From: Borrelia coriaceae
Lineage (GTDB): Bacteria > Spirochaetota > Spirochaetia > Borreliales > Borreliaceae
Reading direction: 5' to 3'
Assembly (NCBI RefSeq): GCF_023035295.1
Contig: NZ_CP075076.1
Location: forward strand, 806,001 to 870,000
Length of the DNA: 64,000 nt
Shown here: piece by piece, positions 1-64,000 of the stretch
Layout: each line of letters opens with the position of its first letter
How positions within the stretch are numbered: position 1 is the first letter of the stretch
The notes under the pieces: generated by a model
Told to the model about the DNA's origin: nothing
What the model saw: only the letters and a program-made list of their open reading frames with translations
The model's database searches: none
Translations under genes and position numbers: made by a program

Positions 1-35
1 TTAGACATTATATTATTTTTTTATAAATTTAGAAA

Positions 36-65
36 TATTTCAAGTCAAAATTATTTTTTGAAATA
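36..65. terminator. Small inverted repeat, possible terminator
   Basis: An 8-bp perfect inverted repeat (TATTTCAA at 36-43, TTGAAATA at 58-65) with a 14-base AT-rich loop lies just past the 3' end of the minus-strand FAD oxidoreductase gene. It could be a weak AT-rich terminator. The first 102 bases hold no other supportable feature. Confidence 0.25.
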
Positions 66-102
66 AATCTTTAAGTAAGATTAAATATATAAGATATTTT
101 GT

Positions 103-1164
103 TTATTTTAAAGGATTATATAAATTTTCGTATCTTTTGATATCATAATAGGTTGGAATATGAGATTTATTTTCGATATAGTCTAGAATGATTTTAGATA
201 AATATGCGGCCATTGATATTCCTCTTGTTCCAAATCCATTTAGTATGAATATATTTTTATATTTTGGATGTTCACCCAGAAATGGTTCTCGGTCGAGTGT
301 AGAAGGTCTAATGTGTGCTTGGTGTTGTATGATTGTGCAATTTAAGTTTGTGATTTTTTTAAGTTTATTTAGTAATTCTTTTTTTGCCCATTCATTTGTG
401 CTTGTATCTAAGGTTTTCCATTCATAAGTTCCACCAAGGTAAAACTTGTTATCTTGTAAAGGTATTAAAGACACATGTCTATTATAAATTTCTTTAAGGT
501 GTAATTTTGGAATTTCTACTGTTAATGCTTCTCCTTTTGCTAGTTTAAATGGAAGGTATGAAAAGAGTTTTGCAATTTTTTCTTTGTATCCTCTTGCCAG
601 TATTAATTTTTTGAATTTTAATTCATTGATTGTAAAGAATTTTTCATTTATTTTAATTTTATTTTCATTGATTTCTGATTCTATATATGCATTATACTTT
701 ATAAAGTGCTTTTTAAGGGCTTGTATATATAAATTTGTGTTAATTGTTGCTCCTTTTATTAGTATCCCTCCACCATTGTCATTGGAAAAATCGTGTACTT
801 TTCCATTTTTTATTGATAAGATGAAATCTTTTATATGTTCATCATTTTTGATTTTTGAAATCAGTTCGTCTCTTTGTGTTTTTGTGGTAAATGGTCTAAA
901 AATAGAATTTTCTTTTAAGAAATTGCAGTCAATATTTTTTTCCATTTCTTTGTAATATTGAATTGCAAATGTGAAAATTTCAGGCTCTCTCCAAGCAATG
1001 TTCATTTTTCTTCCCATAATAGGATTAATAAGCCCTCCTGCTACGGTTGTTGCATTTTCAGATCCATTGTCAAAGAGAATTACACTTTTTTGTCTTTGAA
1101 TTATTTCGTAAGTTAAAGTACTTCCGGCAATGCCACCACCAATAACTGCAAATTCATATTCCAT
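103..1164 (-). CDS. FAD-dependent oxidoreductase, DAO/MnmC-C-like
   Basis: This 353-residue protein opens with a Rossmann dinucleotide-binding motif (VIGGGIAG, residues 7-14) and ends with the DAO-family FAD contact segment (NGFGTRGIS, about 312-320). The region after the motif (AGGLINPIMG) and the tail pattern (IRPSTLDREPFLG) recall the FAD domain of MnmC, which oxidises carboxymethylaminomethyl-uridine in tRNA, and other glycine/amino-acid oxidases. There is no MnmC methyltransferase domain. The substrate cannot be read from sequence. An AAGGAA ribosome site sits about 8 bases before the ATG. It is transcribed divergently from clpP2. Family assignment is firm and function is open. Confidence 0.8.
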   Translation of the reverse strand: MEYEFAVIGGGIAGSTLTYEIIQRQKSVILFDNGSENATTVAGGLINPIMGRKMNIAWREPEIFTFAIQYYKEMEKNIDCNFLKENSIFRPFTTKTQRDELISKIKNDEHIKDFILSIKNGKVHDFSNDNGGGILIKGATINTNLYIQALKKHFIKYNAYIESEINENKIKINEKFFTINELKFKKLILARGYKEKIAKLFSYLPFKLAKGEALTVEIPKLHLKEIYNRHVSLIPLQDNKFYLGGTYEWKTLDTSTNEWAKKELLNKLKKITNLNCTIIQHQAHIRPSTLDREPFLGEHPKYKNIFILNGFGTRGISMAAYLSKIILDYIENKSHIPTYYDIKRYENLYNPLK

Positions 1165-1341
1165 TTATACATTCCTTTTTTTATGTTTTTGATATTTGTT
1201 TTCTTTGTAATTTTAGGGGATTATCTTTTGGGAAGCAATTTATTTGTAACTTATTTGAGGTATTTTAATTGTTACAATTTTGGTTTGTTTTTTAAGTTTG
1301 GTTAATTTTATTGGTATGTTCCTATTGTGTTCATTTGGAGA

Positions 1342-1370
1342 TTTAAAAACCTTTTATTTTTAATTATAAT
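1342..1370 (+). promoter_or_regulatory. Candidate sigma-70 promoter of clpP2
   Basis: TTTAAA (1342-1347) and TATAAT (1365-1370) are 17 bases apart, 35 bases before the clpP2 start. The -10 is perfect and the -35 is weak. The remaining 1165-1341 stretch, between two divergent genes, shows nothing else I can support. Confidence 0.4.
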
Positions 1371-1405
1371 ATATATTACATTATATTTGTTGAAAAGGTA
1401 AGTTT

Positions 1406-1996
1406 ATGGATTTTAAAGATATTAAGATACAAACAGAAGTACAGCAGTCATTGGAATTTGCACTAAAGAGTAGGGCAATAGTTATTACAGGTGAAATTAA
1501 TAAGGATATTTCTAAGTTATTTCAGGAGAAGATATTATTTTTAGAAGCATCAGATTGCGATAAACCGATATTTGTTTATATTGATTCAGAGGGAGGTGAT
1601 ATTGATGCTGGTTTTGCTATTTTTAACATGATACGCTTTGTAAAACCTAAGGTTTTTACAATTGGAGTTGGGCTTGTGGCAAGTGCTGGTGCTTTAATTT
1701 TTTTGGCCGCAGATTCAAAAAGTAGATTTTCTTTGCCTCATGCTAGATATTTGTTGCACCAGCCTTTGAGTGGTTTTAAAGGAGTTGCTACGGATATTGA
1801 AATTTACACGAATGAGCTTAATAAAGTTAAGAGTGAACTTAATGGTATTATTGCAAAAGAAACGGGGCAAAAACTTGATAAGGTTGAAAAGGACACTGAT
1901 AGGGATTTTTGGTTAGATAGTGAATCTGCAATGAGATATGGTCTTGTCTTTAAAATTATTGCAACTAGACTTGAACTTGAAGAATTTATTTCTTAG
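1406..1996 (+). CDS. clpP2: ClpP-family serine protease, second paralogue (ClpP2)
   Basis: This 196-residue protein matches the proteolytic subunit of the Clp protease. The putative catalytic triad is Ser93 (VASAGA), His118 (LLHQP) and Asp167 (DRDFW). The oxyanion strand EGGDIDAG (62-69) and the terminal SAMRYGLV segment are also conserved. The Ser motif is ASAG rather than the usual ASMG, which marks it as a divergent copy. Borrelia normally carries another clpP next to clpX elsewhere. There is no signal peptide, so it acts in the cytoplasm. AAAAGG precedes the ATG by 7 bases. The following lipoprotein gene begins inside its 3' end, so the two are probably co-translated. Confidence 0.9.
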   Translation: MDFKDIKIQTEVQQSLEFALKSRAIVITGEINKDISKLFQEKILFLEASDCDKPIFVYIDSEGGDIDAGFAIFNMIRFVKPKVFTIGVGLVASAGALIFLAADSKSRFSLPHARYLLHQPLSGFKGVATDIEIYTNELNKVKSELNGIIAKETGQKLDKVEKDTDRDFWLDSESAMRYGLVFKIIATRLELEEFIS

Positions 1997-2702
1997 TCTT
2001 TTGGCATTGTCTTGTAGTATTCCTAAGAGAAATTTTAGTATTTTGGAGTTTGGTGTTACCAGTTTATCTAAAAATTCTACTTCTTTAAATACATTAGTAG
2101 ATGTTGCTTATAATATTTTTTTGTCAGATTTTGATTTAGTTATTATTAAAAATTTAAGGAATAAAGAGGAATTAGATCTAGTTAATAACAAAGTTGCATT
2201 TGGGAGTTTTGAAAATGCCTATTTTATTAGGCAAAATAATAATTCTTCTATTAGTATTCTTGCTAAAGAAAAGATTGAAATTAAAATTTTAGATTTTATC
2301 AAAGGACTTTATGAGTATAGGCTAGGGATGGTTGTTGATTTTGTATTTAATAATTTTCATTATGGGATTGTTGTTTTTAATTTTGATGAAGAAATAGTTG
2401 ATAATTTAGATATTGCTATTGTAGGTGAACAGATAACGTATTTAAGTTTTAGATATAAAAATTTGCTTTTTATTTTAGATAAGAGTGAGCTATCTATTTT
2501 AGATATGGTTATTAAAAATGGTTATTTTAGTTTGATTTATAATGCAATTAATCCTATGCATATAATTAATGCCATTGATGATAGGGTTTATTCTAATTTT
2601 TCAGCTCAAGTATCTCTTCATTCATTGATTTATGTTGTTCTAAGTTATTTATATGATAATCTTTATATAAATAACTTTCCAAAAAGTATTTTAATTGAAT
2701 AA
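1977..2702 (+). CDS. Putative lipoprotein, unknown function
   Basis: The frame is open from an ATG at 1938, inside clpP2. The TTG at 1977 gives a textbook lipoprotein signal (MKNLFLSLLALSC), with Ala-Leu-Ser before the lipidated Cys, so I prefer it; TTG 1971 is also possible. The mature part (about 230 residues) is mixed alpha/beta with no motif I recognise. It overlaps the end of clpP2 by 20 bases, implying translational coupling. From memory this corresponds to BB0758 of B. burgdorferi. The lipobox is clear, but which membrane leaflet it reaches cannot be told. Confidence 0.7.
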   Translation: MKNLFLSLLALSCSIPKRNFSILEFGVTSLSKNSTSLNTLVDVAYNIFLSDFDLVIIKNLRNKEELDLVNNKVAFGSFENAYFIRQNNNSSISILAKEKIEIKILDFIKGLYEYRLGMVVDFVFNNFHYGIVVFNFDEEIVDNLDIAIVGEQITYLSFRYKNLLFILDKSELSILDMVIKNGYFSLIYNAINPMHIINAIDDRVYSNFSAQVSLHSLIYVVLSYLYDNLYINNFPKSILIE

Positions 2703-2722
2703 GTTTTGCAAATATTGAGTTC

Positions 2723-2751
2723 TTGACATCATTATTTCATTATTATATTAT
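2723..2751 (+). promoter_or_regulatory. Sigma-70 promoter of tRNA-Leu
   Basis: A consensus -35 TTGACA (2723-2728) and -10 TATTAT (2746-2751) are separated by exactly 17 bases. Transcription should start near 2758, a few bases before the tRNA. Confidence 0.75.
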
Positions 2752-2761
2752 TACTAGCAAT

Positions 2762-2845
2762 GCCGAAATGGTGGAAATGGTAGACACACAGGACTTAAAA
2801 TCCTGAGGAGGAAGCTCCGTACCGGTTCAAGTCCGGTTTTCGGTA
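2762..2845 (+). tRNA. tRNA-Leu (anticodon TAA)
   Basis: An 84-base cloverleaf with the long variable arm of a class II tRNA. The acceptor stem is GCCGAAA/TTTCGGT with a G-U first pair, and A is the discriminator. The anticodon TAA sits in the loop of a GGACTTAAAATCC arm. The T arm is ACCGG-TTCAAGT-CCGGT. The 3' CCA is not encoded. It reads the UUA codon (and UUG by wobble), which is very common in this AT-rich genome. Confidence 0.95.
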
Positions 2846-2864
2846 TTTGAAGTTTTAAATTTAC

Positions 2865-3722
2865 TTAACATCTATCCTTAAATAGTTTATTTATGTAAAT
2901 TCCTGTAATGAATAAGCTGCTTAAGGATAGATTAATCATTAGCGTAGATTGTATGTTTAGTTGTGTTATAACAAATAGCATTTGTAGAATTGATCCCAAG
3001 ATTAAACCTATAGATAAATAAAGAAATTTGACAAGATATTTGTTTATTATTTTTTTGATTATTATTATTGTAATTCCTATGCCTATTACTGTGGATATGC
3101 CAAATATTGTGCATACTGGTATATTAAGTTGTGAAACGATGTTAATAATTTCTTTATAGATCCCAAGGCTTAATAATATGAGTGAACCTGAGATGCCTGG
3201 TAGAATCATTGAGCCACCGCTTATTATTCCTGAACTAGTAATGAGTAGGTAATATTTAAATGAGCTTTTATCTGAATATTTTGATATGTCTAGTGAAATA
3301 TTGTAATTTCTTAATATTAGTAAAAATAGCATAATTAAGAATCCCATTAATGATAATAAATAGTTTGTGATGTCTTTATGCTTATTAATTTGTATGTTTT
3401 TGTTTATTTCTTTTTTTAATGTAATTATGCTACCTGTGATTAATCCTATAAAAAACACATGCAAATATGTCTCTTTAATTGCTCCATCTAAAATATAGTT
3501 TTTGAATATTTTTGCAAGCATAACTGCTGAAGTTAATATGCCCAGTGATAACATTCCAAGAAAAATTGTGTTTTCTCTTATTTTTTTTAATTTTATTAGA
3601 TTTGCAGCTGCATCTATTATATTGTAGTAAATGCCTAATATTAAGGCTAGTGTGCCCCCTGAGATTCCTGGTATTATGCTTGCAATACCAATTAATAAAC
3701 CCTTTATATAGATGCTAATCAT
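2865..3722 (-). CDS. DUF368 membrane protein, PopT-type polyprenyl-phosphate transporter
   Basis: This 285-residue polytopic membrane protein has two copies of the family signature: PGISGGTLALILG near residue 18 and PGISGSLILLSLG near 175. That is the internal repeat typical of DUF368. The family has been shown in other bacteria (as PopT) to return undecaprenyl phosphate across the inner membrane for peptidoglycan synthesis. A role in recycling this lipid for murein is inferred here by homology. The start is an ATG without a visible ribosome site. It lies upstream of no obvious operon partner on its strand and is followed by intergenic DNA next to tRNA-Leu. Confidence 0.85.
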   Translation of the reverse strand: MISIYIKGLLIGIASIIPGISGGTLALILGIYYNIIDAAANLIKLKKIRENTIFLGMLSLGILTSAVMLAKIFKNYILDGAIKETYLHVFFIGLITGSIITLKKEINKNIQINKHKDITNYLLSLMGFLIMLFLLILRNYNISLDISKYSDKSSFKYYLLITSSGIISGGSMILPGISGSLILLSLGIYKEIINIVSQLNIPVCTIFGISTVIGIGITIIIIKKIINKYLVKFLYLSIGLILGSILQMLFVITQLNIQSTLMINLSLSSLFITGIYINKLFKDRC

Positions 3723-3764
3723 GGTTTTTCATATGTTTAACGCATAGTCTATTGTATCTTTCTT

Positions 3765-4094
3765 TTATCGTTCATCACCCTCTCCATTAATTGTACCGTT
3801 TTCATGTCTTTTTTTTAATTTTTCTAGATTTGTAATAGCAACGTCTTCAAGTGTTATTCCAAGATTATTACTTAAATTTGAAATGTACCATAATACATCA
3901 CCAAGTTCTTTTTTAATGCCCAATAGATATTCATTGTCAAGAACATATTCCTTGTCGCGACCTAATTTTTTTATTTTCTCTACAACTTCACCTGTCTCCC
4001 CAGCAAGTCCAAGAGTGGTTAAAATTAGCTCTTCCTTCTTATTCTTATATTTAGCAGTTTGTTTAGCCTTTATTTGGTATTCATTTAGTTCCAT
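3765..4094 (-). CDS. MazG-like nucleotide pyrophosphohydrolase
   Basis: A 109-residue all-alpha protein with the MazG metal-binding signature ExxE...ExxD: Glu36 and Glu39 in GETGEVVE, Glu63 and Asp66 in KKELGDVLWY. This length fits the single-domain phage-type MazG-like proteins (B. burgdorferi annotation calls its counterpart gp37). It probably hydrolyses a nucleoside triphosphate to the monophosphate and pyrophosphate, either for house-cleaning or alarmone control. The substrate is not readable. It sits 42 bases upstream of the DUF368 gene on the same strand and may share its transcript. Confidence 0.8.
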   Translation of the reverse strand: MELNEYQIKAKQTAKYKNKKEELILTTLGLAGETGEVVEKIKKLGRDKEYVLDNEYLLGIKKELGDVLWYISNLSNNLGITLEDVAITNLEKLKKRHENGTINGEGDER

Positions 4095-4202
4095 AATTAA
4101 GACTAGTTTAATATAGTTTTTGTTTATTTACAAGTTTATTTATTATTTCTTTTTTTTTTTATTTTTATTATATTAACTCTATATAATAATTAGAGTTTGT
4201 AT

Positions 4203-5090
4203 GTGAGTAAGTTTGCTTTTTTATTACTATTTATTTTTTTGTTTTTACAGTTTTATTGTGTTTATTCTTATCCTTTTATAAAAAATTTTTCAAATAAAGA
4301 TCCTATTTTTTATGATCTTAGGGCGAAAATTATTAAATATAATAAAAGAGTCAATGTCCCTTTGTTTATTTATGCATATAAAGTTAAAGAAGGTGATACT
4401 TTTTTTAAGATTGCAAATAAGGTAAATGGTTGGCAAGGTAGTATTGCCACAATTAATTTATTAGATTCGCCTTTTTTAAGGGTGGGACAAGAGATCTTAA
4501 TTCCTAGTAAAAAGGGTCTTTTCCTTATTAATAGCAAGGAACATAGATTTAATAGTTTACTTGTAGCTACAAGAGATTTAACAAAGTCAGAAAAGATAAA
4601 AATTAGAAAGAATAATAAGATTAGTGAGTTTTATTTTTTTGATTCGTTAAAGCAGCCAGAGTTAAGTTTTTTTTCAGATACAGAAATGCTTTTCTTTTTA
4701 AATTCTGATTTTATTTTTCCTTTAAAAAAATTTATTATTAGCTCTGATTTTGGATTTAGGCCAGATCCTTTTACTGGTATGAAAAATTTTCATACAGGCA
4801 TAGATCTTGCAGCGCCAATGAATTCTTTAGTTTTTTGCTCATCTTATGGTGTTGTAGTTGTAGTTGATTATAATGATATTTATGGCAATTTTGTTGTGGT
4901 TGAACATAAGAACAATGTTAAATCTCTTTATGGTCATCTTAGTTCTTATATTGTCAAGAAGGGGGATGTTCTAAGAACAGGTGATATTGTTGGTAGGGTA
5001 GGTCAAACTGGTCGTTCAACAGGTCCGCATCTGCATTTTGAAATATTGAGAAAAGGTTCACCTGTTAATCCTGTTAAGATTTTAAAGTAG
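4203..5090 (+). CDS. LysM-M23 metallopeptidase, murein endopeptidase
   Basis: An exported cell-wall hydrolase. An N-terminal hydrophobic segment (residues 3-22) is followed by a LysM peptidoglycan-binding domain (about 57-102, YKVKEGDTFFKIA...GQEILIP) and an M23/LytM domain (about 178-290). The zinc site is complete: His197 and Asp201 (HTGID), His276 and His278 (GPHLHFE). A further His lies in YGHLS. I chose GTG 4203 over the in-frame TTG at 4197 because TAGAG sits 7 bases before it. It should cleave peptide cross-links in the periplasmic murein. All catalytic residues are present, so it is probably active rather than an activator. Confidence 0.85.
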   Translation: MSKFAFLLLFIFLFLQFYCVYSYPFIKNFSNKDPIFYDLRAKIIKYNKRVNVPLFIYAYKVKEGDTFFKIANKVNGWQGSIATINLLDSPFLRVGQEILIPSKKGLFLINSKEHRFNSLLVATRDLTKSEKIKIRKNNKISEFYFFDSLKQPELSFFSDTEMLFFLNSDFIFPLKKFIISSDFGFRPDPFTGMKNFHTGIDLAAPMNSLVFCSSYGVVVVVDYNDIYGNFVVVEHKNNVKSLYGHLSSYIVKKGDVLRTGDIVGRVGQTGRSTGPHLHFEILRKGSPVNPVKILK

Positions 5091-5176
5091 GTCAATTGAA
5101 ATAATTTAGATATAGCAATCAAATTTTTTCTCACTTTACTTGAGGGTATTGCTTGAGATTATTTGATTTTGACCTA
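5088..5176. terminator. Large imperfect inverted repeat between convergent genes
   Basis: Nested complementary arms flank an AT-rich loop: TAGGTCAA 5088-5095 with TTGACCTA 5169-5176, AAATAAT 5099-5105 with ATTATTT 5158-5164, and AGCAAT 5114-5119 with ATTGCT 5148-5153. The outer arm begins at the stop codon of the M23 gene. The other side lies 16 bases from the stop of rrp2 on the opposite strand. It probably acts as a bidirectional terminator or a 3'-end-stabilising hairpin for both transcripts. Confidence 0.55.
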
Positions 5177-5191
5177 TCTTAAAGACTTCCT

Positions 5192-6547
5192 TTATTCTAT
5201 ATCATATTCTGTTATTTTGTTGTGCAAGGTTTTTCTTCCTATCTTAAGTATTTGGGCACATTTACTTTTATTATTCTTAGAATGTAGTAGTGTTTGCTTA
5301 ATAATTTCTTTTTCCGCTTCTTTTAAGCTTATACCTATTGGTAATGTTATTTTAACTATTTGATTTGTGTTATTTCTGATTTTAGGAGGTAGATCGTCTT
5401 TTACAATTTGTTTTCCTTTAGATAATATCAAGGCACTCTCGAGGACATTTTTTAGTTCTCTAATATTTCCTGGCCAATCATATGCATAGAGGGCTTTTAG
5501 TGCATCATTGGAAAGACTTTTCTCTTCTTTATTATTTTCATTTGCTACACTTTTAATTAGTATTTTTATTAAATTTGGTATGTCATCTTTTCTTTCCCTT
5601 AAAGGTGGAATATTGATGTTTATTATGTTAAGCCTGTAAAATAAGTCCTCTCTAAATCTTCCTTTTTTAATTTCTTCTTCAATATTTTTATTTGTTGCTG
5701 TTAATAGTCTAATATCAACTTGAATAGTAGTCTCTCCACCTACTCGTTCAAATGTTTTATTTTGAAGCACTCTTAGTAATTTTACTTGAACCTCAGGTGA
5801 TATTTCTACTATTTCGTCTAAGAATATTGTTCCTTTGTCTGCTAATTCAAATCTACCTTTTTTTTGAGATATTGCACCTGTAAATGCTCCTTTTTCATGT
5901 CCAAATAGTTCGCTCTCAAGTATGCTTTCAGAGAGCGCAGCACAATTGACTTTAATGAAGGGTTTGTCATTTCTATTGGATAAGTCAAATATAGCATCTG
6001 CTATTACTTCTTTGCCGACTCCGCTCTCTCCAGTTATTAGTACAGATGCTTTTGATTTTGCAATTTTTTTTACAAGTTCTAGAACTTTTTGCATTATAAG
6101 AGATTTTCCAAGTGTGCTTTCATAATAGTTTAAATCTTTTCGGATTATGACATTATTTTGGGATATATTCTCATGTCTTTTGTCATTTTTGCTATTTAAA
6201 GCTCGTTTGATTATTAGTAACAGTCTTTCAAGATCAACGGGTTTTGTTAGAAAATCATAAGCACCTTCTCTCATAGCATCAACTGCTGAATCGACAGTTC
6301 CATGAGCTGTTAGAATAATAAAGGGTATATTTGGGTTTTTGTCTTTTACAATTTTGAGTAGTTCTTCGCCTGATATTTGAGGCATTCTAAGATCAGATAC
6401 TATAGCATCAATTTTTTCATTTTCAATTGTTTCAAGAGCCTCTTCTCCATCACTAGCAGTAAATACAAAATAACCTTCTTCTTCAAGATAAGTTGCTATT
6501 CCTTCTCGTATATTTTTTTCATCATCTGCTACAAGTAGTTTACTCAT
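5192..6547 (-). CDS. rrp2: Sigma-54-dependent response regulator Rrp2
   Basis: This 451-residue NtrC-family activator has a receiver domain (1-120) with acidic pocket Asp8/Asp9, phospho-acceptor Asp52 (VSDLRMP) and Lys in TKPVD. The AAA+ domain (about 145-375) has Walker A GESGVGKE, sigma-54-contacting GAFTGA and Walker B GTIFLDEI. A C-terminal Fis-type helix-turn-helix ends in GRKTLHNKI. In B. burgdorferi Rrp2 is essential and, when phosphorylated, activates RpoN-dependent transcription of rpoS. The start has AAGGAT 9 bases upstream. It overlaps hk2 by 8 bases, so the pair is co-translated. Confidence 0.95.
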   Translation of the reverse strand: MSKLLVADDEKNIREGIATYLEEEGYFVFTASDGEEALETIENEKIDAIVSDLRMPQISGEELLKIVKDKNPNIPFIILTAHGTVDSAVDAMREGAYDFLTKPVDLERLLLIIKRALNSKNDKRHENISQNNVIIRKDLNYYESTLGKSLIMQKVLELVKKIAKSKASVLITGESGVGKEVIADAIFDLSNRNDKPFIKVNCAALSESILESELFGHEKGAFTGAISQKKGRFELADKGTIFLDEIVEISPEVQVKLLRVLQNKTFERVGGETTIQVDIRLLTATNKNIEEEIKKGRFREDLFYRLNIININIPPLRERKDDIPNLIKILIKSVANENNKEEKSLSNDALKALYAYDWPGNIRELKNVLESALILSKGKQIVKDDLPPKIRNNTNQIVKITLPIGISLKEAEKEIIKQTLLHSKNNKSKCAQILKIGRKTLHNKITEYDIE

Positions 6548-7700
6548 TTTCTAAACATCCTTCAATTAAAATTTTGCCTGTGTTGAATTTTGGAAGTGTG
6601 ATTGTAAAAGATGTTTCTTTAGTCTCTTTACTTTCTACAAAAATTTCACCCCCATGTTCTTTAATTATTTTATAAGAAATGGTGAGCCCTATGCCACTTC
6701 CATTTTCTTTTGTGCTAAATTGAGGCTTGAATATATCATCTTTGGTTTCATTCTTTATTCCATTTCCATTATCTTTAATACTAATATGTATTTTCTCTTC
6801 GCTTTCATGGGTAGAAATTTCTATTTTTTTTATTTTTTTATTTGATTCAAGAAGTGCTTCTTCTGCATTTTTTACTATGTTAATTATTACTTGCCTTATT
6901 AGTTTTTCATCGATTAATGCAAGGCTTACTTTTTTTAGATTGAGTAGGAGTTTAATATCTTTATTTTTCAGTTCTGGATTTAACAGGTTATAAACACTTT
7001 TTATAACGTCAGTAATATTTTTCTTTTCTGGTATTATTTTTATTGGTCTAACTGTTAATAAAAAATCTGTTATAGTTTTATCCATTCTATTTATTTCTTC
7101 TTTTATTATTTTGAAGTAATGATTTGCTTTCGTACTTTCAATTTTTTGTCTATCTATTTCTTTTTTGAGTAGTTGTAAGTTTATATCAATTGCTCCTAGT
7201 GGATTTTTAATCTCATGAGCGATATTTCTTGCATGTCTTGTAAAAGCAGCTAAAGCTTCAGCTCTTCTGAAAAGTTCTTCTTTATGTTTTTTGTCTTTAA
7301 TATCTTCAATTAAAATGATATTTCCTTCAAGCTTTTGATCCCTTACATATGGCATAAATGATATTTTTATATATATATTTGTTGAGACTTGCACCTCAAA
7401 GCCTATTATTTTATCTTCATTTTTAGCTAATTCTTCTATTAAGTGTGTTAGGGTTGGAATTTGAATATCTTTAAGGGTTTCTAGTTTGTATTTAGGGCTT
7501 ATAACTAGAATTTGAAATAACATTTTGTTTAGGTAAATTATGTTATTTAATTTATCAAGTACAAGGATTCCTTCATTAATGGATGCAAAAATACCATCAT
7601 ATATTTCTATTTTTTTATAGATATCTTGGATAAATTTGAGTTTTTGCTCGCTTGATAATTTATTTAATTTGGTTAGAGTTTTCTTTAAGAATTTGATCAT
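6540..7700 (-). CDS. hk2: Sensor histidine kinase Hk2, NtrB-like
   Basis: A 386-residue soluble histidine kinase. A PAS-like sensor region (about 33-135) precedes the HisKA domain with phospho-acceptor His162 (AHEIKNPLGA). The ATPase domain follows, with N box NIVKNAEEAL, G1 DNGNGIK and G2 GSGIGLTIS. No membrane segment is visible, so the signal must be cytoplasmic. It shares one base with the upstream holB-like stop codon (TAATG) and overlaps rrp2. In B. burgdorferi Hk2 can phosphorylate Rrp2 in vitro but is dispensable for infection, with acetyl phosphate acting as an alternative donor. GAGG lies 5 bases before the ATG. Confidence 0.93.
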   Translation of the reverse strand: MIKFLKKTLTKLNKLSSEQKLKFIQDIYKKIEIYDGIFASINEGILVLDKLNNIIYLNKMLFQILVISPKYKLETLKDIQIPTLTHLIEELAKNEDKIIGFEVQVSTNIYIKISFMPYVRDQKLEGNIILIEDIKDKKHKEELFRRAEALAAFTRHARNIAHEIKNPLGAIDINLQLLKKEIDRQKIESTKANHYFKIIKEEINRMDKTITDFLLTVRPIKIIPEKKNITDVIKSVYNLLNPELKNKDIKLLLNLKKVSLALIDEKLIRQVIINIVKNAEEALLESNKKIKKIEISTHESEEKIHISIKDNGNGIKNETKDDIFKPQFSTKENGSGIGLTISYKIIKEHGGEIFVESKETKETSFTITLPKFNTGKILIEGCLENE

Positions 7701-8743
7701 TAATCCTCATAATTTAGCATTAAATTTTCGATTATTAATTTTCTATTTTGGTTGTATGAACTGTATTTCAAGATGTGTTTTATGTGTTCTAATCTTTTCA
7801 TATATGTATTAGTGTCTAAATTTTTGCTTAAAAATTCATCTCTAAGTTGACTTATGAGCTCTTGTAAGAATAATTTAAATATATTGTCATCTTTTAGAAA
7901 ATTAAATGTATCAAGATTAAATATTCCTTGTTTTTCTTTTATTATATTGAGAATTTTTTTGATTTCTTCTTTTAATTTTGTGTATTCTTCACTATAAAAT
8001 GAGTTGAAATATTCTTCTGTTGTTAATTCTTCATTTGTGTTAAAAATCGCTTTGAATTTTGTGATCTCGAGATTTCTATTTTCTTGTCTGAATCTGTATA
8101 CTCTTAGTCTTGAAAGTATTGTTTTTGGAATCTTATTTTTATTTCTTGTAGCTAGAATAAAGTGAATGTTTAGAGGTGGTTCTTCAAGCATTTTCAGTAG
8201 TGCATTATAGACATTAAAATTTAGGTTTTCGATTTCATTGATATAAATTACCTTCATCTTGTGTTTTTCTGATAGTGCCCAAGATTTAATGTTCCTAATA
8301 TCATTAATGGTAATATTAAATTTTATTTCTTTAATTATTTCTTCAATTCTTTTGATTAATTCTTTTATGAGCGTTTCATTATATTTATTTTTGTAATAGA
8401 CATCATTGATGAAATTGATATTTATTTCTACTTTTTTTAGGTTTTTGTCACTGCTGAAATTGTATTTGGTAAACATAATATTCTTAACATATTCTAGATA
8501 TTTATTTATAACTTCATTTGAGTTTGCATTAAGATATGCCTTTGCCTCTATTATGTTAAGGCTTGAGAAAATTATTAGGTTTGGATTTGTTAAAGTTTTT
8601 GTATTTAGAATTTTTTTTGCAAGTGCAATTGCAGTTGTTTTTTTAGAAGAAAATCTGTCTCCCCAAAAAAGTATTGCATTTGGTAGGCTTCCTTTTTCAT
8701 ATTCTTTTATTATTTCGTAAGCTATTTCGGGTAATCTTTCCAT
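7700..8743 (-). CDS. holB: DNA polymerase III delta-prime-like clamp loader subunit
   Basis: This 347-residue protein resembles HolB/DnaX AAA+ subunits. The central stretch reads YINEIENLNFNVYNALLKML, then EEPPLNIHFILAT, then SRLRVYRF. This is the Walker B, sensor 1 and Ser-Arg finger order of delta-prime. The P loop is degenerate (GDRFSSKKT in place of GxxxxGKT), which fits delta-prime, a subunit that does not hydrolyse ATP in E. coli. It would help load the sliding clamp at the replication fork. A long lysine-rich insertion (about 75-150) separates the P loop from Walker B. It is transcribed with hk2 and rrp2 downstream. Assignment is by motif order and is reasonably sure. Confidence 0.75.
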   Translation of the reverse strand: MERLPEIAYEIIKEYEKGSLPNAILFWGDRFSSKKTTAIALAKKILNTKTLTNPNLIIFSSLNIIEAKAYLNANSNEVINKYLEYVKNIMFTKYNFSSDKNLKKVEININFINDVYYKNKYNETLIKELIKRIEEIIKEIKFNITINDIRNIKSWALSEKHKMKVIYINEIENLNFNVYNALLKMLEEPPLNIHFILATRNKNKIPKTILSRLRVYRFRQENRNLEITKFKAIFNTNEELTTEEYFNSFYSEEYTKLKEEIKKILNIIKEKQGIFNLDTFNFLKDDNIFKLFLQELISQLRDEFLSKNLDTNTYMKRLEHIKHILKYSSYNQNRKLIIENLMLNYED

Positions 8744-8753
8744 ATAATTTTCT

Positions 8754-9242
8754 TTATTGTGTTTTTGCTATTTTAAAAAAATAGTTTATGCCAGGATTTA
8801 GATATTTGAGAAATTTGCTTCCTTCTAAAAAATAGTTGGGATTAAAGATTTGTTGAGAGTAAATTATATACACTGAAATTGCAATTATGCCAAAGGCTTC
8901 AAATAAACCAAGTATGAGTCCAAGCATTCTGTTGAAGAAGAGTAATTTAAGATGACTTATTATTGATTCGATTAGTGATTGTAAGATTAAGAATCCTATG
9001 TGTATTATGAGGAAAAATACTAATATTGCTTGCACATATGATAGTTCAAGAATAGGTGATATTAATATTTTAAAATCATTGGTTTTGTTGTAAAGCAAAA
9101 ATATTAAGGTAAAAATCTCAACAAATCCGGCAATTTCTTTAATAAATCCTCTTAAAAATCCTCTAAGTCCTAGCGATATAAAAATTATTATTATTAGTAT
9201 GTCTACTATACCAGTTATTTTAAAAGGATCATTAACGAGCAT
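8754..9242 (-). CDS. cvpA: CvpA-family membrane protein
   Basis: A 162-residue protein with four predicted membrane segments and the CvpA-family opening ([20 protein letters not shown], residues 13-32, with FIKEIAGF following). In enterobacteria CvpA is needed for colicin V export and bile resistance, and its molecular role is unknown. Its start codon lies inside the murG 3' end (11-base overlap). It is followed after 10 bases by the holB-like gene, so it belongs to the murG-to-rrp2 operon. Confidence 0.8.
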
Positions 9243-10320
9243 TTATTTCCTCAAATTCTTTTAATAATAGATTGGCTATTAGATTTGATGAATTTTTATT
9301 ATGAAATTTTTTTATATTATTTCTTAATATATTAGACTTTTCTTTATTTCCTATAATTTCTTTTATCATATTTATAATTTTAGTTTCACTTAAGTTTTCT
9401 TCGTCTATTTTGAGGCATGCATTTTGTTCTTCTAATAATTTTGCGTTTCTGATTTGATCTCCCCTTGAGCCTTTTGTAAATGGAATAAATATTACACATG
9501 CGCCAGCATTGGCAAATTCCTTAATAGCTCCTGCGCCTGCCCTGCTTATTATTATATTTGAAAATTGTATTATACTTGCCATTTGTTCTGCATTAAAAAA
9601 TTGACTTCTTAGATAATTATTCTCTCTAATTGCATCTAGATTTCTGCCGCATTGATGTATAAAATATGCATCAATTTCATTTTTGATATTAAGTATTAAT
9701 TTATTTAAAACTTCTGCTCCAAGAGAACCCCCAAGTATGCTAATTATAGGCTTTTTTGTGTCTTGAGTTAAGTTTTTTATAATATTGGGATTTGGACTTG
9801 AGAATTCTTTTCTTATTGGTGAGCCTGTATATAAAACATTTTTGTTTTTAAAGTATTTTGTGCTTTCTTTAAAGCTTATATGTATTTTGTTTGCGAATTT
9901 TGAATTGATTTTTGTTGCAAGTCCAGGATCAAGATCCATTTCGTGGGTTACACTTTTTATTTTAAGTAGACTTGCTGCAATAATTGGTGGACTTGATACA
10001 AAACCGCCAGTTGCGTATATGATTTGGGGTTTATACTTTTTTATTATGAGGAAGCTTTTGATTATTCCAAATATGACCTTAAAAAAGTCAGTGAAGTTTT
10101 TTAGGGAAAAATATCTTCTAAGTTTTCCTGATGGAATTGCAATAAATTTGATGTATGGATATTCTTTTATAATTCTGTCCTCCATTGAGTTTTTTTGTCC
10201 TAACCAGAAAAATTCAATATTTGTATCGAGTTCTCTTAATTTTGAAATTATTGCTATTCCTGGAAAGACATGTCCTCCCGTTCCCCCTCCTGTAAAAAAT
10301 AGTCTTCTTTTAGTGTTCAT
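9232..10320 (-). CDS. murG: UDP-GlcNAc transferase MurG
   Basis: MurG adds GlcNAc to lipid I to give lipid II on the inner face of the cytoplasmic membrane. The 362-residue reading from ATG 10320 starts with the donor-loop motif [14 protein letters not shown]. It carries the GT-B second-domain motifs [10 protein letters not shown] and [15 protein letters not shown]. The frame is open 22 codons further upstream (to 10386), but that extension is atypical for the family, and AAGAGAT precedes ATG 10320. It heads a minus-strand run murG-cvpA-holB-hk2-rrp2, which puts a cell-wall enzyme in the same transcript as the Rrp2 system. Confidence 0.93.
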
Positions 10321-10380
10321 ATATCTCTTGCATACATTTCTTATATTTATTATTAATTGATCTATTGTTATATTGTAATT

Positions 10381-10407
10381 TAACAATGCATTCTAATGCA
10401 AATGTTA
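10381..10407. repeat. Small inverted repeat upstream of murG
   Basis: TAACA (10381-10385) pairs with TGTTA (10403-10407), and TGCAT (10387-10391) pairs with ATGCA (10396-10400). This interrupted dyad lies 60 bases upstream of the murG start. It may be an operator or leader hairpin. The rest of the 236-base gap between pdxK and murG holds only short AT palindromes (for example CCTTTAAAGG at 10515-10524). Confidence 0.25.
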
Positions 10408-10556
10408 TATATTTTTACTTTTTAATGTAGCTTTTTTAAGCTTTATTGGACTTGTAAAAATGTCGAAATTTATTTATGTGTAAAATTATATTTTCTTTAA
10501 ATCAATTATTTTAACCTTTAAAGGATAAGATATTTATCTGTAAATAGATTAGATGA

Positions 10557-11351
10557 TTAAAAAATATTTGTTAAAAATTGTTCAATTTGAATGCCTTCTT
10601 TTTTGGAAGTATTGTTTTCGATAGAATATTTTATGATTGAATGAATTACTTTGGTTGCCTTTTCTAGTGCATATTCTATTTCAAATTTTTCCAGATATCC
10701 TATTAGTAGACTTGTAAATAAATCTCCTGTTCCTCCAAAGTTTTGTTCTAATTTTTCTAAAAAGATTTCTGAATATTCTTTTGTTTTTGTATTATAAGCA
10801 ATGTTTCCTATAAGATTGTTTTTTTCTACACTTGTGACTACAATTATTCCATTTATTTCAAGACTTAATATTGCTTTTATTATTTCATCTTTATTTTTTA
10901 TTTTTTTAGTTTTAGCTAGCATTTTCAGTTCTGTGATGTTAGGTGTTATAATATCTGCATATTTGATTAGACTTCTAAATCCATTTACTATTTTGTCATC
11001 AAAAGTAGGGTAGAGCATGTCATTATCTGCAAATACAGGATCAATTATTATTTTATCAAATTTGAATAGCTTAAACATCTTTTCTATTATTTTTTGTTGG
11101 ATGTTGCTTCCAAGAAATCCACTATAGAATATATCAAAGTATTCATTTTGATTTTTCCAAGATAAAATAAATTTTTCTAATTTATTTGTTAAATCTATTA
11201 TTTCAAATCCTTTGTAATCTGTTGTTGCTGATAGAACAGCAGTTACAAATGGACAAACTTGCATATTAAATGATGATATTACCGGTATGCATATTGTAAG
11301 TGATGCTCGACCTATAGTTGAAATGTCATGCATCGTTAATATTCGTTTCAT
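10557..11351 (-). CDS. pdxK: Pyridoxal/pyridoxine kinase
   Basis: A 264-residue PfkB/ribokinase-superfamily kinase of the PdxK/PdxY type. It opens with [13 protein letters not shown], where most relatives have SGxxxGxAG. It has the anion-hole motif [16 protein letters not shown] near residue 208, with the catalytic Asp in GTGD. It would phosphorylate vitamin B6 vitamers to make pyridoxal phosphate, a salvage step in an organism without a visible B6 synthesis pathway here. Its ATG overlaps the tsaD stop by 4 bases (ATGA), showing translational coupling. AAAGG precedes the start. Confidence 0.85.
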
Positions 11352-12364
11352 GTTTTTTTGCCTTTTGTATATTTATAATTGTATATTCTTGAATTTGCAT
11401 CAGTTTCAATTGGACTTGCTCCGTATTTTAAATACATAAGATAGCCAATTCCTGCAATCATGACACCATTGTCTGTACAAAGGTCAATTGGTGGATAGTA
11501 TGTTTCTATTTGAAGGGTTTTGATCTTTTCTCTTAAATAAAGATTGCTTGCAACTCCTCCAGATATTATTAATTTTTTTATATTAGTGTCTTTTATTGCT
11601 CTTTTAATTGGAATAATTAAATTTTCAAAAGCTACTCTTTGGAAGCTTGCAGCAATATTATTGTTTGTAATGCTTACATTTTTGTCTTTAAATTTTTCAA
11701 GCTGATGTATGCATGCTGTTTTAAGGCCTGAATATGAAAAATCATACTTATTTTCTTTTTTGTCAAAAATCGTAGTGGGGAAGTTAAATGCATATTGATT
11801 ACCACTTTTGGCCAATTTTTCTATGTTTGGCCCGCCTGGAAATCCCATTTTGTAGTGTTTTGCTACCTTGTCAAATGCTTCTCCGCAAGCATCGTCAAGT
11901 GTTCTTCCAAGTATTTCAATGTCGTCGAAGTTATTCTGTTTTGCAAGTATTGTGTGTCCTCCACTTAATATTAGAGATAGAAATGGATATTCTATTTTTT
12001 TTGTCATTAGGGGTGCATAAAGATGTCCCAAGATATGGTCAGTGCAAATTAAGGGCTTTTTAAGGGCAATTGATAAACCTTTGGCAAAATTTACCCCAAC
12101 GATTAAGGATCCAATAAGACCTGGTTTAGATGTGACTGCTATTAAATCAATTTCTGATACATGTATTTGAGCCTTTGTTATTGCTTGTTGACATACATAC
12201 ATGATGAATTCTGTGTGTAGTCTTGATGCGATCTCTGGAACTACACCATAATATTTTTTGTGTTCTTCTTGACTGAGTTTGATATTACTTAAAATTTTAA
12301 TTCCATCTTCTACTATGGCTGCACAGCAATCATCGCATGAACTTTCTATTCCAAGCACTTTCAT
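11348..12364 (-). CDS. tsaD: tRNA t6A synthesis protein TsaD
   Basis: A 338-residue Kae1/TsaD protein of the ASKHA fold, formerly Gcp. Features seen are the opening [14 protein letters not shown], the metal-binding His pair in [10 protein letters not shown] (about 110-119), the SGGHT loop (134-138) and the late SGGVASN motif. With TsaB, TsaC and TsaE it attaches threonylcarbamoyl to A37 of ANN-decoding tRNAs. The CDDCCAA sequence replaces the more usual CDETAAA. The start lies 35 bases inside the deacetylase gene, and AGAGGG precedes it. Confidence 0.93.
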
Positions 12365-13256
12365 TTTTGCCCTCTTTTTGATATAGGTTTATTAAATTTT
12401 GAAACTCAAATTCTTTGTTTAAGTTTTCAGATTCTTTTTTGAGTATTTTAAGAGTATTTTTTGACCAAATATGTCCTATTACTTTGACAATTCCTTTTGT
12501 TCTAGCTACTTGTTTTGCTTGTTCTAGTGCTTTAGCAACTGCTTTTTCATTATCTTTGTTATCGAGGAAGATATCTCTTTTTTCTACTATAATTCCAAAT
12601 TTTTTACCAGTCTGTTCGGATATACTTTCTTTGGTAGTTAAGCTATCAAAAAAATATCTGTTTTCTTCTTTAAGTTTTATTAAAATAATTTGCATTATGT
12701 TTTCATTTGCAGTAATAAGACTTCCCATATGATTATTCATTATCTTTGCGTTGGGATATGTTTTAAACGTCTTTTCAATTTTTGTTCGTATTGAAAAGAC
12801 GTTGTCGTTGATATTTATGTTAAATTTTTCTATTGAAGTTTTATATTTTGATTGCATTGGAAAATGAATCATTATAATTTTATTTTTGCTTGCTAATTTA
12901 TTATAAAAATCCATTGATTTTGGTAAAAAGGGGATGATTGAAAAATTGATGTTTAAATCAATTTTTATGAATTCATCTAACATGAATTCATCATAGCCAA
13001 CATCATCAATGATAAGATAAAATTTTGGTTTTGAGTTATTAAATTGTAATTTTTTTTGTACTTTAGTTAAATTTTCTTTTTTTATGTTGGCTAATTTGTC
13101 CTTGAAGTTTAGATTAATTTTTTTTATATTTGATTTTATATATACAAAGCTGGAGCATAGGACAATTATTGAGACAAGAGAAGTGATAACAATAAATGAT
13201 ATTGTGATTTTTAATTTGTATTTCTTTAAAAAATTAGAAGCATTCTGAATATTCAT
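12330..13256 (-). CDS. Divergent polysaccharide deacetylase family protein
   Basis: A 308-residue protein with one N-terminal membrane anchor (about 15-37) and a periplasmic domain of the YibQ/DUF610 divergent polysaccharide deacetylase family. Family motifs visible are [28 protein letters not shown] and the late IVKVIGHIW. The IDD, NHMGS and FLDN segments correspond to the metal-site positions of NodB-like enzymes, but activity is unproven in this branch. It lies between rpoS (upstream, 45-base gap) and tsaD (downstream, overlapping), so it may be read from the rpoS transcript. Confidence 0.8.
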
Positions 13257-13301
13257 GCCATCAGCTTATCATTATATCAAAATCGGGCATTAAGTCAATT
13301 G

Positions 13302-14105
13302 CTATTGATAGAGTTCTTCTCTGAGTTTTTTAAGTACTCTTTTTTCAATTTGTCTTACAGTTTCTGAGGAGATCCCAAGTTCATTAGAGATGTCTTTTAA
13401 GGTACTTTTTTTATCACTATTGTCTAAATTATATCTTTTCCTTATAATGTACCTTTCTTTGTCATTTAATTTAGTCTCTAATATATAGTTAAGATGTTTT
13501 AATGTTGAATTTTGTTCAAGAGTGCTCTCGGGATTGAAAGAATTGTCTTCATAAAGATTTAGTAGTGTGGAATTTTCTGAGCCTTCGATTTTTTTATCAA
13601 GGGAATATTCTTTTTCAAGATAGGGTATGATTTTTATATATTGAGAAGTTGTTAGGTTAAATCTTTCCATTATGTCTTCTTTTTTGGGTGATTTTTCTTC
13701 TTCCATAAGATATTTGTTTATTTGGAGTATAAGATTTTCTTTTCTATATGGGACTTTTACAAGTCTTGTTTTTGTATTTAATGCTCTTTGAAGCGATTGT
13801 TTGATCCAAAATGAAGCATAAGTTGAAAATTTGGTGTTCTTACTTGGGTCATATTTTTCAGCAGCTCTAATTAAACCTAAATTTCCTTCTTGTATTAAGT
13901 CTTCAACTTTTAATCCCTTCCCAGCATATCTTTTAATGATTTTTAAGACGAGCCGTAAATTGGCATTTATCATTTTATTTTTGGCTTTCAGGTCTCCAAG
14001 TTTAATTTGTTTTGCAAGTTCAATTTCTTCTTCGTGAGTTATTAATCTATGTTCTCTTACGGATTTTAAGTATATGTTTAAGTCTTCATTGCTAAATATA
14101 TTCAC
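13302..14105 (-). CDS. rpoS: Alternative sigma factor RpoS
   Basis: A 267-residue sigma-70-family factor. Region 2 carries DLIQEGNLGLIRAAEKYD and FSTYASFWIKQ, region 3 is VPYRKEN, and the region 4 helix-turn-helix is LKDISNELGISSETVRQIE. In Borrelia RpoS switches on the mammalian-phase regulon, and its own gene is driven by Rrp2/RpoN. The start is GTG at 14105, with GGGAG 7 bases upstream. A candidate sigma-54 element, an inverted repeat and a strong hairpin lie upstream (separate entries). It follows the flagellar rod genes on the same strand. Confidence 0.95.
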   Translation of the reverse strand: MNIFSNEDLNIYLKSVREHRLITHEEEIELAKQIKLGDLKAKNKMINANLRLVLKIIKRYAGKGLKVEDLIQEGNLGLIRAAEKYDPSKNTKFSTYASFWIKQSLQRALNTKTRLVKVPYRKENLILQINKYLMEEEKSPKKEDIMERFNLTTSQYIKIIPYLEKEYSLDKKIEGSENSTLLNLYEDNSFNPESTLEQNSTLKHLNYILETKLNDKERYIIRKRYNLDNSDKKSTLKDISNELGISSETVRQIEKRVLKKLREELYQ

Positions 14106-14130
14106 AATACTTCTCCCATCTTTTAAATTT

Positions 14131-14144
14131 GCATATCAACATCC
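14131..14144 (-). promoter_or_regulatory. Candidate RpoN -24/-12 element upstream of rpoS
   Basis: On the minus strand GG (14144-14143) and GC (14132-14131) are separated by exactly 10 bases, the invariant spacing of sigma-54 promoters. The -12 side reads ATGCA and is good; the -24 side (AGGAT) is a poor match to TGGCA. Initiation would fall near 14119, leaving only about 14 bases of leader. Such an element is expected here, since rpoS is RpoN-dependent in B. burgdorferi. Confidence 0.4.
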
Positions 14145-14159
14145 TCATTCCTTGTTGAT
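14135..14159. repeat. 7-bp inverted repeat overlapping the candidate rpoS promoter
   Basis: ATCAACA (14135-14141) and TGTTGAT (14153-14159) are perfect complements around an 11-base spacer. The dyad overlaps the candidate -24 region. It could be a protein-binding site or, in a longer transcript, a leader hairpin. Confidence 0.5.
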
Positions 14160-14179
14160 GTTATTACAACAATTATGTC

Positions 14180-14226
14180 AACTGTAAAAAATAATTAATA
14201 TTTTTATTTAATTATTTTTTACAGTT
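14180..14226. terminator. 19-bp perfect hairpin between flgJ-like gene and rpoS
   Basis: The arms 14180-14198 and 14208-14226 are perfect 19-base complements with a 9-base loop (14199-14207). The structure overlaps the last codons and stop of the flgJ-like gene and ends 74 bases before rpoS. It can end or stall the flagellar transcript, and would be inside the leader of any long rpoS mRNA that starts in the flagellar genes. Confidence 0.7.
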
Positions 14227-14540
14227 ATTTGATTGTAGATTAAATCAGCAAGTCTAAAACTTTGAGACTTAGCTACTTGTTTTGCTCTTTCTAAATAAAG
14301 CATATCTTCAAAAATTTCTTCCGTTTGACCCCCATGAATTAAATTATTTTCTTTTTTTAGAGAATTTTTCATGCTTTTAAGCATTTGATTTACAAATATT
14401 GCTTCAAATTCTAGTGTAGCTTCATAGAGTTTATTGTCTTTTTTATGTTGACTTATTTTTTCTGTTTTGTTTGTTAGGATTTTTCCTTGTTTTATTTGAT
14501 TTTTTGTTTCTAGATTTTGTAAATTAATTTTGTTTATCAT
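14208..14540 (-). CDS. FlgJ-like rod-binding protein, no muramidase domain
   Basis: A 110-residue protein whose second half (about 40-105) matches the rod-binding domain found at the N terminus of FlgJ: LEFEAIFVNQMLKSMKNSL, then GGQTEEIFEDMLYLERAKQVA. The C-terminal glucosaminidase domain of enterobacterial FlgJ is absent, as in many spirochaetes and alpha-proteobacteria. It probably caps or scaffolds rod assembly in the periplasm. A strong GGAGG precedes its ATG. It is the last flagellar gene before rpoS. Confidence 0.8.
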   Translation of the reverse strand: MINKINLQNLETKNQIKQGKILTNKTEKISQHKKDNKLYEATLEFEAIFVNQMLKSMKNSLKKENNLIHGGQTEEIFEDMLYLERAKQVAKSQSFRLADLIYNQITVKNN

Positions 14541-14556
14541 ATCTATTCCTCCAAAA

Positions 14557-15468
14557 TTAATTTTCCATATAGTTTATTAATTTTTTAGCTGCCTGAGTTA
14601 TTTGTATTAATTTTTTATTGCTAAACGTATCTGGATTTTTTGATATAAATTTATTTAGTTTCATATTTTGTGTCTCTATTTTTGTCTTTTCATCGTTTTT
14701 ATTGTTCAGTAAGTTTTTTTCCTTTCTTCTAATTGAGAGTATGAGTGGATTTAGTTTTATTGTTTCAATTTCGCTTAACAAGTCAATTCCATTGATTTTA
14801 ATTTCTATGGTCTTTTTTGATTTTATATTATTTTTTTCATTATTGATTTTTGGTTTTTTCATTATTGAATCTGATGAAAAATAGTCTTTTTTATTAGGAA
14901 TTGTATTGTAATTTTTATTATTCTTATTTTTATGGGTTGTTGTTTCGTTTAGTATATATTTTTTATCTTTCGATTTTCTGTTAGTTACTTTTGGGCTTGA
15001 TTTGATTGCTAATACTTTGTTTGTTTTGTTTTGTAATTTGGTCCTTAGAGGTATACCATTTTTTAAGTTTTTTGAATCGAACATGGATTCTATGTAAGCA
15101 TTTTGCTTTGAACTTTTAATTATATTTTCATTTATTTTGCTTGTTGCGCTTACTAGTGAAATGTTATTGTTTTTTATGTTTGTTAAAACTATTTCATTTA
15201 TGTAAAGCTTGTTTAAATCCTTATTTGATATTTCTTTTCCCTTAGTATAATTTTTTTTATTGGCAAGTTCTGCTATTATTCTAATTTTTGTTAAGATATA
15301 TGAGTCTGTAGATCTCATTTCTTTGTTATTGTTTAACTTGATCCATGCATTTGTTTGATTAGTAATATTATTTTTATTAAAAAAGCTTTTTTCAGATTGA
15401 TTTTTTTGTGCTAATGAGCTTAAGGCTATCGTTAAGTTTAATATGGCTAGAGTTATCAGTATTTGCAT
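14557..15468 (-). CDS. K/N-rich exported protein in the flagellar rod cluster
   Basis: A 303-residue protein with a clean signal peptide (MQILITLAILNLTIALSSLA). The frame continues to a TTG at 15492, but ATG 15468 has AAGGAAT 7 bases upstream and is preferred. The mature part is very rich in Lys, Asn and Ser, with a disordered middle (about 150-230) and a helical C terminus. From memory the same slot in B. burgdorferi is annotated flgI (P ring), yet I see none of the FlgI signatures. It lies 16 bases before the flgJ-like gene. Function is unknown, probably flagellar and periplasmic by context. Confidence 0.6.
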   Translation of the reverse strand: MQILITLAILNLTIALSSLAQKNQSEKSFFNKNNITNQTNAWIKLNNNKEMRSTDSYILTKIRIIAELANKKNYTKGKEISNKDLNKLYINEIVLTNIKNNNISLVSATSKINENIIKSSKQNAYIESMFDSKNLKNGIPLRTKLQNKTNKVLAIKSSPKVTNRKSKDKKYILNETTTHKNKNNKNYNTIPNKKDYFSSDSIMKKPKINNEKNNIKSKKTIEIKINGIDLLSEIETIKLNPLILSIRRKEKNLLNNKNDEKTKIETQNMKLNKFISKNPDTFSNKKLIQITQAAKKLINYMEN

Positions 15469-15578
15469 GATTTTATTCCTTTTGTATGGCAATATAGTTT
15501 ACCTTTATTTTAATATTATTGCAATTGCTTTTAGTTTGTTCGTTGTTTTCTTTGGATTTGTTCGTCAATTTAAAGTTT

Positions 15579-15610
15579 AATTATAAAATTAAAATAGAAT
15601 TTTTATAATT
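15579..15610. repeat. AT-only inverted repeat upstream of the K/N-rich gene
   Basis: AATTATAAAA (15579-15588) and TTTTATAATT (15601-15610) form a 10-bp dyad in the gap between the flgA-like gene and the K/N-rich gene. A minus-strand TATAAT (15585-15580) falls in the first arm, so this may be a promoter region. The rest of the gap shows nothing else. Confidence 0.3.
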
Positions 15611-15675
15611 TTGTGATATTATAGTGGATAAATAAGATTAGTAATGAAGTTAAAAATTGTATTTTTAATAATCAA

Positions 15676-16314
15676 TTATTGTTGTTTTTGTATTTTATTT
15701 AGTTTGATTTCGTCATCTTTCATTATATCTTGTAGTACTGTGTAGTTGCTTTGGTTTAATTCATTTAAGTTTAAAACTTCATTGTTTCTAGTTGTATTTA
15801 TTTGATATTTAAAATAAACGTTATATTCGTTTAAGCTTTGACCTGTTTTTAGATTTGTTTTTGCGAATACAATTGGTTCTATTATGTCAATATACATGTT
15901 TATTTTGTGATGTTTTTTGTAGTCTTCAAAGTTTTTTGCATAATATATCAGAGTTTTTTGTATTGGTATATTTTTGTAAGATATGTTTTTTATTGTTTTG
16001 AATTTTATATTGGTGGAGAATTTCTCTTCTATCTTGATTTCTGATTCATCAAAACTGAATTGTAGTATATAAATATTTTTATTTGTTAGATGTTTTGTAA
16101 TATAACTAATCATTTCAAATATTATTTGTTTTTGCTTAAAATCTGGGCTTATGTAAACTTGTGATAAGTTATTGTCATTACACATTTTTGAGTATTCTTT
16201 GGAGAAAAAGTATATCTTGTTAGCAGGCATTGTAAAACAGGTGTCATAAGGCATTATTTGTGATAAATTTATTGTAAATAGATAAAATATAAGCTTATTT
16301 GTGAGTTTGTGCAC
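15676..16314 (-). CDS. flgA: FlgA-like flagellar protein with SAF domain
   Basis: A 212-residue protein with an N-terminal hydrophobic export signal (about 5-20). Its C-terminal half reads like the SAF domain of FlgA: EPIVFAKTNLKTGQSLNEYNV around 140-160, then LQDIMKDDEIKLNKIQ at the end. FlgA is the periplasmic chaperone of the P ring, which is curious in a spirochaete. The start is GTG 16314, sharing one base with the flgG stop (TAGTG), so translation is coupled. The assignment rests on the SAF pattern and position and is moderately sure. Confidence 0.65.
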   Translation of the reverse strand: MHKLTNKLIFYLFTINLSQIMPYDTCFTMPANKIYFFSKEYSKMCNDNNLSQVYISPDFKQKQIIFEMISYITKHLTNKNIYILQFSFDESEIKIEEKFSTNIKFKTIKNISYKNIPIQKTLIYYAKNFEDYKKHHKINMYIDIIEPIVFAKTNLKTGQSLNEYNVYFKYQINTTRNNEVLNLNELNQSNYTVLQDIMKDDEIKLNKIQKQQ

Positions 16315-17108
16315 TATCTTTTTAAGTTATTGGCAATTCCTAGCATATTATCTGAAGTTTGAATTGTTTTTGAATTTATCTCGTAAGCCCTTTGTGCAAT
16401 GATCATCGTTACCATTTCTTCTGCGATTGATACATTAGACATTTCAAGGATACCTTGTCTTAGCCTGCCCATTCCATCAATTCCTGGAGTTCCTGATATT
16501 TCTTCTCCAGAACCAATGGTTTCTTTGAATATATTGTTTCCAAGCGCATTTAAACCTGCTGGGTTTACAAATCGTGCAATTTCCATCTGACCAAGTTCAA
16601 TTGGATCAGGGGTTCCATCAACTCTTACAGATATTATTCCTTCTTGAGATATTTTAATAGAATCTTGTATGTATTCTTCAGGAAAGGATATTTCCGGTAA
16701 TAATTTGTACCCTTGATTTGTTACAAGTGCTCCATTTGCATCGATTTTGAATGAACCATCTCTGGTATATCCATAAGTGCCATCTGGTAGGAGAATTTTG
16801 TAAAATCCGTCACCTTCAATTGCAACATCGGTTTTCAAATTGGTGGCTTGCAATTTACCTTGTTCAAAAATTCTGTGTGTTGCTGATATTTTTGTTCCGT
16901 GCCCAACTTGATTGCCAAGAGGGCGTACTGTGTTTTCAGTTGCGGGAGTGCCTGCTCTTTTTTGTGTTTGGTATATTAGATCTTCAAATTCGGCCCTTAT
17001 CTTTTTAAATCCTGTAGTGTTTACATTTGAAAGATTATTAGCAATTGTATCTACATTATATTGTTGCGCTTTCATTCCACTGGCTGATGTCCATAGTGCT
17101 CTCATCAT
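16314..17108 (-). CDS. flgG: Flagellar distal rod protein FlgG
   Basis: A 264-residue axial protein. The N terminus (MMRALWTSASGMKAQQYNVD, then TIANNLSNVNTTGFKK) and C terminus (MVTMIIAQRAYEINSKTIQT, then SDNMLGIANNL) are the paired coiled-coil ends of rod/hook proteins. The core (about 85-200) is FlgG-like. It forms the distal rod of the periplasmic flagellum. GAGGG lies 7 bases before the ATG. It is 12 bases downstream of flgF and coupled to the flgA-like gene. Confidence 0.95.
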   Translation of the reverse strand: MMRALWTSASGMKAQQYNVDTIANNLSNVNTTGFKKIRAEFEDLIYQTQKRAGTPATENTVRPLGNQVGHGTKISATHRIFEQGKLQATNLKTDVAIEGDGFYKILLPDGTYGYTRDGSFKIDANGALVTNQGYKLLPEISFPEEYIQDSIKISQEGIISVRVDGTPDPIELGQMEIARFVNPAGLNALGNNIFKETIGSGEEISGTPGIDGMGRLRQGILEMSNVSIAEEMVTMIIAQRAYEINSKTIQTSDNMLGIANNLKR

Positions 17109-17120
17109 AAACTAACCCTC

Positions 17121-17969
17121 TTAAAATTTTCCAATTTCGTTAATTAATTTACCAAGAAGTGAGTCCTCGGTTTGTATTGTTTTTTGATTTGCTTCATAGG
17201 CTCTGTTAACTGTAATCATTGATACCATTTCGTTAATAGCGTTTACATTTGCTCCCTCTAAAGCACCGGTTTCAATTTTTGGCCTTGAATTTATTGCAAT
17301 ATTTTGAGCTTGTCCAGATATTTCTGTATTGTTCCAAAGTGAACTTCCTTGTTTTTTTAAAAATCTTGTTTTTTCAAAACTGACAATCTTTAAGTTATCA
17401 AGGAGTTCATAGTTTTCCCATGAATTTTCATATTCACTTACAAGCCTTTTGGAATTTCCTTCAAATGTTGAGTTGTGAAATATTTGTCCTTGATCTGTTA
17501 TTTTAAAATTATTATCTTTTAAATATATATACCCCTTCTCTCCAATTACAGGATATCCATCTTTTGTAACAAGCATTCCTTCTGGTCCTAGTGTAAAAGA
17601 ACCGTTTCTTGTATATCTCTCACCTTCTGGTGTTTGGACAACAAAAAAACCTTCACCAGTTAATGCTAAGTCAAGAGGATTTCCAGTTATTTTTAATGGA
17701 CCTTGTTCAAATGAGGTATATATTTCATTCTCTTCAATGCCTGTACCAAGTTTTCCAATCACGGGTGCTGTTTCGAGGTATCCTTTAGGAAATTTGTAAA
17801 GACCATCGTCATTTATACGTCTTATTAACATTTCAGGGAAGGCTTTATGTACAGATAAGTCTTTTTTGTATCCTGTAAGGTCAATATTTGCTAAATTATT
17901 TGCGATAACATCTAGCTTGTGTCTTTGTGCCATCATTCCACTTGCAGCAGTATAAATGCCTCTTACCAC
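17121..17969 (-). CDS. flgF: Flagellar rod protein FlgF (FlhO)
   Basis: A proximal-rod protein of the FlgF/FlhO type. The N terminus VRGIYTAASGMMAQRHKLDV, with IANNLANIDLTGYKKD after it, and the C terminus NEMVSMITVNRAYEANQKTIQ, are the conserved axial ends. I chose GTG 17969 (282 residues) because GGAG lies 6 bases before it; the frame also has an ATG at 17981, which lacks a ribosome site. It is the first gene of the minus-strand flagellar run that ends at rpoS. Confidence 0.9.
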   Translation of the reverse strand: MVRGIYTAASGMMAQRHKLDVIANNLANIDLTGYKKDLSVHKAFPEMLIRRINDDGLYKFPKGYLETAPVIGKLGTGIEENEIYTSFEQGPLKITGNPLDLALTGEGFFVVQTPEGERYTRNGSFTLGPEGMLVTKDGYPVIGEKGYIYLKDNNFKITDQGQIFHNSTFEGNSKRLVSEYENSWENYELLDNLKIVSFEKTRFLKKQGSSLWNNTEISGQAQNIAINSRPKIETGALEGANVNAINEMVSMITVNRAYEANQKTIQTEDSLLGKLINEIGKF

Positions 17970-18088
17970 ATAAAGCTCCATTATTTATTGATATCAACAA
18001 TTTTATCACTAAAGTTATTATATATCAATTCTAATTTCTTTATTGTTCTGTGTATTTTGTTTTAATGAGATCCAAACATCAGCTTATA

Positions 18089-18110
18089 TTTCATAATTTA
18101 AATTATGAAA
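18089..18110. promoter_or_regulatory. 22-bp perfect palindrome in the flgF/DUF2147 divergent region
   Basis: The half-site TTTCATAATTT (18089-18099) is followed directly by its exact complement (18100-18110), with no spacer. The dyad lies 23 bases upstream of the -35 of the DUF2147 promoter and 120 bases upstream of the flgF start. A perfect gapless palindrome of this length in a shared regulatory region suggests an operator for a dimeric regulator. Confidence 0.55.
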
Positions 18111-18133
18111 GTAAATTAAGTAAATTCTGCTTT

Positions 18134-18162
18134 TTGCAAAAATTATAAAATAAATGTATAAT
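18134..18162 (+). promoter_or_regulatory. Sigma-70 promoter of the DUF2147 gene
   Basis: TTGCAA (18134-18139) and TATAAT (18157-18162) are 17 bases apart. The predicted start is near 18169, about 50 bases before the ATG. Confidence 0.65.
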
Positions 18163-18219
18163 TACTTTTTGTCACGATCTATTTAAATTATTGCCTTAGA
18201 GACTAGTTTAGGAGTTTGT

Positions 18220-18756
18220 ATGAGTAGGAATGTGTTTAAAATTATTCTTTTATTTTATTGCTCATTTTTTGCATTTGCAGAATCTGACAAAACAGATAAT
18301 AAAAATGACGGTAGTGAGGTTTTGGGATATTGGGTTGGATATGATGGGACGACGAATGTTAAAAATTCTGTAATTTACGTTTATAAGTATAATGATAAAG
18401 TTTATGGCAGAATTTTGAATGTAATAAAGGATGGGAAGGTGCATGATATTAATAATCCTTCTGGTAATAAGGTTGTAGGTTTTGAGCATTTAAGTACCGA
18501 AGGTCTTGATTTTATGTGGGGACTTAAATATGTTAAGGCTTCTGGCAAATGGGATAAGGGTAAAATTATTGATCCTAAGAATGGCAAGATTTATAACTCT
18601 GAAATGAGGGTGGATCCAAAAACAGGTAATCTTATTACTAAGGGTAAGGTATGGATTTTTGGTAGGAGCAAAGTTTGGATAAGAGCTAGAGAAGATGAGA
18701 TTCCAAAATTAGATTTAGAAGGCATAGTTCCAAATCCTCCTGTTCCAGAAGAATAA
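18220..18756 (+). CDS. Exported DUF2147 protein
   Basis: A 178-residue protein with a signal peptide (MSRNVFKIILLFYCSFFAFA) and one DUF2147 domain. Family features are the opening VLGYWVGYDG, the YKYNDKVYGRIL strand, the MWGLKY segment, and the repeated phrase GKIIDPKNGKIYNSEMRVDP near the end. It probably forms a small beta barrel or sandwich in the periplasm. No enzymatic role is known for the family. AGGAG is 5 bases before the ATG, and it has its own promoter. Confidence 0.8.
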   Translation: MSRNVFKIILLFYCSFFAFAESDKTDNKNDGSEVLGYWVGYDGTTNVKNSVIYVYKYNDKVYGRILNVIKDGKVHDINNPSGNKVVGFEHLSTEGLDFMWGLKYVKASGKWDKGKIIDPKNGKIYNSEMRVDPKTGNLITKGKVWIFGRSKVWIRAREDEIPKLDLEGIVPNPPVPEE

Positions 18757-18793
18757 ATCAAATAAAAAATATTTAATTTTGTGAGAAGTCTTA

Positions 18794-19324
18794 ATGAAAG
18801 ATAAAACGGGATATTATGATAAGTTTATTATGAAAGTTCCTAACTTTCCAAAGGAAGGTATACTTTTTTATGATATTACTAATGTTTTACTTGAAGCAGA
18901 AGCATATAAGTCTTTAATTGAGGATACACATGCTTTTTATTTATCAAAAAACATTGATTGCATTGCTGCTATTGAGTCAAGAGGATATCTTATTGGTGCG
19001 CCTTTGGCTTTAAAAATGGGCTTACCTCTTTTGCTCATTCGTAAAGAAGGTAAACTGCCAAGGCAAGTCTTAAGAGAGGAATACGAACTTGAATATGGGG
19101 TGAGCAGTCTTGAGATACATAAAGATGATGTTAAGCAACGTTCAAATATTTTGTTAGTTGATGATATTTTAGCTACCGGAGGTACTTTAAAGGCAGCTGC
19201 TATGTTGCTTAAAAAGACGGGTGGGATAGTATCAGATATATTTTGTTTTATTGAACTTGTGAATATGAATGGTAGGGATGTTTTGCAGGAATACAGTTTA
19301 AGTTCTCTTGTTAAGTATTTGTAA
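18794..19324 (+). CDS. apt: Adenine phosphoribosyltransferase
   Basis: A 176-residue type I PRTase. The PRPP-binding loop is ILLVDDILATGGTLKAA (about 118-134). The family opening KVPNFPKEGILFYDIT and the IESRGYLIG segment (about 56) are those of Apt. It turns adenine and PRPP into AMP. Purine salvage is essential in Borrelia, which cannot make purines de novo. GAGAAG precedes the ATG. It may be co-transcribed with the DUF2147 gene 37 bases upstream. Confidence 0.93.
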   Translation: MKDKTGYYDKFIMKVPNFPKEGILFYDITNVLLEAEAYKSLIEDTHAFYLSKNIDCIAAIESRGYLIGAPLALKMGLPLLLIRKEGKLPRQVLREEYELEYGVSSLEIHKDDVKQRSNILLVDDILATGGTLKAAAMLLKKTGGIVSDIFCFIELVNMNGRDVLQEYSLSSLVKYL

Positions 19325-19391
19325 TATTTATTTATAAAATATTTCGATTTACTATTGGGTGACATGAAATAAGTTAATTGAGGTTCAATAA

Positions 19392-19420
19392 TTGACTTTA
19401 AATTTTATTAAATTTATAAT
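19392..19420 (+). promoter_or_regulatory. Strong sigma-70 promoter of the rplU-prp-rpmA-obg operon
   Basis: TTGACT (19392-19397) and TATAAT (19415-19420) are 17 bases apart, a near-consensus promoter. The start would be near 19427, giving a leader of about 22 bases. Confidence 0.75.
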
Positions 19421-19448
19421 GTTTATCTGGAATTGAGAGGTGTTTGTT

Positions 19449-19763
19449 ATGTATGCGTTATTGGAAATAAAGGGAAAGCAATACAAAGCTGTTATGGGGG
19501 AGATGTTAAAGATAGATAAGATTAAAGCTAGTGAAGGTGATAAATTAGAATTTAGTAGTGTAATGCTTGTAGAGAAGGATGGAGATGTAAAGATAGGGAA
19601 ACCTTATGTTTTAGGTTCTCGTATAAAATGTACTTATATAGAAGATAAGAGAGATAAAAAAGTTATTTCTTATAGGTATAGGAGACGAAAATCAAGTGAG
19701 AGAAAGGTTGGACATCGTCAGTCTTATTCTTATGTTTTGGTTGATGATATAGTTATTAGTTAG
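19449..19763 (+). CDS. rplU: Ribosomal protein L21
   Basis: A 104-residue L21, a 50S protein contacting 23S rRNA. The start [15 protein letters not shown] and the C-terminal basic stretch [19 protein letters not shown] are family-typical. The frame opens with a GTG at 19440, but ATG 19449 has GAGAGG 8 bases upstream and gives the standard N terminus. Its stop shares one base with the prp start. Confidence 0.95.
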
Positions 19764-20095
19764 TGATTAATGTTTTAATAAAGACGCAGAATGATATAAT
19801 TGTTTATATTTTGGCTAATGGACATGCTAGAGGAAATAATTATGTTAATGTAGTTTGTGCTTCTTTTTCCTTTATTTTGAGGACTTTTTTAAGTATTCTT
19901 GATTGTGATAAGGAAAATTTTATTGTAAATAATTCTCTAAGAGGTTATTTACAATTTGAGGCTTCTTTTGGAGATTTGGATAGGCAAAATCTTTTTTATT
20001 ATAGTAGATTTTTAATACAAGGTATAAAGGATTTATGCTTTGAGTATCCTTGTGATATTAAATTGATTTTGGAGGAGACTAGTGGCAACAAGTAA
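19763..20095 (+). CDS. prp: Ribosomal-processing cysteine protease Prp-like
   Basis: A 110-residue protein between rplU and rpmA, the standard place for Prp (YsxB). The catalytic pair is kept: His21 in NGHARG and Cys32 in VVCASFS. In firmicutes Prp removes an N-terminal extension from L27. The L27 encoded next door has no such extension, so its target here is unclear. The His-Cys spacing is one residue shorter than in the firmicute enzymes I remember. The start is GTG, overlapping the rplU stop by one base. Confidence 0.85.
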
Positions 20096-20327
20096 AAGTG
20101 GTGGTAGTTCTAAGAATGGAAGAGATTCTATATCTAAGAGGCTTGGTGTTAAGAGAAGTGGTGGGCAATTTGTGAGAGCTGGAGAAATAATTGTACGCCA
20201 GAGAGGTACAAAATTTCATAAAGGTAAAAATTCTGGGCTTGGTAGGGATTATACAATATTTGCATTAAAGGATGGTATAGTAGAGTTTAAAACTTCTAAG
20301 GGTCGAAAATATATAAATATTATTTGA
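20082..20327 (+). CDS. rpmA: Ribosomal protein L27
   Basis: An 81-residue L27 beginning [16 protein letters not shown], followed by [13 protein letters not shown]. The N-terminal tail reaches the peptidyl-transferase centre. The start is GTG 20082 inside the end of prp, with GGAGGAG upstream. A stop codon lies 18 bases upstream in frame, so there is no room for the cleavable leader found in firmicutes. Confidence 0.95.
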
Positions 20328-20349
20328 TATTGTTATAGTTGAGGTTGAT

Positions 20350-21333
20350 TTGCATACATTCAAGGATTCTTTAAACATAACTGTCTCTTCAGGTGCTGGG
20401 GGTCCAGGATGTGTTTCTTTTTTGCGTGAAAGATTTAAGGCCAAGGGAGGTCCTGATGGTGGTGATGGCGGAAGAGGTGGAAGTGTAATCTTTAAGGTGA
20501 ATGCAAACCTTAGAACCTTATCTCTTTATAAAAATGGTCAGAAGCTTTTTGCTAATAATGGCAAGCCTGGAATGGGTTCTAGAAGGAACGGAGCTTCTGG
20601 TAAAGATTTAGTTATATTTGTTCCTCCAAATACTTGTGTTTATGATACTGTTACCAATTCTTTGTTGTTTGAGCTTCAGGGCTTTGATGATGAAGTTGTT
20701 GCTTTAAAAGGCGGGAGAGGTGGACTTGGAAATGTAAATTTTAAAAGTTCTATAAAACGGACGCCAAGGTTTGCACAGCCTGGTGAATCTGGCGCTATTT
20801 TGAATTTGCGTCTTGAATTAGCATTAATAGCGGATATTGGACTTGTTGGTCTTCCTAATTCGGGTAAATCTTCTCTTATTTCTACTATAACTGCTTCAAG
20901 ATCAAAAGTCTCAGATTATCCTTTTACTACTAAAATTCCGCATCTTGGTGTTCTTAGAGCTTATTGTAATGATTTAGTGATTGCTGATGTGCCTGGGATC
21001 ATTAAGGGTGCAAGTCTAGGAATCGGACTTGGCTTTGATTTTTTAAAACACATTTCAAAGACCAAGATTTTGGTTTTCTTAATAGATGTTGCTACTAGTG
21101 ACTTTATGGATGCTTATAACATTCTTGTTAATGAGCTTAGTGCATATAATGTTAGACTTGCAAGTAAGAAGCGAATAATTGTTGCTAATAAACTTGATTT
21201 AGAGGGTGCTATTGAAAATTTTAATCAGTTAAAAAGAGCTTTAGATAATGAGATAGTTTTAGGAATTTCTATTTATGATAATCGAGGAATAGATGAGCTT
21301 GTTAGTCAGCTTTTTGCTTTATCGGGAGCTTAA
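20350..21333 (+). CDS. obg: GTPase Obg (CgtA)
   Basis: A 327-residue GTPase for late 50S assembly. The glycine-rich Obg fold comes first (SSGAGGPGCVSFLRERF, then GGPDGGDGGRGG, to about residue 158). The G domain follows with G1 GLPNSGKSS, G3 DVPG and G4 ANKLD. The C-terminal OCT domain of longer Obg proteins is absent. The start is TTG at 20350, with GAGG upstream. It ends the rplU operon. Confidence 0.95.
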   Translation: MHTFKDSLNITVSSGAGGPGCVSFLRERFKAKGGPDGGDGGRGGSVIFKVNANLRTLSLYKNGQKLFANNGKPGMGSRRNGASGKDLVIFVPPNTCVYDTVTNSLLFELQGFDDEVVALKGGRGGLGNVNFKSSIKRTPRFAQPGESGAILNLRLELALIADIGLVGLPNSGKSSLISTITASRSKVSDYPFTTKIPHLGVLRAYCNDLVIADVPGIIKGASLGIGLGFDFLKHISKTKILVFLIDVATSDFMDAYNILVNELSAYNVRLASKKRIIVANKLDLEGAIENFNQLKRALDNEIVLGISIYDNRGIDELVSQLFALSGA

Positions 21334-21419
21334 AGGCATTGCTTTTTCTTTTTTAGAAACTTAAAATATTATTCAGGCTTGAATTAGTATATTAAATTAA
21401 ATATGAGTATGGAAGATTT

Positions 21420-21992
21420 ATGAGAATAGCAATATTAGGTGGTACTTATAATCCTGTTCATATTGGTCATATGTTTTTAGCAAAAGAGATAGAGTATTTT
21501 TTAAATGTTGATAAAGTATTATTAATTCCCACGCATAAACCTGTTCATAAGAGTGTTGAGAATATTAGTGTTAAAGATAGAATTGCAATGCTTGAATTGG
21601 CAGTACAATCTGAGAATAATATCTTTATTGATGAATGCGATGTGGTAAATGGCGGTATAACTTATACCGTTGATACTATTGATTGTATTAAGAAGAAGTA
21701 TGTTTATGATGATATCTATTTGGTAATTGGGGATGATCTTTTTCAAAGTTTTGATTCATGGAAAAATCCAGAGAAAATAGTAAAATCAGTGAATCTTGTA
21801 GTGGTTCATAGGATGTATACTGAAAGATTAGTTAGTAGGTTTAAACATGTTTACATTGATAATAGAATATTTCCTATTTCTTCTTCAGAGATTAGAAGTA
21901 GGATTGAACAGGGATTGCCTGTTGATTATTTGCTTCCTCTTGATGTTTTGAAATATATTAAAAGTAATAATTTATATGTTAAAGGTAAATAA
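21420..21992 (+). CDS. nadD: Nicotinate-nucleotide adenylyltransferase
   Basis: A 190-residue nucleotidylyltransferase that makes deamido-NAD from NaMN and ATP. It has the [11 protein letters not shown] signature (residues 7-17) with the HxGH motif, and the late [10 protein letters not shown] motif (about 158-167). GGAAGA precedes the ATG. It is followed without a gap by the LCP-like gene. Confidence 0.93.
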
Positions 21993-23177
21993 TTGAGGAA
22001 AGAGTTATTTTTTTTAGTTTTAATTATTTTAATAGTTCTTGGTATTGTAATTTTTTTTGTAGATAGTTCTAAAAGAGAACAAATATATTTTGAATTGAAT
22101 ACTAAAAGTAATATTAGTTTTTTGTTTATTATAGAAGATGATAATAAAAATCTTTTAAGTATGCAAGAAATTTTTATTAATATAAAAACAGGGAATGTTG
22201 GATTTGTGGATATTCCTGTTTATACAGGTTATGAGGATTTAAAGGGAAATGTGTCTTGGTTTGAAGATTTGTATAGAAAAAATAGCTTTAATGAATTTTT
22301 ATCTAAAGTATCTAGGCAGTTAAACCATGAACCTGATTATTATATTCGTTTTAAAAAGAGTAATTTTGTGAAATTTGTTGACTATATTGGTGGGGTGAGA
22401 CTTCTTGTTAAAAATCCTGTTAAAGTATATAACTTGCTGCGCCCTGTCTTAATACCCTCTGGAAATTCTGTTTTTGATGGAGATAAGTCTTATGATTATT
22501 TAAGTTATTTCAGAGATGTTGCTTCTTACGATGAGAGATTTGAATTTTTTAAGGAATTTTTCAAAAAGATTTTGACACAATTTTCTGATTTTAAAGAGGA
22601 TTATGATTATTTTGCTAAAATGTATTTTATGTTAAATACTGATCTTTCTGAAACCGTATTTAAGTATATTCTTGCTAATTATAAAATAAATAATGAAAAA
22701 TTTATTTTCATTAATATTAAGGGGCAAGAAGAGACATTTAAGGATAATGATGATAATTTAATCAAAGTTGTTTTTCCTTATTATGGGGGAGCAGTGCTTA
22801 AGGAATCTATAGAAAATTTAAATAGAGATTTAATGGATAAAGCTAAAAATGAAGAAGTAATCAAAGTTGTTGTTTTAAATGGGACTAAAACTCCTGGACT
22901 TGCAAAAAATGCAGCAGATATTTTTAAATCTTTCAAATTTAAGGTTATAAGATTTGGTAATGCAGATAGGCATGATTATTCTAGTACTTTGATAATTAAT
23001 AATTCGGATAATTTAGAGATAGCTATTAAGGTTGGGGATGTAATTAAAACAAGAAATATTAAACCAATTTCTGAGTTTCGTATAGATGCTTTAGGACTTG
23101 ATTTGCCTGATATGAGTCCTGATGTAGTAATCATTTTGGGAGATGATTTTGATGGGAGATATGTTAAAAATAGGTGA
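21993..23177 (+). CDS. LCP-like membrane protein with LytR_C domain
   Basis: A 394-residue protein with one N-terminal membrane anchor (about 3-24), a region resembling the LytR-CpsA-Psr domain (about 45-160; YYIRFKKSNFVKFVDYIGGV), and a C-terminal LytR_C domain (about 285-345; VVVLNGTKTPGLAKNAADIF). LCP enzymes attach glycopolymers to murein. The catalytic Arg segment (usually PRDT) reads IPVYTG here, so catalysis is doubtful. The start is TTG, immediately after the nadD stop. From memory it matches BB0783. Confidence 0.75.
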   Translation: MRKELFFLVLIILIVLGIVIFFVDSSKREQIYFELNTKSNISFLFIIEDDNKNLLSMQEIFINIKTGNVGFVDIPVYTGYEDLKGNVSWFEDLYRKNSFNEFLSKVSRQLNHEPDYYIRFKKSNFVKFVDYIGGVRLLVKNPVKVYNLLRPVLIPSGNSVFDGDKSYDYLSYFRDVASYDERFEFFKEFFKKILTQFSDFKEDYDYFAKMYFMLNTDLSETVFKYILANYKINNEKFIFINIKGQEETFKDNDDNLIKVVFPYYGGAVLKESIENLNRDLMDKAKNEEVIKVVVLNGTKTPGLAKNAADIFKSFKFKVIRFGNADRHDYSSTLIINNSDNLEIAIKVGDVIKTRNIKPISEFRIDALGLDLPDMSPDVVIILGDDFDGRYVKNR

Positions 23178-23502
23178 TATTAAGAAGTTATGCAAGATTA
23201 TATCTGATTTTGGTGGAATTAATGTTTTAGGTGTTAATGTTAGTTCTGTTTGTAATTGGGCTGATTTTTTTGTTATTGTGTCATGTTCGTCATTGAAACA
23301 AATGGAGGCTTTATATTATGACAAATTAGTTACTTTTTTTAAAGAAGAGGATTTTAATTATTATACTGAAAATAAAGGTTTTGTTCATGATTGGACTATT
23401 ATTTTATGCGAAGATTTAATTATACATTTAATGAGTGAAAAGGCCAGAGAATACTATGAACTTGAAAAAATATGGGATAATGGAAAAGTTATTTATCCTT
23501 GA
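23152..23502 (+). CDS. rsfS: Ribosome silencing factor RsfS
   Basis: A 116-residue RsfS/Iojap protein. It shows the family pattern VSSVCNWADFFVIVSCSS, then KGFVHDWTIILCEDLIIHLM and REYYELEKIW. It binds L14 and blocks subunit joining when nutrients run short. ATG 23152 is chosen because GGGAG lies 9 bases upstream; ATGs at 23143 and 23161 are badly spaced. It overlaps the LCP-like gene by 26 bases. The nadD-LCP-rsfS order is common in bacteria. Confidence 0.9.
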   Translation: MGDMLKIGDIKKLCKIISDFGGINVLGVNVSSVCNWADFFVIVSCSSLKQMEALYYDKLVTFFKEEDFNYYTENKGFVHDWTIILCEDLIIHLMSEKAREYYELEKIWDNGKVIYP

Positions 23503-23601
23503 GAGTTATTTAATTAAAAAAAATAAAAATATCGCAAGAATTATTTACAAAAAATTAAAAATATTCTAGATTTAAAACATGTATTTTATGGAGGCCTAGG
23601 A

Positions 23602-23892
23602 GTGAATATTACAGATGTAAGAATTAGGAGAGTTGATAATAAAAATCCCAGTTCGAAGTTATTAGCATATGTGACAGTTACTTTTGATGATTGTTTAGTT
23701 TTGCATAATATCAGGGTTATTAGGGGGCAAAAAGGTGTTTTTATTGTTATGCCTAATAGAAGAACTAAGGTCGGAGAGTATAAGGACATTGTGCATCCTA
23801 TTAATCAAAATTTTAGGGAAATTTTGCAGAGTGCTATTTTTAAAGAATATGTGAAAGAAAATCCTTCAAGTCTTGAACTCGAATTAGGTTAA
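23602..23892 (+). CDS. spoVG: Nucleic-acid-binding regulator SpoVG
   Basis: A 96-residue SpoVG. The start is GTG, with GGAGG 7 bases upstream. The core reads [20 protein letters not shown], then [20 protein letters not shown]. Borrelia SpoVG binds DNA and RNA and is linked to control of vlsE and glpFKD expression. A weak promoter (TTTACA 23544-23549, TAGATT 23567-23572, spacing 17) may lie upstream. Confidence 0.95.
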
Positions 23893-23901
23893 AAAATATT
23901 G

Positions 23902-23930
23902 TTGACAAAGTGTATTGTATTTTGTATTCT
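23902..23930 (+). promoter_or_regulatory. Sigma-70 promoter of tRNA-Gln and rplY
   Basis: TTGACA (23902-23907) and TATTCT (23925-23930) are 17 bases apart. The transcript should begin near 23937 and run through the tRNA into rplY. Confidence 0.7.
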
Positions 23931-23955
23931 TTTGACTTATGGATAATTAAGTATT

Positions 23956-24027
23956 TGGGACGTGGACAAGTGGTAAGTCACCTGGTTTTGGTCCAGGCAT
24001 TCGAGGGTTCGAATCCTTCCGTCCCAG
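23956..24027 (+). tRNA. tRNA-Gln (anticodon TTG)
   Basis: A 72-base cloverleaf: acceptor stem TGGGACG/CGTCCCA, discriminator G, anticodon TTG in CTGGTTTTGGTCCAG, T arm GAGGG-TTCGAAT-CCTTC. No encoded CCA. It ends 23 bases before the rplY start, so the tRNA must be cut out of a joint transcript. Confidence 0.95.
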
Positions 24028-24050
24028 TATTTTATATTAGGAGTTTCATT

Positions 24051-24599
24051 GTGGATAGTAGTAAGATTTTAAGATATGAAGATCGATTAGATTTTGGTTC
24101 GTTGTGTGCTCGTAGAATACGCTCACAATCTGAGATACCAGCTGTTGTATATGGCAAAGAAAGTGATGTTCTACATATAAAAATTAAAAGTGGTGAGTTT
24201 AATAAAAAGTTTGCGAAATTTACAGATAATACTGTTTTAATTTTAAGTAACGGAACAGTTGAAAAATGTGTTTTTATTAAAGATGTGAGTGAAAATCTTA
24301 CTAAAGGATTTATTTATCATGTTGATTTTTATGAGGTTGATAGGACTAAGGATATTGAAAGAGATATTGCAATTAAATTTGTAGGCGCTTCTGTTGGTGT
24401 TAAGGAAGGTGGTACTTTAAGTGTGCTTCGGAATAAAATTAAAGTTAAGTCTTTGCCTTTGGATTTGCCAGAATCTGTTGAAGTTGACTTAACTCCTGTT
24501 AAGCAAGGAGATCAAGTAATTTTTAAGGATATTGTGCTTCCTGATGGTGTGAGACTTTCTGAAGAGGATGAAAATTTGGCAATTTTATTTGTAAAATAG
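24051..24599 (+). CDS. rplY: Ribosomal protein L25/Ctc
   Basis: A 182-residue CTC-type L25. An N-terminal 5S-rRNA-binding L25 domain (about 1-95; SLCARRIRSQSEIPAVVYGK) precedes a C-terminal TL5 domain (GVKEGGTLSVLRNKIKVKSL). The start is GTG 24051 with AGGAG 7 bases upstream. The open frame extends back through the tRNA, but that part is not protein. Confidence 0.93.
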   Translation: MDSSKILRYEDRLDFGSLCARRIRSQSEIPAVVYGKESDVLHIKIKSGEFNKKFAKFTDNTVLILSNGTVEKCVFIKDVSENLTKGFIYHVDFYEVDRTKDIERDIAIKFVGASVGVKEGGTLSVLRNKIKVKSLPLDLPESVEVDLTPVKQGDQVIFKDIVLPDGVRLSEEDENLAILFVK

Positions 24600-24605
24600 A
24601 CAATT

Positions 24606-25172
24606 ATGAATTTGTTAATAGTTGGCCTGGGCAATCCCGGGTCTAATTTTTTGCATACTAGACATAATGTTGGTTTTGGGTTTATAGATAAATTGGTTTT
24701 AAAAAATGCTCTTTCTTTGCAAAAGACCAAAAATTATGAATACGCTGATTTTAATTTTGAAAACAAGCGGATAGTTTTAATTAAGCCTTTAACTTATATG
24801 AACTTGAGTGGCAATATTTTGCCTTCTGTTTTTGCTAAGTTTTATATGAAAATAGCTAATTTATTGGTTGTGGTTGATAATATTGATTTACCTTTGGGAA
24901 AGTGTAAACTTAGAAAGGTAGGGGGTACTTCTACTCATAATGGGCTTCGCTCTATTTCTGGGAATCTTGGAAGCACTAAGTATAGTAGACTTTATATCGG
25001 GGTTGGAAATAATTATGAATTTAGTCTTAAAGATTTTGTTCTTTCAAAATTTGAGGGTAGTGAGCTTGAGCGTATTGAAAATGTGTTTAACTTTTTAAGT
25101 GAAGAGATAATAAGTATTGATGAGTTTAATTTTGATCATAAAGTTGCAACTATTAATTCTAGTAGTTTTTGA
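24606..25172 (+). CDS. pth: Peptidyl-tRNA hydrolase
   Basis: A 188-residue Pth. It begins [20 protein letters not shown], with the catalytic His in TRHNVGF (about residue 19). It has the conserved Asn of LTYMNLSG and the Asp of [12 protein letters not shown]. It recycles peptidyl-tRNAs dropped by ribosomes. It lies 6 bases after rplY, and its stop overlaps the tilS start (TGATG). Confidence 0.95.
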
Positions 25173-26488
25173 TGTTTTGGAATAATATATTAACAAAAAT
25201 AGAAAATTTTTATTTTCAAAATTCTTTGACCAAAGAAAAGGTAATTGTTGCTTTTTCTGGAGGTGCAGATTCTACTGCCTTATTATTGGGGTTAAAAGAA
25301 TATTTAAATAATAATATTGTTGCATTTTATTTTGCACATTGTCTAAGACCAGAGTTCGAACAAAACCTGGAAATAGAACATATAAAAAAGTTTTGTGGTT
25401 TTCATAATATTAATTTTCAAATAAAGAGGTGTAGCATTGATATAAAGAGAGTATCCAGGCAGTTTGGTATGTCAATTGAGGAATTAGCTAGGAAATATCG
25501 CTATGATGCTTTATTAAAATCTCTTAAAGAAAATGGGGCTAGTTATATTGCCCTTGCTCATAATCAAAATGATCAATTTGAAACTTTGGTGATGAGATTC
25601 TTTCAAGGTTCATTTTTGGATGGATTTTCTGGTATTCCAATTATCAATGGCAAGATTATCCGACCTTTACTTGAGGTATCAAGAGCAGATATTGAAAAAT
25701 TTCTTTCTTTAAATAATATTGTTTGTTCTGTTGATAGTACTAACAATGAAGATTTGTATTTAAGAAATAGAATTAGAAATAATCTTATGCCCGTTATTGG
25801 AAAAATTTTTAAGGGGTATGAGAAGGGCTTGAGGAGAATAGCTGATTTTTCAAGTGAGCTTGTAAATTATTTTGATGAAAAGGATTTACTTCCCTTCAGT
25901 AAGGGTAATTATTATTATTCCTTTGATGCTATAACTTTTTTTATTTTGCCAAAATATTTGGTTTTTAGGAGTATTTTTAAGCTTTTAAATTTGGAAGGCA
26001 TTGTGTCAAATTTATCGTATGGTGCTTTAGGTGAGATTTTTAGGGTAAATCTTGATAATAAAAAGAGTAAAATTTTGCTTAGAACTAATGATTTTGTTTT
26101 AGAAAAACGTCAATATAAGGTTAACCTTATATTGAGACAGGCTGAAGAGATGCGTGAACCTTTTGATTTTTTTTTGAGAGTTAATGAATATCATAGTTTA
26201 TCTTTAGGTAAGATTTTGTTAAAATGTTTGGAGTGCAATGATAATTCTATACTAACATTGAGATGTTGTTCTTATGAGTTTAGGCATAAATTTTTTAAAA
26301 ATAAGTTACAATCAAAGAAGTTCTTTTCTAAGTTTGTAAGATATAATCCACTTTATTTGATGTTGTTAGTGTTAAATGGTAAGATCATTGGAATTATTGA
26401 TTTAAATACTTTAAACTTAATGTGGAGTGATAAGAGCATTCTTAAAAAAATTAATATATCTTTGTTCGGAGGATTTTTAAAGGAATGA
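25172..26488 (+). CDS. tilS: tRNA-Ile lysidine synthetase TilS
   Basis: A 438-residue N-type ATP pyrophosphatase with the P-loop SGGADSTALLLG (about residue 28). The substrate-binding segment is AHNQNDQFETLVMRFFQG, and the motif RNRIRNNLMP follows. It turns C34 of the minor tRNA-Ile into lysidine so that AUA is read as Ile, important in this AUA-rich genome. ATG 25172 is preferred over TTG 25169 because of the TGATG coupling with pth. Confidence 0.93.
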   Translation: MFWNNILTKIENFYFQNSLTKEKVIVAFSGGADSTALLLGLKEYLNNNIVAFYFAHCLRPEFEQNLEIEHIKKFCGFHNINFQIKRCSIDIKRVSRQFGMSIEELARKYRYDALLKSLKENGASYIALAHNQNDQFETLVMRFFQGSFLDGFSGIPIINGKIIRPLLEVSRADIEKFLSLNNIVCSVDSTNNEDLYLRNRIRNNLMPVIGKIFKGYEKGLRRIADFSSELVNYFDEKDLLPFSKGNYYYSFDAITFFILPKYLVFRSIFKLLNLEGIVSNLSYGALGEIFRVNLDNKKSKILLRTNDFVLEKRQYKVNLILRQAEEMREPFDFFLRVNEYHSLSLGKILLKCLECNDNSILTLRCCSYEFRHKFFKNKLQSKKFFSKFVRYNPLYLMLLVLNGKIIGIIDLNTLNLMWSDKSILKKINISLFGGFLKE

Positions 26489-28392
26489 ATATTAACAATA
26501 ATAATTTGAATAATAATGGTAAATCTAGTAACAAAAAGAAAAATAAGAATTGGATTTTGGTACTTGTTATAGTTTTCTTGGTTTTAGCAATATTCATGTC
26601 TTATTTTATGCGGGGCGGAGAGAGTTATAAGAACGTGCCTTATAGTACATTTCAAACTTATTTAGATAGTGGTTTAGTTGAATCGGCTGTAATAATTGAT
26701 AAGAGTCAAATTCAGTTTATTGTCAAAAATTCAAATTTAGGAAAATCTTATTTCTTTACTAATATTCCTTATTTTGATATTAATTTACTCTCTGAGCTTA
26801 AAGCCAAGAGAGTTGAGGTAAGTTCTGGTAAGAGTCAAGCTTCTTTAATAGGTGTTGTTATCCAAACTTTGCCATGGATCTTATTTTTTATTTTCTTCTT
26901 TTTTATATTTCGTCAGACTCAGGGTGGGGGAGGCAAGGTTTTTTCATTTGGAAAAAGCAATGCTCAGAAGTATGAGGCAGGAAAAAATAAGGTTACTTTT
27001 AAAGATGTTGCTGGGCAAGAAGAAGCTAAGCAAGAACTTAGTGAAGTAGTTGAGTTTCTTAAACATCCTAAAAAATTCGAAAAGATAGGTGCAAGAATTC
27101 CAAAAGGTGTGCTCTTAGTTGGATCTCCTGGGACTGGAAAAACTTTGCTTGCTAAAGCTGTTGCTGGAGAAGCAGGTGTAAATTTTTTTCATATGTCAGG
27201 TTCTGATTTTGTTGAGATGTTTGTAGGGGTTGGAGCAAGTCGTGTTAGAGATTTATTTGATAATGCCAGAAAAAATGCTCCTTGCATAATTTTTATTGAT
27301 GAGCTTGATGCTGTTGGAAGAAGTCGTGGAGCTGGTCTTGGTGGCGGTCATGATGAGAGGGAGCAAACTCTTAATCAGTTGTTAGTTGAAATGGATGGTT
27401 TTGGGACATATACTAATGTAATTGTGATGGCAGCAACAAATAGACCTGATGTTCTTGATTCCGCTTTACTTAGGCCCGGAAGGTTTGACAGGCAAGTAAC
27501 AGTGACTCTTCCTGATATTAAAGAGAGAGAAGCAATACTTAATATACATGCCAGGAAGACTAAACTTTCAAAAGAAATTGATTTGCGGGTAATAGCACGA
27601 GCTACTCCTGGTGTTAGTGGTGCTGATCTTGCGAATTTGATTAATGAGGGCGCTTTAATTGCTGCAAGGAATGATCAGTCTGAGATCCTTATGCATGATT
27701 TGGAAGAAGCTAGAGATAAAATATTGATGGGGGTTGCTAAGAAATCTATGACTATTACTGATAAGCAAAAACTTGAAACAGCTTATCATGAGGCCGGACA
27801 TGCATTGCTTCATTATTATCTTGAATATGCTGATCCTTTACATAAGGTTACTATTATTCCTAGAGGTAGGGCTCTTGGAGTTGCTTTTTCTCTTCCTAAG
27901 GAAGATAGGCTTTCAATAAATAAAAATCAGATTCTTGATAAGATTAAGATATGTTATGGTGGATATGCTAGTGAACAGATTAATTTAGGCTTTACTACAG
28001 CCGGTGTGCAGAATGATTTAATGCAGGCTACTAATTTGGCAAAGAAAATGGTTACAGAATGGGGTATGGGGGAAGATGTAGGTCCAATATTTTTAGTGGA
28101 TGATGAAGCACCGATTTTCCTTCCAAAAGAATTTTCTAAATCAAAAGCATATTCTGAGAATACTGCTGATAGAGTAGATAGGGAAGTTAAGAGGATCCTT
28201 GAAGGATGTTTAAGGGAAGCCTCTGATATTTTGATGAAACATAAAGATCAGTTAGTGAAACTTGCAGAAGCTTTAGTTGCAAGGGAAACGTTGACAGATA
28301 ATGAAGTAAGAGAGCTTTTGGGATTTGAAATCATTGAGAGTGATTATGAGAGCAGTTTAAGAGAGTCTAAACCAGAGACCGTTACTGGGTAG
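26485..28392 (+). CDS. ftsH: Membrane AAA+ zinc protease FtsH
   Basis: A 635-residue FtsH. Two membrane segments (about 23-42 and 122-143) flank a small periplasmic domain. The AAA+ module has Walker A GSPGTGKT (213-220), Walker B IIFIDELD and the SRH region [17 protein letters not shown]. The zinc site is HEAGH (435-439). It degrades membrane and regulatory proteins. An Asn/Lys-rich leader of about 22 residues precedes the first membrane segment. The ATG overlaps the tilS stop by 4 bases. Confidence 0.96.
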
Positions 28393-28422
28393 GTAAAATT
28401 TAAGAGAGATTTAAGGGGTTTT

Positions 28423-29913
28423 ATGGTTGTCTTGAAAATTATATTTCTTTTTTTATTTTTAGTAAATTTAAATGCTAGTTTAAAAGGAATACACAAAGAT
28501 ATATCAGAAATTCTTCTTGTTAATGCTAAAAATTTTGATGGTACTCAAAGAGGGCTTGATATGCTTTATGGCTCGCTTGAGTTTAATTTAAGAAACTCAG
28601 ATTCTCTTTATGAACTTTCATTGAGAGATGATATTTCATTGTTAGATAAAATTTATTTGTTGAGAGCTGCAATAGATATTAATAATTTTACGTTTGTAAA
28701 TCCTAGAGATTTGTATTATAAATATTTTTCGTTGATTTTAGCTCAGAATGAAAATGTTGATGCAAACAGGGAGATTATTGCTATTTATGATAAATTGGAT
28801 GGAGATTTACAAAATGATAAAGATTTGATTTACATGAGACTTGAGGCTTCTGGTAAACTTGGGGATTTTAATGGAAGTTTTAGTAAAGTTTTAGCCAATT
28901 CTTTTTCTAGGTATAGTGATGATCTTAGATTCTTGAAATGGTTTTTGAGGGAAGATAAGTTTTTTTCAAGTATTTTTAACAAACTTAAGTTAAAAGAAGA
29001 TTCTTTTTTTAGTAGTGATAATATTGATTTTATTTTTAAAGGTACAGAATTAAATGAGTCTAATTCCATTGCTTTATTTACTTTTTTAAAAAATAAGAGT
29101 AAAAAACTAAACGGTCTTCAGAGTATGTATTTACTTAAATATAAGCTCTTAACACTTGATGAAGCTTATATGTCGTTTAAAAACGATCCTCCTAAAACAA
29201 TAAGTACATATAAAATATTTTATGATTTGTTAAGCGATCCTGATATACAGGATGATTTTTTGAATCATTATAAAAATTTGTCTGGTATTTATTTTGTGAG
29301 TGATAAAAATAATGTAGTGGTATTTGAGGATGGAGTTTTGGTAAGTTTTTTTTCACAAATAGTGGATTATTCTATAAATTTGGATACAGATTTGGATTTA
29401 GATAAAAAATATTTTAATAAGGTTTATTTCAAAAATAAAGTACCTGTCCTTTATGAGAATGCATTACTTAATTATAAGGTTAATTATTCTGTTTATCCTT
29501 ATGTAAGTATGATTGAGGTTCGTTATCCAGAGAAAAAAGATATATATACTTTTGCTTTAGATGCTTTTCGGTATGAGATTTTTGATAATTTTAATTACAG
29601 TTTTGATTATGTAGGTATTAATGAATTTTTAATGGCTAATATTCCCGCAATTTTGCTTCCTAATATGTTAAGTTTAAAGCCAAAACAGGTTTCTGTTTTA
29701 AATATTCAAAAAAATTTAATAGAGAAAAAAACTTTTAATAATTTTGATGTTATTGAAGTTCAGAATTATTCTTTTGGGGATTTGGTTTCAGTTTATAGAA
29801 AAATTAATGGATCTAGAAAGTTCAATTATATTGAAGTTTATGATAAAGGAGTTTTGAAAGTTAAGAGAGTTAATCTAGATGATAGTTTTGATATCTATCG
29901 TAACATTAATTAG
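28423..29913 (+). CDS. Exported protein of unknown function, helical N-terminal half
   Basis: A 496-residue protein with a signal peptide (MVVLKIIFLFLFLVNLNAS). The first 300 residues look like irregular helical repeats (DKIYLLRAAIDINNF; NDKDLIYMRLEASGKLGDF). The last 200 are beta-rich. No catalytic motif is evident. AAGGGG precedes the ATG. It follows ftsH by 30 bases and is followed within 16 bases by the HtrA-like lipoprotein, so the three probably form one transcript. From memory it corresponds to BB0790. Function unknown. Confidence 0.7.
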   Translation: MVVLKIIFLFLFLVNLNASLKGIHKDISEILLVNAKNFDGTQRGLDMLYGSLEFNLRNSDSLYELSLRDDISLLDKIYLLRAAIDINNFTFVNPRDLYYKYFSLILAQNENVDANREIIAIYDKLDGDLQNDKDLIYMRLEASGKLGDFNGSFSKVLANSFSRYSDDLRFLKWFLREDKFFSSIFNKLKLKEDSFFSSDNIDFIFKGTELNESNSIALFTFLKNKSKKLNGLQSMYLLKYKLLTLDEAYMSFKNDPPKTISTYKIFYDLLSDPDIQDDFLNHYKNLSGIYFVSDKNNVVVFEDGVLVSFFSQIVDYSINLDTDLDLDKKYFNKVYFKNKVPVLYENALLNYKVNYSVYPYVSMIEVRYPEKKDIYTFALDAFRYEIFDNFNYSFDYVGINEFLMANIPAILLPNMLSLKPKQVSVLNIQKNLIEKKTFNNFDVIEVQNYSFGDLVSVYRKINGSRKFNYIEVYDKGVLKVKRVNLDDSFDIYRNIN

Positions 29914-29929
29914 CTTTTGAGAATTATTG

Positions 29930-31567
29930 ATGCATAGAAAAATTTTTATTATTTTTATGTTGATTTTTTCATGCAGCACTATAAAAGACATAGATGACAA
30001 GCAAATTTATTATATTCCATCTGAAAGTATAAATAAGCATATTGAAGATAATGATTTTGAGATTGCGCTTTCAAGTTATTACAATCTGAAGAATAGTGGT
30101 TTTGAAATGGAACAAGGTTTTCTAAATTTAAGAGATAGAGCTTTGTCCGGAATTAAAGATGAATACCTTAAGTTTTGTAATGAAAAAGATTATGAAAAAG
30201 CACTCTTTAAGCTTGAAACTTTAAATTTGTTTGGTATCATGCTTAATGAGAGCAAAGAACAGTTAATTTTAAAGCATCTTGAGAGTATAAAACGCACGGA
30301 CCCAATGCTTGCGAATTTTTTTGCAAAATATTATTTATTTGATAATACTTTTGATTTTTTGAAAACTTTTGTTACAAGTGAGAAATCCCCTTCAAGGAAT
30401 GTTTTGCTTGATACGGCTGTTTTAACAGTTTGGGTTGATATGGGTACTAAAATTTTAAACGGGCGTAGGTTGCCAAATATTGCCTTAGGCTCTGCTTTTG
30501 TTATTGATAATCTTAAGGGGTATGCTTTAACCAATTATCATGTAATTAGTTCCCAAGTTGATAATGATTATCATGGAATTTCGAATCTTTATGTTAGACT
30601 TCCAAGGGGTAAAGGTGAAAAATTGCCTGCAGAAGTCATTTCTTATTCAAAGGAAATGGATCTTGCTTTAATTAAGGTCTCTTTCAAATTAGAGCATCAA
30701 TTTAATTTCAATTGTTCTTCGAATATTAGTATTGGAGATAGAATTTATGCTATGGGTTCTCCTATGGGATTTGAGAAGACTATTACTTCAGGAATAATTT
30801 CAGGACAAAATAGAAATTTATTGTCTGTGGGTGATTCTTATCAGATTGATGCTGCCATTAATCAGGGTAATTCCGGTGGACCTGTTGTCAATGAAATTGG
30901 CGAGTTAGTTGGCCTTACATTTGCTGGAATTTTACATTCTCAAGGTCTTAATTTTGTTATACCGTCCAAATGGGTTTTAAAGGTATTGCCATTTATGTAT
31001 GGAGGTGGATCTTTAAGGAATAAGTGGTTGGGTTTGACTTTTTCTGAAAGTTTGAAAAGTTTGAAAATATCATATGTAGCTCCTAATTCTCCTGCAGATA
31101 TTGGTGGACTTAGAAGTGGGGATGCTATTATTAGTGTTAATTCTTTGAGGTTTGATAGCTTAAGAGAGCTGCAATATTATATTTTGCAAAGAAAGTCTAT
31201 GGTTAAAATTAGGTATAGAAGGGATGATAAAGAGTATGAGAGTTATTTGTACCCTCAAGACCGACCAGAGGATATTATTGAGAATATTGTAGAGAGTGAT
31301 TCTTTGAGAAATTTGATGGGAGCTTTTTTAGGGTTACATTTGAGTGCTCTTTCTGGTAAAGAATATAGAGTTGCCAAGGTGTTTTCAAATGGTCTTGGTG
31401 ATGAACTTAATTTTAGGGATAATGATGAAATTTTTGTTTATTCTTTTAATTATATTAAGGATAAAAGAGTATTTGTCTTATTGCTTTATGTTAAAAGACT
31501 GTTTTCAGGGTATTTAGGTGCTCCTTTGCAGCTTGTGATTCCTTTTGATTCTCTTGTGTTTGTATGA
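29930..31567 (+). CDS. HtrA-like trypsin-fold lipoprotein with PDZ domain
   Basis: A 545-residue protein with a lipoprotein signal (FMLIFSC, Cys at 15 from ATG 29930). A helical linker (20-160) precedes a chymotrypsin-fold domain with an intact HtrA triad: His204 (TNYHVI), Asp244 (DLALIK) and Ser315 (GNSGGP). A PDZ domain follows (about 365-425; APNSPADIGGLRSGDAIISV), then a second C-terminal PDZ-like region. It is predicted to be a membrane-tethered periplasmic quality-control protease. It is distinct from the classic soluble HtrA, being lipidated and having a long N-terminal region. An alternative start is TTG 29927. Confidence 0.85.
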   Translation: MHRKIFIIFMLIFSCSTIKDIDDKQIYYIPSESINKHIEDNDFEIALSSYYNLKNSGFEMEQGFLNLRDRALSGIKDEYLKFCNEKDYEKALFKLETLNLFGIMLNESKEQLILKHLESIKRTDPMLANFFAKYYLFDNTFDFLKTFVTSEKSPSRNVLLDTAVLTVWVDMGTKILNGRRLPNIALGSAFVIDNLKGYALTNYHVISSQVDNDYHGISNLYVRLPRGKGEKLPAEVISYSKEMDLALIKVSFKLEHQFNFNCSSNISIGDRIYAMGSPMGFEKTITSGIISGQNRNLLSVGDSYQIDAAINQGNSGGPVVNEIGELVGLTFAGILHSQGLNFVIPSKWVLKVLPFMYGGGSLRNKWLGLTFSESLKSLKISYVAPNSPADIGGLRSGDAIISVNSLRFDSLRELQYYILQRKSMVKIRYRRDDKEYESYLYPQDRPEDIIENIVESDSLRNLMGAFLGLHLSALSGKEYRVAKVFSNGLGDELNFRDNDEIFVYSFNYIKDKRVFVLLLYVKRLFSGYLGAPLQLVIPFDSLVFV

Positions 31568-31600
31568 AAAATTTTATTAGTATGTTTGGAGTTGAGTTTT

Positions 31601-32707
31601 ATGAGCTTTTATTTGAATTTATTTAGTGGAGATACTAAATCCAAACTTGATAATATTGTTTCTATTAGTCATTTTAATTTTAAAGATAATTTAAATTTGA
31701 TGCTTATAATTGGCCCTATGGGTAGTGGTAAGACAGAATATGCTGCTAAGATTTATAAAGATTCTCTTATTATTAAGAATAAATCTTCTAAAGTTTTAAA
31801 TTCCATTACCAAGGGTTGCAGAAATAGAGCTGATGTATTTTTTATTAGAAATATTCTTGATAAGAAAAGGTTTAAAGATTATCCTGAAAATGTTATTCCT
31901 TATAGAGGTGGTGGAAGCGATAGAATTGATGGAGTTGATTTTGCCAGTAATTCTTGTGATGTGGGTCAGTTAATAGATGATAATCCTGAGTATGGAACTT
32001 TTATTATTGATGAAACTTGTTTTTATGATGAACGTTTAGTTTTTATGTTAAATAAATTTGCATTAGATTCTAATGCGTTATTTATACTTCCTACTTTACT
32101 TTATAATTTTAGAAAAGAAATATTTAATAATACTGCTCAGCTCTTAGTAGAATATTCAGATAAAATTTGTAGTCTTGGTGCTTATTGTGAGCATGTTAAT
32201 TGTATGGATGAATCTTTTTTGACATATAGATATTATTTTTACGAAGGAAAAGAAATCGCTGCCCCCTATTTTGATCCTTTGTTAATTGTTGGTGGTGATG
32301 AGATTGTTGAGTCTGCGATTTATCCAAATTATGCCACAAGGTGTTCTAAGCACCATTATCTTGTGGGTAGGGAGTATTTTTTTACCATTCTTAAGCCTTT
32401 TGCGTTGCTTTATGCAAAAGGGGATAAGGGGTTGCTAGAACAAGAGATCTTGGATTTGAGCAGGGGTGTAAGGGGTTCAAATTTTGAAAATTCTCTTTTG
32501 ATTGAATCTAGAGGAAAATGTGATATTGTGGTTTTGGAAAATTTGTTGGGATTGCCTTTTTTAGCAGAGAGAGCTTTAATTACACTTTCATTAGAATGTA
32601 ATATTCTTAGTAAGGGAGATTTTAGAGATCTTATTGAGAAGTTTTCTCTCAGTAAGGACTATGTTCAAAAGGTAATTGTGTCAAAAGAGCACCAATGGAT
32701 TTTTTAG
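31601..32707 (+). CDS. tdk: Thymidine kinase, type II-like with long C-terminal extension
   Basis: A 368-residue protein. The first 230 residues follow the type II TK plan: P loop GPMGSGKT, catalytic IDETCFYD, a Cys-pair zinc site (YCEHVNC) and a late YATRCSKHH. About 130 further residues have no match I know, where normal type II enzymes are near 200 residues. ATG 31601 has GGAG 9 bases upstream; the frame is open back to TTG 31586. It would phosphorylate thymidine to dTMP, feeding Tmk encoded 650 bases away. The typical lasso residues are poorly conserved, so substrate range is uncertain. Confidence 0.75.
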   Translation: MSFYLNLFSGDTKSKLDNIVSISHFNFKDNLNLMLIIGPMGSGKTEYAAKIYKDSLIIKNKSSKVLNSITKGCRNRADVFFIRNILDKKRFKDYPENVIPYRGGGSDRIDGVDFASNSCDVGQLIDDNPEYGTFIIDETCFYDERLVFMLNKFALDSNALFILPTLLYNFRKEIFNNTAQLLVEYSDKICSLGAYCEHVNCMDESFLTYRYYFYEGKEIAAPYFDPLLIVGGDEIVESAIYPNYATRCSKHHYLVGREYFFTILKPFALLYAKGDKGLLEQEILDLSRGVRGSNFENSLLIESRGKCDIVVLENLLGLPFLAERALITLSLECNILSKGDFRDLIEKFSLSKDYVQKVIVSKEHQWIF

Positions 32708-32713
32708 CAGGTA

Positions 32714-33331
32714 TTAATAGTAATTTGGCATTTTTTGAAAGAATTGCTTTGTTTTTTCAATACGTATTAATTCTTTTTCGATTATGTTGTAGTAATTAAG
32801 TTCTTTCATTTCAATTCTATGATATTCATCTTCCCAATTTGTTATTCCATCGCTTTGCATTTTGTTAAATTTATACTTTTGTAATTGTTTGTGATACTTT
32901 AAAGCTTCTTTATAGTAATTAGTAGCTATTTTGTAAAAATTTGTAGCTTGGTTTAAGTTTTCAAGAATCCCCTTCTTTTTTGGAGTTTTATAAAAATATA
33001 TGTGTCTTGTGTCAAATAAATCGCCCAGATATAGATGTTGTTTGACTAAAAGTAAATTTACATGCATTTTGAAAAGAAGTTTGTATTTGTCCCATTCTTC
33101 TCTTGTTTCTATCTTTGATAAAGAATAGTTTGGATTTCCAAATGGGAATTTTAATGCATTTTGTAGGAAAAATATGTTTTTCTTGTAATGATTGGGAGTT
33201 TTTTTCATTTGTTCATTGAAAATGACATACCATTGTTCAGCATAAAAAAATTTTGATGATGCATGGATATTGATTGTTAAGAATATAGAAGGTATTATTA
33301 GACACAATACAAAAAAATTTTTATGGAACAT
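32714..33331 (-). CDS. Exported helical protein, unknown
   Basis: A 205-residue protein with a signal peptide (MFHKNFFVLCLIIPSIFLTI, then NIHAS). The remainder is strongly helical and rich in Tyr, Lys and Asn, with TPR-like spacing (ATNFYKIATNYYKEALKYHK). No family is recognised. AAGGA lies 8 bases before the ATG. It sits 31 bases after tmk on the same strand, and its 3' end is only 6 bases from the end of the convergent thymidine kinase gene. From memory it is BB0792. Confidence 0.7.
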   Translation of the reverse strand: MFHKNFFVLCLIIPSIFLTINIHASSKFFYAEQWYVIFNEQMKKTPNHYKKNIFFLQNALKFPFGNPNYSLSKIETREEWDKYKLLFKMHVNLLLVKQHLYLGDLFDTRHIYFYKTPKKKGILENLNQATNFYKIATNYYKEALKYHKQLQKYKFNKMQSDGITNWEDEYHRIEMKELNYYNIIEKELIRIEKTKQFFQKMPNYY

Positions 33332-33362
33332 ATTCTTTATCCTTTTCTTTATTTTAATTATA

Positions 33363-33971
33363 TTAAAATTTTATTAAATCAAAAATTTTTTTTGTATTTA
33401 TTTCTAGGTCTTCTTCATTTGAGTTTTCAATGTGTACAATGTCAATTAAACCTTCAAAAATTTTGAGCATTTCTATATATTTAGAGTTAATTTCGTTGAA
33501 TTTTGCTGCTTCAAATTCAAAGAGATCGGTTTGTGTTCTGTTTTCTTTAATCCGTTTATATGCAATGTTGGGATCTGTTTTAATGAAGAAAAGTTTTTCA
33601 GGAAGTGGAAAATCTTTATTTAGTCTGTATCCCAATTCTCCTTGATATGCTATAGATGAGAATAGATATCTGTCGGTTATTACTTTTGCTTTACCTTCGT
33701 TTAATATTTTTATTATCCCATTTCTTGTATTATATAAATGTTCATATCTATCTGCTACATATAGATATGCTAGTGAGTTCTGTCTTAAGGGATTTTTAAA
33801 ATTAGTCAGTTGTTTTCTTATGAATTCTCCAATTATTCCTTGTGATGGTTCTTTTGTAAAATAGTATTTCAGTTTGTTATTACAAAGTTTTTGTAGTCTT
33901 TGGATTATACTTGTTTTTCCACTTCCATCGATTCCTTCTATGCAATAAAAATTTTTTAAGATTTTATTCAT
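33363..33971 (-). CDS. tmk: dTMP kinase
   Basis: A 202-residue thymidylate kinase. It begins FYCIEGIDGSGKTSIIQRLQ (P loop with the GSGKT end), has the TKEPSQG segment and the DRYLFSSIAYQG motif (about 97-108) typical of Tmk. It turns dTMP into dTDP. It is divergent from tamB, with a 75-base gap whose palindrome ATTATATAAT (34021-34030) supplies a TATAAT on both strands. Confidence 0.92.
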   Translation of the reverse strand: MNKILKNFYCIEGIDGSGKTSIIQRLQKLCNNKLKYYFTKEPSQGIIGEFIRKQLTNFKNPLRQNSLAYLYVADRYEHLYNTRNGIIKILNEGKAKVITDRYLFSSIAYQGELGYRLNKDFPLPEKLFFIKTDPNIAYKRIKENRTQTDLFEFEAAKFNEINSKYIEMLKIFEGLIDIVHIENSNEEDLEINTKKIFDLIKF

Positions 33972-34046
33972 AAAAATTGTTTCCTTAAGTATTTTGATTA
34001 ATTAGATACTTACTTTAAGTATTATATAATAGATATACATAGATAT

Positions 34047-37000
34047 ATGAATTTGTTTTTTATAAAAAATAAGATTGTCCCATCTTTTATCTTTGCAGTT
34101 GTAGTTTTTATATCAATTCTTACTGTCTTTATTTTATCTATTCAAGCCGAAGTTCATGCCGCTAGATTTTTTATTATGAGTTATCTTGAATCTAAATCGG
34201 GCTTTAAAATTAAATACGATAAGATTGATCCTTATTTTTTGTCTTCAATAAAAATAGATAATCTGGAGTTGAGCTTAAATGATAAAAATACAATATTGAT
34301 GAACACTGTTAAAGTTAATTTCGATTTATTTAGACTGCTATTTGGAGATAAAAACATTATTTTAGATGTTTTTATAAGAGGTAGTACTTTAAATTTTGAT
34401 TTCAATGATTTCAAGTTCCTTAAATCTCAAAATACACATTCTCATACATTGCAGTTAAATGATGATAGTACTAATCGTGCAATGCTTGGTAGAATACTTA
34501 GCCATTTTGATAGTCTTCATATTCATTTAGAAGACATTAATGTGAATTTTAGACTAAATGATAGTAAAGTTTTAAAATGTCAGATTAATAGTTTTGCATT
34601 AAAGACTATTGATGATGATTTTTTGTTTAGTTTTATTGTTGATTTTAGTACTCTTTCAGCTTTAAATTTTGATGTTAGTCATGAAAAAATTCTTGATTCA
34701 ATTTTTTATTTTGAAGGTAAGTTTAAAAAAGATCTTGAAGATGGGTATATCAATTTTAGTTTTTTAGAGTTGCGTACTGGTTATTTTGATTTGCTTGAGC
34801 AAGGATTTCAAATAAATTATTCTAAAGGCAATATTGAAGTTTTTAATATTATCAGAGAAAATTTAGATTTTAATTTAAGATATGATTTTAATAAAAATTT
34901 TTTAAGATTGGATGTTCTGTTCTTTGATGTTAATCCTTTAAATTGGATAAGTCTTAATGAGAAATTAAGTGATTATAAAAATTACCTTGATACAAGTTTA
35001 GATGGTCAATTGGCATTTTCTTATGATTTAAAAGATAAAGATTTGCGGTATGCATTTTTATTAAATTCGTCTTCAAAGGCTAATATGCTAGATAAAGAGA
35101 TTCAGGGAATAAGGGTACAGATTAAAGGTAATGAAGTAGTTGCCGATGTACAAAATGCTTTTGTAAAACTTAAAAGAGGGTTTATTGGTTATAAGGGTTA
35201 TTATTCTTTAGAAGATTTAGTGCCAATAGGAAGACTTGATTTTAGCTCTGCCAAAATTTTTAATTTTAAGGATATTAATGGACATTTAGATTTTAGTAAG
35301 GAAAATCAATTTTTTTGTGTAAAATCCGATAATTTTAAAGTTGGTAGGCTTAAAATTCGAGATTTGAATATGAAGACAAATTTTGACAAGGATAATATCC
35401 ATGTTAATTATTTATTAAATTTTGCTAATAATAATTCTAAAGTTTCATTAAAGGGTGATTTTAATAAGAAAAATTTTAACGTTAATCTGGGAATTAAAGA
35501 GTTTCCTATGCTTTTTTTGAAGGATATTCTTCCAGAAACTTTTATGACTAAAGTTATTCCTGAATATTTTTTGTCGGGAAAGTATTTAACTTTGACTTCG
35601 GATTTTGATTTGAATATAGTTGATTATACTAAGAGCAAGTTAAATAGTCTCAAATTTGTTGTCTTATCTAAATTAGATAATTTTAATTTAATGTTTGATG
35701 CAAGTGGAGAAGGAAATATTTATAGGGTAAAACATTTTAATTACATTGATGGTGATTATAATGTAAATTCTAATTTTTTGATACAGTTGTTTGATGATAG
35801 TTTTAAGATCAATACTGAGTTTAATTATTTGGGTAGGAATTATCCTTCATATTTTGAGTTAAATTTTAAAGATAGATATGCTAATTTGACATTTTCACCT
35901 AAGGCACAAATTAGTTTAACCTATTCTGATTCATCTATAGTTTATTTTTTCGATATTAATGATTTTCATTTTTATAATGAAAGTTCTGAAGTTTTGCTTA
36001 ATTTTAATGCTTTTGGAGATTATCAAAGAATTAATGATGATTTGAATGTAACAATTACTAAGTTTAAATTAGACAAGATTTCTTCTGTTCCTGCTTATAA
36101 TTTTAATTTTAGCCTTGAAGGTTTGTATAAGGATAAAAAGGTTAGTCTTTCAAATATTAAACTTATAAATGAGATTTCAAATTTACAAGGTCAAGGACAT
36201 TTTGATTTAAATGGTAAACTTAGTGGTAATTTAAACTTGTTTTCGCATGTAAATTCGGAGCGTTATTTTTTAGGAGTTGATTCTAATGAGGATGGCAGTT
36301 ATTTTGTTGGTAAATTTCAGGGATTTAGTTTTAATAATTTAAAATTTTTTCCCTTCTTAAATGGTACGATTAATGGTAATTTTATACTAAATTTTAAAGA
36401 TAGTGATTTATTTAATTATTCTCTTAATGCTTTTCTTGAAACAGATAATCTGTCTTTGGTAGGTATTCCTACATATTGTTCTTTAAATTTAGGATTGGTC
36501 GATAATAGTCTTAATATCTATAATATAAAGGCAACTCAGAATAAGGAAGAAATTTTAACAGGTAATTTCAGATATGATATTAAAAATGCTATTGGAATTT
36601 CTAATCTGAATGTTAATAGTAAGCTTTTCTCTTCAAGGATTAATGCAAGTTTTCAAAAATTTGACGATAAGACTAAGGAAGAATTTGGTATTTTAAAGAG
36701 TGAAACTGATGGTGAAATTGTTTTAAGAGATTTAAAATATAAAGACAAGGATCTGTCTGTTCTTACAATTGAATTTAAAAATAATTTTGAAAGGTTTATC
36801 ATGTCATCAGTTGAATATGACCTTATTCATTGTTTGTATGAGTATAATGATGGTGATTTTAATATCAGGTTAAATGATTATTTGTCTCTTAGTTTTGTTG
36901 CATCAGGTAAAATTTCTAAGAATAAAATTACAAGTAATATTCAAGACATTAAATTTGATTCAAAATTAATTTCAGAAGATCTATTAGGTTCAAAAACTTT

Positions 37001-38435
37001 TTTTAATATTAAAGAACATTTTGTTCTCTATGAGCTTAATATGATTGGTGTATTGGATATTGATGGTGATTTATATAATCCAGATCTTAATGGGACGTTT
37101 AGAATAGTACACGGTTTAATAAGCACTGAATATTTAAAATTATCCAGACAGTATGGAAAGAGTAGAATTTTAGAGTTAATTGATGTGCCGGTAATTATTA
37201 AAAATAATAGCGTGATTATTGAGAACAAATTTAACTTAGACTATTATTCTGATGTCAATGTTGCTGCACGTCTTAATTTAAACTTTTTAAGTGATAGTAT
37301 TGTTGATTATTATAAGATAGATATTGGTGTGTCTGGGAGTTCCGGAGTACCTATTAAATTTGATAAAGTAACTATAAATTTTGTTGGACATGTTTCAGGT
37401 GATTTTTTTGTTGAAGGTAATGCTGAAGAGATTATGTTTAGAGGAGACTTAAATGTTTCAAATGCTTGGGTTTATTTACTTGAAAATTCGATTGTTGATT
37501 TTTTAATAGATCCTTATAGGAGAAGCAAAGGAGTTGGAACATCTGATGCTAGTTCTAAGAGTTTAGATATTGTTACAGATATTAAAATTAATTTTGATAG
37601 TAATGTTGCTTTTCATTGGCCGGATAATAAAATTTCTTTTTTGAATGCTATTATTGCAAGAGGGAATGAACTTGAGGTTAAGTCTGATACTAAAACGGAT
37701 GATTTTATTCTTAAAGGAGATTTAAATATTGCAGGTGGTTCTTTCAATTATCATAACAAGCAATTTGTCTTCAGGGGTGTTTCATATATATCTTTTAATG
37801 AAAATAAGAGTAAATTTGATCCATGGGTAAAGGCTGAAGCTACAAATGTGATTAAAGATGGTAATGAAAATTTGTTGGTAACAATGAGCATAGATGGGCC
37901 TTTGAGTTTGTGGAATCTTAGTTTTTCATCTTATCCTGTGCGAACAGAGCAAGAAATCAAATATCTCTTAACAAGTTCAATAATTGGAGGTGATCATGGA
38001 TTACAATCGGCAGGTACAAATACAGCTGAAATGGCACTTGGATTAGCTAGTGATATCCTAGTTGATCTGATAATACAACCTATTGAAGATTATATACGTT
38101 CTGTATTAAAATTAGACCTATTGAGTATCAAAACGGATATATTAAGGAATGCTATTGGTATTTTGGGAAGTCCAACAACTTTTGCAGGTGTTCTTGATAA
38201 AACGAGTGTTAAAGTGGGGAAATATATTATTGATGGTGTTTTTGCTAAGGCAGGATTTGGGTTTTTAAAAGAAGATTTAACACCATTTTCTCAGAATTTA
38301 AACTTTAGTATTAATTTTGGTCTTGAACTTGATTCACCGTTTTTCTTTGTTGATTATATTTTTGATTATAATTTTATGAAACATGGTCATGGAATAGGAA
38401 ATCAAATATCTATTTTTTGGAAGTTTAAATACTGA
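34047..38435 (+). CDS. tamB: TamB-family inner-membrane-anchored beta-helix protein
   Basis: A 1462-residue protein with one N-terminal membrane anchor (about 11-34), a very long beta-rich body and the conserved TamB/DUF490 C-terminal domain (about 1150-1462). Landmarks are LNIAGGSFNYHNKQFVFRGV, WNLSFSSYPVRTEQEIKYLL and the terminal FGLELDSPFFFVDYIFDYN. TamB proteins bridge the periplasm and move lipids or assist outer-membrane protein insertion. In B. burgdorferi TamB is reported to interact with BamA, encoded 19 bases downstream here. The ATG has no clear ribosome site. Confidence 0.92.
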   Translation: MNLFFIKNKIVPSFIFAVVVFISILTVFILSIQAEVHAARFFIMSYLESKSGFKIKYDKIDPYFLSSIKIDNLELSLNDKNTILMNTVKVNFDLFRLLFGDKNIILDVFIRGSTLNFDFNDFKFLKSQNTHSHTLQLNDDSTNRAMLGRILSHFDSLHIHLEDINVNFRLNDSKVLKCQINSFALKTIDDDFLFSFIVDFSTLSALNFDVSHEKILDSIFYFEGKFKKDLEDGYINFSFLELRTGYFDLLEQGFQINYSKGNIEVFNIIRENLDFNLRYDFNKNFLRLDVLFFDVNPLNWISLNEKLSDYKNYLDTSLDGQLAFSYDLKDKDLRYAFLLNSSSKANMLDKEIQGIRVQIKGNEVVADVQNAFVKLKRGFIGYKGYYSLEDLVPIGRLDFSSAKIFNFKDINGHLDFSKENQFFCVKSDNFKVGRLKIRDLNMKTNFDKDNIHVNYLLNFANNNSKVSLKGDFNKKNFNVNLGIKEFPMLFLKDILPETFMTKVIPEYFLSGKYLTLTSDFDLNIVDYTKSKLNSLKFVVLSKLDNFNLMFDASGEGNIYRVKHFNYIDGDYNVNSNFLIQLFDDSFKINTEFNYLGRNYPSYFELNFKDRYANLTFSPKAQISLTYSDSSIVYFFDINDFHFYNESSEVLLNFNAFGDYQRINDDLNVTITKFKLDKISSVPAYNFNFSLEGLYKDKKVSLSNIKLINEISNLQGQGHFDLNGKLSGNLNLFSHVNSERYFLGVDSNEDGSYFVGKFQGFSFNNLKFFPFLNGTINGNFILNFKDSDLFNYSLNAFLETDNLSLVGIPTYCSLNLGLVDNSLNIYNIKATQNKEEILTGNFRYDIKNAIGISNLNVNSKLFSSRINASFQKFDDKTKEEFGILKSETDGEIVLRDLKYKDKDLSVLTIEFKNNFERFIMSSVEYDLIHCLYEYNDGDFNIRLNDYLSLSFVASGKISKNKITSNIQDIKFDSKLISEDLLGSKTFFNIKEHFVLYELNMIGVLDIDGDLYNPDLNGTFRIVHGLISTEYLKLSRQYGKSRILELIDVPVIIKNNSVIIENKFNLDYYSDVNVAARLNLNFLSDSIVDYYKIDIGVSGSSGVPIKFDKVTINFVGHVSGDFFVEGNAEEIMFRGDLNVSNAWVYLLENSIVDFLIDPYRRSKGVGTSDASSKSLDIVTDIKINFDSNVAFHWPDNKISFLNAIIARGNELEVKSDTKTDDFILKGDLNIAGGSFNYHNKQFVFRGVSYISFNENKSKFDPWVKAEATNVIKDGNENLLVTMSIDGPLSLWNLSFSSYPVRTEQEIKYLLTSSIIGGDHGLQSAGTNTAEMALGLASDILVDLIIQPIEDYIRSVLKLDLLSIKTDILRNAIGILGSPTTFAGVLDKTSVKVGKYIIDGVFAKAGFGFLKEDLTPFSQNLNFSINFGLELDSPFFFVDYIFDYNFMKHGHGIGNQISIFWKFKY

Positions 38436-38454
38436 GTTATGTAAGGGGTTTTTA

Positions 38455-40914
38455 TTGCAGTTATTTAGAGCCTTCATTTTTACGATTTGTTTCTTATTTG
38501 TATTTAACTTAGTCTATTCTCAAGAGAATTATAAGGGTAAGATAATAAAAGGTATTGATTTTAATGGTCTTAAAAATATCAAAGAAAATGATCTTGCTTC
38601 TACTTTAAATGCTTATTTAGGACAAGCTTATTCTGATGAACTCTTTGATAAGTTACAAATTGATCTTTATGCTCTTGATTATTTTGAAGGACTTATTCGC
38701 CCTGAGTTTAGATTAGAAGATAATAAACTTGTAATTACATTTTTTGTAAAAGAAAAATCTTTAGTAAAGACTGTTACTTTCATTGATGATAGTGGAGTTT
38801 TTTGGAATAGTGAACTGCGTGACAGAGCAAGTGTTAAGGCAAAAGAGGCTTTAAATCTTGCAAAAGTTAAAAAAAGTGTTGTTAAATTTGAAGAGATGTA
38901 TAGAGATGCTGGATATCGTGATGTTGTTGTTGAATTTGATATTAAAGAAGCGAATAGTTTAGTAGATATTGTGTTTAAAATTAATGCTGGTCCCAAGTAT
39001 ATTGTTAAAGAGGTTTCTTTTGAGGGAAATTTAAATTTTAAGAGTCGTATTCTTAGAAAATATTTAGTATCAAAATCAGCATCTTTATTTTTTGATGGTA
39101 GGTATTTAAAATCAAATATTGATAAAGATAAGATGCAACTTGAGGCTTATTATAAGAATAATGGGTATATTAATGCAAAAGTGGTAAATAGTACTGTAGA
39201 TATACGCATTCCAAGTGATGATAAAAAATTGGAGCGAGAAGTTTACTTAAAATATTTTATTTCAGAGGGTAGTGTTTTTAAATTTGGTAAATTTGAAATT
39301 ACTGGTAATTTGGTTTTTAAATTAGAAGAATTACAATCTTTAATTACTTTTAAAGAGGGAGATATTTTCGATAATTCAAGATTTGAACAAGATTTTGCAA
39401 AGATTAGGGATAAATATTATTCCGATGGTTATATCTTTACAGAAATTGTACCTTCTCAAACTATAAGAGATGAATTTGTAGATTATTCTATTGAGATATT
39501 AGAAAAAGAAAAAGCACATATTGAATCTATTACTGTTTCAGGTAATAAAAAAACAGCTTCTCATGTAATACTTAGAGAAATTCCTCTAATTGAAGGTGAT
39601 ATTTTTAGTTTGGAAAAGCTTAGGATGGGAATGCTTAATTTGCAAAGACTTGGTTATTTTGGCAATGTTATACCTGATGTTATGCCAAGTAATGTTGAAG
39701 GTTTAATGAAAATAAATTTTACTGTTGAAGAGCGAGAAACGGCAAGTTTTAGATTTGGTATGAATTTTGGTGGGGTGAGTAATTCTTGGCTTCCATTTTC
39801 AGTTTTTGGACAGTGGGAGCAATCTAATTTTTTAGGTGAAGGATATTCTCTTTCTGCAAGACTTAATCTTGCCTTTTCAGAACAAAGTTTTAGGCTAATG
39901 TTTGAAGATAATTGGTTTATGCAGACCAGATGGACTATTGGAGGGTTTTTTGATTTCTCACATTCTATAAATACAGCGTATCAGGATATTAATGGGCCTA
40001 TATTTGTAGGCAAAAAGGAAGTTCCAGATCCTTTTGTAAGTTGGGAAGCATATAATAATGCTAAGAATTTTTCAGATTTTAATACTATGAACTATTCTTT
40101 AGCTAAGTTTAGTATTAGTGGGTTTACTGGCTATACTTTCTCTAATTATCTCGGCAAGCAATCATTTGTTGGGAGTGTGCAAACTGCTTTGAAATATGTG
40201 TATTATGATGATAATGTTAATAGACCTTCAAATTATTATTTAAGGGATAATTATAATACTATTAGATTTGAAAATTCTTTTGGTGTTAGTGTTGCATGGG
40301 ATACAAGAAATTCTCAGTCATTACCTAATGATGGTTTTTTACTTAAGCAACAATTTGATATTTTTGGTGGATTTTTACTTGGACAAAGTCATTTCTCCAA
40401 ATCTACAACTACTTTTGAGCGATATTTTTCTCTTTTAGGTTATCAGGATGTTTTTACCCCGTTTTTTGATTTAATCTTAACTTTAAGAAGTGTTTATTCA
40501 AATATTTTGCCACCACTTGGAAATGGTTTTGAGATAGAAGTGCAACCACATCACTTGATAGTTATTAGTGAAAACTTTATGATTGCAAGAGGATGGGGGA
40601 CTTTGAGTAATATTTATAGTTCGTTTATAAATACTGTTCAGTTATCAATGCCTTTAATTAAAAATATTTTGGTTTGGGATATTTTGTTTTTAGATATGGC
40701 TTCATATTCTCTAGAAGGGCAGGAAAATTCTTTGTTCGTTCCTTTTAGTAATTTTATTTTTAGTTGGGGTTTTGGCATTAGAAGTATATTACCTCAAATG
40801 CCTTTGTCTTTTGTAATAGCTTATCCATTTCATTTTAATAATGAAGGTGTTAATAGGTATTATAATTACTTTGGAGGGTTTAAATTTTTCTTAGCTATTG
40901 ATATGAGATACTGA
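38455..40914 (+). CDS. bamA: Outer-membrane assembly protein BamA
   Basis: An 819-residue Omp85 protein. A signal peptide (to about residue 22) is followed by five POTRA domains (about 27-425; IKGIDFNGLKNIKENDL, and FEGNLNFKSRILRKYL for the third). A 16-strand barrel follows, with the lid motif in NNAKN...NYSLAKF and a C-terminal aromatic end (FFLAIDMRY). It folds beta barrels into the outer membrane. The start is TTG with AAGGGG 6 bases upstream. It is flanked by tamB and skp. Confidence 0.95.
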   Translation: MQLFRAFIFTICFLFVFNLVYSQENYKGKIIKGIDFNGLKNIKENDLASTLNAYLGQAYSDELFDKLQIDLYALDYFEGLIRPEFRLEDNKLVITFFVKEKSLVKTVTFIDDSGVFWNSELRDRASVKAKEALNLAKVKKSVVKFEEMYRDAGYRDVVVEFDIKEANSLVDIVFKINAGPKYIVKEVSFEGNLNFKSRILRKYLVSKSASLFFDGRYLKSNIDKDKMQLEAYYKNNGYINAKVVNSTVDIRIPSDDKKLEREVYLKYFISEGSVFKFGKFEITGNLVFKLEELQSLITFKEGDIFDNSRFEQDFAKIRDKYYSDGYIFTEIVPSQTIRDEFVDYSIEILEKEKAHIESITVSGNKKTASHVILREIPLIEGDIFSLEKLRMGMLNLQRLGYFGNVIPDVMPSNVEGLMKINFTVEERETASFRFGMNFGGVSNSWLPFSVFGQWEQSNFLGEGYSLSARLNLAFSEQSFRLMFEDNWFMQTRWTIGGFFDFSHSINTAYQDINGPIFVGKKEVPDPFVSWEAYNNAKNFSDFNTMNYSLAKFSISGFTGYTFSNYLGKQSFVGSVQTALKYVYYDDNVNRPSNYYLRDNYNTIRFENSFGVSVAWDTRNSQSLPNDGFLLKQQFDIFGGFLLGQSHFSKSTTTFERYFSLLGYQDVFTPFFDLILTLRSVYSNILPPLGNGFEIEVQPHHLIVISENFMIARGWGTLSNIYSSFINTVQLSMPLIKNILVWDILFLDMASYSLEGQENSLFVPFSNFIFSWGFGIRSILPQMPLSFVIAYPFHFNNEGVNRYYNYFGGFKFFLAIDMRY

Positions 40915-40949
40915 TATAATTGAGTTAGCTTTTTGTAAGGAGGATTCTT

Positions 40950-41468
40950 ATGTCTTTCATAGTGTTTTTATTTGCATGTTTCTTTCCATTAAATCTTTTT
41001 TCAGTTAATGTTACAAAAGTGGGTATTGTAGATTTTGAAAAAATTGTGATTGGATTTTTAAGTCCACAATTAAAGTCTAGTCTTGAACAGTTAAAAAGTC
41101 ATTATCAAGAAAGAGTAGATGCCTTGAATTCTGAGATTAAAGATTTGAGAAAAATGTACGATGAAGCTGTTGGTACAAATGATTTAGAGAGTGCTAAATT
41201 ATTTGGTAATCAATATAATTTAAAGATTGATGAGCTTAAAAAGCTTAAAAGCTTGGCTAAAAGTAATCTTGAACAACAAAAGCAGATTAATATAAACAGC
41301 CTAAATAGTGATGGAGTACTTTGGGGCAAAATACTTAATGGTATTCAATATATTGCGGAGATAAATGGTATTTCTTTAGTTATGAAGAAGGATAATCCAT
41401 ATATTCTTTATTATAATAGTACAGTTGATATAACAGATGATATCATTAAGTATTTAAATGAACATTAA
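40950..41468 (+). CDS. skp: Skp/OmpH-like periplasmic chaperone
   Basis: A 172-residue protein with a signal peptide (about 1-20) and the OmpH opening VTKVGIVDFEKIVIGF. A long charged coiled coil follows (about 45-115; LEQLKSHYQERVDALNSEIK). The C-terminal strands re-form the base of the Skp jellyfish. It would carry unfolded outer-membrane proteins to BamA. AGGAGG is 7 bases before the ATG. The order bamA-skp is widely conserved. Confidence 0.88.
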   Translation: MSFIVFLFACFFPLNLFSVNVTKVGIVDFEKIVIGFLSPQLKSSLEQLKSHYQERVDALNSEIKDLRKMYDEAVGTNDLESAKLFGNQYNLKIDELKKLKSLAKSNLEQQKQININSLNSDGVLWGKILNGIQYIAEINGISLVMKKDNPYILYYNSTVDITDDIIKYLNEH

Positions 41469-41488
41469 TATATGATTAAAATTGCTCT

Positions 41489-41998
41489 TTAATTGTTATT
41501 TTCTTTCTTAATTCTTTTAATTAGAGTGCAAAATTCTTTTTTGTTATTTCTATTAAGACTTGAGAGTAAGATATGTGATTTTAGTATTGAGTTAAATATT
41601 GTATTTTTGTGTGCATTTAAGCAAAAGTATTCTTTCATGTCACTTTTTTGTAATTTTTCTTCTCTGTATTCTATTTTTAATATTTTTTCAAGGCCAAGAG
41701 ATTGTAAATTTTGAAGTGCTTCCTTGCTTGAATTTATTATTTTAAAGCTTTTGTTGTATTCGTTGCTTTTATTATCAATGTATATGAGCACTCCCATAAA
41801 AGTTGAATCTAAATATTTTGTTTCCGATAAATCTATGTATAATTTATTGATTTTATTGTTGTTATTTATGAATATATTTTTAATAAATATTTTGAAACTT
41901 ACAGAATATAATGCAGTAAGTCTATTTATCAATTTTATGAAAACAGAATCGTCTTTACATATATAAAAGATATTGCTTTTAAGAGTATCTTTTTCCAT
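41489..41998 (-). CDS. Lone STAS-domain protein, anti-anti-sigma-like
   Basis: A protein of about 169 residues starting at ATG 41998 (MEKDTLKSN). The frame runs back to a TTG at 42052, but neither start has a strong ribosome site. Residues 48-115 read as a STAS domain: INKLYIDLSETKYLDSTFMG, then VLIYIDNKSN and KIINSSKEALQNLQSLGLEK. The Ser in YLDSTFMG is where SpoIIAA-type proteins are phosphorylated. The last 55 residues are unrecognised. No partner kinase or phosphatase lies nearby. It is divergent from mutS and convergent with skp. Confidence 0.65.
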   Translation of the reverse strand: MEKDTLKSNIFYICKDDSVFIKLINRLTALYSVSFKIFIKNIFINNNNKINKLYIDLSETKYLDSTFMGVLIYIDNKSNEYNKSFKIINSSKEALQNLQSLGLEKILKIEYREEKLQKSDMKEYFCLNAHKNTIFNSILKSHILLSSLNRNNKKEFCTLIKRIKKENNN

Positions 41999-42029
41999 TG
42001 TATATTCTTTTTTGATACTTTTAAGTATA

Positions 42030-42059
42030 TTGTAAAGTTTTAATAATATCAATTATAAT
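42030..42059 (+). promoter_or_regulatory. Promoter of mutS with very short leader
   Basis: TTGTAA (42030-42035) and TATAAT (42054-42059) are 18 bases apart. Initiation near 42066 leaves about 9 bases before the mutS ATG, with no ribosome-binding sequence. Confidence 0.5.
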
Positions 42060-42074
42060 TTTAGTATTATACAT

Positions 42075-44657
42075 ATGAAAAAAGATTTTACGCCGATGAT
42101 GAGGCAATATTTAAGTATTAAAAGTAAATATGAGGACGCTATTCTATTTTTTAGAGTAGGTAGTTTTTATGAAATGTTTTTTGATGATGCTCTTGAGGGA
42201 AGTAAGCTTTTGGGATTAACTTTGACCAAAAGAGAAGATGTTCCTATGTGTGGAGTGCCTTGTCATACAAGTAAAGAGTATATAAAAAAGTTAATTTTGC
42301 TTGATAAAAAGGTTGCAATTTGTGAGCAAGGATTACAAACGGATCCTAAAGGACCTTTAGAAAGAGAAGTTGTTGAGGTTATAAGTCCTGGGGTTGTAAT
42401 TGATGAAGATTTTTTGCAAGATGATGTTAATAATTATTTGGTAGCTATTAGTGATTATAAGGACTATTATTCATTTTCTTATATAGACTTGTCGACATCT
42501 AGACTTGGAATAATTTTTTATGAGGGAAGTTTTTTAGAAAAATTGAGACGGGATATTGAAAAGTATTCTCCAAAAGAAATAATAGTGTCAGATAATTTTT
42601 ATTACGAATATTCAGACAAACTTATCCTTGATCGATTTTTAGTCAATAAAATTCCTTATTGGCATTTAGATAAAGAAATTGCTATCAAATTACTGAAAGA
42701 GCATTTCAATGTTATTAGTTTAAGTTCTCTTGGATTTAAAGAGGACGAACCTTATTATATTTCGTCTTTTTTAATAATAAATTATATAAAGAATAACTTG
42801 AAGAATTTGTTGGTTAATATTGACACGATTTGCATTAATAATGATTCTGAATGTATGTTTCTTGATGATGTTACTCAGATAAATCTTGAGCTTGTTAAAA
42901 ACAATAATGATCTTACAGTTTGTTATTCTCTTTATTCAGTTTTAAATGATTGTAAAACACCAATGGGAAAGAGACTTTTAAGGGAATATATATTAAATCC
43001 GCTTTTAGATATTGCTGATATTAACAATAGATTAGATCATGTAGAATTTTTAAACAATAATGTTAATTTAAGCATTAGATTAAGAGATATTCTTAGTAAT
43101 GTTTGGGATATTGAAAGAATAATTTCAAGACTTCAAATGAGAAGATATGTTAAAAAAGATTTTTTATTGATTAATGAGACTTTAGCATCATTTTTTTTAG
43201 CAAAGAATCTGCTTAATGAGCATTCTTTTAATTATTGGATATTCGATATTAATGAAGAAAATAATATAAAAGAAATTTATTCTTTAATTGATTGTTCTAT
43301 TTCAAAAGAGCAGGATGAATTTATTAAACATGGTTATAATTCTAAGATTGATCGTTTAAGAGAGATTAAAAATAATGCTAGTAAGTATGTTGATGATTAT
43401 CTAGATTTTGAGAAAAATTTTAGTAAAATTAATAGCCTTAAAATTAAGAGAATTAATGTTAGAGGTTTGTTTTTTGAGGTTACAAAGAGTTATTATGGAC
43501 AAATTCCTTCTCATTTTATAGAAAGTCAGACTTTAAATTCTGTTAAAAGATATAAAACTAACAAACTTATCGAACTTGAAAGGGATATCAATGATTCTGA
43601 GGATAATTTATCAGCTCTTGAACAAGAAATATTTAATGAAGTAGCTTTAAAGCTTGTTAAGCACAGTGTCGTGATTAAGAAAATTGCTAAGTTTTTTGCA
43701 TATGTTGATGTGATTTCTAATTTTGCATATGTGGCCAAAAAAAATGAATATGTAAGACCTATTTTGACTAATAATAAAGAAATTGTTCTTGAGTGTGCCA
43801 GACATCCTGTTGTTGAACATTATATGAAAAGTGGGGAAACTTTTACTAAAAATTCTGTAAAAATTGATAGCGGGAAATATTTTTGTTTGATTACTGGTCC
43901 TAATATGGCAGGTAAATCAACTTATTTGCGTCAGACCGCTTTAGTTGTTTTAATGGGACATATTGGTTCTTTTGTTCCCGCCGATAAGGCCATAATAGGA
44001 ATTACAGATAAGATTTTTTGTAGGATTGGGGCAAGTGATAATATTTCCAAAGGTGAGTCTACGTTTTTAGTAGAGATGAATGAGACGGCTAATATTTTAA
44101 GGAACGCAACGCAGAATAGCTTAATAATTATGGACGAAGTTGGAAGAGGTACTAGTACTAATGATGGACTTGCTATTGCATATTCAATTGTTGAATATAT
44201 TTTAGAATATATCAAAGCTAGAAGTTTATTTGCAACTCATTTTCATGAACTTTCAGCTATTAGTCATGATTCTTTTGTTAATCTTTCAATGAAAATTGAA
44301 AAACAAGGTAATGAACTTCTTTTTTTAAGAGAGGTTGAGGAAAAACCTTCTCTTAATTCTTATGGGATTTATGTTGCAAGTATAGCAGGAATACCTTTAC
44401 AGGTTATTAAAAGGGCAAATGTTATTCTTAAAAGCTTAACTAGTCGAGAGCACTTGTATACGTCAGAATTTTTTACTTCGGTTGCTTCTCCTGTTAATGG
44501 CGATGAAGATATAATGGAAGAAGGTTGGAGTTGTGAATTAGAGCTTAATACTTATTTAGAGCTTAAAGATTTTGTTTCTAAAATAGATATCAACAATATT
44601 ACCCCTTTTCAAGCAATGAATTTACTAAGTGAAATAATTGTAAAAATTAATACATAG
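42075..44657 (+). CDS. mutS: DNA mismatch repair protein MutS
   Basis: An 860-residue MutS. The mismatch-binding N domain has the Phe-x-Glu wedge in RVGSFYEMFFDDA (about 28-40). The ATPase has Walker A GPNMAGKST (about 613), the Q-loop region, Walker B LIIMDEVGRGTST and the helix-turn-helix end. The DEVGRGTS and FATHFHEL motifs are intact. It starts repair at mismatches with MutL. No Shine-Dalgarno is visible before the ATG; see the promoter entry. Confidence 0.96.
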   Translation: MKKDFTPMMRQYLSIKSKYEDAILFFRVGSFYEMFFDDALEGSKLLGLTLTKREDVPMCGVPCHTSKEYIKKLILLDKKVAICEQGLQTDPKGPLEREVVEVISPGVVIDEDFLQDDVNNYLVAISDYKDYYSFSYIDLSTSRLGIIFYEGSFLEKLRRDIEKYSPKEIIVSDNFYYEYSDKLILDRFLVNKIPYWHLDKEIAIKLLKEHFNVISLSSLGFKEDEPYYISSFLIINYIKNNLKNLLVNIDTICINNDSECMFLDDVTQINLELVKNNNDLTVCYSLYSVLNDCKTPMGKRLLREYILNPLLDIADINNRLDHVEFLNNNVNLSIRLRDILSNVWDIERIISRLQMRRYVKKDFLLINETLASFFLAKNLLNEHSFNYWIFDINEENNIKEIYSLIDCSISKEQDEFIKHGYNSKIDRLREIKNNASKYVDDYLDFEKNFSKINSLKIKRINVRGLFFEVTKSYYGQIPSHFIESQTLNSVKRYKTNKLIELERDINDSEDNLSALEQEIFNEVALKLVKHSVVIKKIAKFFAYVDVISNFAYVAKKNEYVRPILTNNKEIVLECARHPVVEHYMKSGETFTKNSVKIDSGKYFCLITGPNMAGKSTYLRQTALVVLMGHIGSFVPADKAIIGITDKIFCRIGASDNISKGESTFLVEMNETANILRNATQNSLIIMDEVGRGTSTNDGLAIAYSIVEYILEYIKARSLFATHFHELSAISHDSFVNLSMKIEKQGNELLFLREVEEKPSLNSYGIYVASIAGIPLQVIKRANVILKSLTSREHLYTSEFFTSVASPVNGDEDIMEEGWSCELELNTYLELKDFVSKIDINNITPFQAMNLLSEIIVKINT

Positions 44658-44665
44658 GCATATAA

Positions 44666-45271
44666 ATGTGGAATTGGAGTATTTTAAAAAGAATATTGCT
44701 TCCCTTTTGTTCTTGTTGTAATAAGAATTATATTTACTTGAATGCTCTTTGCAAGGATTGCATTGGGCTTTTTCATTTTGATGTTAAATTTAGAGATGAT
44801 ATTTGGTATTTTTTTGACTATGAAAATGAATATAAGAAATTGGTTCTTTCTTATAAGAGAGAGGGGCAAAGATTACTTGGTCAATTTTTTGCAAATGGGA
44901 TTTTACAATTTTTGATGAGCATTGATTTTGATTTGGTTGTTAGTATTCCTTGTAGTTTTAAAAGAAAAGTTTTTTATGGTTTTGATCACATGGAGTATAT
45001 TGGGGATTTATTAAGTAATAATGGGATCAATTATGTCAATATTTTTAGACGGGGATTGGGTAAAAGTCAAAAATTATTGCGAGGGGATTTAAGGCATAGT
45101 AATTTGCGTAATAAGGTCAAATTAAAGTTGAAGTATAGGAATTTTAAGTTTAATAGGGTTGTGCTTATTGATGATATTGTAACAACAGGAGCATCTATGA
45201 CTGTTTGTAAAGATATCCTTGTAAGACATGGAGCTTGGAGTGTGATAAAGCTATCAATTGCGAGAGCTTAG
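44666..45271 (+). CDS. comF: ComF-family phosphoribosyltransferase-like protein
   Basis: A 201-residue ComF/GntX protein. An N-terminal zinc-finger pair (CSCCNKN... and LCKDC) is followed by a type I PRTase domain with the PRPP loop VVLIDDIVTTGASM (about 166-179). ComF helps single-stranded DNA enter the cytoplasm in competent bacteria. Borrelia is not known to be naturally transformable, so its role here is open. It follows mutS by 8 bases and precedes a promoter and attenuator. Confidence 0.88.
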   Translation: MWNWSILKRILLPFCSCCNKNYIYLNALCKDCIGLFHFDVKFRDDIWYFFDYENEYKKLVLSYKREGQRLLGQFFANGILQFLMSIDFDLVVSIPCSFKRKVFYGFDHMEYIGDLLSNNGINYVNIFRRGLGKSQKLLRGDLRHSNLRNKVKLKLKYRNFKFNRVVLIDDIVTTGASMTVCKDILVRHGAWSVIKLSIARA

Positions 45272-45286
45272 TCGATTATTGTTTCC

Positions 45287-45315
45287 TTGACATTTATTTT
45301 GATTGATGTTATCTT
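45287..45315 (+). promoter_or_regulatory. Promoter of the rimP-nusA-infB-rbfA-truB operon
   Basis: A consensus TTGACA (45287-45292) and TATCTT (45310-45315) are 17 bases apart. The start would be near 45322, upstream of a terminator-like hairpin and 62 bases before rimP. Confidence 0.6.
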
Positions 45316-45341
45316 AATTTTGGATTGAGTTTTTTATTTAA

Positions 45342-45373
45342 AAGGTTCTTTTAAAAAGAGCCTTGTTCTTTTT
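45342..45373 (+). terminator. Rho-independent terminator or leader attenuator before rimP
   Basis: AAGGTTCTT (45342-45350) pairs with AAGAGCCTT (45356-45364), one G-U pair, with a 5-base loop. A T-rich run (GTTCTTTTT, 45365-45373) follows. It is both the end of the mutS-comF unit and, given the promoter at 45287-45315, inside the leader of the nusA operon. The hairpin lies 20 bases before the rimP start. Confidence 0.75.
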
Positions 45374-45383
45374 AGGAATATGA

Positions 45384-45815
45384 TTGGTTAAAATTATTGA
45401 TAATAGCGAAGTTTATAATTTAATAAAGAATTTAACAGATCGATTGGGAATTAAAATTATAGAGACTAATATCTTCAGGAAAAGAAATGAGGGTCGGATT
45501 CAAGTAGTTGTTTATAAAGATGATGGTTTTGGAGTGGATGCGCTTTGTGATTTACACAGAATGATTTTATTGAGCTTGGAGTCGGTTCTTAAATATAATT
45601 TTAGTTTAGAACTTTCTACTCCTGGGATCAATAGGAAAATTAAGAGTGATAGAGAGTTTAAAATTTTTGAAGGTAAAAAAATTAAATTGATGTTAGATAA
45701 TGATTTTGAAGAAGGGCTTATCTTAAAAGCAGAGACAGATAGTTTTATTTTTAAAACGAATAATAAAGAGGTAAAAATTCTTTATAGTGATGTTAAGAAG
45801 GCTAAATTATCATGA
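45384..45815 (+). CDS. rimP: Ribosome maturation factor RimP
   Basis: A 143-residue RimP for 30S maturation. It shows ...[20 protein letters not shown], then [23 protein letters not shown], the family motif (LEVSSPGLDRPL in others). The start is TTG 45384 with AGGA 6 bases upstream. An out-of-frame ATG at 45380 ends after three codons. The nusA ribosome site overlaps its stop region. Confidence 0.9.
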
Positions 45816-45828
45816 AGGAGTCTTGGAT

Positions 45829-47274
45829 ATGATAAAGGGTACTGGTCAAATGATTGCCAATATTGCTGGTGAGCGAGGAATGAGCATAGATGCTATTCGT
45901 AAAACGGTTAGGGAATCAGTGATGATAGCTTATAAGAAGTATTTTGGAACAAATGAGAATGCTTTAGTTAAATTCGATGAGGATACTGGGGATTTAATAG
46001 TTTATTCTAAAAAAAGGATCGTCGAGGAAGTGCAAGATGATATACTTGAGATATTAAAAGAAGATGCTAAAGAATTTGAGCTCTTGGAAGATGGGTATGC
46101 GTATATTGAGATTGATCCCAAAATTTTTGATAGACTTTCGATTCAAGTTGCTAAACAGAGAACCAAGAGCGACTTGCAGGGTATTGAGGATAATGAACTT
46201 TATTTGGAATTTAAACATAAATTGCATAAAATTGTTATTGGTTATGTTCAACAGAATAGGAATGGAGATCTTTATGTCAATCTTGGGACTACAGATGGTG
46301 TTATTCCTAAAAAATATCAATCTCCAAGAGAAGTTTATGGGCTTAATGATAAAGTTAGAATTCTTGTTTACAATGTAAAGAAGGGGAAGAATGGGATAGA
46401 GGTGGTCTTATCAAGAACTCATCCTAAGTTTATTGAAGAATTGCTTACGCTTGAGATTCCTGAAATTGAGGAAGGAATTATTAAAATTCATAAAATAGTA
46501 AGAGATCCGGGTTATAGGACTAAAGTCGCTGTTTATTCTGAGAAAGAAGAGATTGATCCTATAGGGCCTTGTATTGGGCAAAAGGGTGTTAGGATTCAAT
46601 CAATAATTAAGGAACTTGAAGGTGAGAAAATAGATATTATTCCTTATTCTAAGGATATTAAAGAATTTATTAAAGATGCCTTAACTCCTGCTAAAATAGA
46701 TAATGTATATATTATTGATGAAGATTTGCATAAAGCTTTGGTAGTTGTTAGTGATGAACAGCTTTCACTTGCAATAGGTAAAATGGGTCAGAATGTTAGA
46801 CTTGCGAATAGGTTGCTTGATTGGGCAATTGATGTTAAGACCAGTAGTCAGTTTGCAGAGATGAAAGCAAGTGGAGAGTTTAAACAAGATACTTTTGAAA
46901 TGTTTGAGAAAATTATTCAGGATAATGTTCAGGAAGATGAATTTGAAGAAGTAAACAAAATTAGTGAGCTTAAAATCCTTGATGATAATATCATTGATAA
47001 ATTGGTTGCATCAGGTCTTGATGATATTGATAATTTTTTAGATGCTAGCGAGGAAACACTTTTTGAGTTAGGAATAAGTTATGAAAAGCAAGATGAAATA
47101 AATAAAATATTGAAGGAAGGGATGGTAATAATTTCTAATGATGATGGTTCTATTGAAGGGATTAAAGATGAGGAAGAATTGCTTTGTCCTGAATGTGGGG
47201 CTGTCATTAATGAAAATATGGCTTTTTGTCCAGGTTGTAAGATAGGTCTTAGCTTTGAATTTGAAGAGGAGTAA
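45829..47274 (+). CDS. nusA: Transcription factor NusA with C-terminal zinc ribbon
   Basis: A 481-residue NusA. In order: N domain (1-125), S1 domain (about 135-200), KH1 and KH2 (about 230-345; DPIGPCIGQKGVRIQSIIKE), a helix-hairpin-helix unit (about 385-425), and an unusual zinc ribbon with Cys453, Cys456, Cys467 and Cys470. It controls pausing, termination and antitermination. I use ATG 45829, with GAAGGAG 8 bases upstream. The frame is open back to 45787 inside rimP, which is not typical of NusA. Confidence 0.95.
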   Translation: MIKGTGQMIANIAGERGMSIDAIRKTVRESVMIAYKKYFGTNENALVKFDEDTGDLIVYSKKRIVEEVQDDILEILKEDAKEFELLEDGYAYIEIDPKIFDRLSIQVAKQRTKSDLQGIEDNELYLEFKHKLHKIVIGYVQQNRNGDLYVNLGTTDGVIPKKYQSPREVYGLNDKVRILVYNVKKGKNGIEVVLSRTHPKFIEELLTLEIPEIEEGIIKIHKIVRDPGYRTKVAVYSEKEEIDPIGPCIGQKGVRIQSIIKELEGEKIDIIPYSKDIKEFIKDALTPAKIDNVYIIDEDLHKALVVVSDEQLSLAIGKMGQNVRLANRLLDWAIDVKTSSQFAEMKASGEFKQDTFEMFEKIIQDNVQEDEFEEVNKISELKILDDNIIDKLVASGLDDIDNFLDASEETLFELGISYEKQDEINKILKEGMVIISNDDGSIEGIKDEEELLCPECGAVINENMAFCPGCKIGLSFEFEEE

Positions 47275-47278
47275 TAAT

Positions 47279-49843
47279 TTGTCAGAAAATATTGATGATG
47301 ATTGCAGTGAAGATGAAAAAAAAATTAAAGTTGTTAAATTACGAAAGAAAGTAGTAAAGGTTGTAGCTCATACTGATAAAAATTTAAATAAATCTAAGGA
47401 TAATTTTGTTGAGTCTCCAAATTCATTGGCTAATCAAGATGTTAATAGGGGATATTCTTATGGAAATAAAGATAGGGGAGCTAGACCTTCTTCTTTAAGT
47501 AGTGAGAGAGATAATACTAGTCAACAACAAGGTAATAGAGGGTATTTTAATAGGAATTATGTTCATAATAGAGATAATAGGGGAGGTGGATATTCTTATG
47601 GAAATAAAGATAGGAGCGTTAGACCTTTTTCTTTAAGCGGTGAGAAGAATAATACTGGTTCCCAGCAACAAAGTAATAGGGGGGGGCATTTTAATAGGAA
47701 TTATGCTTATAATAGAGATAATAGGGGATATTCTTATGGAAATAAAGATAGGGGGTTAAGGCCTTCTTCTTTAAGTGGTGAGAAGGATAATACTGGTGTT
47801 CAACAACAAGGTAATAGGGGATATTTTAATAGAAATAATTCTAATAGTAGTGGTTCTCAGACATTTAGACGAGTAATAAGAACTAAGGTTATCTCTACTG
47901 TTGCAATCTCACCTTCTGATTCTGATAGCAAGGGTCTTAATAGGAAACTTGGTGAGAAGAAGAAGCAGCAACAAGAGAATCAAAAAGGTTACAAGAGGAA
48001 GAAGGAGGAACTTGAGAGCCAAACAATAGAACAGAAAGTGTTTGACCAACTTCAAAAAAAGAAGAAAGAAAATCTAGCAAATCCAATTCCTAAGTCAATT
48101 GATATTATGGGAACTATTACTGTTGCAGAACTTGCAAGAAAAATGAATTTAAAATCCTCAGATTTAATTGCTAAATTAATGACTTTGGGTGTAATGGCAA
48201 CTATTAATGAGAAAATTGATTCTGATACTGCTACGATTTTGGTTGAAGAATATGGTTCTAGAGTCAATGTTGTTTCAATCTATGATGAAACAGTTATAGA
48301 GTCAGAGGAAGATGATGAGAGTAAGAGGGTTGCAAAACCTCCTATTATTACAATAATGGGACATGTTGATCATGGAAAAACTAAACTTTTATCAGTGTTG
48401 CAAAATATTGATATAAATCAAAAAGAGTTTGGAGGGATTACACAACATATTGGTGCTTATACTATTAATTATAATGATCATGAGATAACGTTTTTAGATA
48501 CTCCAGGACATGAAGCTTTTACTATGATGCGGAGTCGAGGAGCGCAAGTTACAGACATTGTAGTGCTTGTTGTTTCTGCTGTGGATGGGGTAATGCCACA
48601 GACTGTTGAGGCTATTAATCATGCAAAAGATGCAGATGTACCTATTATTGTTGCAATTAATAAGATTGATTTGCCAGATTCAAATCAGGATAGAGTTAAA
48701 CATCAGCTTTCAGAGTATGATTTAGTTCCTGAAGATTGGGGTGGGAATACTATTTTTGTTGCAATTTCGGCTCTTAAAAATATTGGTATTACGGAACTTC
48801 TTGATATGATTATTCTTCAAGCTGAAGTAATGTCATTAAAGGCAAACCCAACTAAAAGGGCTATTGGTAGAGTTCTTGATGCTAAAATTGACTTAGGTAG
48901 GGGGATAGTTTGTTCTGTTATAGTTGAGGATGGGACTCTTTCTATAGGAGATTCTTTTGTTGGGGGAGTTTATCATGGTAAGGTAAGGGCGTTAATTAAT
49001 GAGCGTGGAGTATCTGTTAATAGTGTTGGTCCTGCAAAAGCTATTAGTGTTTTGGGTTTTTCATCAATTCCTCAGGCCGGTGATCCATTCCAGGTTACAA
49101 AAACAGAAAAAGAAGCCAAGTTAATTAGTTCTAAAAGACAAGATCTTAAGAGGTATGAGGATGCTAAGAATGTAAAAAAAGTTACTGTGTCAAATCTTTA
49201 TGATTCAATTAAAGATGGGGCTTTAAGAGAACTTAAGATAATTTTAAAAGCTGATGTTCAGGGCTCTGTTGAAGCTTTGAGACATTCTCTTGAAAGGTTA
49301 ACTAATAATGAGATTAGAGTAAAAGTTATTCATTCATCAGTAGGGGCAATAACAGAAACGGATATTAGTTTTGCCTCAGCTAGTGAAGCCATTATTATTG
49401 GTTTTCATGTAAGACCTACAACAAAAGCGCAATTATTAGCTGATCAAGAAAAAGTTGAAATCAGAAAATATAATATAATTTATGATGCAATCAATGATAT
49501 TAAATCAGTTCTTGAGGGTATGTTAGAGCCAGATATTGAACAGAAATTTATTGGATTTGCAGAAGTTCGTGCTGTTTTTAATATTTCTAAGGTTGGGATA
49601 GTAGCTGGATGTTATGTGTCTCAAGGTTGTATAAAACGGGATGCAGTAACTAATATTATGCGAGAAGGATTTCAGGTGCATTCTGGTAAGATTTCTTCAT
49701 TAAAACGAGCTAAAGAGGATGTTAAGGAAGTTAATGCGCAATATGAATGTGGGATTATTATTGATAATTATTTTGATGTTAGGGAAGGAGATATTATTGA
49801 GGCATTTGAAATTAAGAAGGTAAAGAGACGATTCGAGTCTTAA
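47279..49843 (+). CDS. infB: Translation initiation factor IF-2
   Basis: An 854-residue IF-2. A long basic N-terminal region holds three 46-residue repeats (separate entry). Next comes an IF2_N domain (about 275-325; [20 protein letters not shown]), then the GTPase with G1 GHVDHGKT, G3 DTPGHEAF and G4 NKID. Domains II to IV follow. It places initiator tRNA on the 30S subunit. The start is TTG 47279 with GAGGAG 6 bases upstream; the frame opens at 47255 inside nusA. Confidence 0.96.
47453..47866 (+). repeat. Three 138-bp in-frame tandem repeats in infB
   Basis: Units begin at 47453, 47591 and 47729, each opening with the sequence for YSYGNKDR. Each encodes about 46 residues rich in Asn, Arg, Gly, Tyr and Gln ([25 protein letters not shown]). 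The third copy decays after about 47845. The spacing is exactly 138 bp, so the frame is kept. Confidence 0.9.
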
Positions 49844-49866
49844 ACATTTGCTTTATTATTTTTTAT

Positions 49867-50229
49867 ATGGAAAAAGAGATAAGAAAATCAAAACTTGAGA
49901 GTTTATTAGTTCAAGAGATTGGTAATTTGATAGTAACTAGGGTTGTTAAAGATCCTAGAGTGCATGAGTTCTTGACTGTTGTTAGAGTTGAAATTTCAAA
50001 TGATTTAATAAATGCCAAAGTATTTATTGGGTCTATCAAAGAAGGCGCATCTCTTGACAATGCTGTTAAGGCATTAAATAATGCTAAGGGTTTTATTCAA
50101 AGCGAGATTGTTAAACGTATTAGAGTTAGAAATACTCCGAAATTAAATTTTTTAAGAGATGATACTATTTCTAAGGCTTTTTATGTGAATAAAATAATTG
50201 AAAATTTGGATATTGGTCAAGAGCAATAA
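49867..50229 (+). CDS. rbfA: Ribosome-binding factor A
   Basis: A 120-residue RbfA, a KH-like cold-shock factor for 16S rRNA 5' maturation. Family features are [36 protein letters not shown], and the C-terminal [14 protein letters not shown]. No clear ribosome site precedes the ATG, which lies 23 bases after infB. Confidence 0.93.
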
Positions 50230-50235
50230 AATTTA

Positions 50236-51084
50236 ATGAATGGAATTATTTTATTAAATAAGAGAATTGGCATAACTTCTTGTGATGCCCTTTTTCCTTT
50301 AAAAAAGTACTTTTCTACAAGTAGAGTTGGGCACACGGGTACTCTTGATAAATTTGCAAGTGGTCTTTTGGTTGTTTTAGTTGGCAAGTACACTAAGCTT
50401 TCAGGTTATATTACATCTTTAGATAAAGAGTATATATCAGAGTTTGAGTTTGGAATTGAAACTGATACTCTTGATCCTAACGGTAGAGTAGTAAATACTA
50501 CGGATTGTATTCCAAGTCTTAAGGAATTAAATTGTGGTATTAGATCTTTTATAGGTGAGATTTATCAAATTCCACCTAAGTTTTCTTCAATACATGTTAA
50601 AGGTAAAAGAGCCTATAAGTTAGCTCTTAATGGGGATTCTTTTAGTCTTCAGTCTAGAAAAGTCAATATATATGACATTCGAGTCTTAAGTTATAATGTT
50701 GATTCTCGTATTTTGAAGCTACAAATAAAATGTTCTAAGGGTACTTATGTTAGAAGTATAGCAAGGGATTTGGCATTGTCTTTAGGGTCATTTGCTTACG
50801 TTAAGAGTCTTGAGAGAATTAAGATTGGAGATTTTAGATTAGACAGTGCTTGTTTTTCTGAAGATATTACTACTAGTAGTTCTTTGATGAGTTTAGAGTC
50901 TTTAGGGCTTTTTGAAAAAATTTATGTTGCTAATAGTATGATTAAGTTTATTCAAAATGGTATTTATATTAGTGTTGTTATTAATGTTGGTGAGTTTAAG
51001 GTTTTGCAATCTGAAACGGAAGAGATATTAGCACTAATTCGTGGAATTGGTTTGAATAAATATAAATATGTGATCATTTTTTGA
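50236..51084 (+). CDS. truB: tRNA pseudouridine-55 synthase TruB
   Basis: A 282-residue TruB making pseudouridine 55 in the tRNA T loop. It starts MNGIILLNKRIGITSCDA. The catalytic Asp lies in GHTGTLDKFASGLL (about residue 39). The motif CSKGTYVRSIARDL (about 171-184) follows. The C-terminal domain is weakly conserved. It begins 6 bases after rbfA and ends the nusA operon. Confidence 0.93.
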   Translation: MNGIILLNKRIGITSCDALFPLKKYFSTSRVGHTGTLDKFASGLLVVLVGKYTKLSGYITSLDKEYISEFEFGIETDTLDPNGRVVNTTDCIPSLKELNCGIRSFIGEIYQIPPKFSSIHVKGKRAYKLALNGDSFSLQSRKVNIYDIRVLSYNVDSRILKLQIKCSKGTYVRSIARDLALSLGSFAYVKSLERIKIGDFRLDSACFSEDITTSSSLMSLESLGLFEKIYVANSMIKFIQNGIYISVVINVGEFKVLQSETEEILALIRGIGLNKYKYVIIF

Positions 51085-51248
51085 TAATGGATTTCTGGAA
51101 CATAATTAGTAATATACATGTTTTAATATTAGGCAAAATAAAAATTTTTAAGAGATAGCTAAGGGTATTCTACGATCATGTTTGATAATCAGCTTAATTG
51201 AATTGATTGGTATTTTGTATAACTTGCTAAAAAGTCTTGGTTTTATTT

Positions 51249-51277
51249 TTGTTATTTGAATAAAAAAATATTATAAT
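51249..51277 (+). promoter_or_regulatory. Promoter of rpsO
   Basis: TTGTTA (51249-51254) and TATAAT (51272-51277) are 17 bases apart, predicting a start near 51284 and a leader of about 69 bases. The rest of the 268-base truB-rpsO gap shows no other feature. Confidence 0.6.
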
Positions 51278-51298
51278 TTACTTTGAAGATTTTAATTA

Positions 51299-51330
51299 TA
51301 GCAAGGGTGGGTCTATTTTAGCCTTTGCTA
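51299..51330 (+). promoter_or_regulatory. Leader hairpin of rpsO, candidate S15 autoregulation site
   Basis: TAGCAAGGG (51299-51307) pairs with CCTTTGCTA (51322-51330) in a 9-bp stem with a 14-base loop. A G-U pair is stacked on a G-C pair, the motif S15 recognises in 16S rRNA. The GGAG ribosome site (51341-51344) lies 10 bases after the stem. S15 represses its own mRNA through leader structures in several bacteria. Confidence 0.55.
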
Positions 51331-51352
51331 TGATGGTATAGGAGTCATTTTT

Positions 51353-51619
51353 ATGATTAGTAAAGAACAAAAGCAAAAAATAATTGCAGAGTTTGGTAAG
51401 AATGCAAGTGATACAGGCTCAGTTGAAGTGCAAATAGCGTTAATTACGGATAGAATAAGATATTTGACAGAGCATTTGAAGATCAATAAAAAAGATCATA
51501 GCTCTAAGAGAGGTTTATTAAAGTTAGTTGGGCATAGAAGGAATTTATTAAGATATTATCAGAAAAAGAATTTGGAAGCTTACAGAACCTTAATAGCTAA
51601 ACTTGGACTTAGAAAGTAA
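51353..51619 (+). CDS. rpsO: Ribosomal protein S15
   Basis: An 88-residue S15 that binds the central domain of 16S rRNA. It contains [20 protein letters not shown], then the conserved loop [20 protein letters not shown] and [12 protein letters not shown] lies 8 bases before the ATG. It precedes pnp by 13 bases, a pairing common across bacteria. Confidence 0.97.
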
Positions 51620-51632
51620 TAAGGGGTTAATT

Positions 51633-53786
51633 TTGAGAAAAATTTTGAAGTTAAAAGTAGGAAGAGAAGACTTAATTTTGGAAACAGGATTATTAGCTAA
51701 GCAAGCAAATGGTGCAGTTCTTGCTACTTATGGTGGTTCTACTGTTCTTGCTACGGTCTGTTGTTCAGATTCAGCCCGTGAAAATTTGGATTTTGTTCCT
51801 TTATCTGTTGAATATAATGAAAAATATTATGCTGCTGGTAAGATTCCTGGAGGATTTATTAAAAGAGAAGGTAAGCCAAAAGATAAGGAAGTACTTGTTT
51901 CAAGATTAATAGATAGACCTATGAGGCCGCTTTTTGATAAGAGGTTTGGTAGAGAAATTCAGGTTATTCCAACGACTTTGTCTACAGATCAGATGAATCC
52001 TCCTGATATTGTTGGGATGAATGCTGCTTTTGCGGCAGTTTTTTTGTCAAATATTCCATTTAATGGTCCAATTGCAGCTGTTCGGATAGCTTACTTAAAT
52101 AATGAGTTTATAATAAATCCTTCTTTTGATGAGGTACAAGATTCTATTTTAGACATTGTTGTTGCGGGGAGTTTGGATGGTATTACAATGGTTGAAGGTG
52201 GTGCTAATGAGGTTAGCGAGGAAATTTTGCTTTCTGCAATAGATGAAGCTTATGAGTACATTAAACAAATTTGTAATCTTCAAAAAGAACTTGTGTTAAT
52301 AGTAGGTGAGAGAGAAAAGTTGCCACTTGCTTATGAAGAGAGGGCATTTGAATTTAAAGGTGAGCTTAAAGATTTAATTTATTCTGAACTTCAAGTTGCT
52401 TGTTTTGTGAGAGGCAAGCTTAATAGAGATAAGGCTATAAAATTAGTTAAGGAGAAAGCCTATGAACATTTTTCTTCTATAGGTCAGATAACTGAAGAGA
52501 ATGAGAGTCTTTTTTATAAAGCTTGTGATGATTTTGAACAAGAAATTGTTAGAAGGTCAATTCTAGAAGATAATCTTAGAACTGATGGACGTACTCCTAC
52601 ACAAATAAGAGATATTATTGTTGAGGTTGATCTTTTAAAGAGAACCCATGGTTCTGCTCTTTTTACAAGAGGTGAGACCCAGGCCTTGGCAGTAACGACT
52701 TTAGGTACAAGTATTGATGAGCAAATAATGGATGATATTGATGGTGATAAGCGTCTTAATTTTATGCTTCATTATAATTTTCCTCCATTTTCTGTTGGTG
52801 AGACTGGCAGGCTTATGACTGGTAGGCGTGAGATTGGGCATGGACATTTAGCTCAAAGGTCTTTAGAGGCAATGTTACCTAAAAAGGATGATTTTCCTTA
52901 TACTATTAGAGTAGTATCTGAGGTATTAGAATCAAATGGATCATCATCAATGGCTACAGTATGTTCTGGAAGTATGTCTTTAATGGCTGCGGGAGTTCCT
53001 GTTAAAGAGCAAGTTGCAGGGATAGCTATGGGACTTGTTAGTGAGGGTGATAAGTATGTTATTTTGAGTGATATTCTTGGAGAAGAAGATCATTTGGGTG
53101 ATATGGACTTTAAGGTGGCAGGAACTAAGAATGGAATTACTGGCTTTCAGATGGACATTAAGATTTCAAATGTTACAAAGCAATTGATGAAGGATGCTCT
53201 TGAGCAGGCACGAATTGGAAGAATGCATATTTTATCTATTATGGATTCTGTAATTTCAAGATCAAGAGATGATATATCTGTTAATGCGCCTAAGATTGTG
53301 CAGCTTCAAATTGATATTGATAAAATTTCTCTTGTTATTGGATCTACTGGTAAGACAGTTAAAGCAATTACAGATGAGTTTGAGGTTAGGGTGCAAATTG
53401 AGCAAGATGGTAGGATTACTCTTTTTGGAACTGATGACTTAAAGATGCAAAAAGCTAAAGCAAGGATAGAGAGTATTGTCAGAGAACCTAAAATTGGTGA
53501 GGTTTATGAAGGGATTGTTAAAAAGGTTAATAGTTTTGGAGCTTTCATTGAACTTACTCCTACCAAGGAAGGATTTTTAAGTAACCGAGCAAGATCAAGG
53601 GACGATAGATATGGTGATATTAGACATTCTAGATATGGTAGTAGTAGATATTCTAGGTATGGTAAAGATAGTAGAAATACATTTGCTATGCGGCCTGTAA
53701 GATTAGAGGAAGGGCAAATGGTTAAGGTGAGAATATCTGATATCGATAAGTTTGGTAAGATTGAGCTTGAGTTAGTTAGAGATTAG
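51633..53786 (+). CDS. pnp: Polyribonucleotide nucleotidyltransferase
   Basis: A 717-residue PNPase. It has two RNase PH domains (about 3-215 and 310-545; second core [19 protein letters not shown]), a KH domain ([16 protein letters not shown]) and a C-terminal S1 domain. It degrades RNA 3' to 5' using phosphate. The S1 domain is interrupted by an Arg/Tyr/Ser/Gly-rich stretch of about 35 residues (DNA 53585-53690). The start is TTG 51633 with AAGGGG 6 bases upstream; the frame is open from 51603 inside rpsO. Confidence 0.95.
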
Positions 53787-53795
53787 TAAATAGTT

Positions 53796-55304
53796 ATGTG
53801 CTTTATAGATCATATAAATAGTATTTTAAAAAATAAGCTTATCTTTTTGAGCTTATTTTTGTCATGTCTTACTAGTGAAGATGCTAATTTATCTTTTTAT
53901 GTTGCAGATAATATTCAAGAGCCAAATGTTGATGCATTGGATATTGATGAGTCAGGTCTTGGTACAAGAGGTCATTTGTTTGGTCTTAAAGATGATGAAC
54001 CTTTTTTTTTAAGTGATGCTTTTTTAAAAGAAGATAATTTTTATTTTAAAAGTGCTAGAGAGAGTTATGCACAAAAGAATTTTGGCATGGCAATTTACTA
54101 TTTGAATAAAATAGTAACTGATGAAAAAAATTATGGTAAAGAATTAATTGCTAAATCCAATTTATTTTTTGGTTATTTAAATTATGATATGGGAGTTTAT
54201 GATCTTTCAGAATATCATTTTGATAATTTTTTAAAAGATTATCAATATTCTCATGCTAGTCTTAGAGTTGCTGAACTTAAGTATTTTGTTAAGGATAGAA
54301 TGGGTGCAATCTCTGCATTAAGAGATATTGATAAAATTTCTATTAAGTCAGGCTATGATCAAGGAATTTATAATTTTCTGAATAATAAATTTAGAATAAA
54401 TTATTTAAATTTAGAATCTTTAGGGTTTTTAGATAATAGTATTTTTGACATGTTTATTGTAGGAAGTAATGTTTTTGTTTCAAACATATTTGGTGGTCTT
54501 TTAAGATATGATATTAGAAATAATGAATATCAGGTTTATATTAAAGATAAAAAGAGTATTGTTTTAAATGGACTTAAAGGATTTGCAGAACATAAAGGAG
54601 TTGTATACGTTGGTGGGAATAATGCTCTTTATTATATTGATGATTTAGAAACTCCTATTAAGCAAGTGAAAATACCTTTAAATGTTAACTTAAATAGTAT
54701 ACAAGTTTTGCTGGGCGCTAAAGATGGAGTTTTTGTTGGTACTCTAAATTCTGGGTTATGGTTTTACTCCGATTTAGGTGAGTGGACTTATATCAAGCTT
54801 GGTTCTAATAGGATCTCATCATTGTATTTAGATGAGGATAAAGATTTATTATTGGTAGGAACAATGGATAAGTCTGTTTATACTATTGACTTATCCAATT
54901 TAAGTAACGTTAAACATTTAAATTGGGGAAAGGTAGATAGTGAAAAAAATATTAATTTTATAAAGAAGCATGAAGGTGATTATTACGTTGGAACTTATGG
55001 AGGAGGTCTTTTTAGGTTCAATTTAGATAGTCTTACATATGTAAAATATAATGTTAATAATGATTCTAGTATTGGATATTTTCTTGATATGGAGATTAGA
55101 GATGATAAATTATTATTTGCAACTTTTGAACATGGTTTATTAATTTACGATACAGTGAGTGATAATTGGGATTATTTAGGCCCTGGTGATGGACTTATTA
55201 GTTTGAATTTAGTAAAAGTTTTAAATTTTGATGATTATATTGTGCTTGGGACTTTAAATAATGGTTTGGTTTTTGTAAATGAGAGTATTAAAAGACAATT
55301 ATGA
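53796..55304 (+). CDS. Lipoprotein with TPR-like and beta-propeller domains
   Basis: A 502-residue protein with a lipobox (LFLSC, Cys24), a helical repeat section (about 80-180; YFKSARESYAQKNFGMAIYY) and then six propeller-type blades (about 205-500) in which V-G-T-x-x-x-G-L-x-x-x patterns recur (VFVGTLNSGLWFY, YYVGTYGGGLFRF, IVLGTLNNGLVFV). Such folds act as protein docking platforms; no enzyme motif is seen. Its 3' end overlaps the first LptF/G-type gene by 26 bases, so the two are co-translated. From memory it is BB0806. Confidence 0.75.
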   Translation: MCFIDHINSILKNKLIFLSLFLSCLTSEDANLSFYVADNIQEPNVDALDIDESGLGTRGHLFGLKDDEPFFLSDAFLKEDNFYFKSARESYAQKNFGMAIYYLNKIVTDEKNYGKELIAKSNLFFGYLNYDMGVYDLSEYHFDNFLKDYQYSHASLRVAELKYFVKDRMGAISALRDIDKISIKSGYDQGIYNFLNNKFRINYLNLESLGFLDNSIFDMFIVGSNVFVSNIFGGLLRYDIRNNEYQVYIKDKKSIVLNGLKGFAEHKGVVYVGGNNALYYIDDLETPIKQVKIPLNVNLNSIQVLLGAKDGVFVGTLNSGLWFYSDLGEWTYIKLGSNRISSLYLDEDKDLLLVGTMDKSVYTIDLSNLSNVKHLNWGKVDSEKNINFIKKHEGDYYVGTYGGGLFRFNLDSLTYVKYNVNNDSSIGYFLDMEIRDDKLLFATFEHGLLIYDTVSDNWDYLGPGDGLISLNLVKVLNFDDYIVLGTLNNGLVFVNESIKRQL

Positions 55305-56568
55305 ATCTTACATAATTATTGAATTTGTTAAGTATTTTTTAATTACTTTTTTATTTTTTTTCTTTGTATTTTTCATAAACCAAATACTTTTTTTTATGAG
55401 AATACTCCTTCAAAACTATGTTCCGTTTTTAAAGGCTTTTATTTTTGTTGTATATTCACTTCCTATGATAATTGCTCTTTCGCCCCCATTTGCGGCTTTG
55501 CTATCAGTAATACTTACCATTTATAGATTCAAACTTAATAATGAAATATTGGCTTTTAGATCAATTGGAATTTCTATTTTTGATTTGTTAGTTCCATTTT
55601 TTAAATTGGGAGTAATTATTGCATTAATTTCTTTTATTGCAAATGATTTTTTGTTGCCCCTTGGTTCTATTGGTAGGTTAAAAATTTTTAATGAAATTAA
55701 GGAAGAAATACCTCATTTGATATTGAAACCTTATTCAAGCAAACAGTATGGAGATTTAATATTTGTATCAGGAGAAAAATCTGAGCGGGGGTATAGAAAT
55801 GTTACTTTTTTCGATAATACTAAACTTAAAGGTCATGACAGGATATTGATGGCAAGGGAACTTAACATTCAAAAAGAAAACCATCAGGTATATTTTATTT
55901 TAAATGATGTTTTATCTATTGCCTTAACAGAGGACGAGAGTGGGTTTTATGACTATTTTTATGCTGATCGGATGAAATATTCAATTGATCAAGTTACGTT
56001 CAGTGATAGTTGGTTGTTAAGTTATGTAGCACCATCTCAAATGAGTATTAGAGATGTTATGAAACTTGTTGTGAAGCAAAGTAAGTTAGTTAAAGAGTTA
56101 AATATGAAAAATAATTTAGAAGAAGATCTTTTGTATTTGAATTTTTCAAATGCTTATTTGAATTACTTATATTCTGAGAATAATATTTTAGATGAAGAAT
56201 ATGTTCTTGAAAACATAAATTATATGTATAACTTAAGTTTAAATTATGCTCCTTATGAAGATCTGATTGTTAAGAGAAGTTATGCTCTTTTTTGTTTGGA
56301 ATTTTATCAAAAAATTAGTTTGCCATTATCTGTTCTATTTTTTATCTTCTTAGCTTTTGGTATGGGTATGTATTCAAATAAAAAATATTCTATTGTTTTG
56401 GAGCTTGTACTTTCAATTCTTATTTGTGTTTTCTATTGGGTCATGTTCATTGGTGGAAAAGTTTATACTGTGCAATATTCTCCAAATCCTTTTCTTATTA
56501 CTATTTTACCAAACATGATGTTAATTTTTGCAGGTTTAATACTTTTTGTGAGAGTGTTGAAAAAGTGA
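55279..56568 (+). CDS. LptF/LptG-family permease, first copy
   Basis: A 429-residue YjgP/YjgQ protein. Membrane helices lie at about 13-36, 50-85, 99-122 and, after a long periplasmic domain (about 130-335), at 340-365, 373-392 and 400-425. The segment ALSPPFAALLSVILTIYRFK is family-typical. LptF and LptG with LptB extract LPS in other bacteria. Borrelia has no LPS, so the cargo must differ. The start lies inside the propeller lipoprotein gene and its stop overlaps the second permease (GTGA). It has a larger insert in the periplasmic domain than its partner. Confidence 0.85.
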   Translation: MRVLKDNYESYIIIEFVKYFLITFLFFFFVFFINQILFFMRILLQNYVPFLKAFIFVVYSLPMIIALSPPFAALLSVILTIYRFKLNNEILAFRSIGISIFDLLVPFFKLGVIIALISFIANDFLLPLGSIGRLKIFNEIKEEIPHLILKPYSSKQYGDLIFVSGEKSERGYRNVTFFDNTKLKGHDRILMARELNIQKENHQVYFILNDVLSIALTEDESGFYDYFYADRMKYSIDQVTFSDSWLLSYVAPSQMSIRDVMKLVVKQSKLVKELNMKNNLEEDLLYLNFSNAYLNYLYSENNILDEEYVLENINYMYNLSLNYAPYEDLIVKRSYALFCLEFYQKISLPLSVLFFIFLAFGMGMYSNKKYSIVLELVLSILICVFYWVMFIGGKVYTVQYSPNPFLITILPNMMLIFAGLILFVRVLKK

Positions 56569-57635
56569 AAGTAGATAAACTTTTTGTAAATAATATATCG
56601 TTGACTTTTCTATTTATGAATTTTCTTTTTGTGATTTTAATTGTGCTTTTCGATTTATTTACAAATCTTTTTAATTATCTTGATCATAATCTTAGTATTA
56701 ATGATATTGTTTATATCTATTATCTTTATTTGCCAAAGTGTTTTTCAGATGGTTTGGCTTTGTCTTTTCTTTTTGCTGTTTCTAATCTTATTGGCAATCT
56801 TTCTATGAGGAATGAAATAATAGGACTTTTTAGTTGTGGTATTTCTATTGCTAGAATATTAAGGTCAATAATTATGCTTAGTATTGTTATTTCTGTAATG
56901 CTCTTTTTTTTTGATAATTATTTGGTTATCGATACTGTTGCTAAAAGGGATGCTTTTCTTAAAAATAGTATTGGCAAGCAGCAAGGTGTAGGTGATAGAA
57001 ATGTAATCATTAGAGATTTTGCAAGAGAAATTTACAATATTAAGCATTATGATATTGAGAATGATATCATTGCTAATTTGATGATTATTTTAAAAGATCA
57101 GAATGATAATTTTAAAAAGAGGTATGATATAAGTAAGGCTGAATGGATTGACTCTGGTTGGCGTCTTTATGGTGTAAGAGAATTTTCTAGAGTAGAACGA
57201 GATGTATTAGAGACATTTCATGAAGTTCTTGATGGTAGAGGGATTGTTAATTTAGAGCCTGAATATATTAAAATAGTTATGCTTTCATCGAAAACTTTGA
57301 ATTTTTCAAGGCTTATTAGTTGGATTGGTGCTCTTAAGAGAGAAAATTTGGATTATTCTGAAGCTTTATTTGATTTTTTAAGCAGAATATTTTTTTCATT
57401 TAGATTGATACTTCTTAGTTTTACTGTGGGTTTTGTAAGTCTTGCTTTGAAAAAAAATATTTTTATATGGAGTTTGTTAAATAGCATTGCATTTGCCGTT
57501 GTATATGTTATGTCGATTATGGTTTTTAGTTTTTTAGCAGATCTTGACTATTTGCCTATAGCAGTTGCAAGTGCATTGCCCACGATTTTTTTTATTATTA
57601 TTAATTTTATTGTTTATAATTTTGTATGTAAGTAA
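56565..57635 (+). CDS. LptF/LptG-family permease, second copy
   Basis: A 356-residue YjgP/YjgQ permease starting at GTG 56565 (VKVDKLFVNN), four bases inside the previous gene. The frame is open to 56424, but that part is antisense-like read-through of its neighbour. Six membrane segments flank one periplasmic domain (about 125-255). The FAVSNLIGNLSMRNEIIGLF stretch carries the RNEI motif that contacts the ABC ATPase. It is the likely heterodimer partner of the first copy; no lptB is in this window. Confidence 0.85.
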   Translation: MKVDKLFVNNISLTFLFMNFLFVILIVLFDLFTNLFNYLDHNLSINDIVYIYYLYLPKCFSDGLALSFLFAVSNLIGNLSMRNEIIGLFSCGISIARILRSIIMLSIVISVMLFFFDNYLVIDTVAKRDAFLKNSIGKQQGVGDRNVIIRDFAREIYNIKHYDIENDIIANLMIILKDQNDNFKKRYDISKAEWIDSGWRLYGVREFSRVERDVLETFHEVLDGRGIVNLEPEYIKIVMLSSKTLNFSRLISWIGALKRENLDYSEALFDFLSRIFFSFRLILLSFTVGFVSLALKKNIFIWSLLNSIAFAVVYVMSIMVFSFLADLDYLPIAVASALPTIFFIIINFIVYNFVCK

Positions 57636-57653
57636 TAGGTTATTAAAAGTTTT

Positions 57654-58781
57654 ATGTTTAGTATTATTAAAGATGATAAAGATTCGAATGCAAGACTTGG
57701 TATTCTTGAACTTCCTCATGGGAAGGTGGAAACCCCGTGTTTTATGCCAGTTGGTACTTTGGGTGCAATGAAGGCTTTAAATCATGATGTACTTGAGAAG
57801 TTGGGATGTAATTTAATGCTTGCGAATACTTACCATCTTTATTTAAGACCTGGTATTGATGTTATAAAAAAGTATGGAGGTTTGCATAATTTTACAACTT
57901 GGAATAAAAATTTTTTGACAGATTCTGGGGGATTTCAAGTATTTTCTTTATCTAATTTTAGAAAGATTGAAACTGAGGGAGTAGATTTTAAATCGCATAT
58001 TGATGGTTCTAGACACTATTTTACACCTGAGAGTGTATTCAAGCTGCAAGAAATTTTTGAGAGTGATATTATTATGGCTCTTGATATATGTAGTTCTTAT
58101 GGGATTGATTACAGTGAAGCAAGTTTGTATACAAATATTACGACTTCTTGGGCTCGTAGGACATTACGTGCTTATGAAAATAGGAAAGAAGGATATGATG
58201 GTCTTTTATTTTTAATAACGCAAGGGAATTTTTTTAAGGATTTGAGAAAAAGAAGTACTGAAGCGATTTTAGAATTCAATAGTCCTGGTATTGCAATTGG
58301 CGGAATTTCTGTTGGAGAACCAAAAGATAAATACTTAGAAATTCTTGAATATAATTCTTCGTTAATACCTAAGTCTAAACCAAAATATGTAATGGGAATT
58401 GGTACACCTCACTATATATTGGATGCAATATATTATGGTATTGATATTTTTGATTGTGTTAATCCTATGAGAATTGCTAGGCATGGTTCGTTATTGACCG
58501 ATAATGGAGTATTGCGTATTAAGAGAGCTGAATTTAATGTTGATACTTGTCCTGTTGAGAGAAATTGTTCTTGTACCTTATGTACAAGGTATACAAGGGG
58601 GTATTTAAGACATTTAATTAAATCAGGAGAGACTCTTGGAGTTATGTTGGCCAGTGAGCATAATATTCATTATATGTTTAGACTTATTCAAAAGTCTCGA
58701 GATGCAATTATGAATGATGATTTTATAAAATTTAGGAAGCTTTATTTGCGCAAATATGATGAAGGTAATTTTTATGAATAG
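57654..58781 (+). CDS. tgt: Queuine tRNA-ribosyltransferase
   Basis: A 375-residue Tgt that exchanges G34 for preQ1 in tRNAs with GUN anticodons. It has the substrate-pocket Asp90 (DSGGFQVF), the GGISVGEP loop, the motif [12 protein letters not shown] (in place of DCVMPTRNARHG) and a zinc site (Cys in [13 protein letters not shown], and a His in LRHLI). Only Tgt is visible here. It overlaps murJ by 8 bases. Confidence 0.93.
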
Positions 58782-60297
58782 AGATATTCTTTCAACAGTG
58801 ATTGTTATGATTTCAATTTTTTTTTCACGTATAATGGGTTTTGTTAAGATAAAAGTATTTTCATATTATTTTGGTGCAAATCTTGAAGCAGATATTTTTA
58901 ATTATGTTTTTAATATTCCGAATAATTTAAGAAAACTTATTTCAGAAGGTGCAATGACTTCAGCTTTTATGCCTGAATTTGCTCATGAGAGAAATAAATC
59001 TAATAATCATGCTATTGATTTTTTCAGACGAGTTATCACGTTTAATATTATAAGTATTAGTTTTATTGTCTGTATTATGATTTTTTTTTCTCGACAAATT
59101 ATTTATTTTGTATCTTCTTATAGAGATAGTAATTTGGAATTAGCCAGTTATATATTTAATTACTTAATACTTTATGTGTTACTTATAAGTTTGGCATCAG
59201 TATTTGCAGCAGTTTTAAATTCTTATAAGTTTTTTTTTATTCCATCTTTTTCGTCTGTTATGCTCTCTTTTAGCATTATATTAAGTATATCTTTGTTTTA
59301 CAGGCAATATGGCATATATAGTGCTGTTATTGGGGTTATTGTTGGTGGGATTTTGCAGTTTTTAGTTCAGATGATAAATTGTATCTATATTGGTATTACA
59401 TATAAGCCAACATTGAATTTTAATGATCCTTCATTTTTGAGGTTTTTAAATAGATGGGCACATATAATTTTATCAGCTTTTTTGGCAATTGTTACTCAGC
59501 AGGTTTCATTTGGTTTAGCATCAACTTTGGATATTGGAAGCGTTTCTGTTTTAAGTAATGCAATTGTTTATTATCAGCTTCCTGTTGGACTTTTTTATGT
59601 CTCTATTTCTACAGTTATTTTTCCTAAGATGGTTGAATATGCTTCTTTAGGTAATACTAAAGAGTTAAATTTGATTTTAAATCGGGGAATTGATATTCTG
59701 ATTTTTCTTTTAGTTCCAATATCGTTTTTAATGTATATTTGGGCTGATCCTATTTTAAATTTGTTGCTTACAGGGGGTAAATTTTCTGTATATGACACTC
59801 AAAGAACAGTTAAGGTACTTCAATATTTTTTAATTGGATTGCCATTCTCTTCAGTTTTTGGATTGTTTCAGAAATATTATTTTTCTGTACGTGATTCAAG
59901 AATTCCACTTTATTTTAATCTTTTTTTTGCTGTCATTGATATTGCGATCTCAGTTTTTGGTGTTTACTTTTATAAAGTAGTAGATATTTTGCCTCTTGCG
60001 CAATCAATTTCTTTCATTTTATGTGTTATTATTTTTTATTTCTTTGGACTTAAGAGTGGGATAAAACTTGAATTTATTAGCTCTTCAATAGCTCTTATAA
60101 AGGCATTTATTTCTATTATTCCTTTATATTTGTTTTATACTCTTTTTAAGAATTTTAAGTGGGATGTAGGATTTAGTTTTTATAATTTTTACTTATTAAG
60201 TGTTGCGGGTGCACTTAGTATTATTATTTTAATACTATGTTATTATTTACTTGGTGTTAGTAAGTTTTTTAAATTTATTAGTAAGGAAGTTGCGTGA
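58774..60297 (+). CDS. murJ: Lipid II flippase MurJ
   Basis: A 507-residue MOP-superfamily protein with about 14 membrane helices. It opens [20 protein letters not shown] and has the [15 protein letters not shown] segment that marks MurJ. It moves lipid II, the MurG product, to the periplasmic face. I chose ATG 58774 with GAAGG 8 bases upstream; the frame opens at 58756. It shares bases with tgt upstream and with the HEAT-repeat gene downstream (GTGA). Confidence 0.94.
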
Positions 60298-61715
60298 AAA
60301 CTTTAGAGATTATTCTTTTAGTTTGTATTGTCCTTGATGTTTTTGCTGTTAGAGAACAAATATCACCAATTAAATCTTTGGCATCTCAGGAACCTAGGAG
60401 TAGTGAAGGTATAAAGGAAAGTTATCTTGATAGGGATACTATTAAAAATCCTGATCTTAATAATATTAACTTGGATGTGAAGCGGGTAAAAGATATTATC
60501 TCTTATGGGATTGATACTCAAGTTATTGAAATTATTAATAGTCTTAAGAAATCAGGTGATAGTGAGTATAATGCTTTGCTTGAAAAGAGATTGCAGAAAA
60601 CTTTTAATGTTGATCTTAAATTAGCAATTATTGATTTGTTTTTATCACTTAAATATTCGGGTAGTGTTGATAGTGCTAATTATATTCTTGATAATTATGA
60701 GATCAATCGATATCCTCATAGTTTGATTAATTTGGCAATTTTATATCTTAAGGAATTTGGTAATAAGGATGCCTTAAAAAAAACTCTTATTGATATTATT
60801 GAGAATAAAGAAGGGAATATTGTAGCTACTGCTGCTTATTATCTTGGTGAGCTTTCTTCTCCTGAATATTCAAAAAATATGATGGATGTTTATGATAAAT
60901 ATTCTAGTAATGATGGAGTTAAATCGGCAATATTAATTGCTATTGGAAAATCTAATGCTTTTGATTATGCGGATAGACTTTATGAAATTTCTGTTGATAG
61001 TTATGAAAATCCAGCAATTAAGGCTTCGGCAATTAAGGCATTATCATATCTTATGCCTTCAAAAATAGCAGCGAGTGCCGATTTATATCTTCAAACTAAT
61101 AATAACAATCATAATATTAAGATTGCCATTGTGGAGGCACTCTCAAGGGATGTTTCTTTGAAATCAAAAGAGATTCTATATGATTTTTTAAGAGATTCTG
61201 ATCCTAACATTAGGAAGAGTGCTGTTGAAGCTATTAAAGGTCATGGTGATACTGCTTCAAAAGAGGTATTAATTTATAAGACAAAAAGTGACCCTTCTTT
61301 AAAAGTCAGAGAAGCATCCGGTAAAGCTTTAGTAGATATGGGGATTGATTATGAAGATTTACAAACTATCATGCTTGATTCTAGTGTTGAGCATAACTTT
61401 AAACTTATTATGTTTAGTTATATTTTAGATAAAGATTTAAATTCGGCACATTTAATTGCTTTAAATCTTTTAGAAAAGGAAAATATTAATAAGCCTTCAA
61501 AGTTGCTTACAAATATTGCTATGTTGCTTGCAGTTAGGAAGGGTAATTTTGATAATTTTTATTCTAAGCTCATTGAGAGTACAAATATTGCTTTGATGAA
61601 TCTTGCAATTAAGGGGGCTGTTTATAATAAATCCTCATTACTCTCAGATAGACTTAAAGAGATAAAGAGGACAACTCATTCAGGTTATTTAAAGAAACTT
61701 TTAACAAATTATTGA
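60294..61715 (+). CDS. Exported HEAT-repeat protein
   Basis: A 473-residue protein with a signal peptide ([18 protein letters not shown]) and an alpha-solenoid of HEAT-like repeats (about 60-420). Examples are GNIVATAAYYLGELSSPEYS, NPAIKASAIKALSYL and DPNIRKSAVEAIKGHGD. It is a scaffold by fold; no catalytic residues are seen. The start is GTG 60294, overlapping the murJ stop. Its last 7 bases overlap the coaBC end on the opposite strand. From memory it is BB0811. Location in the periplasm is inferred from the signal peptide. Confidence 0.75.
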   Translation: MKTLEIILLVCIVLDVFAVREQISPIKSLASQEPRSSEGIKESYLDRDTIKNPDLNNINLDVKRVKDIISYGIDTQVIEIINSLKKSGDSEYNALLEKRLQKTFNVDLKLAIIDLFLSLKYSGSVDSANYILDNYEINRYPHSLINLAILYLKEFGNKDALKKTLIDIIENKEGNIVATAAYYLGELSSPEYSKNMMDVYDKYSSNDGVKSAILIAIGKSNAFDYADRLYEISVDSYENPAIKASAIKALSYLMPSKIAASADLYLQTNNNNHNIKIAIVEALSRDVSLKSKEILYDFLRDSDPNIRKSAVEAIKGHGDTASKEVLIYKTKSDPSLKVREASGKALVDMGIDYEDLQTIMLDSSVEHNFKLIMFSYILDKDLNSAHLIALNLLEKENINKPSKLLTNIAMLLAVRKGNFDNFYSKLIESTNIALMNLAIKGAVYNKSSLLSDRLKEIKRTTHSGYLKKLLTNY

Positions 61716-62884
61716 TATAAAATTTTTAAAATTTCAGTTGCTGTTTCTTTTTTAGACATTTCAGGAAGTTCTTTAACACTATTTTTGTTTATTATATAAA
61801 TTTTGTTTAAGTTTGAGCCAAAGTATTTTAGGTCATTTGCAATAATGTAGTCTAGATTTTTTGTCTCCAATTTTTTTTTAGCTTGTTCTATTAGGATCGC
61901 ATTTTTTTGAGCACAAAATCCAATAACGACTTGGTTTTTATTTTTATTTTGGCCTATATGTTTCATTATGTCTGGATTTTTGATGAATTTAATAAGGAGG
62001 TTTTGTATATTATTTTTGTTGATTTTAGTCTTGTAAGTTTTGGCGGGCCTAAAGTCTGCAACAGCGGCAGTGCCAATTATTATATCGAATTTTTCGTATA
62101 TGTTTATTGTTTCTTTATACATCTCTAATGCTGTTTTTATTTTAATAACGTTTATTCCATAAGGTATTTTTTCATTGCTGGGGCCTGTAATTATTGTTAC
62201 GTCTGCTCCAAGGTTTTGTGCTTCAATGCCTAAATTGAAACCCATTTGTCCTGTTGATTTATTGGAGAAGTAACGAACTGGATCTAATGCTTCTTCAGTA
62301 CGGGAAGCGGTTATTAGTATTTTTTTATTTTTTAAAGGTAATTTTGGCTCTAATGATTTTAATATTATGTTTAAAATATTGTTTTCATTTTTAAGACGTC
62401 CAATAGCATGTAAAGAACATGCTAAAAATCCTTCATCAGGTTCAATGAATTTATAATTATATTTTTTTAATTTTCTGATATTTTCTTTTAGGATAGGGTT
62501 TTGGTACATTATATTGTTCATTGCTATTGCAAAATAAGTTGGAACGGTACTTGCAGATATAACTGTAGTTAGAGTATCATCAGCAATGCCTGATGCAATT
62601 TTAGAAATGATATTGTATGTTGCTGGAATAATTAATATTAAATTTGCCCATCTTGCTAAATTTATGTGTTTTACTTCTTCATGGGTTGTATCCCACATGT
62701 TTGTGATCACTTTGTTCTTAGAGATAATCTCTAAGGTTAAGGGAGTAATAAATTTAGTTGCATTTTCTGTCATTATAACTTTTATATTGTATCCCATCTT
62801 TATTAAACTTGAGATGATATAGGCTGACTTATAGGCTGCAATTCCTCCGCATACCCCGATCAATATATTTTTGTGTTTTTTCAT
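61709..62884 (-). CDS. coaBC: Bifunctional phosphopantothenoylcysteine synthetase/decarboxylase
   Basis: A 391-residue Dfp protein. The CoaC half (1-185) has GVCGGIAAYKSA and the catalytic-His stretch VKHINLARWA, and ACSLHAIGRL. The CoaB half has ITASRTEEALDPVRYFSNKS. It makes 4'-phosphopantetheine from phosphopantothenate, cysteine and CTP. ATG 62884 is preferred; the frame also opens with a TTG at 62899. Neither has a visible ribosome site. It is divergent from the panF pair. Confidence 0.93.
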   Translation of the reverse strand: MKKHKNILIGVCGGIAAYKSAYIISSLIKMGYNIKVIMTENATKFITPLTLEIISKNKVITNMWDTTHEEVKHINLARWANLILIIPATYNIISKIASGIADDTLTTVISASTVPTYFAIAMNNIMYQNPILKENIRKLKKYNYKFIEPDEGFLACSLHAIGRLKNENNILNIILKSLEPKLPLKNKKILITASRTEEALDPVRYFSNKSTGQMGFNLGIEAQNLGADVTIITGPSNEKIPYGINVIKIKTALEMYKETINIYEKFDIIIGTAAVADFRPAKTYKTKINKNNIQNLLIKFIKNPDIMKHIGQNKNKNQVVIGFCAQKNAILIEQAKKKLETKNLDYIIANDLKYFGSNLNKIYIINKNSVKELPEMSKKETATEILKILYQ

Positions 62885-62939
62885 ATTTATTTTATACAAT
62901 TATATAATATTGTATAAAATATTTTAAAAGGATTTTTAA

Positions 62940-63134
62940 TTGAGAAATAAGATTTTTTTTGCAAGTATAATGTATTTATTTCTTTTTATTTGGTGGCTTT
63001 TTTCAGTTTATTTATCTTATTTTTCTATTTTCATATTTAATATTCCTCTTTGGTTTTTTTCAGCGTGTATTTTTTTTCCTATTTTTAGTTTTTTATTGGT
63101 TTTTATTTTTGTAATCTTTTTTAAGAGTGACTAA
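62940..63134 (+). CDS. Small two-helix membrane protein next to panF
   Basis: A 64-residue membrane protein with two helices (about 6-27 and 33-60) and the WWLFSVYLSYF signature of the YhdT/DUF997 family that commonly precedes panF. It starts at TTG 62940 with AAAGGA 7 bases upstream, and overlaps the panF start by 8 bases. It is probably a subunit or partner of the pantothenate symporter. Assigned by context and topology. Confidence 0.65.
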   Translation: MRNKIFFASIMYLFLFIWWLFSVYLSYFSIFIFNIPLWFFSACIFFPIFSFLLVFIFVIFFKSD

Positions 63135-64000
63135 AGGATTTTTTTTATTTTTTGTCTTTTTGATTTTGTATTGTGCTTTTGGAGTCTTTTCTAGAAGGAA
63201 AAAAGAAGGTACATTATTTTTACGTAATTATTTTCTTGCAAATAATGGTTTGAATTTTTTGGTGATGGCATTGGTTGTTGCTTCTAGCTATGTTAGTGCT
63301 AGTAGTTTTATTTCAGGTCCTTCGGCTGTTTATAGATATGGATTATCTTTTATATTTTTGGCAGTTATTCAAATTCCTACAAGTTTAATTTCATTTGTCA
63401 TTATTGGTGAAAAATTGAACTTAGAAGCTAAAAAAATCAATGCAATCAATGTTATTGATTATATTGGATATAGATATCTGAGTCGTTCTTTAGTTTTAGT
63501 TAGTAGTGTTATATTAATTTTTTTCTCTTTATTTTTAATTTCAGCTCAACTTATGGGGGGTGCTAAGCTTTTAGAGGTTTTTTTTCAAATTGATTATACA
63601 GATGCTCTTATTTTTTTCTCTTTATTTATTTTTTTATATGTGTGTTTGGGGGGATTTAAGATGATAGCATATATGGATTTAGTACAAGGAATTTTGATGC
63701 TCATATCATCTATATTGTTATTTTTAAGATTAGTTGATTTGGGAGATGGAATTAGTAATCTTTTTAAAATGGCTCAGCTGAATCTTAAAGATGATTTATT
63801 TTTGCCATCAAACTTGGATTTGAAAATTGAATATATAATTTCTTTTTGGATATTAATAGGAATTGGAATATTGGGACTTCCACAATTTGTTAATAATTTT
63901 ATAGCATTTAAAGATATAAAAGCTATTAGATTGTCTCTTCCCGTTGTTACTTTTGTAATAGGATTTTTAGTTGTTATTATGCATTTTATAGGGTTTTTAT
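63127..64000 (+). CDS. panF: Sodium:pantothenate symporter PanF, partial
   Basis: The frame starts at GTG 63127 (VTKGFFLFFVFLILY) and stays open to the window end, about 291 codons. It is a sodium:solute symporter with membrane helices throughout. Family motifs are SSYVSASSFISGPSAVYRYG, and GGFKMIAYMDLVQGILML, as in PanF (GGF..VA..D.VQG). Full PanF is near 480 residues, so about two fifths is missing. It would import pantothenate for the CoA pathway enzyme encoded divergently (coaBC). Confidence 0.9.
   Translation, partial: MTKGFFLFFVFLILYCAFGVFSRRKKEGTLFLRNYFLANNGLNFLVMALVVASSYVSASSFISGPSAVYRYGLSFIFLAVIQIPTSLISFVIIGEKLNLEAKKINAINVIDYIGYRYLSRSLVLVSSVILIFFSLFLISAQLMGGAKLLEVFFQIDYTDALIFFSLFIFLYVCLGGFKMIAYMDLVQGILMLISSILLFLRLVDLGDGISNLFKMAQLNLKDDLFLPSNLDLKIEYIISFWILIGIGILGLPQFVNNFIAFKDIKAIRLSLPVVTFVIGFLVVIMHFIGFL

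What the first reader, a model, noticed from the sequence alone, without database searches (positions are those of the whole stretch)
14180..14226. 19-bp perfect hairpin between the flagellar rod genes and rpoS
A perfect 19-base inverted repeat overlaps the stop codon of the flgJ-like gene and would form in the leader of any rpoS mRNA that begins in the flagellar genes. In B. burgdorferi a long rpoS transcript starting upstream, controlled post-transcriptionally by the sRNA DsrA-Bb, is described. The hairpin may separate flagellar from RpoS expression, act as an attenuator, or be a 3'-end stabiliser.
Basis: partly seen in the sequence, partly recalled or inferred. Interest (0 to 1): 0.7.

Follow-up and report, generated by a model that had tools for sequence, protein, structure and literature searches.

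The report
Conserved hairpin between flagellar genes and rpoS
The perfect hairpin is real and is this genome's version of a paired element found at the same spot, between the flagellar genes and the host-adaptation switch gene rpoS, in most of the Borrelia relatives examined; it may hold back flagellar read-through into rpoS, and this genome has also lost the usual rpoS promoter.

Summary
Confirmed: a perfect 19-bp inverted repeat (14180-14198/14208-14226, loop 9), far beyond chance. Both genes lie on the minus strand; the mRNA 5' arm contains the flgJ stop codon. The window is from a relapsing-fever-type Borrelia.

A dyad sits at the same place, just upstream of or overlapping the rpoS sigma-54 promoter, in most of 36 Borreliaceae genomes; in 29 of 36 at most one of 60 shuffles is as good. 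Arm letters differ between clades but stay complementary. In 17 of 18 Lyme-group genomes the arms are the two BosR motifs of "BosR site BS2" (within one mismatch); none of the 13 relapsing-fever-type dyads carries that motif. So pairing, not the motif, is what is shared.

The window's genome alone (1 of 36) lacks the sigma-54 promoter of rpoS, although rpoN, rrp2 and bosR are open. Five relatives have the reverse: broken rpoN, promoter kept. All six keep the hairpin, which argues against a role in sigma-54 activation.

Best reading: an RNA element that limits flagellar read-through into rpoS, a candidate for the unexplained transcript drop between flgJ and rpoS reported for B. burgdorferi (PMC6117026). 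I have no RNA data; a DNA site, or upkeep by template-switch mutation, remains possible.

The parts
14208..14226 (-). 5' arm of the hairpin in the mRNA sense; holds the last flgJ codons and the stop codon (14210-14208)
14199..14207 (-). 9-nt loop
14180..14198 (-). 3' arm of the hairpin in the mRNA sense; ends at the place where relatives have the -24 element
14166..14181 (-). place of the rpoS sigma-54 promoter in 35 of 36 genomes; here the -24 GG and -12 GC doublets are both missing (3 mismatches to the pattern)
14208..14540 (-). flgJ-like gene (rod-binding domain PF10135 over its cut-off; FlgJ models of NCBIfam below theirs), last flagellar gene before rpoS
14557..15492 (-). flagellar gene upstream of flgJ (best NCBIfam model NF009348, P-ring protein, below its cut-off)
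13302..14105 (-). rpoS (267 aa, open; 93-98% identical to the hits in the other 17 genomes of the genus; best NCBIfam models are RpoS, below their cut-offs)
14137..14163 (-). second, smaller predicted hairpin in the rpoS leader (7-bp outer stem)
14092..14142 (-). possible 16-codon upstream reading frame overlapping the rpoS start
5192..6547 (-). rrp2-like sigma-54 activator gene, open, sigma-54 interaction domain PF00158, GAFTGA in its sequence (the name rrp2 is recalled from its place and domains)
6540..7700 (-). hk2-like open frame beside rrp2 (named from its place; recalled, no family search made)

Best explanation
The hairpin is a conserved paired element at the flgJ-rpoS junction that acts in RNA. 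When RNA polymerase reads out of the flagellar operon, the nascent RNA folds at the flgJ stop codon and lowers the amount of transcript that continues into rpoS (early end of transcription, possibly with Rho, or cleavage/processing at the stem). This keeps flagellar read-through from making RpoS and, in species with the sigma-54 promoter, shields that promoter from passing polymerases. Because the stop codon lies in the 5' arm in most relapsing-fever-type genomes, a ribosome ending flgJ translation would keep the stem open, which would couple read-through to flgJ translation. In the window's genome, with the sigma-54 promoter gone, rpoS would depend on this gated read-through or on an unrecognised promoter. 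Shown: position, conserved pairing with changed letters, absence of the BosR motif from the relapsing-fever-type dyads, promoter loss, open rpoN/rrp2/bosR frames. Inferred: that it acts as RNA, that it lowers read-through, the shielding, the ribosome coupling, and the source of rpoS mRNA here.
For: Same place in most genomes: the best dyad ending at the -24 element was matched by none of 60 shuffles in 25 of 36 genomes and by one in 4 more. Stem kept while letters change: 97.7% of cells paired over 12 pairs in 13 relapsing-fever-type rows (11 distinct), 5 cells with change on both sides in 2 pairs; 0 of 500 shuffles reach the paired percentage, the two-sided cell count or the covariation score, and slid controls have no two-sided change; RNAalifold finds the same stem. 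In the window's row a two-sided change, and an inserted base opposite a changed one, go with a longer stem (my reading of the alignment). Pairing rather than BosR motif: motif within 1 mismatch in both arms in 17 of 18 Lyme-group genomes, in 0 of 13 relapsing-fever-type dyads. Kept without sigma-54: hairpin present in five genomes with broken rpoN and in the window's genome, which lacks the promoter. Reported transcript drop at this spot without an intrinsic terminator in B. burgdorferi (PMC6117026, passages); BS1/BS2 reported not needed for rpoS activation there (PMC11109971, section read).
Against: No RNA end, structure probing or expression data for this species. No U-tract follows the stem and only 2 of its 19 pairs are G-C; no terminator match here (whose scan asks for at least 3 G-C pairs). 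Two measures are ordinary: pairs with two-sided change 181/500, pair types 415/500. In the Lyme group there is no two-sided change, and four of its 18 genomes score weakly (G024, G030, G026, G027: z 1.9-2.8), as do the five left-out genomes of the window's genus (z 1.7-2.9). G008 breaks two of the 12 pairs, G015 one. The rpoN-broken genomes also keep the now unread -24/-12 motif, so keeping the hairpin there may be mere lag; the stronger case is the window's genome.
Confidence: 0.47

Rival explanations
1. DNA operator: the dyad is a binding site for a dimeric regulator (BosR or another factor such as BadR) that controls the rpoS promoter; its ability to fold as RNA is a by-product.
For: In the Lyme group the arms coincide with BosR site BS2, whose two repeats lie on opposite strands (PMC3037356, passages). 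Across clades the dyad ends at the -24 element while its distance from the flgJ stop varies. A Fur-family gene, taken as bosR, is open in 36 of 36 genomes.
Against: None of the 13 relapsing-fever-type dyads carries the BosR motif within one mismatch. BS1/BS2 are reported dispensable for rpoS activation. The dyad is kept where the sigma-54 promoter or rpoN is gone.
Confidence: 0.23
2. 3'-end stabiliser or RNase III processing site: the stem protects or matures the flagellar mRNA and does not act on rpoS.
For: The stem abuts the end of the last flagellar gene; 19-20 pairs in the window; RNase III is said to control rpoS mRNA turnover in B. burgdorferi (PMC11109971, discussion passage).
Against: In the Lyme-group rows with the standard dyad the stem starts 32-52 nt after the first base of the flgJ stop yet still ends at the -24 element, which ties it to rpoS rather than to flgJ.
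Confidence: 0.15
3. Mutational upkeep without function: a quasi-palindrome repeatedly 'corrected' by template-switch replication, which makes perfect stems and mimics compensatory change.
For: Changes come in clusters (adjacent two-sided changes in G001; substitution plus matching insertion in the window); the mechanism is described for RNA stems (PMC8794818, abstract and introduction as shown in the outline).
Against: A dyad at this same spot in clades with unrelated arm letters is more than one corrected quasi-palindrome would explain.
Confidence: 0.11
4. In-place promoter switch: the altered -24/-12 stretch has become an extended -10 housekeeping promoter (TGACATAAT, 14172-14180) and drives rpoS here. 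Compatible with the hairpin readings, so its odds stand apart from theirs.
For: The hexamer and TG spacing match.
Against: Such matches occur at chance level in the window (12 seen, 13.8 expected), and two genomes with an intact sigma-54 motif score equally (L025, L020); in L025 the match is part of the sigma-54 motif itself.
Confidence: 0.12

Closest known systems
BosR binding site BS2 upstream of B. burgdorferi rpoS (PMC3037356)
   Same: Same place, overlapping the -24 element; two repeats on opposite strands = two arms of a dyad.
   Different: The window and the other 12 relapsing-fever-type rows have a dyad with unrelated letters and no TAAATTAAAT within one mismatch.
Unnamed element between flgJ and rpoS inferred from B. 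burgdorferi RNA-seq (PMC6117026)
   Same: Same interval; transcripts from flgJ fall off there and no intrinsic terminator was recognised (passages).
   Different: That is coverage data in one species, without a structure; here a structure is found, without RNA data.
Intrinsic terminators of B. burgdorferi (PMC10319736)
   Same: Stem-loop after a last gene; A/T-rich.
   Different: No U-tract after the stem; stem 19-20 pairs against an average of about 7 there (passages).
RpoN-RpoS cascade of B. burgdorferi (PMC1976401, PMC11109971)
   Same: rpoN, an rrp2-like gene, a Fur-family gene taken as bosR, and rpoS all present and open in the window's genome.
   Different: The cis element linking RpoN to rpoS is missing.
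rpoN loss in New World relapsing-fever borreliae (PMC4157404, PMC8316131)
   Same: Another route by which sigma-54 and rpoS become uncoupled (passages); broken rpoN seen here in 5 of 36 genomes.
   Different: The window's genome has the opposite lesion: rpoN open, promoter lost.

Membership tests
Intrinsic (Rho-independent) terminator | G+C-rich stem | tested here: not met
   2 of 19 pairs are G-C (letters); the scan finds no terminator-like site at the hairpin
Intrinsic (Rho-independent) terminator | U-tract directly after the stem | tested here: not met
   Letters after the 3' arm are not a T run; a T6 run lies inside the 3' arm
Intrinsic (Rho-independent) terminator | RNA 3' end at the site | not testable with these tools
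BosR DNA site (BS2 type) | Perfect or near-perfect TAAATTAAAT in the arms | tested here: not met
   Window and 12 of 12 other relapsing-fever-type rows have none within 1 mismatch in the 60 nt upstream of the -24 site; both arms have it in 17 of 18 Lyme-group rows
BosR DNA site (BS2 type) | Protein footprint | not testable with these tools
   Bench assay
Sigma-54 promoter | GG and GC doublets of -24/-12 at rpoS | tested here: not met
   Pattern found upstream of rpoS in 35 of 36 genomes, not in the window's; best local remnant on the coding strand upstream of rpoS has 3 mismatches
Conserved RNA stem | Two-sided changes that keep pairing | tested here: met
   5 cells in 2 pairs, 0/500 shuffles, none in slid controls; but two other measures are ordinary (181/500, 415/500), and the Lyme group shows none
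Conserved RNA stem | Match to a described RNA family | tested here: not met
   No Rfam match at the hairpin in 12800-15600 at E up to 1
DsrA-Bb-controlled rpoS leader | Pairing of DsrA with the leader | not tested
   DsrA was not sought in this genome

The most novel reading that the evidence does not exclude
rpoS in this species has left sigma-54 control altogether: rpoN, rrp2 and bosR survive, but rpoS is now driven by flagellar-operon read-through, gated by an RNA hairpin that a ribosome finishing flgJ holds open, so that flagellar-gene translation licenses RpoS. More widely, the Lyme-group 'BosR site BS2' is the same hairpin, and the conserved thing at this junction is an RNA gate and not an operator.
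Probability: 0.17. Interest if true: 0.85.

Novelty: new variant of a known kind. Interest (0 to 1): 0.6.

Why it matters
RpoS is the switch for host adaptation in Lyme Borrelia. RNA-seq left an unexplained loss of transcripts between flgJ and rpoS (PMC6117026, passages). A paired element kept at that spot with different letters in different clades gives a concrete, testable candidate and a second reading of a well-known BosR site. The six genomes in which sigma-54 and rpoS are uncoupled, five by rpoN loss and one by promoter loss, are natural tests of what else controls rpoS in relapsing-fever species, whose pathway for virulence gene control is said to remain undetermined (PMC8316131, passage).

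Tried and rejected
Chance: rejected. Canonical terminator: rejected on stem and tail. New extended -10 promoter: match at chance level and equalled by two genomes with an intact sigma-54 motif; kept only as a rival. Another sigma-54 site for rpoS: on the coding strand none with fewer than 3 mismatches in the 1.5 kb upstream (its 2-mismatch minus-strand hit lies downstream of rpoS). Other exact sigma-54 matches in this genome: five copies of one sequence on four contigs other than the chromosome; the one looked at lies antisense inside a phage-type open frame, the other four were not looked at. The six-genome list was cut by the tool and is not used. Rfam: nothing at the hairpin. Lyme alignment: my first register was off by two columns, recounted. 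Naming the species: two plasmid pieces gave B. turicatae as nearest (85% over 58% of one, 91% over all of the other), with records of the window's own genome possibly left out by the tool; the tree puts it beside G007/G009/G017 on a long branch with support 0.08; left unnamed. Loss of the sigma-54 motif where rpoN is broken: not seen in 5 of 5; I made no test of how much change to expect.

In alignment A1 I used 13 of the 18 genomes of the window's genus; the five of the other sub-clade (G010, G012, G013, G014, G016) were left out because their dyads differ, and the window's row was taken five bases shorter at its 5' end. rpoN dN/dS used nine of the 31 open genes. The chance estimate for complementary change (0.036 for one change on each side, 0.003 for two) assumes a transition share of 0.6, my choice. 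B. burgdorferi was not singled out among the unnamed Lyme-group genomes. I did not meet a description of this hairpin in the held open library; that rests on the listings and the passages cited, and most subscription papers are not held.

Full report
What is there. On the minus strand the window reads a P-ring-like flagellar gene, flgJ (14208-14540), a 102-nt gap, rpoS (13302-14105). The reported repeat is exact and is the only perfect one with arms of 19 in the window. In the mRNA the 5' arm carries the end of flgJ with its stop codon and the 3' arm ends where relatives have the -24 promoter element.

Whose genome. The window is part of a 1.79-Mb genome in 24 contigs. Its family search covered 36 genomes, 18 of its own genus and 18 of another.

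The dyad is conserved. For each of 36 genomes the best inverted repeat ending within -8 to +6 of the -24 motif was scored against 60 dinucleotide shuffles: none as good in 25, one in 4 more, two to five in the remaining 7 (G010, G012, G016, G014, G024, G030, G026). The clades use different letters. In 13 relapsing-fever-type sequences, 12 aligned pairs are 97.7% paired, with two-sided changes in 5 cells of 2 pairs; 0 of 500 shuffles match three of five measures, while the count of such pairs (181/500) and of pair types (415/500) is ordinary; slid controls show no two-sided change. RNAalifold, without being told, returns the stem; 4 of its 19 pairs have two-sided changes, one of these in a separate small stem. 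One-sided changes are partly G-U: G007, G017, G009 and G015 have them; breaks occur in G015 (one pair) and G008 (two). The Lyme-group dyad is 90.9% paired without two-sided change, so it gives no covariation evidence.

What is kept is pairing, not the BosR motif. B. burgdorferi site BS2 has one perfect and one imperfect TAAATTAAAT on opposite strands just upstream of -24/-12 (PMC3037356, passages). In 17 of 18 Lyme-group genomes both arms of the dyad are these repeats within one mismatch; in 0 of 13 relapsing-fever-type genomes is there such a repeat within 60 nt upstream of the -24 site. BS1 and BS2 were reported to be removable without loss of rpoS activation (PMC11109971, section read).

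The sigma-54 promoter is gone in this genome only. The pattern TTGGCAYNNTTTTTGC occurs in 35 of 36 genomes, in each of them upstream of rpoS (one extra hit in G002), and not once in the window's genome; both doublets are missing at the corresponding place (14166-14181). rpoN is full length and open here (418 aa; over the NCBIfam cut-off for sigma-54; core-binding and DNA-binding domains over Pfam's cut-offs, activator-interacting domain below its own), with pairwise dN/dS of 0.15-0.21 against 0.09-0.19 among eight other open genes compared, so it still looks constrained, perhaps slightly less than elsewhere. The rrp2-like gene and the single Fur-family gene taken as bosR are open. Conversely rpoN is broken in 5 of 36 genomes, all of this genus, as was known for New World species (PMC4157404, PMC8316131, passages), and all five keep the motif. 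All six uncoupled genomes keep the hairpin (scores 12-20); since the five also keep a motif that rpoN no longer reads, lag cannot be excluded for them.

How it may work. In B. burgdorferi essentially all rpoS transcription under one set of culture conditions was ascribed to a housekeeping promoter inside flgJ or to read-through of flgIJ, and substantial flgJ transcripts ended between flgJ and rpoS although no intrinsic terminator is there (PMC6117026, passages); other work finds rpoS RpoN-dependent (PMC1976401, section read; PMC11109971, section read). A stem that forms behind the polymerase at the end of flgJ, reducing what reaches rpoS, fits the dyad's place upstream of the promoter, its persistence without sigma-54, and its changed letters. 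It is not a canonical terminator, so Rho, cleavage or a bound factor would have to help; B. burgdorferi uses Rho widely (PMC10319736, passages). The stop codon lies in the 5' arm in 12 of 13 relapsing-fever-type genomes (in G008 the scored arm starts 11 nt past it), so a terminating ribosome could hold the stem open; this is inference. In the Lyme-group rows with the standard dyad the stem starts 32-52 nt after the first base of the stop, so any coupling would be clade-specific.

Limits. Perfect stems with clustered complementary changes also arise by template-switch mutation (PMC8794818, abstract and introduction as shown in the outline), which weakens covariation as proof of selection. DNA-level roles are not excluded. 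Whether the promoter loss is fixed in the species is unknown, since I saw one genome of it.

Noticed in passing
window 14092-14142 (-): A short upstream reading frame (MLI.KF type, 16-17 codons) starting at -37 to -40 and overlapping the rpoS start occurs in 8 of 13 relapsing-fever-type genomes; G008 has a shorter form, G002/G003/G005 have a different frame, G015 lacks it. Much of it overlaps the rpoS ribosome site and start, which are constrained anyway.
   Followed up: partly
window 14137-14163 (-): A second predicted hairpin in the rpoS leader with a 7-bp outer stem around a purine-rich stretch.
   Followed up: no
G004, G007, G009, G011, G017 (L048-L052): rpoN is broken in these five genomes yet the rpoS -24/-12 motif keeps both doublets.
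   Followed up: partly
L066:1786-1800 (+): An exact sigma-54-like match, present five times on four smaller contigs of this genome, lies antisense inside a phage-type open frame in the copy looked at.
   Followed up: partly
window 14166-14181 (-): At the lost promoter two changed positions are complementary to each other, so a small stem predicted there in relatives could still form (pair 69-81); a single pair, possibly chance.
   Followed up: no
window 12766-12803: A perfect 14-bp inverted repeat with a 10-nt loop inside the polysaccharide-deacetylase-like gene next to rpoS.
   Followed up: no
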